A DNA stretch of 36,213 nt from an uncultured Ignavibacteriota bacterium (GTDB taxonomy: Bacteria > Bacteroidota > Ignavibacteria > UBA10030 > UBA8401), in assembly GCA_903958625.1 (NCBI GenBank), contig CAJBTU010000368.1:1-36213 (forward strand). Reading direction: 5' to 3'. The notes below the pieces were generated by a model. The model had not been told where the DNA came from, searched no databases, and was given only the letters and a program-made list of their open reading frames with translations. Position numbers and translations under genes: made by a program. The stretch's first letter is position 1; each line of letters begins with the position of its first letter. This document shows positions 1 to 36,213 of the stretch, piece by piece.

Positions 1-592
1 CGGCAACCATGTCTATGCCGACCAGATTTTCGCTCCCTGACGGTATGATCACATCGGCATACCGTTTGCTCGGTTCAACAAATTCAAGATGCATCGGTTT
101 CACGGTGGTAACATACTGATTCATAACCGAATCTATTGAACGGCCCCGTTCGATGATATCGCGTTTCAAGCGACGGAGCAAACGTTCATCCGCATCGGTG
201 TCAATGAAGATCTTGATATCCATCAGATTGCGCAATTCCAGCGAAGCAAAGATCAAAATTCCTTCGATGATGATGATGTCTTTCGGATCAAGATGCCGCG
301 TTTCTTTCATCCGTGAATGCGTTGTAAAATTATACAACGGCTGCTCGATGGAAATTCCTTTTCGCAACTCCCTGATATGCTCAATCAGCAACGATGTCTC
401 AAGTGAATCAGGATGATCAAAGTTTATCTCTGCCGGAGTCATACCGCCGTACGTTGTGATGTCGCGATAGTACGAATCATGTTGAATGACAACAACATTC
501 TCCGTAAAATGCAACCGTTCGAGAATTTTGTTCGTTACCGAGGTTTTTCCTGAACCTGTACCGCCGGCAATTCCTATAACTAATTGGCGCAT
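1..592 (-). CDS. udk: Uridine kinase (3' end cut by window edge)
   Basis: Cytosolic pyrimidine-salvage enzyme that phosphorylates uridine/cytidine to UMP/CMP with ATP or GTP. Reading the minus strand from the ATG at 592 gives 197 residues before the window edge. Visible are the P-loop GGTGSGKT (residues 10-17), the substrate-binding HDSYY motif, NFDHPDS, an IIIEGIL strand and an RLLRRLKRDIIERGR lid-like segment, all in the order seen in bacterial Udk (about 205-215 residues), so only a short C-terminus is missing. An AAGGA sequence lies upstream of the ATG. It is transcribed divergently from the glycosyltransferase cluster at 725. Family assignment is secure; the absent C-terminus cannot be judged. 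Confidence 0.95.
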   Translation of the reverse strand, partial: MRQLVIGIAGGTGSGKTSVTNKILERLHFTENVVVIQHDSYYRDITTYGGMTPAEINFDHPDSLETSLLIEHIRELRKGISIEQPLYNFTTHSRMKETRHLDPKDIIIIEGILIFASLELRNLMDIKIFIDTDADERLLRRLKRDIIERGRSIDSVMNQYVTTVKPMHLEFVEPSKRYADVIIPSGSENLVGIDMVA

Positions 593-689
593 ATCGTTTC
601 CTTTTTTAGACTAAAGAATATAATTGAAGAAAACGAGAAAGCAAACGCTATTCAGAGTAAATAAATTGCATAAAACAATTTCTATTGTA

Positions 690-719
690 TTGAATAGCAT
701 CAAATCTTTGGCTATTTTG
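690..719 (+). promoter_or_regulatory. Possible Bacteroidota-type promoter with near-leaderless start
   Basis: TTG at 690-692, a 20-base spacer, then TATTTTG at 713-719 resembles the Bacteroidota primary sigma pattern TTG-N19/21-TAnnTTTG, one base short in the -7 box. Transcription would begin only about 0-3 bases before the ATG at 725. Sequence match only. Confidence 0.3.
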
Positions 720-724
720 CATTT

Positions 725-1828
725 ATGGTTGAACATTTTTTTTTCTGGATCCTTCTGCTCCTTTGCGCCGGATATTTCAGTATATATTGTGTTTTGTGGC
801 ATGGTTTAACCGGACTTTTAAGTCCGAAGGTTGCTGCCGATCAACAAGGAATCTCCATTATCGTTGCAGCGCGAAACGAAGAGAGGCATATCGCTCAATT
901 GCTACAATGCCTTGTTTCGCAGAATTATCCACCTGAAAAATTTGAAATTCTCGTTATGAATGACCGTTCGACCGATTCAACGGCTTCCATCGTAGAATCA
1001 TTCGCTTTACTCCATGGCAATGTGCGATTAGTCAATATCACTTCGAACAGCAGCGATATGCCGCATAAGAAAAATGCACTGCGTTCAGGCATCGCTCAAT
1101 CCAAATTTGATATTCTTGCTTTCACCGATGCCGACTGCGAGGTACCCAAGAACTGGCTTGCGGAGATATCAAAAAATTTCCCGGATGACTTCGGTGCCGT
1201 TGCGGGTTTCAGTCCAAACGTCTTAACGCCGTCAAATTCTTTTTTGCGCTATGAGGAGAACAAAAATTCGCTGATCGCCGCTTCGGCCGTTGAATTGAAA
1301 AATGCTTTTATGTGCACGGGAAGAAATTTTGCATACCGAAAAGAGCTCTATAACGAGGTCGGCGGCTTTGAAAAAATAAAACAATCCATCAGCGGCGACG
1401 ACGATCTTTTTCTGCAGCTCGTTCAGCGTGAGACCCGGTGGAAAATCCGATATATGACCTCGCCGGAAAGTTATGTGCGGACGGCCTTACCGGATTCCTT
1501 CAAGCAGTTTATTAATCAGCGTACGCGGCACGTTTCTGCGAGCAAATTCTATCCGGTGAAAATCCAATTCCTGTATTCGCTGATTCACCTATTCCATCTT
1601 TCTATCGTTGCAGGGTTCTTTGTTTCCCCTTTTATCACATTGATCGCCTGGATGATAAAATTCAATATCGACGGCGCATTTGTCGCCCGCGGAAAAAAGA
1701 TCTTCAATGCAGAGTTCTCTGTGCCGGAATTCATTCGCAATGAAATACTTCTTGTCCTGTATTCTTTCCTTATCGCTCCGCTTGGTTTTCTGGTGAAATT
1801 TGACTGGAAAGGTACCGCCCACACGTGA
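725..1828 (+). CDS. Membrane glycosyltransferase, family 2
   Basis: Predicted inner-membrane GT-A glycosyltransferase that transfers a sugar from an NDP-sugar to a lipid or glycan acceptor on the cytoplasmic face; donor and acceptor unknown. An N-terminal hydrophobic segment (about residues 5-30) precedes the catalytic domain: IIVAARNEE (45-53), NDRSTD (79-84), the DxD-type TDADC (134-138) and GDDD (224-227). The usual acceptor-side QxxRW motif is degenerate, QRTRH at 265-269. Two or three C-terminal membrane helices follow (about 280-360). First gene of an eight-gene run; its TGA overlaps the GTG start of the flippase-like gene as GTGA. The ATG at 725 has no clear Shine-Dalgarno. A second, similar GT2 lies two genes downstream. 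Confidence 0.88.
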   Translation: MVEHFFFWILLLLCAGYFSIYCVLWHGLTGLLSPKVAADQQGISIIVAARNEERHIAQLLQCLVSQNYPPEKFEILVMNDRSTDSTASIVESFALLHGNVRLVNITSNSSDMPHKKNALRSGIAQSKFDILAFTDADCEVPKNWLAEISKNFPDDFGAVAGFSPNVLTPSNSFLRYEENKNSLIAASAVELKNAFMCTGRNFAYRKELYNEVGGFEKIKQSISGDDDLFLQLVQRETRWKIRYMTSPESYVRTALPDSFKQFINQRTRHVSASKFYPVKIQFLYSLIHLFHLSIVAGFFVSPFITLIAWMIKFNIDGAFVARGKKIFNAEFSVPEFIRNEILLVLYSFLIAPLGFLVKFDWKGTAHT

Positions 1829-2769
1829 GAAAATTCTTTTCACATCCCATTGTTGCAACTTCTGTGAAGCTTCTTGTCTCAACTGTCCTGCTGGGAGGAT
1901 TGGTTTATTATATTGACGGAGCGGCCGTAATGCTTTCATTAAGAAATGCGAATGCATTCTTCCTTTCCATCGGGTTTATGCTGGCGGCCTTACAGCTTGT
2001 CGTCCATTTTTACCGCTGGAGATATTTGCTGCGGTTGATCTCCAAAGAGATCACCAATGAAGAGGTCATCACGTCGCTGTTTGTCGGATTCATGGCAGGG
2101 TTCTTCACTCCCGCTCAACTTGGTGAAGTTGCCGGCAGAATTGCAAGTCACCCCACCGTCAACAAATCCCACGTTATCGGCATTACGATCATCGACAAAT
2201 TATATTGGGCGGCATTGACCTTTATCATCGGCGGGACGGGATTGTTGGTATTTGCATCGATCCATTTTACTGAATTCTGGCATCCTTACTACTCGATCAT
2301 TGTCATATGCGTATTGGTTTTGATCGGTGTCGTATATCTTCTGCCGGAAAAGGTCAAAATACTTCTCAAGCGGCTTCCGGAAAAGATCCGCCTCCATCGC
2401 TTCTATGAAATAATATTGGTCATTGAAAATAAATTTCACAACAACAATGCGAGGGTATTGTTCGCTTTGACCGCGCTTCTGTACGCCGTCATCCTTTCCG
2501 AGTTTTATTTTCTGGCGGCCGCGTTTGGGACAGTCTCTCTTGCCGATGCATTGATGTGTGCTGCTTCGGTATTCTTCGTCAAAGCCGTGATCCTGCCGAT
2601 CTCGTTCGGCGATCTTGGTGTGCGTGAAAGCGCTGCTGTATTCTTTTTTGAAAAAGCCGGTGCAAGTGCGGCCGTTGCATTCAACGCCTCAATCACGATG
2701 TCGTTCGCCAATGTCATCGTTCCAACGGCGATCGGAGCATTGCTCGTTATGAGATTGAAGAGGAAATAA
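1825..2769 (+). CDS. Flippase-like integral membrane protein (LPG synthase TM-region family)
   Basis: 314-residue polytopic membrane protein of the lysylphosphatidylglycerol-synthase transmembrane-region type (UPF0104/YbhN/AglD-like). Several hydrophobic helices, the early FYRWRYLL segment (near residue 63) and the GFMAGFFTPAQLGEVAGR segment (near residues 89-106) are typical of the family. The C-terminal part ISFGDLGVRESAAVFFF (around 258-275) matches the family's conserved late helix pair. No soluble aminoacyl-transferase domain is attached, so it is not an MprF. Members are thought to move or bind lipid-linked substrates, but this is rarely proven. GTG start overlapping the upstream stop and a 1-base TAATG overlap with the next gene suggest translational coupling to two GT2 enzymes. 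Confidence 0.8.
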   Translation: MRKFFSHPIVATSVKLLVSTVLLGGLVYYIDGAAVMLSLRNANAFFLSIGFMLAALQLVVHFYRWRYLLRLISKEITNEEVITSLFVGFMAGFFTPAQLGEVAGRIASHPTVNKSHVIGITIIDKLYWAALTFIIGGTGLLVFASIHFTEFWHPYYSIIVICVLVLIGVVYLLPEKVKILLKRLPEKIRLHRFYEIILVIENKFHNNNARVLFALTALLYAVILSEFYFLAAAFGTVSLADALMCAASVFFVKAVILPISFGDLGVRESAAVFFFEKAGASAAVAFNASITMSFANVIVPTAIGALLVMRLKRK

Positions 2770-3917
2770 TGCAGACTTTCCTGGAATATACATCCTTTCT
2801 GCTGATTGTTCTGTTAGCGGTCTATGTAAGGCAGATATTGTATTTTTTTCGCGGTCTCGCACGTCTGACAGCAGGAAAAAACACATATCAGCATTCCGTC
2901 ACGGTCATCATTCCGGCGCGCAACGAGGAGAAGAACATTGAACGTGTTCTGAATTCTCTGCTTCGGCAGAATTATCCTAGAGAAAAACTGGCGATCATTG
3001 TGATTGATGATCAATCGGACGACAGGACGTCGCTCATCGTGAACGAAATTGCGCAGAATTCTCCGATAACGATGACACTGTTGCAGTCCGATATAACATC
3101 AACGATACGTTCCCCCAAGATCCGTGCGATGACCCTGGGAATCCAGCACTCAATGAGCGAGATCATCGTTACAACAGACGCGGATTGCATCGCTTCTTCC
3201 GGATGGATCTCAACGATCAATTCGTATTTTGAAGAGAATGTCGGCGTGGTCACCGGACTAACGGTGTACGGTAAAGACGACCGTATCTCTGCGTCGTTCT
3301 GGGGGATCCAATTCCTGGATTTCATCTCCTACACGGCGATTGCTGCAGGAGCAATTGGTATGAAACGGGTGCTTGTGAGCAACGGAAGCAATATGGCATT
3401 CAGCATTAAAGCGTTCGACGAAGCCGACGGATTCGAGACATTGCTGCATATCAATACGGGTGATGACTCGCTGCTCGCACAGAAGATCGTCGCGTCTGGA
3501 AAATGGAAGGCGCGGTTTGCTGTTGAAGAAACTGCTGCGATCATTACTCATCCTGTCTTAACCTGGAAGGAAGTATTCCAACAACGGATGCGGTGGGTTG
3601 GACAAACGGCATACTATCCGCCATACATGATGTTCTTTATGATCTGCACTTTCATCATGTTCATTGCACTGACGGTGACAATTCCGATAACACTGTATGA
3701 ATGGAACAGTATTCCATGGATCGTACTCATCGGAAAATTTTCGGCCGATTATCTTATCATGAACCGGTTTGCCGTTATAACAAAGACAACAGATGCGATG
3801 AAATATTTTTTCATCACTGCGGTCATCCACATTCCGTTCGTACTTATTTCCACGGTCGGCGGATATTTTTTCTCGTTTGAATGGAAAGACCGGAAACTGA
3901 AAAAAGAATCTGCATGA
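2769..3917 (+). CDS. Membrane glycosyltransferase, family 2
   Basis: Second GT2 enzyme of the cluster, 382 residues, with an N-terminal anchor (about 5-28) and three C-terminal membrane helices (about 283-375). Catalytic motifs are complete: VIIPARNEE (46-54), DDQSDD (80-85), TDADC (136-140), GDDS (231-234) and an intact QQRMRW (271-276), the acceptor-side motif that is degenerate in the GT2 at 725. This layout is typical of processive or lipid-directed GT2 enzymes. Its ATG overlaps the upstream TAA by one base and its TGA overlaps the deacetylase ATG. The sugar transferred cannot be read from sequence. Confidence 0.88.
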   Translation: MQTFLEYTSFLLIVLLAVYVRQILYFFRGLARLTAGKNTYQHSVTVIIPARNEEKNIERVLNSLLRQNYPREKLAIIVIDDQSDDRTSLIVNEIAQNSPITMTLLQSDITSTIRSPKIRAMTLGIQHSMSEIIVTTDADCIASSGWISTINSYFEENVGVVTGLTVYGKDDRISASFWGIQFLDFISYTAIAAGAIGMKRVLVSNGSNMAFSIKAFDEADGFETLLHINTGDDSLLAQKIVASGKWKARFAVEETAAIITHPVLTWKEVFQQRMRWVGQTAYYPPYMMFFMICTFIMFIALTVTIPITLYEWNSIPWIVLIGKFSADYLIMNRFAVITKTTDAMKYFFITAVIHIPFVLISTVGGYFFSFEWKDRKLKKESA

Positions 3918-4534
3918 TCACCCATACCGGCATACTGCATCGGACCCTCTTCCCTTCTTTGCTCTGGCGAATGCCGGGAAAGAAGATATATCTTACCTTC
4001 GATGACGGGCCGCATTCTGTCGCCACTCCCGCCGTTCTGGATGTTTTGAAAAAACATGAAGTCCGAGCGACTTTTTTCCTTTCCGGCGAGAATATTCCGG
4101 GCCGGGAAAACATCGTTGAGCGAATTTCAAACGAAGGGCACTCCATTGGAATCCATGCATACAACCATTCGCGGATGCTGGCATTTTCAAAGAGCCAGAC
4201 AAAAAACGAGATCGAACAAACAGGAAAGATCGTATCGGACATTATTCATCGTAATGTCCGGTTGTTTCGTCCGCCGTTCGGTTTCTTCTCATGGAAAACA
4301 ATCTCTGCCGCGCGTGATCTAGAATTTTTACTTGTACTGTGGAGTTGTTTGACAGGCGATTTCCGGAAGTGGACCGATGAAAAGATCGTACGTGTTTCGC
4401 TGAAAGACCTCTCGGGCGGTGCGATCCTTGTATACCATGATAATGACCTCACGCAACACCGGATCGTTAATATCCTGGACAGTGTCATCCCGGAAATCAA
4501 GCGGCGCGGTTACAAATTTGGAGCGATACGATGA
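3914..4534 (+). CDS. Polysaccharide deacetylase (NodB-type, CE4)
   Basis: 206-residue carbohydrate esterase family 4 enzyme, expected to remove N-acetyl groups from an N-acetylated sugar via a metal-bound His-His-Asp site. All NodB motifs are visible: TFDDGP (28-33), HAYNH (81-85), RPPFG (119-123), a LWSCLTGDF segment (142-150) and LVYHDN (172-177). There is no clear signal peptide, so it may act on a lipid-linked intermediate at the inner membrane; this is inference. I chose the ATG at 3914, which overlaps the upstream TGA as ATGA like its neighbours, over an in-frame ATG at 3881 lying inside the upstream gene. It overlaps the next gene by four bases. Confidence 0.9.
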   Translation: MITHTGILHRTLFPSLLWRMPGKKIYLTFDDGPHSVATPAVLDVLKKHEVRATFFLSGENIPGRENIVERISNEGHSIGIHAYNHSRMLAFSKSQTKNEIEQTGKIVSDIIHRNVRLFRPPFGFFSWKTISAARDLEFLLVLWSCLTGDFRKWTDEKIVRVSLKDLSGGAILVYHDNDLTQHRIVNILDSVIPEIKRRGYKFGAIR

Positions 4535-5613
4535 AGAAGAAACGAATATTGATCGCTCCGCTCGATTGGGGTCTTGGTCATGCCACAAGGTGTGTCCCGA
4601 TTATCAATGAACTTATCGCGAAAGGATTTGAAGTCATCGTGGCGGCCGACAATCGTCCTGCGGAACTGTTGAAGAAAGAGTTCCCCGGTCTTGAACATGT
4701 CCGATATCCCGGATATTCCATCGATTATCCTGCGAATGCAAATATGGCGTGGACAATGTTCCGTCAACTTCCGAAAATCTTCAAGGGAATTGCTGATGAA
4801 CACAGATTGCTGGAGACATTGGTGTCTGAGCTCAAGATTGATGCTGTAATTTCCGACAACCGTTGGGGCGCCTATTCAGAGAATGTTCCCTCGATCTACA
4901 TGGTTCATCAACTTAGGATCCTGCTCTCCGAATATATCCGCTGGGGACAAGGAATTGTTGATTTTGCAAACAGGCAACTGATGGCGCCATTTACGGAAGT
5001 GTGGATACCTGACTCCGGTTCAGAAAACAATCTCAGCGGAGCACTGTCTCACAATTCGGTACTTCCGCAAAATTCTTTTTTCATCGGTCCCTTATCACGA
5101 TTGAAAAAGATTTCCACATTCAATAAAGAGCTTGATGTGCTCGTGATCCTTTCAGGACCGGAACCTCAGCGGACAATGTTTGAAACACTGATCACGGAAC
5201 AATTAAAAAAAACCACGATGCGTGCGCTGGTGGTAAGAGGAACACCGGAACGATTTCTCAAGATGAAATTGTCCGACACACTCACACTTATCGGCTCCCT
5301 TACCTCCGATGAATTGTCGGAAGCGATAGCGTCATCGCACATTATTATTTCGCGACCCGGCTACAGTACGGTCATGGATCTATCGTTTCTCGGTGCCAAT
5401 GCTATTTTTGTGCCGACGCCGCAGCAAACGGAACAGGAATACCTAGCGCAGCGGCTGAAGGATCAAAAGATCTGTTATTCCGAATCACAAAAAGATTTTT
5501 CGCTGACGCGGGCGATCGCACAGTTCAGTTCCTACTCCGGATTTTCACAATTTCAAAACGATTATTCAGTGCTTCGCCAGCGCATTGACCACCTCATAAC
5601 AACAATATCATAA
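4531..5613 (+). CDS. MurG-like GT-B glycosyltransferase
   Basis: 360-residue GT-B fold enzyme similar to the glycosyltransferase 28/MurG C-terminal group. The N-terminus (ILIAPLDWGLGHATRCVPI) is the glycine-rich acceptor-side loop, and the C-terminal part carries SRPGYSTVMDL followed by VPTPQQTEQEYLAQRL, which corresponds to the UDP-sugar binding region (about residues 272-310). Members transfer hexosamine or hexose from UDP-sugars to lipid or glycan acceptors at the cytoplasmic membrane face. No signal peptide or membrane helix. It sits after the deacetylase with ATGA coupling and before the PHP gene with a TAATG overlap. Substrate unknown. Confidence 0.82.
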   Translation: MKKKRILIAPLDWGLGHATRCVPIINELIAKGFEVIVAADNRPAELLKKEFPGLEHVRYPGYSIDYPANANMAWTMFRQLPKIFKGIADEHRLLETLVSELKIDAVISDNRWGAYSENVPSIYMVHQLRILLSEYIRWGQGIVDFANRQLMAPFTEVWIPDSGSENNLSGALSHNSVLPQNSFFIGPLSRLKKISTFNKELDVLVILSGPEPQRTMFETLITEQLKKTTMRALVVRGTPERFLKMKLSDTLTLIGSLTSDELSEAIASSHIIISRPGYSTVMDLSFLGANAIFVPTPQQTEQEYLAQRLKDQKICYSESQKDFSLTRAIAQFSSYSGFSQFQNDYSVLRQRIDHLITTIS

Positions 5614-7223
5614 TGTTCCTATTTCCTTTTTTTCTCTACGCCGAGACACATTACCGTTTCAAATATTTCTTCAGTTTGTACAAGAACTCCGAACCGGAGA
5701 TCATCGCCGATGCTCCTCACCGGCTTGATCCGGACAAACCATATCCGATCCTAATTTTGATCAAGGATGCCGACAAATACCCCGTTGACCTGGTGAGCAT
5801 TACTATAACCGTTACCCACAATGCACGAAAAGAATACAGCCATACATTCGAATTCTCTCCGATATTGAAGATCAATACACATCTCTGGTGGAAGATCCTT
5901 GACCTGAATTTTACCGGAAATTTGGCTTCATTATTCGGGATGATGAACGTCGATGTAGAGATCACCACAAAGCAGAACGGGAAAATAAAAATAACCCGCA
6001 ACAACAATCACCGGTTCACGTCGAAACCGCCGTTGAAATTCTATCGTTCAAAGACACATCTTCCGTCTATCAACGGCTGGATCTTCGGTGACACGCACAC
6101 ACATTCCACTTATACCGAGGACCAGGTCGAATTCGGCTCTCCGATAGCCGTCGCTCCGCATTTATGCCGTTCAATGGGACTATCATTCGTCGGAGTCACC
6201 GATCATTCTTACGATCTGGATGATTCGGTCGATAATTATCTTTTGAACGACCCGAATCTGCCGAAATGGAAGGCCTATCAACTTGAGGTCGATCTCTTGA
6301 ACGCTCAAGAAAAGGATTTTGCCGTACTACGCGGAGAGGAAGTTTCCTGTACCAATTCAGAAAACAATAATGTCCATTTTCTTCTATTCGGCAACCGCCG
6401 TTTCTTCCACGGATCCGGCGATGGTGCGGAAAAATGGTTCAAGACCGACAGTGAATTCACCATCCAGGAAATTATTGCTCAAAAAGAAAAAAATGTCGTG
6501 GTCTATGCTGCACATCCGACGGAAGAGGTCTCATTCATTCAGCGGCTTTTATTGAAGCGCGACGAGTGGTCGGTAACGGATATGGTCGACAAAGGACTCG
6601 CGGGAATCCAAATTCTTAATGGCGGCCGTACTGATGGTTTCTACCGCGGCATGGATATATGGAAATGGATGCTCAATCGCGGCGAAAAGAAGTTCCTTCT
6701 TGCGGGCAATGATGCGCACGGCAATTTCAACCGGTACGTTCAGATCAACATCCCGATGGTCACGTTCAGGGAAAACGAAGATCAGCTCTTCGGCAAGATG
6801 AAGACCGCCGTACTGTCCCCTTCTATTTCAGAAGCTGACATTATTGAAGCAATAGGGAAAGGCAGAACCGTTGTGACCAACGGACCGCTTCTGACGATCG
6901 AATTGGAAACAGATTCGCCAGACGTGGGCAAGGTAGGAGAAACCGTCAAAGGGAAAAAATTTGTGGTAAAATTGCATGGTGAGACAACCGACGAATTCGG
7001 GAAATTCAGTTTTATCAAAATCTATTTCGGGATCATCGGAAAAGGAGAACGCATTCTGTTCGAGATCAGACAGTTCAGGAATCCGCATTCCATACATCAG
7101 ATCAGCGATTGGCATCAAGCGGAATTCTTTTCGTATATTAGAGCAGAGGCTTACACTCAGCATGCACACGGAATAGACCGTGACGGATTCTGTTATACAA
7201 ACCCGATTTGGATTCAACCGTAA
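5613..7223 (+). CDS. PHP-domain metallohydrolase (CehA/McbA-like)
   Basis: 536-residue protein with an all-beta N-terminal region (about 1-145) followed by a PHP metal-dependent hydrolase domain. Metal-ligand motifs are clear: THTHS (161-165), TDHS (196-199), GEE (241-243), AAHP with H301, and GNDAHG (365-370). A further beta-rich segment (about 400-536) completes a CehA/McbA-like architecture. PHP enzymes hydrolyse phosphoesters or related bonds using a tri-metal site; the substrate here is unknown, but the operon points to a glycolipid or envelope glycan. The N-terminus MFLFPFFLYAE is hydrophobic and could be a short signal sequence. Start codon overlaps the preceding stop by one base. Confidence 0.83.
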   Translation: MFLFPFFLYAETHYRFKYFFSLYKNSEPEIIADAPHRLDPDKPYPILILIKDADKYPVDLVSITITVTHNARKEYSHTFEFSPILKINTHLWWKILDLNFTGNLASLFGMMNVDVEITTKQNGKIKITRNNNHRFTSKPPLKFYRSKTHLPSINGWIFGDTHTHSTYTEDQVEFGSPIAVAPHLCRSMGLSFVGVTDHSYDLDDSVDNYLLNDPNLPKWKAYQLEVDLLNAQEKDFAVLRGEEVSCTNSENNNVHFLLFGNRRFFHGSGDGAEKWFKTDSEFTIQEIIAQKEKNVVVYAAHPTEEVSFIQRLLLKRDEWSVTDMVDKGLAGIQILNGGRTDGFYRGMDIWKWMLNRGEKKFLLAGNDAHGNFNRYVQINIPMVTFRENEDQLFGKMKTAVLSPSISEADIIEAIGKGRTVVTNGPLLTIELETDSPDVGKVGETVKGKKFVVKLHGETTDEFGKFSFIKIYFGIIGKGERILFEIRQFRNPHSIHQISDWHQAEFFSYIRAEAYTQHAHGIDRDGFCYTNPIWIQP

Positions 7224-8041
7224 TGAAAATTATCGTTTTCCTCCTTCTCTCTCTTCTCTCGTTCACCTATCCCGCAGAATCAGGATTTTCATCTGCCTCC
7301 GGACCGCTTCTGTTCAAACCGTTGTCGGCCAATACGTTCGAACCGCGGATGGGTTTGATCTGGCACGCAAACAACAACCGGTTAAGACTGGATATCGGAA
7401 ACTCTGTTGACATGGTCCAATACACCATTGAGGGACAGAAAAAGCGGTTGACGCTCGGTTCCGATTTTTTTACATACACGCAGCTGCGCGGCGAAAAGAA
7501 TTTTCATTTCCCTGTTGATGCGGTAGATTATCTTTTCGGATTCAATGTCAATTACAGCGATTCCATGCAAAACGGAATCCTTTCCTCGCGTCTGCGGCTG
7601 AGCCATATCAGTGCGCATTTTGTTGACGGACATTTTGACGGCACGGCAGGACGATGGAAGGATGCAATAAATCCGAGGGTGTACAGCCGAGAATTCTTTG
7701 ATCTTGCGGTAAGCTATGAACCAGAACAATCGTTTCGTTTCTATGTTGGAACACTCTACCTCTGGCATCTCGATCCGACAACTTTACCAAAATTCCTTGC
7801 GTATGCAGGCAGCGAAGTTCATCTCGATCTCACCGCCGCTGTTCAGGGATATGCCGCATATCAATTCACGGCAACCGGCCTGCGTCCGAGACATGAATTT
7901 CAGGCGGGAACGAAGATCGGAAATTGGAGCGGACGCGGAACAAAATTATTTTTTACCTATTATTCAGGCAACAGTATCCACGGTGAATACTACGATCGCA
8001 ACGATGAGTATTCCGGCGTTGGATTCAATATCGATTTTTAA
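7223..8041 (+). CDS. Predicted outer-membrane beta protein (DUF1207-like)
   Basis: 272-residue exported protein with a clear signal peptide (MKIIVFLLLSLLSFTYPAES). The rest is rich in alternating aromatic/polar beta strands and ends in YSGVGFNIDF, a terminal aromatic typical of outer-membrane barrels. The overall pattern, including an FFTYYSGNSIHGEYYDRNDEY stretch near the end, resembles DUF1207 proteins; that match is from memory and not certain. I chose the ATG at 7223, which overlaps the upstream TAA as TAATG, over an in-frame TTG at 7208. It stands between the PHP hydrolase and the M50 protease and may be the outer-membrane component of the same process. Confidence 0.6.
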   Translation: MKIIVFLLLSLLSFTYPAESGFSSASGPLLFKPLSANTFEPRMGLIWHANNNRLRLDIGNSVDMVQYTIEGQKKRLTLGSDFFTYTQLRGEKNFHFPVDAVDYLFGFNVNYSDSMQNGILSSRLRLSHISAHFVDGHFDGTAGRWKDAINPRVYSREFFDLAVSYEPEQSFRFYVGTLYLWHLDPTTLPKFLAYAGSEVHLDLTAAVQGYAAYQFTATGLRPRHEFQAGTKIGNWSGRGTKLFFTYYSGNSIHGEYYDRNDEYSGVGFNIDF

Positions 8042-8044
8042 ATT

Positions 8045-8977
8045 ATGACTATCGGAAAAACTCTTCTTCATCTCGGTCTGTTCATCGCAACATTTTTTAC
8101 GACAACGGTGGCCGGCGTTGCGTGGCTCAATATTGATCCGTTTGAACTTTCCAATTTTTCATACGGTCTTCCATATTCACTTTCGATCCTTTTCATCCTC
8201 ACCTGTCATGAGTTCGGTCATTATTTTGCCGCACGATATCACGGCGTGGATGTAACGCTGCCGTTCTTCATCCCCACGCCATCGCTTCCAGGGTTCATGA
8301 ATTTCGGAACCTTCGGCGCAGTGATCAAAACGCAATCTCCCATTCCGTCAAAAAAAGTGATGTTCGATATCGGAGTGGCGGGACCGATTGCCGGATTTAT
8401 CGCTACCATCGGCATGCTGATTTACGGATTCACGCATCTTCCGGGAAAAGAATTCATTCTTCAGATCCATCCCGACTATTTCGCTCCAACGCAGCAAGGA
8501 GTGGGTTTGACGTTCGGATCTTCTCTTCTCTATAATTTTTTCGGCATTGCTCTGACGAACGGTGCTGCCGATTTCATTCCGCCGATGAGCGAAATGTATC
8601 ATTATCCGTTCCTGTGCACGGGTTGGTTTGGTCTTTTTGTCACTGCCATGAACCTGATACCAATCGGACAACTGGACGGCGGGCATCTTTCCTATACAAT
8701 GTTTGGGGAACGACATAAAATGGTCTCGAATGTCGCCTTTGGAATAATCTTTCTCCTGGGTGCGGCAGGCTTTTTACCGATGCTGGGAATTGAAACTTCA
8801 TTCGGCTGGTCCGGTTGGGTCTTTTGGACACTGATCCTACTTTTTGTCGTGAAATTATATCACCCCCCTGTTGATGACGAAACAGAATTGGACCCAAACC
8901 GCAAACTCATCGGGTGGCTGACGTTTGGAATTTTGATCGTGAGTTTTATTCCTACTCCGTTCAACATTGCATTTTAG
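8045..8977 (+). CDS. Site-2 protease family intramembrane metalloprotease (M50)
   Basis: 310-residue polytopic membrane protein with the zinc-binding HEFGH at residues 55-59 and the second active-site motif NLIPIGQLDGGH at 203-214, both within hydrophobic segments as in S2P proteases. No PDZ domain is visible between them, placing it in the compact S2P group without a regulatory PDZ rather than RseP. It would cleave a transmembrane substrate at the inner membrane. Last gene of the 725-8977 run, starting three bases after the previous stop. A terminator follows at 9121-9149. Its substrate cannot be inferred; no anti-sigma factor gene is in the window. Confidence 0.9.
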   Translation: MTIGKTLLHLGLFIATFFTTTVAGVAWLNIDPFELSNFSYGLPYSLSILFILTCHEFGHYFAARYHGVDVTLPFFIPTPSLPGFMNFGTFGAVIKTQSPIPSKKVMFDIGVAGPIAGFIATIGMLIYGFTHLPGKEFILQIHPDYFAPTQQGVGLTFGSSLLYNFFGIALTNGAADFIPPMSEMYHYPFLCTGWFGLFVTAMNLIPIGQLDGGHLSYTMFGERHKMVSNVAFGIIFLLGAAGFLPMLGIETSFGWSGWVFWTLILLFVVKLYHPPVDDETELDPNRKLIGWLTFGILIVSFIPTPFNIAF

Positions 8978-9120
8978 TTTGACTCTCAAACCATTTTTTA
9001 TTATCATTATTAAAGAATTCATCAACAATTGCAGTCTGCCATATAAAAAGTTCGATACAAAAGATTTCAAGAACAAATATTTTACGAACAACTTTTTTTA
9101 TTGCAGAGTGCTTTATTCTA

Positions 9121-9149
9121 ACCGAGGATAAAGTCCTCGGTTTTTTTTT
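9121..9149 (+). terminator. Rho-independent terminator directly before a start codon
   Basis: Perfect 8-bp stem ACCGAGGA (9121-9128) / TCCTCGGT (9134-9141), five-base loop, then an unbroken T run to 9149. The reverse strand lacks a T run, so it acts only in the plus direction, closing the 725-8977 operon. The next ATG is at 9153, leaving no room for a ribosome site outside the hairpin. Confidence 0.85.
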
Positions 9150-9152
9150 GAT

Positions 9153-10004
9153 ATGAACCGAATATTTCTATTTTCATTATTTTTAATTATTACCATCTCC
9201 GGATGCGATGTTCCGGTTGACAATGCCGTCATTGATACACAGATCCCTCCTGCTATCATTGAATCCAGTATTGCTCCGGTCATCGTTGATTTTGGTAAAA
9301 TAAACACATCGGGATCGACGATCGATATTTCGATCCACGGTTACGTCTATGCGAACGACGATAACGGACTGAGTGACATTGCAAGCGTATCCTTTAGAGT
9401 ATTCTCTCCGTCAGGAAAGCTATTCACTTCCGGTATTTTAAACGATAATGGTGTTCTGCCCGATGTGAACGCCTCCGATGGCAAATACAATTCTCAGATC
9501 GACCTTAAACTGCCGAAAGAGGTCATCGGTATCTATAATATTCAATTTTTTGCGACTGATAGAAATGGATTCACCAGTAATACGTTCAACATTCCTCTCA
9601 ATATCATACTGTCAACGAACAACGCACCGAGAATATTCAATCTGTCTTCGCCAGATTCCGTGCGTGTACCAAATAGTGCCGACACTGTCAATCTGATCTA
9701 CATTTCCCTTGGCGTATCTGATCAACAGGGATTAAGCGATATCGTTTCTGTCGTATTAACATCTCAGCGTCCTGATTCATCGGTGGCGGGAACATTTACG
9801 ATGGCTGATGACGGAGGCAAGACCGTGCTGCCGCAATTTGGTTTGACGAGCGGAGATAGTCTTGCCGGTGACGGCATTTTTTCTATCATTGTTCCAATAT
9901 TCAGCACAACGCCCCGGAACACGTATCGTGATTTCATTTTTGCAGCCAGAGACCAATCGAATGCATATTCCAACGTGATCATCAAAAGGATATTCATTCA
10001 ATGA
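9153..10004 (+). CDS. Lipoprotein with two Ig-like/choice-of-anchor style domains
   Basis: 283-residue predicted lipoprotein: a hydrophobic signal of 14 residues, lipobox ISGC and lipidated Cys18. The mature part has two related beta domains (about 45-150 and 155-283). Each has a GLSDI-SV strand, an acidic aspartate-glycine turn (NDNG in the first, ADDGG in the second), a second turn (NASDGKY or LAGDGIF) and a final strand with an F-A-x-D motif (FFATDRNG and FAARDQSN). I do not recognise a precise family. Only this ATG supplies the signal peptide, even though a terminator hairpin ends three bases upstream. It overlaps the next gene by four bases and is probably an outer-membrane partner of the secreted propeller protein and PorV-like proteins that follow. 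Confidence 0.75.
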   Translation: MNRIFLFSLFLIITISGCDVPVDNAVIDTQIPPAIIESSIAPVIVDFGKINTSGSTIDISIHGYVYANDDNGLSDIASVSFRVFSPSGKLFTSGILNDNGVLPDVNASDGKYNSQIDLKLPKEVIGIYNIQFFATDRNGFTSNTFNIPLNIILSTNNAPRIFNLSSPDSVRVPNSADTVNLIYISLGVSDQQGLSDIVSVVLTSQRPDSSVAGTFTMADDGGKTVLPQFGLTSGDSLAGDGIFSIIVPIFSTTPRNTYRDFIFAARDQSNAYSNVIIKRIFIQ

Positions 10005-11563
10005 AAAAGTCCCTTTCCCTTTTACTGTTCTTGATCGTGTGCATGAAACCGGTGGCGGCACAACCGCATATTCTTTCTTCACAATCTTTTCAGCTAACGC
10101 AAACAAGTGCGTCGGCACCGCTGCCAACAAGCAACAGCATCACCGATATCATCATCAGCCATGATACCCTTTGGCTTGGCACAGGAAAAGGCTTAAGCAG
10201 ATCGGCGGACGGCGGACGAACTTGGAAAAATTACTACAATACACCTGAATTCGGAAAAGAAGATGTCTCCGCAATTGCTGTCAGAGGAAAAGATGTGTGG
10301 GTTGCAACGGCACACTCCGTAGAGCGGGACAACACGTCATTGCCCGAAGGAAGCGGCTTACGATATTCATCCGATGGAGGCGAAACATGGAAAGTGATCG
10401 CTCAGCCGTTGGATGCCAACAATGTTGATACATTATTTTGGAATGCGAAAAGTACGATCCGCGCATTGGGAATCACAACAGCCATCAACAACATCACCTA
10501 CGATATTGCTATCGCAGGAAGTTCCGTCTATATATGTTCTTTCGCCGGAATGGCTCGCGTCTCCAACGATACCGGAAAAACTTGGAAACGCGTCATACTG
10601 CCGCCGGACAATCTTACGTCAATCTCTCCGAATGATTCGCTCGTGTTCGATCTCTCTCCCTCCGGCGGAGCATTGGGACTGCAGAACAATTTGAACCACA
10701 GAGCATTTTCCGTGCTTGCAGAGAATGATTCTACAATATGGATCGGATCGGCAGGCGGTATCAATAAAACGACAAATCGTGGAGCATCCTGGATAAAGTT
10801 CACAAAACAAACTCAGACCAATCCCATCTCCGGAAACTTCATCGTAGGTTTCGGTAAACAAAAAACAGCAACGAAGAATATCATTTGGGCTGCGACAATC
10901 AATGCATCGGACAACACGGAAAAACGCGGCGTCAGTTTCACGGAAGACGGCGGTATCTCGTGGAAACAATCGCTCACCGGAGAATTCCCGCACAATTTCG
11001 GATTTAAGGATGATGTTGTTTACGTACCCACGGACAATGGTATCTTTCGCTCCAGTGACTTCGGGCAGTCGTGGATACAGACAGGATCGATCTACGATAA
11101 GACTACCCGCCAGCGTTATACGCAGAACAAATTTTTTGCCGCAGCATCGCTGGGTGATACGGCATGGTTCGGCGGCGGCGACGGTGCAGTAAGAACTATA
11201 GATAATATCAATACACCGTTCGGCAGCAATTGGACGATCCTTCATGCAGCGCAAAAACTTCCTTCCACCGCCGACACATATGCCTACCCGAATCCATTCG
11301 CGCCGGATGATGAGGTCGTCCGGATACATTATGCAACGGGAACAGCATCGGCTGCAAAAGTAACTATACGCGTTTTTGATTTTGGAATGAACCTTGTCCG
11401 TACCGTCGTTCAGAATGCATCGCGTGAATCGACGCGTGAACATGATGAACTATGGGATGGAAAAAATGAAAATGGATTGCTCGTCACTAACGGAGTGTAC
11501 TTTTATCAGGTCGTGATCGATAACAATGAACCGCGCTGGGGAAAAATACTTGTCATTCAATAG
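10001..11563 (+). CDS. Secreted BNR/propeller protein with variant T9SS-type C-terminal domain
   Basis: 520-residue exported protein with signal peptide MKKSLSLLLFLIVCMKPVAAQ. The central part carries BNR/Asp-box-like motifs: SADGGRTW (68-75), SSDGGETW (123-130), SNDTGKTW, TTNRGASW, TEDGGISW and SSDFGQSW, as in Ycf48/sialidase-fold propellers. The last 90 residues form a FlgD-Ig-like domain beginning YAYPNPFAPDDE and ending in YFYQVVIDNNEPRWGKILVIQ. This resembles a T9SS type A sorting domain but with APDDE in place of the usual NPST. Catalytic sialidase residues are not evident, so a binding or structural role is likelier. It is coupled by ATGA to the lipoprotein and overlaps the first PorV-like gene by 38 bases. 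Confidence 0.82.
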   Translation: MKKSLSLLLFLIVCMKPVAAQPHILSSQSFQLTQTSASAPLPTSNSITDIIISHDTLWLGTGKGLSRSADGGRTWKNYYNTPEFGKEDVSAIAVRGKDVWVATAHSVERDNTSLPEGSGLRYSSDGGETWKVIAQPLDANNVDTLFWNAKSTIRALGITTAINNITYDIAIAGSSVYICSFAGMARVSNDTGKTWKRVILPPDNLTSISPNDSLVFDLSPSGGALGLQNNLNHRAFSVLAENDSTIWIGSAGGINKTTNRGASWIKFTKQTQTNPISGNFIVGFGKQKTATKNIIWAATINASDNTEKRGVSFTEDGGISWKQSLTGEFPHNFGFKDDVVYVPTDNGIFRSSDFGQSWIQTGSIYDKTTRQRYTQNKFFAAASLGDTAWFGGGDGAVRTIDNINTPFGSNWTILHAAQKLPSTADTYAYPNPFAPDDEVVRIHYATGTASAAKVTIRVFDFGMNLVRTVVQNASRESTREHDELWDGKNENGLLVTNGVYFYQVVIDNNEPRWGKILVIQ

Positions 11564-12497
11564 ATCAACCATACTTTTTGCAGCATTATTAATGCTCACA
11601 ACCTTCTCCTCTGCCCAGCTTGCAGGAACTCCCGGCGCATTTTCCCGGATGGGGTTCGGGGCCAGAGGCATGGGCATGGGGAACGCATTAACAGCGGTGA
11701 AAACGGGAGAAAATTCCGGATATTATAATCCTGCCGCTGTTGCTCTGCTGAAAGCACATAATGCATCGATGTCGTACGGTATACTATCGCTTGACCGAAG
11801 CCTGAATTCGATCTTCTACGCGATGCCGATAGATACCAATGCCGGTCTTGCATTCGGAATACTCAATGCCGGAGTTTCAAATATCGACGGACGGGATATG
11901 GACGGTTTCAAGACAGAAACCTATTCTGTCTCCGAGAATCAATTTTCGCTCTCATTCGCCCTCCGTGTCCGCAAATTGACCATTGGAATCACAACGAAAC
12001 TATATTACTTCTCACTTTTTGATAAACTCTCTTCCACGGGTGCCGGATTCGATTTTGGTGTCATCTATCCCATCACATCAAATTTGATGGTCGCTGGAAC
12101 GCTAAAAGATATAAATTCAAAATACCGTTGGGATACTTCCGATCTTTACGGACAACTTGGAAATTCAACGATCGATAAATTTCCTGCACGACAAACGGCC
12201 GGAGTATCGTACGTGTTCGATGGTATGATTGGACTGCTTTCAGCGGAAATTGAACATAGCAATAAAGCCACAACAATCATCCGCGCAGGCGGCGAGATCA
12301 GTCCCATTGATGCTGTAACGTTGCGCGCTGGAATCGATGGATGGGATCTAAAAAAATCAGAGCAGGCACATCCGTCGTTTGGGTTTACAATACGGACAGA
12401 TTATACAGATTGGAAACCTTCGGTGAATTATGCATATATTCTTGAACCGTACGGTCTATTCTCCATTCACGTAATTTCTCTTTCCATAAAATTATGA
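11526..12497 (+). CDS. PorV/PorQ-family outer-membrane protein
   Basis: 323-residue FadL-like barrel of the PorV/PorQ family, the T9SS components that bind or shuttle cargo at the outer membrane. Evidence: an export signal ending FSSAQ, the N-terminal signature GFGARGMGMGNALTA and YYNPAAVALL, then alternating beta strands to a C-terminal ISLSIKL. The ATG at 11526 lies inside the upstream gene, a 38-base overlap; a TTG at 11550 is an alternative that keeps the signal peptide. The gene directly follows a T9SS-type cargo gene and precedes a second PorV/PorQ-like gene, suggesting the pair serves that cargo. The link to cargo is inference from position. Confidence 0.78.
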   Translation: MNRAGEKYLSFNRSTILFAALLMLTTFSSAQLAGTPGAFSRMGFGARGMGMGNALTAVKTGENSGYYNPAAVALLKAHNASMSYGILSLDRSLNSIFYAMPIDTNAGLAFGILNAGVSNIDGRDMDGFKTETYSVSENQFSLSFALRVRKLTIGITTKLYYFSLFDKLSSTGAGFDFGVIYPITSNLMVAGTLKDINSKYRWDTSDLYGQLGNSTIDKFPARQTAGVSYVFDGMIGLLSAEIEHSNKATTIIRAGGEISPIDAVTLRAGIDGWDLKKSEQAHPSFGFTIRTDYTDWKPSVNYAYILEPYGLFSIHVISLSIKL

Positions 12498-13387
12498 TGA
12501 AGATACGAACGATATTTTCGCTTTCGCTGCTCTGTGCATTGCTTTCCAATGCTCAAGGGATCAAGACCGGATTACCATTCCTCAAACAAGGTAATGATGC
12601 GCGCTCCACGGCAATGGGTGAAGCATTTACCTCCATCTCCAATGACCATTCTGCCTATACGTATAATCCGGCATCGTTACGACCCTCGAACCGGCAATTT
12701 GCGGTCAGTCACCGTCAAGGTTTTGCAGGAACCACTTCAGATTATATAGGTGCAACAATACCGGGGAATGATTTTTCATTCGGAATCTCCGCATACACAA
12801 CGTCCGTGAATGATATTGAAGTCCGTTTACGTCCGGGAGATGCCGAAGGAACTTTCGGCGCCCGCAATGGTGCTCTCGCATTAGGTGCAGCTGTTTCGCT
12901 ATCGGATGAAATTACGATCGGATTGACAGGAAAATTACTGTACGAAAAAATATTTGTGGATGAGGCCAGCGGTTACGGAATGGATGCTGGCATGTACTAT
13001 AAAGCACTTGATCATCTCACTATCGGTTTGAGTCTTTTGAATCTTGGAAAAATGGGAGTCCTGCGCTCCGAGAGATCCGTTCTCCCGACAACTCTGCGAT
13101 TGGGCGCATCATATACAACTTCGGTCACGCAGGATATTGACGTTCTTTTTGCCGGCGATGCAGTGAAGACGCTGAACGATGACGGGACACATATGCTTTT
13201 AGGCGCTGAGGCACTGTATAATTCCATGTTCATGCTGCGTGCGGGATACCAAACAGGTTACGAAACAAAATCATTTGCGGCAGGCGCTGGAGTGCTGTAC
13301 AGCATTCTGCGATTGGATTACGCTTTCGTCCCGATGAACGGCGCGTTTTCACCAAATCATATCTTCTCGCTGACGTTTAATCTCTAG
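12494..13387 (+). CDS. PorV/PorQ-family outer-membrane protein, second tandem copy
   Basis: 297-residue exported barrel with signal MMKIRTIFSLSLLCALLSNAQ, the family signature QGNDARSTAMGEAFTS and AYTYNPASLRPS, and regular beta strands ending in HIFSLTFNL with a terminal aromatic two residues from the end. It is clearly of the same family as its upstream neighbour but diverged from it well beyond a recent duplication. ATGA overlap with that gene. Eleven bases downstream the glycosyltransferase genes begin, so the cargo/PorV set and the sugar genes may be cotranscribed. A role as T9SS shuttle or assembly component is family knowledge; the specific partner is unknown. Confidence 0.78.
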   Translation: MMKIRTIFSLSLLCALLSNAQGIKTGLPFLKQGNDARSTAMGEAFTSISNDHSAYTYNPASLRPSNRQFAVSHRQGFAGTTSDYIGATIPGNDFSFGISAYTTSVNDIEVRLRPGDAEGTFGARNGALALGAAVSLSDEITIGLTGKLLYEKIFVDEASGYGMDAGMYYKALDHLTIGLSLLNLGKMGVLRSERSVLPTTLRLGASYTTSVTQDIDVLFAGDAVKTLNDDGTHMLLGAEALYNSMFMLRAGYQTGYETKSFAAGAGVLYSILRLDYAFVPMNGAFSPNHIFSLTFNL

Positions 13388-13398
13388 CCCGTTCTTTC

Positions 13399-14382
13399 GT
13401 GAACAAAAAAGTGAAAATATTGTTCACTGCAGCATTCTCAACCTCCTTCATTCGGGAAGATATTTCTTTTCTTCGGTCACAATACTTATTACAAGAAATA
13501 ATTTCTTCGGGCATCCTTACATTCGTTAAAATTATTACGGCACTACCTTCCTCCACCGTGACATTTTCATGGTTTGCTTCGGTCTATTCCTCCGTCCTTG
13601 TTTTCCTTACGAAGGTATTTCGCAATAAATCAATCATTGTACTCGGCGGCGTGGATGTTGCGAATATTCCGGAATTGAATTACGGCATTTGGAACAGCTG
13701 GTGGAAATCAAGGATCGTGCGTTATGGGATAATGCATGCCGACGCTGTTCTGGCGGTCGACGAATCTTTGAAACAGGACGCGATCCGGCTCGCCCGGTAT
13801 GACGGCGGGAATATCCACGTAGTCGCTACCGGATATGATCCTGACCGCTGGAAACCGGGAAAGACAAAAGAAAATATTATCCTCACCGTTGCCCAGTGCG
13901 ATAGTCACACTCGCGTTAAGATAAAAGGGATAGATTTTTTATTCAACATTGCAGCTGCAATGCCGGAACAATCGTTCGTTCTTATTGGATTGAACAGAAA
14001 GATCGCGGATCAATATACTATTCCTTCAAATCTTTCAATTGTCGAATTTGTACCACAGCCAGAATTACTGGCTTACTACCAGAAAGCAGTGGTGTACCTT
14101 CAGCCGTCGTTGCGCGAAGGATTGCCGAACACCGTGTGTGAAGCGATGCTATGTGAATGCTATCCGATAGGAACAAACGTCGGTGGAATTCCGACCGCGA
14201 TTGGGACATCCGGTTCCGTCATCCGTTATGGGAATATTGATGAAGCAAAAAAAGCAATCCTCGACGGTTTAGACCACGGCAATAACGCAGCCGCTCGTAA
14301 ACGTATTGCGACACACTTTACCAAACAAATGAGAGAACAGCAATTATCATCCCATATTGAAGCACTCATCAATGCGAAATAG
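13399..14382 (+). CDS. Glycosyltransferase family 4 (GT-B)
   Basis: 327-residue retaining glycosyltransferase. The C-terminal half has the family hallmarks: an ILTVAQCDS strand with the following K residues, and the EX7E motif in REGLPNTVCEAM, then GTNVGGIPTAIG. The N-terminal half contains VLGGVDVANIPELNYG, common in GT4 enzymes of lipopolysaccharide and capsule clusters. Start is GTG at 13399, with another GTG at 13411; no ATG is available. The upstream gene ends 11 bases before. It overlaps the deacetylase gene by 11 bases. It probably adds a sugar to a lipid-linked glycan in the cytoplasm; donor unknown. Confidence 0.85.
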   Translation: MNKKVKILFTAAFSTSFIREDISFLRSQYLLQEIISSGILTFVKIITALPSSTVTFSWFASVYSSVLVFLTKVFRNKSIIVLGGVDVANIPELNYGIWNSWWKSRIVRYGIMHADAVLAVDESLKQDAIRLARYDGGNIHVVATGYDPDRWKPGKTKENIILTVAQCDSHTRVKIKGIDFLFNIAAAMPEQSFVLIGLNRKIADQYTIPSNLSIVEFVPQPELLAYYQKAVVYLQPSLREGLPNTVCEAMLCECYPIGTNVGGIPTAIGTSGSVIRYGNIDEAKKAILDGLDHGNNAAARKRIATHFTKQMREQQLSSHIEALINAK

Positions 14383-15895
14383 TCCGGTTATATTACAGAT
14401 CGGGTTGGTCCGTTATGAACCAGCCTGGGAAATGGTCCTACGCCAGATCGGAATTCCCTTTTCAGTTCTGTCGGATAGTTCAGTACTACTGAATGAATTT
14501 TCCGTTATCATTGTCAACAGCACAATGGATGTTCGACAACAAGCCGGGATAGAAGATTTTATTCTTCGCGGCGGTTCAGTGTTGTACACTACAAATTCGG
14601 CAGACGCAATATCAGATAGGACTGTATCGAGATCTATCGTTCGTTCATTACCGCCCTCAAAAAATGATTCATATCAATTCCACGGTATCCTCGATCTGCA
14701 TTCACGCGTAGCTTTTTTTCACAACAACGACTTCGTAGAAATTGTACAGAACGGAGATGGATGGAAAGCGTATCTTGGCATCGACATCGATATCATACTT
14801 TCTATCGGTTCAACACGGAAAAATTTCTTCCGAAATTCCGGACGAATGCCGAATGAAACCGTCGCCAAACGAAGCAAAGGAACATTGAGACAACTGATCT
14901 TCTCGTTGCTCCGCACACTGCATCATCTTCAACAGATCCCCTTTGTTCATCAATGGTATTACCCCGGTTCCGAACCGACTATTTTCACGATGAGAATCGA
15001 TTCTGACAAGGGATCGCAGGAACAGGTCGAAGAGATTTATGCCTTGAGCGAAGCCAATGCTGTCCCCACGACATGGTTCCTTGATGTAAAAAGCCATGAG
15101 TCATGGCTTTCGTATTTCCAGAAATTTGCTCATCAGGAGATCGGTCTTCATTGTTACGAGCATCTTCTGCATCGCAGCGCATTGTTGAATAAGGATAATT
15201 TCGGGAAAGCTCTTTCCCTTCTTCGTATACATTCGTTGGAACCGAAAGGAATTACGGCGCCGACCGGAGAATGGAACAACGAATATGCTGACGCAATCGA
15301 ATCACTTGGTTTTCAGTATTCATCTGAGTTTTCATTCGACTATGAAAATCTTCCTTCCTATCCCTTTACGAATGGAAGATTTTTCCCGATTCTTCAGATC
15401 CCTATCCATCCGGTCTGCATCGGCACTATGCTTCGCGCCCGGATGAATGACGAGGAGATGATATCGTATTACCGGTCGATTGTGGATACAAATTATTTGC
15501 TGAACGAACCGATCTGTCTGTATCATCATCCCACGCACGGTCACAACAACGTCTTTGAAGAAGTTTTTCGTTATATTAATGAACGAAAAATTCTAAAACT
15601 GACATATACGCAGTATTCGGAATGGTGGAAGCGGCGGAATTCAAATCCGGGACGGTTACGATATTCTAACGGTATGATCGAATCGTTATCGGATGAGGCA
15701 TCGTATCGCATCGTCCAATCCGATCATAGTGAGGCGATCGTAAACATTCGTGGAAAAATTGATATCAACAGTGTTTCATTTGCAACGATCAGAAGAGACG
15801 TGCCGACGAATGAACATATTTTACGCTCACGATCATTCGATGCCCGTCACATGTTGCAGAATGCACTTGATTGGTGGATAAAGACAACTGAATGA
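14372..15895 (+). CDS. Divergent polysaccharide deacetylase with N-terminal GATase-like domain
   Basis: 507-residue two-part protein. Residues 1-90 alternate strand and helix, with VIIVNSTMD and FILRGGSVLYTT, resembling class I glutamine-amidotransferase-like folds without an obvious nucleophile. Residues 200-450 look like a divergent CE4/NodB domain: RIDSDKG (208-214) replaces TFDDG, HCYEH (260-264) keeps the HxxxH metal pair, GITAPTGEW stands for the RPPxG motif and LYHHPTHGH for the late His motif. The metal triad is therefore preserved but spacing differs. I chose ATG 14372; a TTG at 14357 is an alternative. It lies between two GT4 genes, consistent with editing an amino sugar during glycan assembly. 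Confidence 0.75.
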   Translation: MRNSPVILQIGLVRYEPAWEMVLRQIGIPFSVLSDSSVLLNEFSVIIVNSTMDVRQQAGIEDFILRGGSVLYTTNSADAISDRTVSRSIVRSLPPSKNDSYQFHGILDLHSRVAFFHNNDFVEIVQNGDGWKAYLGIDIDIILSIGSTRKNFFRNSGRMPNETVAKRSKGTLRQLIFSLLRTLHHLQQIPFVHQWYYPGSEPTIFTMRIDSDKGSQEQVEEIYALSEANAVPTTWFLDVKSHESWLSYFQKFAHQEIGLHCYEHLLHRSALLNKDNFGKALSLLRIHSLEPKGITAPTGEWNNEYADAIESLGFQYSSEFSFDYENLPSYPFTNGRFFPILQIPIHPVCIGTMLRARMNDEEMISYYRSIVDTNYLLNEPICLYHHPTHGHNNVFEEVFRYINERKILKLTYTQYSEWWKRRNSNPGRLRYSNGMIESLSDEASYRIVQSDHSEAIVNIRGKIDINSVSFATIRRDVPTNEHILRSRSFDARHMLQNALDWWIKTTE

Positions 15896-16923
15896 ACATA
15901 ACTTTCGCAACATATCAATCGTTATCCCTACTGCATGGCGGTCCCCGCGTGCAGATCCTGCAGACGAAGAATGAATTGGAAAAGCTCGGCGTAAAGGTCT
16001 CGCTCTTCCAGCCATGGGAACATTATGACCGGAGATCATGCGATCTTGTTCATCTGTTCTCTGCAAACCTGGGAACATTTCATTTAGCAAGCGTAATGAA
16101 TAATTTCAACATCCCTTTCGTAAGCTCGTCGATCTTTTTTACCGAACATTCACCGGCGTATATCCGATCTATCCTGGGGATATCAAAAACTCTGAAGCGA
16201 TTCAAATCGGGTATCTGGACAAGTTATGATTACACACAGCAGATCTGCAATTGGTCAAAAGCAGTACTGCCCAATACGGCCGATGAAGGGAAACTGCTGA
16301 GTGATGGACTCGGAATCCCGTTCAAAAAAATATCAGTCGTGCCCAACGGTGTTGAAGCACGCTTTGAGTTTGGTGATCCAGCATTATTCAAGAAGAAATA
16401 CGGCATTGAAAACTTCATCCTCAATGTCGGTCATGTCGGTCCGGCACGGAAGAATGTGCTTCAACTTATCAGAGCATTAAAGGAAATCGGACATCAGGCC
16501 GTCATCATCGGCAAAGTTTCAGAAACTCCGGAAGGAAAGCAATGCCTGGAAGAAGCAAGACAGGCGAAGAACATTCTCATCATCGACGGCCTCGAGAACG
16601 GCTCGGAAATGCTTGCCTCGGCATATGCGGCCTGTAAAGTTTTCGCTCTCCCTTCTCTTTTTGAAACGCCGGGAATTGCAGCGCTTGAAGCAGGTCTCGC
16701 AGGAGCCAAAATCGTGATCACGCCGTACGGCGGGACAAGAGAATATTTCGGTTCACATGCCGAGTATGTGGAACCTCGCTCCGTTGAATCAATCAAGAAT
16801 GGCATTATGAAAGCTTTGAATACTCAAAATACTTCGACTCTGAGAGAACATATTAAAAAGGAATTCCTTTGGAGCGCCGTAGCAGAAAAAACACTCGCTG
16901 TTTATAATCAAGTTTTGCAATGA
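15892..16923 (+). CDS. Glycosyltransferase family 4 (GT-B)
   Basis: 343-residue GT4 enzyme. It has HGGPRVQILQTKNELEKLG at the N-terminus (acceptor side), VVPNGVE near residue 150, ILNVGHVGPARKNV with donor-binding basic residues, and the EX7E motif in LFETPGIAALEAG followed by TPYGGTREYFG. Full length for the family and no membrane segment. It is linked by ATGA overlaps both to the divergent deacetylase upstream and the GT9 gene downstream, so the three products are probably made together. Expected role is transfer of a hexose or related sugar during LPS/capsule-type glycan assembly. Confidence 0.87.
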   Translation: MNITFATYQSLSLLHGGPRVQILQTKNELEKLGVKVSLFQPWEHYDRRSCDLVHLFSANLGTFHLASVMNNFNIPFVSSSIFFTEHSPAYIRSILGISKTLKRFKSGIWTSYDYTQQICNWSKAVLPNTADEGKLLSDGLGIPFKKISVVPNGVEARFEFGDPALFKKKYGIENFILNVGHVGPARKNVLQLIRALKEIGHQAVIIGKVSETPEGKQCLEEARQAKNILIIDGLENGSEMLASAYAACKVFALPSLFETPGIAALEAGLAGAKIVITPYGGTREYFGSHAEYVEPRSVESIKNGIMKALNTQNTSTLREHIKKEFLWSAVAEKTLAVYNQVLQ

Positions 16924-17939
16924 CGCCTCGCCGAATTCTCATAATCCGCCCAGACCGGATCGGTGATGTTGTGCTCACAACGCCCCTTATCCGCGCTGTT
17001 AAACGATCCTTCCCTGATTCATTTGTCGGAGTGATGGTGAATTCCGTGTCCGGTGTCCTGCTCCGGAATAATCCGAACATTGACCTTCTCATCACCGACG
17101 ATCCGAACGGAAAAGATTCGGGAAAGAGAGGATTTTGGGATCAAGTGGTGCGTCTGCGTTCGCTAAAGTTCGACACAGGGCTTATGCCGCTTCCGCGGGA
17201 ACGGCATGCCTGGATGATGCTGCTTGCAGGGATAGGGAAAAGAATCGGTGTCGGCGGAAAGATCTATCAGGTCCTCACGGGTACGAAGACGGTGAGCAGA
17301 AATAAATATATTCCTCTACGTCATGAAGCGGATTATGTAATGGATCTTGGCAGAAAGATCGGCGTAACGGATGATGACCTTTCACCGGAATTGTTCGTCA
17401 GTCCGGAAGAGAGTGAACATGCCAGAAATTTTTTCGTCCAGCGGGGCCTCGATCCTGATCAACCAATCATCGGAATCAATCCAAGTTCAAATAATTCCGT
17501 ACCAAACTGGAAGCCCGAACAATATGTGCGTTTGTGCGAAAAACTTTCCGGACGATACCAATTGTTCGTGAATATCGGGATCTCAAATCCCGCGATGGAA
17601 CGGTTATTCGACCCTTTCAAAACGAATCACATTGTCTATACAGGAAGTGATTTGCGTGAACTGATTGCCCTCTGCAGCCGGCTTTCCGTTCTCGTCTCAT
17701 CAAGCACCGGTACTCAGCACATCGCTGCGGCTTTGAAAGTACCAACGGTAACAATGTTCTGTCCGCTGCCGGCCTGTTCATTCAAATTATGGGGTTCTCT
17801 TGGAAACAGATCGGAAGTAATCGAACCGCCTGAAGGATATTGCGGGTTACGCTGTCCTGTTGATCCAAAAATTTGTACCTTTGACGAGATTTCTGTCGAT
17901 ACAGTTCTTTCGCGCATACACATGCTCTTCGATAGGTGA
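16920..17939 (+). CDS. Glycosyltransferase family 9 (heptosyltransferase-like)
   Basis: 339-residue GT9 enzyme. Its N-terminus IIRPDRIGDVVLTTPLI has the conserved Gly-Asp pair whose Asp corresponds to the proposed catalytic base of WaaC-type heptosyltransferases. The C-terminal half has IGINPSSNNSVPNWKPEQY, SSSTGTQHIAAALKVPTV and a Cys-containing tail CGLRCPVDPKIC. Such enzymes add heptose or related sugars to lipid A-core or other glycans in the cytoplasm. Last gene of the run that begins at 9153. Whether ADP-heptose is the donor is not evident from sequence. Confidence 0.87.
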   Translation: MTPRRILIIRPDRIGDVVLTTPLIRAVKRSFPDSFVGVMVNSVSGVLLRNNPNIDLLITDDPNGKDSGKRGFWDQVVRLRSLKFDTGLMPLPRERHAWMMLLAGIGKRIGVGGKIYQVLTGTKTVSRNKYIPLRHEADYVMDLGRKIGVTDDDLSPELFVSPEESEHARNFFVQRGLDPDQPIIGINPSSNNSVPNWKPEQYVRLCEKLSGRYQLFVNIGISNPAMERLFDPFKTNHIVYTGSDLRELIALCSRLSVLVSSSTGTQHIAAALKVPTVTMFCPLPACSFKLWGSLGNRSEVIEPPEGYCGLRCPVDPKICTFDEISVDTVLSRIHMLFDR

Positions 17940-18000
17940 TATTTTCTAAAACTGAATCTCTTAGTCACTTTTTTTCCATCACGCTTTACGGCCAAAACTT

Positions 18001-18486
18001 ATGAAAAAAACAATCCTTCTCTTGCTCGTACTCATCATCTCCACTATGTCGTTCGCCAAGAACCCCCGTTGGAATAAATTCGACGATGGAATGAAATTGG
18101 CGAAACAATCCGGAAAAAAGATCCTGGTCGATGTCTATACGGACTGGTGCAGTTGGTGCAAAACGATGGATGCCAAAACATATTCGGACAAGAATGTTGT
18201 GGACTATCTTGAAAAGAATTTCGTCATCATCAAATTGAATGCTGAAGCCAAAGAGATAATAACCTATTCAGGGCATCAGATTAGTCCGGCGGACTTTGCG
18301 CAAGGAATGAGCCTCACCGGTTATCCTTCAACGGTGTTCCTAAAAAGCAACGGTGAAGCGATCACCATGCTGCCCGGTTACATTGAACCCGGCAAGTTCA
18401 TCCACATGTTGAGGTTTATTGCAGAGAATCATTACGAAAAGAAAAAATTTCCGGATTACCTTCAGGAAAAAGGGATAAAGCCGTGA
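18001..18486 (+). CDS. Exported thioredoxin-fold protein
   Basis: 161-residue periplasmic thioredoxin-like protein (thioredoxin_7/DUF255-like fold). It has a signal peptide MKKTILLLLVLIISTMSFAK, then ILVDVYTDWCSWCKTMD with the redox motif CSWC at residues 50-53, and a later GYPSTVFLKSNGE segment with the fold's cis-proline. No further domains. Probable role is thiol-disulfide exchange on exported proteins. It begins 61 bases after the GT9 gene, so it may have its own promoter, though none is convincing. No Shine-Dalgarno is visible. Confidence 0.88.
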   Translation: MKKTILLLLVLIISTMSFAKNPRWNKFDDGMKLAKQSGKKILVDVYTDWCSWCKTMDAKTYSDKNVVDYLEKNFVIIKLNAEAKEIITYSGHQISPADFAQGMSLTGYPSTVFLKSNGEAITMLPGYIEPGKFIHMLRFIAENHYEKKKFPDYLQEKGIKP

Positions 18487-18539
18487 TCAGTATTTTTTGT
18501 TTGCCTACGGCTCGTAGAGTCTACGACTTATAGAGCGAA

Positions 18540-18741
18540 ACATCTGAAAAACCTCACATCAATGTCATTTCCCCAAAGAGGTCACTTTGTGACGAAATGC
18601 GAAGCATCGAGAAATCTTCTTTTTAGCTTCAATAACAAGATCGAGATTCCTCACTTGCCCCTTCGGGGCTTCGTTCGGTCTACGACTCGTCTACGACCCG
18701 TTGGGTAGAGAATGACAAAGGACAAACAATTTTTCAGATGT
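18540..18741. repeat. Intergenic inverted-repeat element with 12-bp perfect termini
   Basis: ACATCTGAAAAA (18540-18551) and its exact complement TTTTTCAGATGT (18730-18741) bound a 202-base non-coding element. Nested inside are TGTCATT (18563-18569) / AATGACA (18711-18717) and a further arm pair around GAGAAATCTT and AAGATCGAGATT. Partly repeated TCTACGACTCGT/CTACGACCCG words also occur. The structure resembles a miniature mobile or REP/BIME-like element. It fills most of the 281-base gap between convergent genes. Confidence 0.6.
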
Positions 18742-18767
18742 CTCAGAGCTTAACTTCGGACTGCACA

Positions 18768-19922
18768 TTATTTTTTTGCCGCCACTCGTTTCACTTCTGC
18801 GACAATAATCTTCTGATCGATCATTGAAATGCATTCCAAATTATACGGACATTGTTTTTTCCAGCAGGGTGCACAGAACAACCCTTCGGGGATCAGTTTG
18901 ATGCCCCGGTCGTATAGATCGATCTCGTTCCAGCAGCTTAAACCGAACCATGCAATGACATGTTTTTTCAATCCGATGGCGACATGCATGCCGAAAGAAT
19001 CGCCGGTGATGATCACATCGCAGATATTCTCGTAACAGATACCACGTCGCACTCCTTCGGTTGTTGGCGTGCTTAGCACATTCTCTCCCACCCTCTTCAC
19101 GATCTCTGCGTTCCGTTCTGTATCTTCCGGACCTCCCACGAGTACCAGACGGATGCCTTTCATTGAGTGCATGGTTTCAATCAACTGAACGTGCTGCTCG
19201 ATCGTCATTTTTTTATTCTGATAGAGATATGAACAGCCGGTATTGAAACCCACAACAAGTTTTGCATCATTCAACCGGTGTTCCGACCGGTAGTTCTCAC
19301 AAAACATCTGCTCTTCTGCCGACAATGGGAGCACGTATTCATCCCTCTTGAATTTCAATTTCATCGACTCCTGCAGGATCTGCGTACCGGAAAGTTTATT
19401 TTTATGGAACTTCAGATCGTCATCCAGTCCAAGGATATAACTGTATTCCGCTTCTTTATTCAACGGGACGATCTTGCCGTTTTTATTCAGGCCAAATCCG
19501 ATCTTCTCTTTTGCTTTCAGCGTATTCCCGAATGCGCACGACCGTTTCGTTTTGTCCGTCTGATAGACAATATCAAATTCCATTTGCTGAAGAATCAGCC
19601 AACTCTCCGGTTCCCATACATAAACGGCATCCAGCAAGAGATTGTTATCAAGCAAACGGTATGCATTCTTCAATGTGATCCACGAGATATGGCTGTCCGG
19701 ATATTTTCGCTTTATCGCAGGAAGCATCGCCGTAGTTTGTACGACAGCCCCCATCGCATCCAGATTGACAATCAAAATCTTCTTTCCGGTCGGCTGATGA
19801 TCGACGCACTTTTTGTAACATGTGGTGCCCGGAAAGCAAGGTTTGTAACCTGTAAAGTGTTTGCAGTCAGGGATGACCATTTTTTTTGACGGTTTTTTCT
19901 TTTGAACGATTTTTTTTGCCAT
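18768..19922 (-). CDS. GT9-family protein with Cys-rich N-terminus and altered catalytic position
   Basis: 384-residue GT9-like protein. Unlike its neighbours it has about 45 extra N-terminal residues, including basic stretches and four cysteines (C20, C29, C35, C39) in a CKHFTGYKPC context. The nucleotide-sugar fold begins ILIVNLDAMGAVVQTTAML. The Asp after Gly that serves as proposed base in WaaC-type enzymes is Ala here (codon GCT). The C-terminal half keeps VVGFNTGCSY, LVGGPEDTERN, TGDSFGMHVA and a Cys tail CAPCWKKQCPYNLEC. I chose the ATG at 19922, one base after the upstream stop. It is cotranscribed with the GT9 gene at 19924-20952. It may use a different mechanism, or serve a non-catalytic or radical/metal-related role; unknown. 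Confidence 0.8.
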   Translation of the reverse strand: MAKKIVQKKKPSKKMVIPDCKHFTGYKPCFPGTTCYKKCVDHQPTGKKILIVNLDAMGAVVQTTAMLPAIKRKYPDSHISWITLKNAYRLLDNNLLLDAVYVWEPESWLILQQMEFDIVYQTDKTKRSCAFGNTLKAKEKIGFGLNKNGKIVPLNKEAEYSYILGLDDDLKFHKNKLSGTQILQESMKLKFKRDEYVLPLSAEEQMFCENYRSEHRLNDAKLVVGFNTGCSYLYQNKKMTIEQHVQLIETMHSMKGIRLVLVGGPEDTERNAEIVKRVGENVLSTPTTEGVRRGICYENICDVIITGDSFGMHVAIGLKKHVIAWFGLSCWNEIDLYDRGIKLIPEGLFCAPCWKKQCPYNLECISMIDQKIIVAEVKRVAAKK

Positions 19923-19923
19923 A

Positions 19924-20952
19924 CTATTTAACGTTAATGTTTTTAAGTTGTTGAAAGGCGGTATACACTGCATCCACCGAAAGGTCTTTCATGCACACAT
20001 TACCAATCGGACAATCGGTAAGGTTGCATTCCAAACAATCCAGCGTTTCATTCCGCACCCAAAGGTTATTCTTTCCGTAAGGACCTTGCAAATGCGGGTC
20101 TGTCGGACCATAGATCCCAAGCGTCGGCACACCAAGAGAAGCCGCAATGTGCATCGGACCTGAATCGTTACTGATGAGAGAGGAACACATTTTCAGGAAA
20201 GCACCCATTTCTTTCAAGGTTGTTTTCGGAATTATTTCACTCCTCTGCTTCATCTGTGACCGTATCTTCTGAACATCATCAAACTCTCCGGGTCCCCAAA
20301 AAAAAAGGACTTTCTGCCTGTCTTCAAGAATAATACGGTCAGATAAACGGGCATACGAACCGGTATCCCACTTTTTTGTATACCAACCGCCGCCGGGATT
20401 AACGCCAACGATATTATCCGTTGAAATACCCTGTTCTTTGAACCATTCTCCGGCCATCTGCAGATCGCTCCCGCCAAGGGGAAAAACAGGCCGTGAATCC
20501 GTTATGGCAATATTAAAATGCCGCAACACATCCAAATTGAAGTCAACATTATGTACTTCACCGCCGCGCGGTGGAACATGGATATTGTAAGCATAGGACC
20601 GTCCGCGAAAAGGAAATCCTACCCGGTATTTTGCTCCGCTCCAACGGGTGATGAAAGCCGTCCGCGGATTGCAAAAGAGATCGATGACAACATCATACTT
20701 TCTTCTGCGAACCCTGTTGATCACGGATAACGTTGAATCGTTTCTTTTGTCAAACGTGATCACCTCGCGCACAAACGGATTCCCTGAAACAACCTGTCCG
20801 GCAAATTTTTCGCATAAAAAGTCAATGCTGAGATGCGGGTATTGTTGCCTTAAATTGTGTATCACAGGGGTTGCCAGCAGTACGTCACCGATGGCCCGCG
20901 GTTTGACAAGAAGAACCGTTTTAAAAGAATTAAAATCGAGAGTTTTCATCAT
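19924..20952 (-). CDS. Glycosyltransferase family 9 (heptosyltransferase-like)
   Basis: 342-residue canonical GT9 enzyme with VLLVKPRAIGDVLLATPVI (intact Gly-Asp), VGVNPGGGWYTKKW, SNDSGPMHIAASLGVPTLG and GPTDPHLQGPYG, followed by the CLECNLTDCPIGNVC tail found in many family members. Full length. Transfers a heptose-type sugar to an LPS-like core in the cytoplasm by family analogy. First gene of a two-gene minus-strand operon whose second gene starts one base after this stop. ATG at 20952 or the adjacent ATG at 20949 are both possible. Upstream on the minus strand a TTG-N20-TATTTTAA pattern could serve as promoter. Divergent from the T9SS cargo gene at 21126. Confidence 0.9.
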   Translation of the reverse strand: MMKTLDFNSFKTVLLVKPRAIGDVLLATPVIHNLRQQYPHLSIDFLCEKFAGQVVSGNPFVREVITFDKRNDSTLSVINRVRRRKYDVVIDLFCNPRTAFITRWSGAKYRVGFPFRGRSYAYNIHVPPRGGEVHNVDFNLDVLRHFNIAITDSRPVFPLGGSDLQMAGEWFKEQGISTDNIVGVNPGGGWYTKKWDTGSYARLSDRIILEDRQKVLFFWGPGEFDDVQKIRSQMKQRSEIIPKTTLKEMGAFLKMCSSLISNDSGPMHIAASLGVPTLGIYGPTDPHLQGPYGKNNLWVRNETLDCLECNLTDCPIGNVCMKDLSVDAVYTAFQQLKNINVK

Positions 20953-21032
20953 TGAATAAATGTTTGATTAAAATACCAAAATGCCGTAGAATTTCCAATG
21001 AATGACTGACGACACAATCAATTTTTCGCATT

Positions 21033-21040
21033 TATCTTTG
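21033..21040 (+). promoter_or_regulatory. Bacteroidota-type -7 element upstream of T9SS cargo gene
   Basis: TATCTTTG is an exact match to the TAnnTTTG -7 consensus, 86 bases before the ATG at 21126, implying a 5' leader of about 75-80 bases. No TTG is at the expected -33 spacing, so the call rests on the -7 box and the divergent intergenic position. An AGGA at 21117-21120 could serve as ribosome site. Confidence 0.4.
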
Positions 21041-21125
21041 TCTTGATTTCAACAGTGATTATAACTAAATTTCACACAGACAATTTCTATTAATCCACCA
21101 AACATTCAAATCTATAGGATATACT

Positions 21126-23000
21126 ATGAAAAAAGTACTACCACTGGTTTTTGTGCTGAGCATTCTGTTCGGAGTTTTGTATTCACAAACTGCTTTGAAA
21201 CAGTCAAAACACTACACCTGGCCGTTAAAATCGACCACGACGTACGATTCCGTTCTTGTTGGTCTTGAGGGAGTGCGCTGTGTTGCAGTCGGCGACTTGA
21301 ATAATGACGGGAAGTCGGAAATAGTCGCGACAAACTATGCCGATCTTGGACATGTCCATGTTTTTTCTCCGGCCGGCAAAGATACGTTTGAATTGGTATG
21401 GAGCTCTCCCCGTGTTGAATCGAACGGCGGATTAAATGGCGGAGGTTCGACACCAAGAAGCGTGTTGATTGGGGACTTAGATAAAGACGGTAAGAATGAA
21501 ATAATCTATGAAAGCAAAGGTAACGGAGTATATGTTTTCGAATGGGACGGTAAAACAGGATATAATTTTGGGACAAAGCCGTCACAATTAATCAGTCCGA
21601 CCAGCTGCCCGGGATTTCCTGTAACAACCGGAGCTTCCTACGCAGAAAAAATGGCAATTTCAGATGTGGATAATGATGGACAGCAGGAATTGGTGTTTGT
21701 TTTCAGAGCAGCGTTGCCGGCCGAACAAAAATATATGATCATTAAAGCTGTCGGCGATTACGCTACCGACGAACCGGGATTTACTTCTTTTGAAATGCCA
21801 TTTATGGCGGCACGCCCTGACCTTGCAGCATGGGGCCTTAGCGGAGGAAGCGCCTGGAGCATGATGCCGGCAAATCTGGATGGAGCAGGCATGAAAGAAA
21901 TTGTCATTCAGGCATTCAGCAATAACAATGTTTCCATTATACGCAATGAAGGCGGCGTGTGGAAATTGGCTGACGAGACAAACGGAAAGCAAAATTTAAA
22001 TTTATCGGCGAATGATGGTGTCAGTTATTTTGGCGGTCTCGTTACGGATATTGATAAGGATGGAAGAGACGAAGTTTATATGCCGACCAATGTTTATACT
22101 GCCCCGGATACACCTGCGGTCGTCCGAGCCATTTATTATGATGCAAATTCTTCGGTCAGTGAAATTGATTCAGCAAAAAATACTTTTCGCATCGATTTTT
22201 TCGACCTGGTAGGTAAAGGCGGAATGTGGGGATATGGATATGGTGATATCGATGGTAATGGTAAGCCGAACATTTACTTTACTACCGGAACATTAGGAGC
22301 GGCTATCGTTACAGCAGAATTCCAGGGCGGAGTGAAAAGCAATCCTGCAAACTGGAAAACAAGTGTCCTTTGGAAAGGCGATACAACAAATTATGCATTA
22401 TCAATAAGAGATTCTTTGGGAAAGGTCGATACTGTTTCCAGAACAATTGAATTCTATTTCCCGTCAAAAATGTACGCTCAAAAGTCAGATTTTGACAAAA
22501 ATGGATTGGAAGACATCATCACCGGATATCAGCCCTGGTATTATGGCTCCGGAACGACTCACATTGTCCGGACAACCAAATACACATGGAATTCGACCAC
22601 AAAACAATATGATACAACAAAATATGACGTGCCAAATCCAAAACGGCTTAGCTTTGTTGTCTTAGAGAAATCAACATCGAGCGGTGTGGAAGAACGGAAT
22701 CTTACGTTTATAACACCGAATGATTATGAACTGAATCAGAATTTCCCGAACCCGTTCAATCCTTCAACGACGGTTAACTTTGTCCTTCCGTTGAACAAGA
22801 CGGTTTCATTCCGCATTTATGATATGCTTGGGAAAGAGGTCGTGACCCTTATCAACAATGAAGCAATGGCAAAAGGCTCTCACAATGTTACATGGAATGG
22901 AATTGATAAGAATGGTAAATCAGTTGCCTCCGGTGCTTACATTGGCAAGATGAATGCCGGAACCGTTGAAAAGACAATCAAAATGATGCTGGTGAAATAA
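21126..23000 (+). CDS. T9SS-sorted seven-repeat FG-GAP/DxDxDG propeller protein
   Basis: 624-residue secreted protein: signal peptide MKKVLPLVFVLSILFGVLYSQ, then seven DxDxDGxxE-type loops beginning at residues 57, 117, 180, 250, 308, 374 and 455 (for example DLNNDGKSE, DLDKDGKNE, DVDNDGQQE, DIDKDGRDE). Then comes a C-terminal T9SS type A domain, YELNQNFPNPFNPST (534-548) to the end VEKTIKMMLVK. Loop 4 (NLDGAGMKE) has lost acidic ligands. Seven loops fit an integrin-alpha/FG-GAP-like seven-bladed propeller binding Ca2+. Ligand unknown. Single-gene unit ended by a strong terminator at 23022-23055. A related protein is encoded at 31455. Confidence 0.88.
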   Translation: MKKVLPLVFVLSILFGVLYSQTALKQSKHYTWPLKSTTTYDSVLVGLEGVRCVAVGDLNNDGKSEIVATNYADLGHVHVFSPAGKDTFELVWSSPRVESNGGLNGGGSTPRSVLIGDLDKDGKNEIIYESKGNGVYVFEWDGKTGYNFGTKPSQLISPTSCPGFPVTTGASYAEKMAISDVDNDGQQELVFVFRAALPAEQKYMIIKAVGDYATDEPGFTSFEMPFMAARPDLAAWGLSGGSAWSMMPANLDGAGMKEIVIQAFSNNNVSIIRNEGGVWKLADETNGKQNLNLSANDGVSYFGGLVTDIDKDGRDEVYMPTNVYTAPDTPAVVRAIYYDANSSVSEIDSAKNTFRIDFFDLVGKGGMWGYGYGDIDGNGKPNIYFTTGTLGAAIVTAEFQGGVKSNPANWKTSVLWKGDTTNYALSIRDSLGKVDTVSRTIEFYFPSKMYAQKSDFDKNGLEDIITGYQPWYYGSGTTHIVRTTKYTWNSTTKQYDTTKYDVPNPKRLSFVVLEKSTSSGVEERNLTFITPNDYELNQNFPNPFNPSTTVNFVLPLNKTVSFRIYDMLGKEVVTLINNEAMAKGSHNVTWNGIDKNGKSVASGAYIGKMNAGTVEKTIKMMLVK

Positions 23001-23021
23001 TAATTACCGCAATAAACAAAT

Positions 23022-23055
23022 AAAAAAACCTGAGTGATGAACTCAGGTTTTTTTT
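23022..23055 (+). terminator. Rho-independent terminator, potentially bidirectional
   Basis: Stem ACCTGAGT (23028-23035) / ACTCAGGT (23041-23048), loop GATGA, flanked by an A run before (23022-23028) and a T run after (to 23055). The symmetric A/T tracts would allow termination in both directions. It lies 21 bases after the cargo stop codon. Confidence 0.88.
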
Positions 23056-23514
23056 GCCGTTCAGATCCGGTCATGCCGTTCTACCAATTACGCAAACGTC
23101 ATAGTACGGTGTAATTAAGTAATGTTGTCGTTTTACGTAGATTGAGACGCTTCAACGCGGCCGCAAGAGTCATGCTCAGAAGATCTCATCTTTATGTCGT
23201 CAAGCAACAGCATAAAATTGACATCAATATGTTAGTCACCTCCGAAGGAGTCCTTTCCCAAAGAGACCACTTTGTGGCGGACCTGAGCAAGTCCAAGCGC
23301 AACGCGGACGAGTCTCCCGAAGGGATGCCCTTGGCAGAAGGGTGAGCATGTCAAAGTATGTTCGCAATCATCCTTCGACGCGCTCGTCCACAAAAAGGAC
23401 TCGCTTGCTCAGGACGACTAATATTTATATTAAAGTCCCGCGGTAAATGATGCCTTACGGCGGTACATTTGTGTTTCTGCGTAACTTCAGTGAGTAATTA
23501 CATGAGATGCAGAT
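23056..23514. other. Long non-coding stretch with repeat remnants
   Basis: About 460 bases without a credible gene, between convergent transcription units. It contains the inverted-repeat element at 23248-23413 and GC-rich palindromic words (CGCGGCCGC near 23156, CCCGAAGGG near 23316). A 67-codon open frame (23142-23345) runs through the repeat and has no recognisable product. The flanks on either side of the element look like unselected spacer. Confidence 0.6.
23248..23413. repeat. Intergenic inverted-repeat element sharing a core with 18572-18594
   Basis: CCTGAGCAAG (23282-23291) and CTTGCTCAGG (23404-23413) are perfect inverted copies. GAGTCCTTT (23248-23256) and TTTGTGG (23271-23277) on the left correspond to the contiguous CCACAAAAAGGACTC (23388-23402) on the right, so the left arm carries about 15 extra bases. 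That extra piece lies in the 23-base core 23257-23279, which matches 18572-18594 at 20 of 23 positions. Confidence 0.55.
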
Positions 23515-23557
23515 AAATAAAAAAGACCTTACAAAGAATTTCCCTTTGTAAGGTCTT
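23515..23557 (-). terminator. Terminator of the minus-strand TonB/cargo/PorV operon
   Basis: A perfect 14-bp stem, AAGACCTTACAAAG (23523-23536) / CTTTGTAAGGTCTT (23544-23557), with a seven-base loop. Read on the minus strand it is followed by a T-rich run (complement of the A-rich 23515-23524). It sits 25 bases beyond the stop of the PorV-like gene. Confidence 0.9.
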
Positions 23558-23582
23558 CGGTATAACACAATGCTTTATAATT

Positions 23583-24617
23583 TTAGTAGGTTACGCTCAC
23601 CGAAACATATTGCACATCATTCAAACGTCCCTGATCCGCAAAGGCATAATCGACTTTTATTCCATTGAGATTCGTTATCTGGAAATACAATCCCACTCCC
23701 CACGTTAATCCCTGTTCCGAATTATCCTTGAATAAAGAATTATATCCGACGCGGGCAAAGAACATTTCGTCGTATGCCAGTTCAACACCGGAGTTCACGT
23801 ATTCCACGTTGTCATTCGGATGGGTTGCATCAACCGATGCCGTAGCACGGATCACATCCATATTCAACACATCCATCGCTAACCCGATGCGGAACTGCAG
23901 CGGGATATCGTATGCTTCTGTTTTATAGATAGATTGTACGTTTTGCGGACCTTGTCCCTGCTCACCGTTCGGGAAATTATTGAAAGAAATATCCTGTCCG
24001 TCAAGTCTCATCTTTGTTCCGAAGTTTGATATGCTCGCACCGATCTTCAATCCGTTGAATGTTGTCGTGTAGATCGTCCCGATATCAAACGCAAAACCGG
24101 AAGCAGACATGTTCCAGATTCCCTCCCGGATATATTTTGCCGTAAATCCAATGGAAAATCTGTCTGTTAACGATCGCGCGAATGAAAGTCCCATAGCAAA
24201 CGCGCTATAGTTCCAGCGCCGTCCATCTCCTTCGGGATTGATCTCTGTCCGAACGATTTCCTCAGGCATCTGCAGTGAAGTAACGGAAAGACCTAACGTC
24301 CCCACACCGTCGATCGTTAATCCGCTGGCGACATAATTATAATCGATATCTGCCAGCCATTGCGTATGATTGAACGATGCTTCCCCCGGTGTTTTCATCC
24401 GTGCCAGCGAACCCGGATTCCAATAAATGGAATACACATCTCCATCCATTGCAGCAGCGCTTCCCCCCATTGCAACGGAACGGGCACCGGCGCCGATCTT
24501 TAAGAACTGCGCCACCGTCGTTCCCACCTTCGTTGTGGTTCTGCTGATCTGTGCATGAGTCACATTGAACGAGGAGATCACAAGTAGTACGACCGAAAAA
24601 CGAATAACAAATTTCAT
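23583..24617 (-). CDS. PorV/PorQ-family outer-membrane protein
   Basis: 344-residue exported FadL-like barrel; of the three PorV/PorQ-like proteins in the window this has the clearest PorV signature: AQFLKIGAGARSVAMGGSAAA then YSIYWNPGSLARM, with strands to a terminal VSVSVTY. The signal peptide begins MKFVIRFSVVLLVISSF and ends THAQ. I chose the ATG at 24617, preceded by GGAG nine bases upstream and lying outside the upstream gene, over a start at 24653 inside it. PorV shuttles T9SS cargo from the translocon to the attachment machinery. As last gene after a sorted 1,201-residue protein it may be a dedicated partner of that protein; inference from position. Confidence 0.85.
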   Translation of the reverse strand: MKFVIRFSVVLLVISSFNVTHAQISRTTTKVGTTVAQFLKIGAGARSVAMGGSAAAMDGDVYSIYWNPGSLARMKTPGEASFNHTQWLADIDYNYVASGLTIDGVGTLGLSVTSLQMPEEIVRTEINPEGDGRRWNYSAFAMGLSFARSLTDRFSIGFTAKYIREGIWNMSASGFAFDIGTIYTTTFNGLKIGASISNFGTKMRLDGQDISFNNFPNGEQGQGPQNVQSIYKTEAYDIPLQFRIGLAMDVLNMDVIRATASVDATHPNDNVEYVNSGVELAYDEMFFARVGYNSLFKDNSEQGLTWGVGLYFQITNLNGIKVDYAFADQGRLNDVQYVSVSVTY

Positions 24618-24636
24618 GAGCTGTTTCTCCAAATTT

Positions 24637-27600
24637 TTATTTAATGATTCCAAGACGACCGATCTTCGTTCCGCCGGTGGGTGTCTCTACATGATAAATA
24701 TATACCCCGTACCCTATACGGGCACTTTCCGACGAGAGTAGATCCCATGTCAAATACGCGGTATTATCATTTTTGCGCAGTGTCTGCACTAGATCACCGC
24801 TGATGGTGTAGATGCGGATGGTGCATTCTTTCGGAAGATTCCTGAACTGGATCGCCCGGTCTCCGCGCAAATCGGACCTGTTGGATGGAAGCTCAAACGC
24901 ACTATTGATGACATACGGATTGGGAACAACATACACGGTTTGCAGCGCATTATCGCCTGCCGCGGCATCATAATGTATGGCCTTAGTTGTGAAATCATAT
25001 TCGTCGATCGCAGCAAAAGGTTTGCGTGTTTTGGCATTCAGGATGGTTCCGACAGGAATTTTTGCCTCTACAGAATCGACCGATTTACTCATTAAAATAT
25101 CCATGAAAATCGTATTGGCAGTCGGAGGGATAATAAGCAAAAGATCTTCCCCTATATCCCATCGTCCTGTTTTCCTTTTTGTCTTCGTACTTGTTTTTTC
25201 TACGATGCGCATCGTGTATTTTGTGGTATCGGATAGATTTTCCACTTTGAATGGAACCTTTACCCACGTTGAACCGCTTGTCGGCAAGATAGAATCGGCA
25301 GGCATCGTAAAGTTACCGTTGGCATCAGTATCCGACAATGCTTTCGTAAACGTCACTCGAATATCGTGAGGCAGCAATTTTTTCGGTAAACTGGAATAAC
25401 CATTGACGACGCTGTGAACAACATTGGTCAGATTATTGGTCTGGTAACCGCTTTTGGGTTGATCGATCATCAAAGTATCATCAACGGCATACACCCGAAT
25501 TCCGTCGAAGACCGGATTGGAATCATCCGACTTGTAAAATCCGCTGTTTGCAACCGGATAATATTGGTACGCTACGGTGTAGGTCTTCGTCCTCGATAAA
25601 ATTCCGGTCGTTGTTGCGCGAAGTCTCCCGTTTGCGGAGTCAATGATGATCACCGATGAAGAGATCAGCGGAGCCGTAGTATCGCTGCCGTTAAATATTT
25701 TCACACTTGCCGGAACGATATTTTTGTTCTGCACATTCACGAACAGGTTCTCGTTACCGATGAACTGTTCCACCGCAGGAGTTCTCCTTAAAACGCTGTA
25801 AGTGAGAATTGTATCTGTTCCGGACTTTGTCTTGGCAAAATTTATTTTATACGCTCCATCTTTCATCGTCTGTTCATTCAATACTTTCAAATGAATTGAT
25901 GCCGTACTATTTCCCTTACTGTGAATAAGCGTCATACCGTTCTGAAGTTCTGTCTTTGTACTGACGAGTCCGTTGGCTGCAGCGTTAGGCACTACGGCAA
26001 CCGTATTCACATCGAACTTGAATTCCTGAGTGACGGCATCACGCTGTATGATCGATTGACTTTCCGAAGGCGGAAGCTGTAAACTGTCGTCACCGTGATC
26101 GAACGAAACGACGGCGTAATAATATGTGAGACCATTGGTCACGGTAGAATCGACATACTCGTGGCGCAGACCTGTCGTATCGCTTGGTTCACCCATGTAA
26201 TATTTAATGTAGCGTCCTCTATATTCAACCGGCATAAATCCGCCGGGATATTTATCCTGCTCGTTTTTTGACCAGGGACGATGCCACTGTGCTGATTTTC
26301 GTGCCTGCTGATCATATAACGCCTTACCAAGGAACGGATACCCATTACCGTCTGTTACGGAGAAAACATCTTTGAACGAATAGTCCTGGCTTCGATAGAT
26401 CTTATATCCTTCAAAATCCTTTTTAGCGGAGAACGGATCTGTAGCACTTTCTGCCGCATTATCCCAATACAATGTAACGCGGCTATTCCCTGCGACCGCT
26501 GTCACTTTGGGTTTCGGCGGCGGCTGAGCAAAACGATAATTTGCCGCTAACACCAATTGAGCAGTTTCCGAATTCAACAAAAGATCTTTAAGATCCTGTC
26601 CCATTAACAAAGCGATTGAAAAACGTTCGCGATGACCAGGATCCATTTCAAACGGCCCGGAGCCGTATAAAAATATATAATCACCAACGGGATTATTCAT
26701 CCCTGTCGTGTAGTACAAATTCGCCAATGCAGCGGTATCGAATTGAGCAACGATACTATTATACATCAGATTATCATTTTTGGGTCTATTGTTGCCCCCA
26801 AAGCCAAGCGACCAAAAACTTCTCAAACCGATCTGATCGGATTCATTGACATCGCGAAAACCAAAATTCGGTTCAGAACCGAGCCACGATCCGTCGGAGC
26901 CGATCAACTGATCCGGTACGCCGTTCCCCTCTCCAAAATCAAACGTGCCGAAAATGCCATCAACTCCAAGATCATCTTTTTCAATGTCCCAGTCTCCGTC
27001 TTCGTCACCCGACCAGCGCGGTTTTGGCGCACCATATAAGGCAATATATTTTGTCGTGTCATAAATACCGGTGGTGAGCGGAATATTTACTCCATCGATA
27101 TACGTTCCTTTATCGTTGTATGGATTCTCGTCTTTAATACCGTCATCATCGTTATCAATGCCGTCGATGCTGTTGTTCGGGCTCTCTAAAAATTTATAGC
27201 CGAAATATCCCGGGGCAATTGTTGAAATGTCGCTTTTTCCGTCCGGATCCCAGCTATACACCATGTTTCTCGACAGCGGAGTGGTCAATTTATTATCCTG
27301 TACAAGACGCTTATCAAACTCGGCAAGACCAACGGCACGTGAAGGGATAAACTCTGCAGCATCATCTGCAAAATTATTCGGACCGCCGATGTGCGGATCA
27401 CCGAACATGCCAAAGAATACCTTCGGCAGCATTTTTGATTTCGGATCGTTCTCTGCAGTATAGACAAGGAAGACAATATCCTCAGCCAACGGATTGGCGA
27501 ATTGGAATGTGCGGACCTCTAAATTCAGTCCTAATCCCCGTCGCGTAGGAGAAGTAACAAACGGATAGTAATCAAATTCCGCATCGGTCGAATCATCGAC

Positions 27601-28242
27601 CACATAATACACTTCTTCATCCGGAACAGTAGAATTCCCGCCGAGGAACGAAGGATAGATATATTCACCCAGCACCGAATTATACCAGTTTGACGGCCAC
27701 GATTTCGGTTTCAGACGGAGATCCGATGTTCTCGCTCCCCAACTTGCAAGATCATTCTGCCCGGAAGCCGAATATCCAGCTTTCGGCAGCCAGCCCCATT
27801 TCGTCACTCCGTCCGGTGCAAAATCGCCATCGGCAGTACTCCGGCTCGCTCCGCCGAATCCATCGATACAAATATTCACCGAATCATTCGGATTCGTTGA
27901 ACGCGGAACCCGAGTGGTAACGAGCGGACCGAATTCATAGCCATACCCAAGTCCGTTCCAGACAAGATCCAAAACATTTCCCTGAACACCGGGATTGCTG
28001 ATCGCGCCGGTATTGTAAATGATGGAACGGATCTTGTTTCCCTGGATCACGAGACTTTTCACTTCAGACTGCAATCCGGATGATTTCATTAATCCAAATT
28101 GCTGTTCACGCCAACGTTGAAACTCTCTCATCTGTTGCTTATTCAGAAATTTGATATCGGCAGTACGGAAATCAATCTTTTCATCCTGCGCCATTGCTAC
28201 TGAAAATAATACCAGAAGAGTTATTAACAAACTTTTCTTCAT
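24637..28242 (-). CDS. Large T9SS-sorted surface protein with FnIII domain
   Basis: 1,201-residue exported protein, signal peptide MKKSLLITLLVLFSVAMAQ. A long N-terminal region (about 20-575) of unknown fold contains an Asp-rich GIDNDDDGIKDEN run (about 361-373) of MopE/TSP3-like calcium-loop type. A fibronectin type III domain follows (about 578-716: VTLYWDN, GYKIYRS, YYYAVVSFD). The module at about 953-1088 (VPFKVENLSD, WDIGED, DEYDFTT) is shared with the 758-residue protein at 33870. The C-terminus is a T9SS-type domain starting VYVVPNPY and ending IGRLGIIK. I chose ATG 28242 for the signal peptide; ATG 28263 would add seven residues. It is flanked by TonB receptor and PorV-like genes in one operon. 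Function unknown. Confidence 0.85.
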   Translation of the reverse strand: MKKSLLITLLVLFSVAMAQDEKIDFRTADIKFLNKQQMREFQRWREQQFGLMKSSGLQSEVKSLVIQGNKIRSIIYNTGAISNPGVQGNVLDLVWNGLGYGYEFGPLVTTRVPRSTNPNDSVNICIDGFGGASRSTADGDFAPDGVTKWGWLPKAGYSASGQNDLASWGARTSDLRLKPKSWPSNWYNSVLGEYIYPSFLGGNSTVPDEEVYYVVDDSTDAEFDYYPFVTSPTRRGLGLNLEVRTFQFANPLAEDIVFLVYTAENDPKSKMLPKVFFGMFGDPHIGGPNNFADDAAEFIPSRAVGLAEFDKRLVQDNKLTTPLSRNMVYSWDPDGKSDISTIAPGYFGYKFLESPNNSIDGIDNDDDGIKDENPYNDKGTYIDGVNIPLTTGIYDTTKYIALYGAPKPRWSGDEDGDWDIEKDDLGVDGIFGTFDFGEGNGVPDQLIGSDGSWLGSEPNFGFRDVNESDQIGLRSFWSLGFGGNNRPKNDNLMYNSIVAQFDTAALANLYYTTGMNNPVGDYIFLYGSGPFEMDPGHRERFSIALLMGQDLKDLLLNSETAQLVLAANYRFAQPPPKPKVTAVAGNSRVTLYWDNAAESATDPFSAKKDFEGYKIYRSQDYSFKDVFSVTDGNGYPFLGKALYDQQARKSAQWHRPWSKNEQDKYPGGFMPVEYRGRYIKYYMGEPSDTTGLRHEYVDSTVTNGLTYYYAVVSFDHGDDSLQLPPSESQSIIQRDAVTQEFKFDVNTVAVVPNAAANGLVSTKTELQNGMTLIHSKGNSTASIHLKVLNEQTMKDGAYKINFAKTKSGTDTILTYSVLRRTPAVEQFIGNENLFVNVQNKNIVPASVKIFNGSDTTAPLISSSVIIIDSANGRLRATTTGILSRTKTYTVAYQYYPVANSGFYKSDDSNPVFDGIRVYAVDDTLMIDQPKSGYQTNNLTNVVHSVVNGYSSLPKKLLPHDIRVTFTKALSDTDANGNFTMPADSILPTSGSTWVKVPFKVENLSDTTKYTMRIVEKTSTKTKRKTGRWDIGEDLLLIIPPTANTIFMDILMSKSVDSVEAKIPVGTILNAKTRKPFAAIDEYDFTTKAIHYDAAAGDNALQTVYVVPNPYVINSAFELPSNRSDLRGDRAIQFRNLPKECTIRIYTISGDLVQTLRKNDNTAYLTWDLLSSESARIGYGVYIYHVETPTGGTKIGRLGIIK

Positions 28243-28269
28243 ACGATTTGTTCCCTTGTCCATGATCTA

Positions 28270-31224
28270 TTAAAAAAGTACTGAAAAACCGAAGCGAGCT
28301 AAACGCGGACGGCTGACATTTTGCGGATTGACATAATAATTATCAACTGCCGAGATAGGAATCAAACCAACATCACCATCCCCTATTCTTCGGCGAACTT
28401 CCTGAAACTCTCTTGGATTTGCTATTTGATTTGCGTTATACAAGGCTTTGCCGCTATTCGAATAGACATCCGTTTCACTGCGAGTATCAAAGACATTGTC
28501 TACCTGCACAAAGAAGGAATAGCGGAAGTCTCCCAGCATGAGATATTTTTCCACCTTCAGATCCACCGACCATTGAAATGGCTTCGCCGAACTATTCTGA
28601 ATGAACTGGGAAAGCTGCGTTGCAAGACTTGCCGGAATGCTGGCCGTGTATGGAGCGCCGGACTGCATGCGGCTGATAATGCTAAGGCTGTAATTATCCG
28701 ATTCGCTAAAATTCAATGTTGTGTTGAGGATATGAGTTCTGTCAAAACTTTGGGGAACAAGAAATGTTTCAGCACTCTTCCCTGATTTCTCGCTGAAGAA
28801 GAAGTCCGCACGCGGTTCAGTCCGGTTCCCTTCTGCAACAGAAAAAGTATAATCAATCGACGAAGAGAAGATGCTGCCGGGCATTCTCCGTTGATAAAGT
28901 GATACGGTGAGACCGCGGGAGTTTGCATAGTCGAGGTTCGTCAAAACTTCGTATGAAATATCCCCTTTCGCTGTTACCACGATTTGCCGGAAGATATAAT
29001 CCCGCACGTCTTTATAAAAGCCGACCACTTCTAAACGAAGATCGGGTGTTAATCCCTGTTGAAGACCAATTTCGTACTGAATACTTCTCTGCGGTTTTAC
29101 ATCGGCATTACCGAAGATCGGCTGCGAGCCTGCCACGCGGAAATTCGTGTTCGTATAAAGTGACGACAGGTTTCCCAGCTGATAAAAATGACCGTAGGAG
29201 AAACGGATAACACCCTGATCGGTGATCGGATAAGCAATACTGATGCGGGGACTGAATGTGTGCTTCACATCGGCATTCTTAAGATCTCTGGTGAGGAATG
29301 TGGTATCGCGGGCAGAAAGCGCATCGCTTAATTTCGGGTTGTATTTTGATGCAGGATCGAAATATTCATACCGCAAACCGACATTCAATATCAGCGATTT
29401 TTCCAATTCGATCTTGTCTTGCACGTACATCGATAACTGTGACGGCGTTTTCTTGAAGTTGATATATCCGGAATTGACATCCGGTTTTCTGGTTGCATAT
29501 TTCACGCTGTCGCTGTAAACATCCTGGAAATCGTCAACGATACGTGATGGATTGTTCACATCATAGAACTCAAGTTCATACGTTTCCAGTTTTATTGTAT
29601 GGAGGCGTAATTCCGCCCCGAGTTTCACTTCATGAGCACCGAACAATTGAGCCTGCAGGTCGATCTTACCCCCCATTGATTCAGAAGTTCTAAAGGTTCT
29701 GCCGAGCGAAACGCCGCCGGTGTAGAATCCGACGATCGGTAGCGTTGTCTGGTAGAATGCAGGAAGATACCGCGGATCGTTGATATTTTCATACGCGTAT
29801 GTCTTATCTTCGCTGAAGCCTGACGACAGTTTAACGGTATAGAACATTGAATTACTGAGCGTATGTGTCCAATCCAATGCCTGGACTAATCCATTGCTGT
29901 AACTTGTTGGCCGTCCGTCCGGATTGAATCGAAAGGCATAATATGACGCACTTTGACTTTCGGCATTGTCATAAACAACCTCATACTTCAATCGCATTGT
30001 TGAAGAAAGGCGATAGGCCAAATTCCCCTGAATATTATACGATTGACTTGTATTCAATGGAACTAAGGCACTGTCTCCTGAAGGTTTACCGATTTTATCG
30101 ATCGTTGGCGCTTGAAATAACCCGAAGTTTTTATAAGTTATTGGTCTGCCGAGAGGATTGAAATAATAGGGAGAACTATTTGATCCTAATCTTGGATCGC
30201 TGGCGTAATACGGATATCCGGGGTTGTTCGGATCCGGGAACGAATGTCCGAGCGAATCTAAAATTGGAATCCGTTTTGTAAATTCATCACGCGTCACATA
30301 AAAATCTGTTGGGTTGTAAATTCTGTTCCCGTATAAATATCCGTGATTTCTGTCGAAAACTCCAGAAGCGTAGAATGACAGGTCATCGATAAATGTGGGG
30401 CCGCCAAATGTACCTTCAACGCGCGCATTATTCAGCGGCTGGTAATGCTGGATGTGAGGGAAAATATCTTTGTCATTACTATAATAGTCACCAGTCAGCA
30501 CGCGGAAACTTCCGTTATTTTTTGCTCCCCCCTCTTTTGTCACATAATTCACAACGCCGCTCAAAGCATTGCCATATTCGGCGCTGAAAGTTCCGGTCGA
30601 TACCGTCACTTCCTGCACGGCATTTGTTGCCACACCGATCGAACTTAAATTATCGTAAGGGTTGTTGACCGAGATTCCGTTCAGCGTAAATGATATCTCA
30701 TTTGAACGGCCGCCGCGAACGTGAAGATCGCCGGCATCATCAACCGTTACGCCCGACTGCAGACCGATGATCTCGCTGATGCTTGTCACCGGCAGTGCCT
30801 GAATATTTTCCGAAGTAACGGCAACAACGGGATTGGTTTGATCCTGACGGATGAGAGGATTGCGTTCCCCTTCAACAATAAATTCATTCAGTTCAACAGC
30901 AGATTCATTCAGCTGAATGTTTAGTGTTGTGGTATAGTCCACATTCACGCCGACATTATTGACACGCGTCGGTTGATAACCGACATAACTGACAGAAACG
31001 GAATATGTGCCGGGAGGAACATTGATGATCACATAGTTGCCGTCAAAATCCGTCGATGCACCAAGCGTCGTACCGACAATAGCAACCGCAGCAGAAGGTA
31101 TTCCTTCCTTTGTTTTTGCATCGGTGACTTTCCCGGCGATCTTTCCTGTGGTGCCTGCTATGAGAAGTGAAGTGGTGAGGGTGATGATTGTCGCAATGTA
31201 GAACAGAGAGTAGCGTTTGCTCAT
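28270..31224 (-). CDS. TonB-dependent receptor with CarboxypepD_reg-like N-terminus
   Basis: 984-residue outer-membrane receptor. After the signal peptide (about 1-23) comes a carboxypeptidase-regulatory-like beta domain (GKIAGKVTDAKTKEGIPSA to YVGYQP, about 26-85). Next are a plug domain (about 130-235, with LPVTSISEIIGLQSGV, LHVRGGRSNEISFTLNGI and EYGNALSGVVNYVTKEGG) and a 22-strand-type barrel ending in RLARFGFSVLF with terminal Phe. It is SusC-like in its N-terminus, but no SusD gene is adjacent. Instead it heads an operon with a T9SS-sorted protein and a PorV-like protein. This suggests it is involved with surface protein assembly or with uptake of a substrate bound by that protein. Substrate unknown. 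Confidence 0.92.
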   Translation of the reverse strand: MSKRYSLFYIATIITLTTSLLIAGTTGKIAGKVTDAKTKEGIPSAAVAIVGTTLGASTDFDGNYVIINVPPGTYSVSVSYVGYQPTRVNNVGVNVDYTTTLNIQLNESAVELNEFIVEGERNPLIRQDQTNPVVAVTSENIQALPVTSISEIIGLQSGVTVDDAGDLHVRGGRSNEISFTLNGISVNNPYDNLSSIGVATNAVQEVTVSTGTFSAEYGNALSGVVNYVTKEGGAKNNGSFRVLTGDYYSNDKDIFPHIQHYQPLNNARVEGTFGGPTFIDDLSFYASGVFDRNHGYLYGNRIYNPTDFYVTRDEFTKRIPILDSLGHSFPDPNNPGYPYYASDPRLGSNSSPYYFNPLGRPITYKNFGLFQAPTIDKIGKPSGDSALVPLNTSQSYNIQGNLAYRLSSTMRLKYEVVYDNAESQSASYYAFRFNPDGRPTSYSNGLVQALDWTHTLSNSMFYTVKLSSGFSEDKTYAYENINDPRYLPAFYQTTLPIVGFYTGGVSLGRTFRTSESMGGKIDLQAQLFGAHEVKLGAELRLHTIKLETYELEFYDVNNPSRIVDDFQDVYSDSVKYATRKPDVNSGYINFKKTPSQLSMYVQDKIELEKSLILNVGLRYEYFDPASKYNPKLSDALSARDTTFLTRDLKNADVKHTFSPRISIAYPITDQGVIRFSYGHFYQLGNLSSLYTNTNFRVAGSQPIFGNADVKPQRSIQYEIGLQQGLTPDLRLEVVGFYKDVRDYIFRQIVVTAKGDISYEVLTNLDYANSRGLTVSLYQRRMPGSIFSSSIDYTFSVAEGNRTEPRADFFFSEKSGKSAETFLVPQSFDRTHILNTTLNFSESDNYSLSIISRMQSGAPYTASIPASLATQLSQFIQNSSAKPFQWSVDLKVEKYLMLGDFRYSFFVQVDNVFDTRSETDVYSNSGKALYNANQIANPREFQEVRRRIGDGDVGLIPISAVDNYYVNPQNVSRPRLARFGFSVLF

Positions 31225-31270
31225 AAAATTGTATCCGTTGCTGATGAGTTCACTAAAATTATATACGTTT

Positions 31271-31301
31271 TGAATATAGGTAAAGGTGGTTGCTGAATCA
31301 A
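31271..31301 (-). promoter_or_regulatory. Possible Bacteroidota-type promoter for TonB operon
   Basis: On the minus strand TTG (plus 31299-31301), 20-base spacer, then TATATTCA (plus 31271-31278), matching TA and TT of TAnnTTTG but not its end. It would give a leader of roughly 40 bases before the receptor ATG at 31224. Confidence 0.3.
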
Positions 31302-31441
31302 GAAATTTTCAAGTTTCTCACTGTATAAATATACAACATCTGCATATCAAAAAATACAGTTTAGATGCTTGATTCTCTCTCTGTTTTTTAATTTATTGAA
31401 CTCCAATTACTTATCTCCAACTCCCATTTTATTCAATTAAC

Positions 31442-31448
31442 AGGAGGT
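31442..31448 (+). promoter_or_regulatory. Strong Shine-Dalgarno of T9SS cargo gene
   Basis: AGGAGGT six bases before the ATG at 31455 is a near-perfect anti-SD complement. Most genes in this window have no such site, as is usual in Bacteroidota, so this points to high or independent translation of the cargo gene and fixes its start. Confidence 0.75.
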
Positions 31449-31454
31449 CCACCG

Positions 31455-33164
31455 ATGAAAAAATTTGCTCTAATGATACTCTCTTTCTTATTGTGCACGT
31501 GTTTCTCATCTGTTTTATATTCGCAAACCTATATTGATACTGCGAATTTTACTGTGTCGGCACAGATTAGACCAAGCGACTATACGCAATGGCCGGACAG
31601 TTTGGGTGCTTGGAAAGTGTTTGCGACATACGATCTAGATAAAAACGGTAAGAAGGAATTTCTTGTTATTGCAGATCCACCAACATCGGGTGCCGGGAAA
31701 TTAATGCCATCAATTTATCGATTTGAAGCGACAGGAAATAATACCTATGCCCTTGTTTGGTCAGCAACTATACCGGATACAAATCGAGGATCTTTCTTCT
31801 ATCCTGATCTAACCGTTGCCGACATGGATGGGGATGGAAACCAGGAAATTTTTGTGGCAATTCCCGCTTCAGGCAGAGATGGAAATCCGGATCCAAATCC
31901 TGCGCGCGTGCATATTTTTGAATATGACCCAGCACTAAAAAATTTCCCAACCACTGCTACAATGTCAACAAATCTTCAGTTGCGAGACGAAATGCGTTAT
32001 CATTGTACTCGCATCCTAGTTGCTAACACCGACTCAGATCCAGAACTAGAATTGGTTGTAACATCAAGAAGTGATGATTATGGAGGTATCGGATTAGGAC
32101 GTTCTCTCTCGGTGTTGCACTTGATTGGCGACATTAGCCAGGGGTTCAATACTTTTGAAACTGAATTCATTGATTCCTCTTCCGTTCTTCAGGGGGGTGC
32201 TGTGTATGACCTTGGAGTAGTGGATTTTGACGGGGATGGCAAACAAGAGATCTGGGTTGCAACGTGGGATATGTTGAGCTTAGCAATTTATGAAACAACA
32301 GGGCCAAACACGTACGCTTTACAGGCAGATATTAATCAAGCGGCTGCATTGGGTGATATTGGGTTCCGACATGGCATGAAATTTTTCGATGCAAATAAAG
32401 ACGGAAAGCTAGAAATGTATTCTGCTGGAATTACCGGTGACGGAAACAATCCAGGAGCGGTGTATTATATCGGCAATGTTTCTGATGTTTCAACATTAAC
32501 AACGGCAAGTGTCAAACAAATCAGTCCGGCTATTGATGGCGCAAGTAATGGCGCATGGAGTTTAGAAGGCGGAGATGTCGGTGATATTGACGGAGATGGG
32601 AAAGTAGATTATTTTGCAGCGGGTGCAGGTCCTCATCGCAATCTCTATCGTATGGAATATAAATCCGGAGCATATGATGTTGCAGCAAGTTATTCGTGGG
32701 ATTCTGTTTATTACGCAAGGAATGATTCATCGTACAATTTTCGGAATGTTGTTATTGCAAGTGATCTTGATGGTGATGGTAAAAAAGAAGTCCTTTTCAC
32801 AAACTCAATTGCAAGAAACGGTAAACCAGATGCCTCAGTCATCATCTTGGAGAGTAAGGTAGTTGTTCAAAGTGTGAAGCAACTTTCTAGTCAAATACCA
32901 TCTGCATTTTCTTTGGAGCAGAATTTCCCGAATCCGTTCAACCCCTCAAGCACCGTTCGTTTTTCTGTGAAGACGGAAGGACCGGTTGAATTATTTATTA
33001 CCAATGCACTCGGACAGAATGTTGGTTCACTGGTGGATGGCATCGTTGCGGCCGGCACACACGAAGTGACCTTCAATGCCGATGGTCTGGCATCGGGGAC
33101 ATATTTTTACACATTGAAATCCGGCAATTTTGTTGAAACAAAAAAGATGATGTTGCTGAAATAA
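31455..33164 (+). CDS. T9SS-sorted seven-repeat DxDxDG propeller protein
   Basis: 569-residue secreted protein: signal peptide ending VLYSQ (residue 24), and seven acidic loops starting at residues 60, 123, 191, 257, 312, 377 and 437 (DLDKNGKKE, DMDGDGNQE, NTDSDPELE, DFDGDGKQE, DANKDGKLE, DIDGDGKVD, DLDGDGKKE). A T9SS type A domain follows, FSLEQNFPNPFNPSS to VETKKMMLLK. Same plan as the protein at 21126, with better preserved Ca2+-type loops. A seven-bladed FG-GAP-like propeller is likely; the ligand is unknown. It has a strong Shine-Dalgarno, lies divergent to the TonB operon and is closed by a terminator at 33181-33207. Its codons look visibly more A/T-rich than the sugar genes. Confidence 0.88.
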   Translation: MKKFALMILSFLLCTCFSSVLYSQTYIDTANFTVSAQIRPSDYTQWPDSLGAWKVFATYDLDKNGKKEFLVIADPPTSGAGKLMPSIYRFEATGNNTYALVWSATIPDTNRGSFFYPDLTVADMDGDGNQEIFVAIPASGRDGNPDPNPARVHIFEYDPALKNFPTTATMSTNLQLRDEMRYHCTRILVANTDSDPELELVVTSRSDDYGGIGLGRSLSVLHLIGDISQGFNTFETEFIDSSSVLQGGAVYDLGVVDFDGDGKQEIWVATWDMLSLAIYETTGPNTYALQADINQAAALGDIGFRHGMKFFDANKDGKLEMYSAGITGDGNNPGAVYYIGNVSDVSTLTTASVKQISPAIDGASNGAWSLEGGDVGDIDGDGKVDYFAAGAGPHRNLYRMEYKSGAYDVAASYSWDSVYYARNDSSYNFRNVVIASDLDGDGKKEVLFTNSIARNGKPDASVIILESKVVVQSVKQLSSQIPSAFSLEQNFPNPFNPSSTVRFSVKTEGPVELFITNALGQNVGSLVDGIVAAGTHEVTFNADGLASGTYFYTLKSGNFVETKKMMLLK

Positions 33165-33180
33165 CCGTTCTTCATGAGAA

Positions 33181-33207
33181 AGGCGCTCGCGAGGGCGCCT
33201 TTTTTTA
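33181..33207 (+). terminator. Rho-independent terminator
   Basis: Stem AGGCGC (33181-33186) / GCGCCT (33195-33200), extendable inward by two pairs, followed by a T run to 33207. It lies 16 bases after the cargo stop codon and 26 bases before the dipeptidase ATG, so it separates the two genes. Confidence 0.85.
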
Positions 33208-33232
33208 TTTCTTCACCAGCGAGAGCAATCAA

Positions 33233-33862
33233 ATGAAACATTCATTGTTGATCTTTCTCTTTGCCCCTTCCCTGCTCTTCTCTCAAATTGGATCCGATGA
33301 ACTCGTCAACATTAAGGAACTCATTCCCGACATTGTCATAGACGTTCGGTATAATACGACGGACAATTTTGTCTCGACCTACAGCGGTATACCACAAAAA
33401 CTCTATTCAACGGATGAGTGTTTTGTTTCACGCAGTGTTGCGCAGCGGTTGATTATTGTTCAGGACAGTCTGCGGAAAAGCGGATTAGGACTAAAGATGT
33501 ATGACGGTTATCGTCCGCGTGCCGTACAATATTTCATGTATGAAACGCTTCCCGTAGAGTACCGTTCATTCGTCGCCGATCCTTCATCGGGATCTCATCA
33601 CAACAGAGGAGCGGCCGTCGATGTGTCGATCATAACGCTGGCCACCGGCAAAGAACTATTGATGCCCACCAAGTTCGATTATTTTGGTCCGGAAGCCGCG
33701 CACGATTATGTTCACCCGAATCCGATCGTCAATCAAAACCGTGAATACCTCCACGCCATGATGATGTACGTAGGCGGTTTCACCGATTATGTGGTCGAAT
33801 GGTGGCACTATCAGCTGCCGGCAGCAACAAGCTATCAATTATTAGACTTCCAACTAAAATGA
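33233..33862 (+). CDS. D-alanyl-D-alanine dipeptidase (VanX/DdpX type, M15)
   Basis: 209-residue zinc dipeptidase with a probable signal peptide (MKHSLLIFLFAPSLLFSQ), placing it in the periplasm. Active-site features: DGYRP (91-95) with the transition-state Arg, SHHNRGAAVD (121-130) matching SxHxxGxAxD with zinc ligands H123 and D130, and EWWH (179-182) with the base Glu179 and third ligand H182. It hydrolyses D-Ala-D-Ala. With no VanH/VanA ligase or VanRS nearby it is more likely a peptidoglycan-recycling or turnover enzyme (DdpX-like) than a glycopeptide-resistance gene. Eight bases separate it from the T9SS protein downstream. Confidence 0.92.
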   Translation: MKHSLLIFLFAPSLLFSQIGSDELVNIKELIPDIVIDVRYNTTDNFVSTYSGIPQKLYSTDECFVSRSVAQRLIIVQDSLRKSGLGLKMYDGYRPRAVQYFMYETLPVEYRSFVADPSSGSHHNRGAAVDVSIITLATGKELLMPTKFDYFGPEAAHDYVHPNPIVNQNREYLHAMMMYVGGFTDYVVEWWHYQLPAATSYQLLDFQLK

Positions 33863-33869
33863 GCATTGT

Positions 33870-36146
33870 ATGGAAAAGGTAAAACTCCTGTCGGTACTTT
33901 TCGCCATCACCGTATCACTGACGGCGGCACAAACGGAATTTTTTGTCAACTCAACATTCCCCTCCGTACAGCGCGATCCGCAGATCGCCCGTGATTCGTC
34001 CGGAAATTATGCCGTTGCCTGGAAGTCCGAATATCAGATTGATACATCTTCCAAGGGGGACATTTATCTGCAGTTCTTCAACGCAAAGGACCAGCCCATC
34101 GGGACGGAAACAATTGTCAATACGATCACTGCCAACGATCAGGACAAACCGGCCATTGCGATGAATGCCGGCGGTGATCTTGTTGTTACTTGGGCTTCCT
34201 ATTCCGGATTCAACGAGATCTATGACATCAAGGCGAGAATTTTCAAGAATCGCGCCCCTACAGGAAATGAATTTCTTGTGAACACGACAACAAAAAATAC
34301 TCAAACTCATCCTGCTGCTGCAATCGATCCTTCCGGAACCTTCGTCATAGCATGGGATTCGTGGGATCAGGATGGCAGCGATAAAGGAATTTTTGCGCAG
34401 CAGTTCAGCGGATCAGGGACGAAGCTTGGCGGCGAGTTTCAGATAAATGTTACGACACAATACAGTCAGGCAAAACCTGCCATTCGTTTCTTTCCAAACG
34501 GAAAATTTATCGTTGTGTGGGAATCATGGAAGCAAGATCAATCCACACCGCCGGGGTACGGCATTTATGGAAGGATCTTTGATAATTCAAGAGTGCCGGT
34601 TACGAACGAGTTCCCGGTAAATACATTCGTTAACGATTATCAATGGTATGCCGATGTTGAGACATTCTCGGACAATTCATTCACTGTTGTTTGGTGCAGC
34701 TGGGAACAGGATGGTTCGGACGGCGGTATATATTTTCAACGGTTCAATGCCAATGCGGTAAAGACCGGCGCTGAAACTCCGGTCAATCAGACAACGGGCG
34801 ATTACCAATGGCTGCCGAAAATAAAATCGCTGGCAGACAACAGTTTTGCCGTTTTGTGGTCAAGCTGGAAACAGGATGGCGACCGCGAAGGCGTTTATCT
34901 GCGGATCTTCGATCAGAATGGCGTGCCAAAATGCTTCGAAACAAAGGTGAATGATTACACTCAGAATTTTCAATGGGAACCGGACCTGATCTGTATGCCT
35001 TCGAAAGACATGGTGGTCGTATGGTCCTGCTGGGGCAAAGCCGGTAAAGATTATGATGTTGTCGCAAAGAGATTCTCTCCGACATACCATCACGGATATT
35101 TCAATCCGTCTGCGTACGAGCATGTTGCCGGGATCAGCACATCGAAATTCATCGTCCACAGAATCGATTCATCGAAGATCACCGGCCATCAATACGAACT
35201 GAGATTTGATTCGTTGGCACCGTCGAGCTTCACGGCAAAGATCATTGACCGGACCGACGGTGATACTGTTGTCTCGAATTTTGTTGTGAACCGCGGCGAA
35301 AAATATTTTTATGTCACCGAACCTTTCGACGGGGTCGCTGTTGAGATAAAACCGGAACTCGATCTGGACCTGGATTATGCAAATTCGTATGTGGTAAACT
35401 CATCGGGGACAAATGCGATACTCACGGTGGCATCACCGACTGCGGGAGTGAAACTTCTTGCACCAATAGATGTCGTATTGATCTGGGGAAATTCCGATAC
35501 AACGGCGGGCGGTCAGTTCGTTACTCCGTCCGATACCGCTCTCAGCATTTCCGGACAGCGCGTTGTGACCGTTCCGTTTTCAGTGTGGAACCTGAGCGAC
35601 AAATCAAAGATGGATCTGCTCGTTGTCGAGGGGAACAGCAATAAGCGTTTTGATTTTGGCGAGCGGATCATTTTCCTTACGCCGGCAAAATACCGCAAGG
35701 CGGCAAATAATTCCCACGCGCAGATCACAAATTCTTTGCCTGCGCCAAACGGCAAATGGCCGTCGAAGGGCGATTCCATTTTCGTTCTAACGACACGGCC
35801 GTTAAGCGCAGCCGACCGGTTCAGATTCACAACAAATCAATCAACGCTTGTTCACGCGGCGCCGCAGAACATCTCCGCCAGCAGGTATTTTGAACTTGAT
35901 CAGAACTTCCCCAATCCTTTCAATCCAACAACAGCCATCAAATACAGACTTGACCAAACGGGAAAAGTCCGTCTCTCTATTTATAATGTTTTAGGGCAGC
36001 GTGTGAAAGTTCTTATTGATGAGATTCAGGAAGCGGGAAGTTACCGACACTCATTCGAAGCGAGTCATCTTGCGGCCGGAGTGTATTTTTATATGCTTGA
36101 AATGAATAACAGGATGATAACGAAAAAAATGATCCTCCTAAAATAA
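33870..36146 (+). CDS. T9SS-sorted protein with seven tryptophan-strand repeats
   Basis: 758-residue exported protein with signal peptide to about residue 20 (VSLTAAQ). Seven repeats of 54-58 residues follow; their core strand is (A/I/V)VxW(x)S(W), with the first Trp at about residues 51, 108, 162, 217, 275, 330 and 385. They are linked by EFxVNTTT...Q...P and QDGSxxGIY segments. Seven blades suggest a beta-propeller. A central module (about 430-655: VPFSVWNLSD, FDFGERI, FRFTT) is shared with the protein at 24637. The C-terminus is a T9SS type A domain, FELDQNFPNPFNPTT to ITKKMILLK. No catalytic motif seen. Probably cotranscribed with the dipeptidase. Confidence 0.85.
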   Translation: MEKVKLLSVLFAITVSLTAAQTEFFVNSTFPSVQRDPQIARDSSGNYAVAWKSEYQIDTSSKGDIYLQFFNAKDQPIGTETIVNTITANDQDKPAIAMNAGGDLVVTWASYSGFNEIYDIKARIFKNRAPTGNEFLVNTTTKNTQTHPAAAIDPSGTFVIAWDSWDQDGSDKGIFAQQFSGSGTKLGGEFQINVTTQYSQAKPAIRFFPNGKFIVVWESWKQDQSTPPGYGIYGRIFDNSRVPVTNEFPVNTFVNDYQWYADVETFSDNSFTVVWCSWEQDGSDGGIYFQRFNANAVKTGAETPVNQTTGDYQWLPKIKSLADNSFAVLWSSWKQDGDREGVYLRIFDQNGVPKCFETKVNDYTQNFQWEPDLICMPSKDMVVVWSCWGKAGKDYDVVAKRFSPTYHHGYFNPSAYEHVAGISTSKFIVHRIDSSKITGHQYELRFDSLAPSSFTAKIIDRTDGDTVVSNFVVNRGEKYFYVTEPFDGVAVEIKPELDLDLDYANSYVVNSSGTNAILTVASPTAGVKLLAPIDVVLIWGNSDTTAGGQFVTPSDTALSISGQRVVTVPFSVWNLSDKSKMDLLVVEGNSNKRFDFGERIIFLTPAKYRKAANNSHAQITNSLPAPNGKWPSKGDSIFVLTTRPLSAADRFRFTTNQSTLVHAAPQNISASRYFELDQNFPNPFNPTTAIKYRLDQTGKVRLSIYNVLGQRVKVLIDEIQEAGSYRHSFEASHLAAGVYFYMLEMNNRMITKKMILLK

Positions 36147-36213
36147 GACGGGATGAAATACATCAATTGTAGTCTTTCATCTTTTCCCACATCATTGATA
36201 TAGATAGTTTCAG

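What the first reader, a model, noticed from the sequence alone, without database searches (positions are those of the whole stretch)
19740..19922. GT9-like enzyme whose proposed catalytic Asp is Ala, with added four-Cys N-terminus
All three GT9 proteins in the window can be aligned at their first loop: IGDVVLTTP (16920 gene), IGDVLLATP (19924 gene) and MGAVVQTTA here. The Gly-Asp Asp corresponds to Asp13 of E. coli WaaC, the proposed catalytic base. Here the codon is GCT, one base from GAT. The same protein alone carries C20, C29, C35 and C39. The change of base plus an extra Cys domain suggests a different reaction, a metal site or a pseudoenzyme working with the adjacent GT9.
Basis: partly seen in the sequence, partly recalled or inferred. 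Interest (0 to 1): 0.55.

Follow-up and report, generated by a model that had tools for sequence, protein, structure and literature searches.

The report
Cysteine-rich sugar transferase missing its base
A sugar-transferring enzyme related to those that build bacterial surface lipopolysaccharide has lost, throughout its close bacterial group, the acid thought essential for the reaction, while a second acid close by and eight cysteines stay fixed; this suggests a working enzyme with rearranged chemistry rather than a stray mutation.

Summary
Residue 59 of the 384-aa GT9 protein (18768-19922, minus strand) is Ala (GCT) where WaaC/WaaF have Asp13, and C20/C29/C35/C39 precede the GT domain. It is not a private mutation: the window's clade, 17 distinct sequences, has Ala throughout. 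Across 102 subfamily proteins residue 59 is D 53, N 28, A 18, T 2, S 1; parsimony needs 5 changes between Asp and non-Asp. Asp is kept in 16/16 and 21/21 more distant Cys-GT9s and in 122/123 readable other GT9s of the same loci. In the subfamily, residue 55 in the same loop is Asp or Glu in 102/102, and the K192/D261 equivalents and C-terminal cysteines are kept in 102/102. The partner-pseudoenzyme idea is weakened: all 17 clade members sit beside a canonical GT9, but so do most Asp-bearing ones, and 11 of 26 Asn-bearing ones have none upstream. Best reading: an active Cys-rich GT9 subfamily in which Asp59 became dispensable, perhaps because D/E55 serves as base (inferred, untested). The cysteines look structural, as in TibC's iron finger.

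The parts
18768..19922 (-). Cys-rich GT9 protein, 384 aa, Ala at the Asp13 position
   Evidence: ORF and translation; PF01075 42.1 bits, cut-off 22; fold match to WaaC/WaaF/3tov
19806..19865 (-). N-terminal four-Cys motif C20-x8-C29-x5-C35-x3-C39
   Evidence: codons; four-Cys pattern in 101 of 102 subfamily proteins, the exception L027 having a masked or broken N-terminus
19758..19760 (-). D55, acidic (D or E) in 102 of 102 subfamily proteins; candidate substitute base
   Evidence: base role inferred
19746..19748 (-). Ala59 codon GCT, position of WaaC Asp13
19209..19214 (-). K237-K238, donor-phosphate lysine region (WaaC K192 equivalent, by sequence alignment)
   Evidence: K237 kept in 102 of 102
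18984..19001 (-). D308-S-F-G-M-H313, donor motif (WaaC D261 equivalent at D308)
   Evidence: D308 in 102 of 102, H313 in 99 of 102 of the subfamily; the three exceptions (Phe or Tyr) are L142, L145, L146 from another class
18831..18875 (-). C-terminal four-Cys motif C350-x2-C353-x4-C358-x5-C364
   Evidence: 102 of 102 at each position; codons
19924..20952 (-). adjacent upstream GT9 with canonical Asp (RAIGDV), 1 base before the Cys-GT9 start
   Evidence: PF01075 126.9 bits; an adjacent upstream GT9 in 17 of 17 members of the Ala clade
16920..17939 (+). third GT9 of the window (RPDRIGDV), convergent
   Evidence: PF01075 49.5 bits; a similar convergent RPDRIGDV GT9 is listed in L009, L010, L012-L016

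Best explanation
This is a functional GT-B glycosyltransferase of family GT9, in a Cys-rich subfamily of the window's bacterial class, that most likely adds an ADP-activated sugar (heptose is the likeliest donor) to a lipopolysaccharide-core or surface-glycan acceptor, in the same pathway as the adjacent GT9. Donor binding is conventional (K237, E266, D308, H313). The usual Asp in the first loop is not needed in this subfamily; the invariant acid four residues earlier in the same loop (D/E55) most likely takes the acceptor proton, which let residue 59 drift to Asn and then Ala. The two Cys4 sets most likely bind structural metal (Fe or Zn) and hold the N- and C-termini or an oligomer together. 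Shown: the conservation pattern, clade, fold and gene order. Inferred: activity, donor, acceptor, base role of residue 55, metal binding.
For: Residue 59 is D/N/A/T/S in the subfamily while 55 is acidic in 102 of 102. Of 7 columns at least 90% conserved both in other GT9s and in the next Cys-GT9 group, 59 is the only one the subfamily has given up. In the group where 55 is mostly Gly (19 Gly, 1 Ala, 1 Asp), 59 is Asp in 21 of 21. K237 and D308 are kept in 102 of 102. dN/dS by NG86 is 0.028-0.234 in 7 Ala-clade pairs (dS is above 1 in 5 of the 7, so rough). Columns that fully separate the Ala clade from the Asp proteins include 59, 62, 66 (one face of the first helix) and 180, 184, so the change came with remodelling of its surroundings in that clade. 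The window genome has HldE domain I, KdtA and HldD over cut-off.
Against: In WaaC, D13A costs 4688-fold in specific activity (PMC5713226 passage), and TibC D110A is inactive yet binds donor (PMC4358343 section 11). Asp55 occurs together with Asp59 in 50 subfamily members (and Glu55 with Asp59 in 3), in 13 of 16 next-group proteins and in 18 of 128 other GT9s, so it is not a residue that appears only when Asp59 is lost; it could instead cap the helix or bind phosphate. All Asp losses seen lie within one ancestral acid-55 clade, so the association is phylogenetically a single case. L116 (Ala) and L062 (Ser) lost Asp without the remodelling at 62, 66, 180, 184. No coordinates were available to measure the position of residue 55.
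Confidence: 0.4

Rival explanations
1. Active glycosyltransferase without a protein base: the donor beta-phosphate, a water relay or an already ionised acceptor (phosphate or carboxylate) makes Asp59 unnecessary; Asn forms may shuttle the proton by tautomerisation as in POFUT1.
For: 28 of 102 members have Asn at this place; POFUT1, an inverting enzyme without a base, uses an active-site Asn and the beta-phosphate (PMC8631701 passages). The helix face next to residue 59 is remodelled in the Ala clade.
Against: Ala, Ser and Thr cannot shuttle as Asn does; in POFUT1 the Asn-to-Ala mutant is inactive. About half of the subfamily (53 of 102) keeps Asp, which argues that the acceptor still gives up a proton.
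Confidence: 0.27
2. Pseudoenzyme: a donor-binding but inactive GT9 that regulates, scaffolds or dimerises with the adjacent canonical GT9.
For: 17 of 17 Ala-clade members have a GT9 directly upstream, in the window with a 1-base gap. TibC D110A shows that an Ala form can bind donor and not react. Chains of chloroplast NDH-PSI complexes share the fold (7wff_a: Z 21.8, rmsd 3.5, 299 residues), perhaps a non-enzymatic use of it (not tested).
Against: 39 of 49 Asp-bearing members also have the adjacent upstream GT9, while 11 of 26 Asn members, six of them Kryptonia-type, and one Ala member (L116) have none upstream. Donor and loop residues other than 59 stay fixed, which a mere scaffold would not need. 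But 11 of the 12 genomes of these stand-alone members were tested and each has 8-13 GT9 matches in all, the Cys-GT9 counted, so a partner in trans is not excluded.
Confidence: 0.22
3. Metal-assisted catalysis: the extra Cys4 site carries a metal that replaces the base.
For: The N-terminal four-Cys pattern is kept in 101 of 102; TibC binds iron through four Cys (PMC4358343 passages).
Against: The four Cys are present in 16 of 16 and 21 of 21 proteins of the two more distant Cys-GT9 groups, all with Asp59. They precede strand 48-52, whereas the active loop follows its other end. TibC's iron lies about 20 A from the cleft.
Confidence: 0.05
4. Private mutation or sequencing error.
For: GCT is one base from GAT.
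Against: Ala in 17 of 17 distinct sequences of the clade and once more in L116.
Confidence: 0.01

Closest known systems
E. coli heptosyltransferase I/II (WaaC, WaaF), GT9
   Same: GT-B fold over model residues 47-384 (Z 25.7-27.3 over the WaaC and WaaF rows); K192 and D261 equivalents kept
   Different: Asp13 is Ala; 46-residue N-terminal extension with four Cys; far below the equivalog cut-offs
TibC, bacterial autotransporter heptosyltransferase (BAHT)
   Same: GT9-like catalytic domain (Z 19.5, rmsd 3.3, 269 residues); a four-Cys set towards the C-terminus
   Different: TibC keeps Asp110, has an N-terminal beta-barrel (residues 1-97) and Cys 339/342/358/370; here no beta-barrel is predicted in the 46-residue N-terminus
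Veillonella parvula GT9, 3tov (function not known to me)
   Same: best structural match, Z 32.2, rmsd 2.5 over 320 residues
   Different: has Asp in LGDVILTT; aligned from its residue 4, so it has no such N-terminal extension
Cys-GT9 groups with C..FPGD.PC or C..FRGD.PC.PHK N-termini (my grouping)
   Same: same N-terminal four-Cys architecture (16 of 16 and 21 of 21)
   Different: Asp59 kept in 16 of 16 and 21 of 21; in the second of them residue 55 is mostly Gly and the D308 column is Val in 20 of 21
POFUT1
   Same: inverting enzyme without a conventional base (PMC8631701 passages)
   Different: a different family; an essential Asn takes the place of the base, whereas this clade has Ala

Membership tests
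GT9 (PF01075, heptosyltransferase family) | profile match over the curated cut-off | tested here: met
   42.1 bits against 22
GT9 (PF01075, heptosyltransferase family) | GT-B fold like WaaC/WaaF | tested here: met
   model pLDDT 84.3, pTM 0.84; Z 25.7-32.2 to WaaC, WaaF and 3tov
GT9 (PF01075, heptosyltransferase family) | catalytic Asp in first loop: a feature of characterised members, not of the definition of the sequence family | tested here: not met
   Ala59
GT9 (PF01075, heptosyltransferase family) | donor-site Lys and Asp (K192, D261 of WaaC) and a His five after the Asp | tested here: met
   K237, D308, H313 in the window protein; 102, 102 and 99 of 102 in the subfamily
WaaC / WaaF / WaaQ equivalogs | NCBIfam equivalog cut-offs | tested here: not met
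   40.6 vs 185.3, 42.6 vs 134.6, 30.9 vs 170.2 bits for TIGR02193/02195/02201; 27.8 vs 467 for RfaQ NF007742
TibC/BAHT | N-terminal beta-barrel of about 97 residues | tested here: not met
   46-residue N-terminus with only isolated bridge residues, in a low-confidence part
TibC/BAHT | Fe bound by four Cys | not testable with these tools
   C350/C353/C358/C364 in 102 of 102; metal content needs protein
pseudoenzyme | no catalytic activity | not testable with these tools
   needs an assay

The most novel reading that the evidence does not exclude
Base relocation inside one active-site loop: a GT9 subfamily in which an invariant Asp/Glu four residues before the classical catalytic Asp has taken over proton abstraction, so that the classical position was lost repeatedly (to Asn, Ala, Ser, Thr) while the enzyme stayed active.
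Probability: 0.33. Interest if true: 0.66.

Novelty: new variant of a known kind. Interest (0 to 1): 0.5.

Why it matters
[quoted passage not shown] This subfamily is a natural set of exceptions, with Asp, Asn, Ala, Ser and Thr at the same place in otherwise closely related proteins, so the role of that Asp, and whether a base can move within a loop, can be tested directly. It also gives an eight-Cys GT9 architecture found widely in one bacterial class that none of my eight literature searches brought up.

Tried and rejected
Private mutation or sequencing error: rejected. Cys set as a marker of Asp loss: rejected. Loss of the heptose pathway as the reason for Asp loss: not supported; the window genome has HldE domain I and HldD over cut-off, and so do two genomes with Asn (G155, and G178 with HldE just at its cut-off), while four of four tested Kryptonia-type genomes lack HldD over cut-off and six of six have HldE domain I. 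In G101, home of the separate Ala protein L116, neither is over cut-off, but it is 79% complete.

A named domain for the N-terminal Cys stretch: Pfam gave nothing for two stretches and a below-cut-off laminin-EGF match (E 0.009, 16.6 bits against 21) for the third. AlphaFold did not settle the Cys sets: blocks of ten residues have mean pLDDT 56-63 for 11-40 and 41-58 for 341-370, and no coordinates came back, so Cys distances and the place of D55 were not measured. In the wide alignment C39 reads as another letter in 6 of 102 subfamily rows; a look at these shows the Cys present one column off. In the other-GT9 control, 5 of 128 rows have no letter at column 59, and the single non-Asp row is an ORF near a contig end whose loop reads as unrelated sequence (L010:42-1163), which I take as an artefact. 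Literature: searches listed nothing that I recognised as dealing with Asp-less GT9 proteins or this Cys-GT9 group; I saw listings and the starts of abstracts, passages of four papers and section 11 of PMC4358343. BAHT membership is not claimed; the structure rows show only a shared fold.

Rows dropped before counts: L032 as an ordinary GT9 and L027 (masked letter) from the 23-row alignment A1; identical proteins, and matches under 250 bits, from the 100-protein set; near-copies and, among neighbours, ORFs under 290 aa from the wide set. Proteins were chosen by rank and by my own picking (30 loci, 60 regions, 30 loci, 20 regions), not at random, so the D/N/A shares are not frequencies in nature. 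Adjacency was sought upstream on the same strand only.

Full report
OBSERVATION. The ORF at 18768-19922 (minus strand) codes for 384 residues, starting MAKK one base after the stop codon of the upstream GT9 gene 19924-20952. Residue 59 is Ala, codon GCT at 19746-19748; C20, C29, C35 and C39 precede the catalytic domain. The protein is a GT9 member by Pfam (42.1 bits, cut-off 22), the other two window GT9s scoring 126.9 and 49.5 bits. It is below every heptosyltransferase equivalog cut-off listed. A second Cys set, C350-x2-C353-x4-C358-x5-C364, lies near the C-terminus.

WHICH POSITION IT IS. An AlphaFold model from 23 aligned proteins has pLDDT 84.3 and pTM 0.84, with a well-predicted GT-B core and low confidence in both Cys regions. 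VIA-align gives Z 32.2 to 3tov, 27.3 to WaaF (1psw) and 26.1 to WaaC (2h1f); model residue 47 pairs with residue 1 of WaaC and WaaF, which puts Ala59 on Asp13 and D55 on residue 9 if there is no gap between. The profile alignment to 1psw independently puts the column on its Asp. In WaaC, D13A and D261A lower specific activity 4688-fold and 2027-fold, and K192A 926-fold (PMC5713226 passages). TibC D110A is inactive but still binds ADP-heptose in the crystal (PMC4358343 section 11).

IS IT CONSERVED. A first scan gave 24 loci, 23 of them close relatives and one an ordinary GT9 (L032). Among those 23, the residue is Ala in 13, Asn in 7 and Asp in 3. A profile search of 294 genomes of the class gave matches at E <= 1e-40 in 226; the weaker of these are more distant GT9s. 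One genome of the window's genus (G281, 90% complete) had none, and one of its family (G162) only a fragment. I took loci for the best 30 matches and 60 further regions by rank and choice. Of 100 distinct proteins, 3 of them outgroup, residue 59 is D 53, N 27, A 18, S 1, T 1, while C20, C29 and C35 are kept in 99, C39 in 100, and the four C-terminal Cys in 100. The one exception at the N-terminus is L027, whose start is masked or broken.

TREE. With column 59 left out, the 17 Ala sequences of the window's clade form one group (99/98 support), next to a clade of six Asn sequences (91/87). L116, elsewhere in the tree, has Ala separately; it is one sequence of odd letter make-up from a 79% complete genome. 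All states together need at least 7 changes, Asp against the rest 5 (4-6 over bootstrap trees; 3 forced by well-supported branches alone). So Asp was lost more than once, or lost and regained.

CONTROL GROUPS. Adding more distant relatives and other GT9s (267 sequences) gave: subfamily, 102 proteins, D 53, N 28, A 18, T 2, S 1; second group (C..FPGD.PC), Asp in 16 of 16; third group (C..FRGD.PC.PHK), Asp in 21 of 21; other GT9s, Asp in 122 of the 123 with a letter there, 5 of 128 having none. Residue 55 is acidic in 102 of 102 of the subfamily (90 Asp, 12 Glu), in 14 of 16 of the second group and in 1 of 21 of the third, and it is Asp in 18 of 128 other GT9s. The N-terminal four-Cys pattern is present in 53 of 53 Asp-bearing and 48 of 49 Asp-less subfamily members, the one miss being L027. 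Seven columns are at least 90% one residue both in other GT9s and in the second group; only column 59 falls (to 52%) in the subfamily.

SELECTION AND REMODELLING. Seven Ala-clade pairs have dN/dS 0.028-0.234; seven Asp or Asn pairs 0.027-0.065; dS exceeds 1 in 5 and 4 of these, so the ratios are rough. The columns with no overlap between the 17 Ala and 50 Asp sequences are 59 (A/D), 62 (Q/M), 66 (M/Q), 180 (T/Q) and 184 (Q/A), and 33 and 78. 59, 62 and 66 lie on one face of helix 57-73, and 180 and 184 lie in helix 179-186. That these face the acceptor is inference. L116 (Ala) and L062 (Ser) keep the Asp-type residues at 62, 66, 180 and 184, so not every loss came with this remodelling.

GENE ORDER. 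With a GT9 profile built from the neighbours, an adjacent upstream GT9 is found in 73 of 95 loci with enough room (2 more had too little): Ala clade 17 of 17, L116 no, Asp 39 of 49, Asn 15 of 26, Ser and Thr 1 of 1 each. A second GT9 further upstream is present in 29 of 39 Asp cases but in 1 of 17 Ala and 1 of 15 Asn cases. The eleven Asn members without an adjacent upstream GT9 include six Kryptonia-type proteins (three so named by their records; three placed with them by genus code and tree), of which L024 follows a sensor histidine kinase, and four that follow a deoxynucleoside-kinase-like ORF (only L024 and L104 neighbours were scanned). Eleven of the twelve stand-alone genomes were tested and each has 8-13 GT9 matches in all, so these proteins are not the only GT9 there.

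PATHWAY. The window genome has 8 GT9 matches, HldE domain I at 391 bits (cut-off 345), KdtA (161.7 bits, cut-off 23.9) and HldD at 404 bits (cut-off 274.6), so ADP-L,D-heptose is a plausible donor. Four of four tested Kryptonia-type genomes have HldE domain I but no HldD over cut-off, so the donor may differ there.

INTERPRETATION. Strong constraint on the loop and donor site except at residue 59 argues for an active enzyme in which that Asp is dispensable. The nearest candidate substitute is D/E55. Against it, D55 also accompanies Asp59 in many proteins and the association rests on one ancestral clade. An Asn at the base position has a precedent in POFUT1 (PMC8631701 passages); I found none for Ala. 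Simulations of WaaC with streptomycin place residues 9-11 near the ligand (PMC9068772 passage), which makes position 55 a reasonable cleft residue but proves nothing here. The Cys sets are independent of the Asp loss; TibC's iron finger, about 20 A from the cleft and needed for assembly (PMC4358343 passages), is the best model for their role.

VERDICT. Novelty is that of a new variant within GT9. Activity, base and metal remain to be tested.

Noticed in passing
L072:3147-5174 (-) and L029:5812-7992 (+): In two genomes an Asp-type Cys-GT9 is fused in frame to a homocysteine S-methyltransferase domain (PF02574, 192.1 bits in L072; L029 reads alike but was not scanned).
   Followed up: partly
third Cys-GT9 group, e.g. 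L167:718-1782 (-): The C..FRGD.PC.PHK Cys-GT9 group keeps the first-loop Asp but has Val at the D308 (WaaC D261) column in 20 of 21: the other catalytic residue seems lost there instead.
   Followed up: partly
L031, L104, L105, L106 upstream of the Cys-GT9: A deoxynucleoside-kinase-like gene directly precedes the Asn-type Cys-GT9 in four loci (only L104 scanned with Pfam).
   Followed up: partly
L024:2684-5977 (+): In Kryptonia a large sensor histidine kinase ORF directly precedes the Cys-GT9 gene, which has no adjacent GT9 upstream.
   Followed up: no
model m8ebe22b3d487 against 7wff_a, 9grx_1, 7f9o_6: Chains of plant chloroplast NDH-PSI supercomplexes match the GT9 fold at Z 21.4-21.8, perhaps a GT9-derived structural subunit.
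   Followed up: no
window 21126-23000 and 23583-24653: An FG-GAP protein with a type IX secretion tail and a PorV-like protein lie beside the GT9 pair.
   Followed up: no
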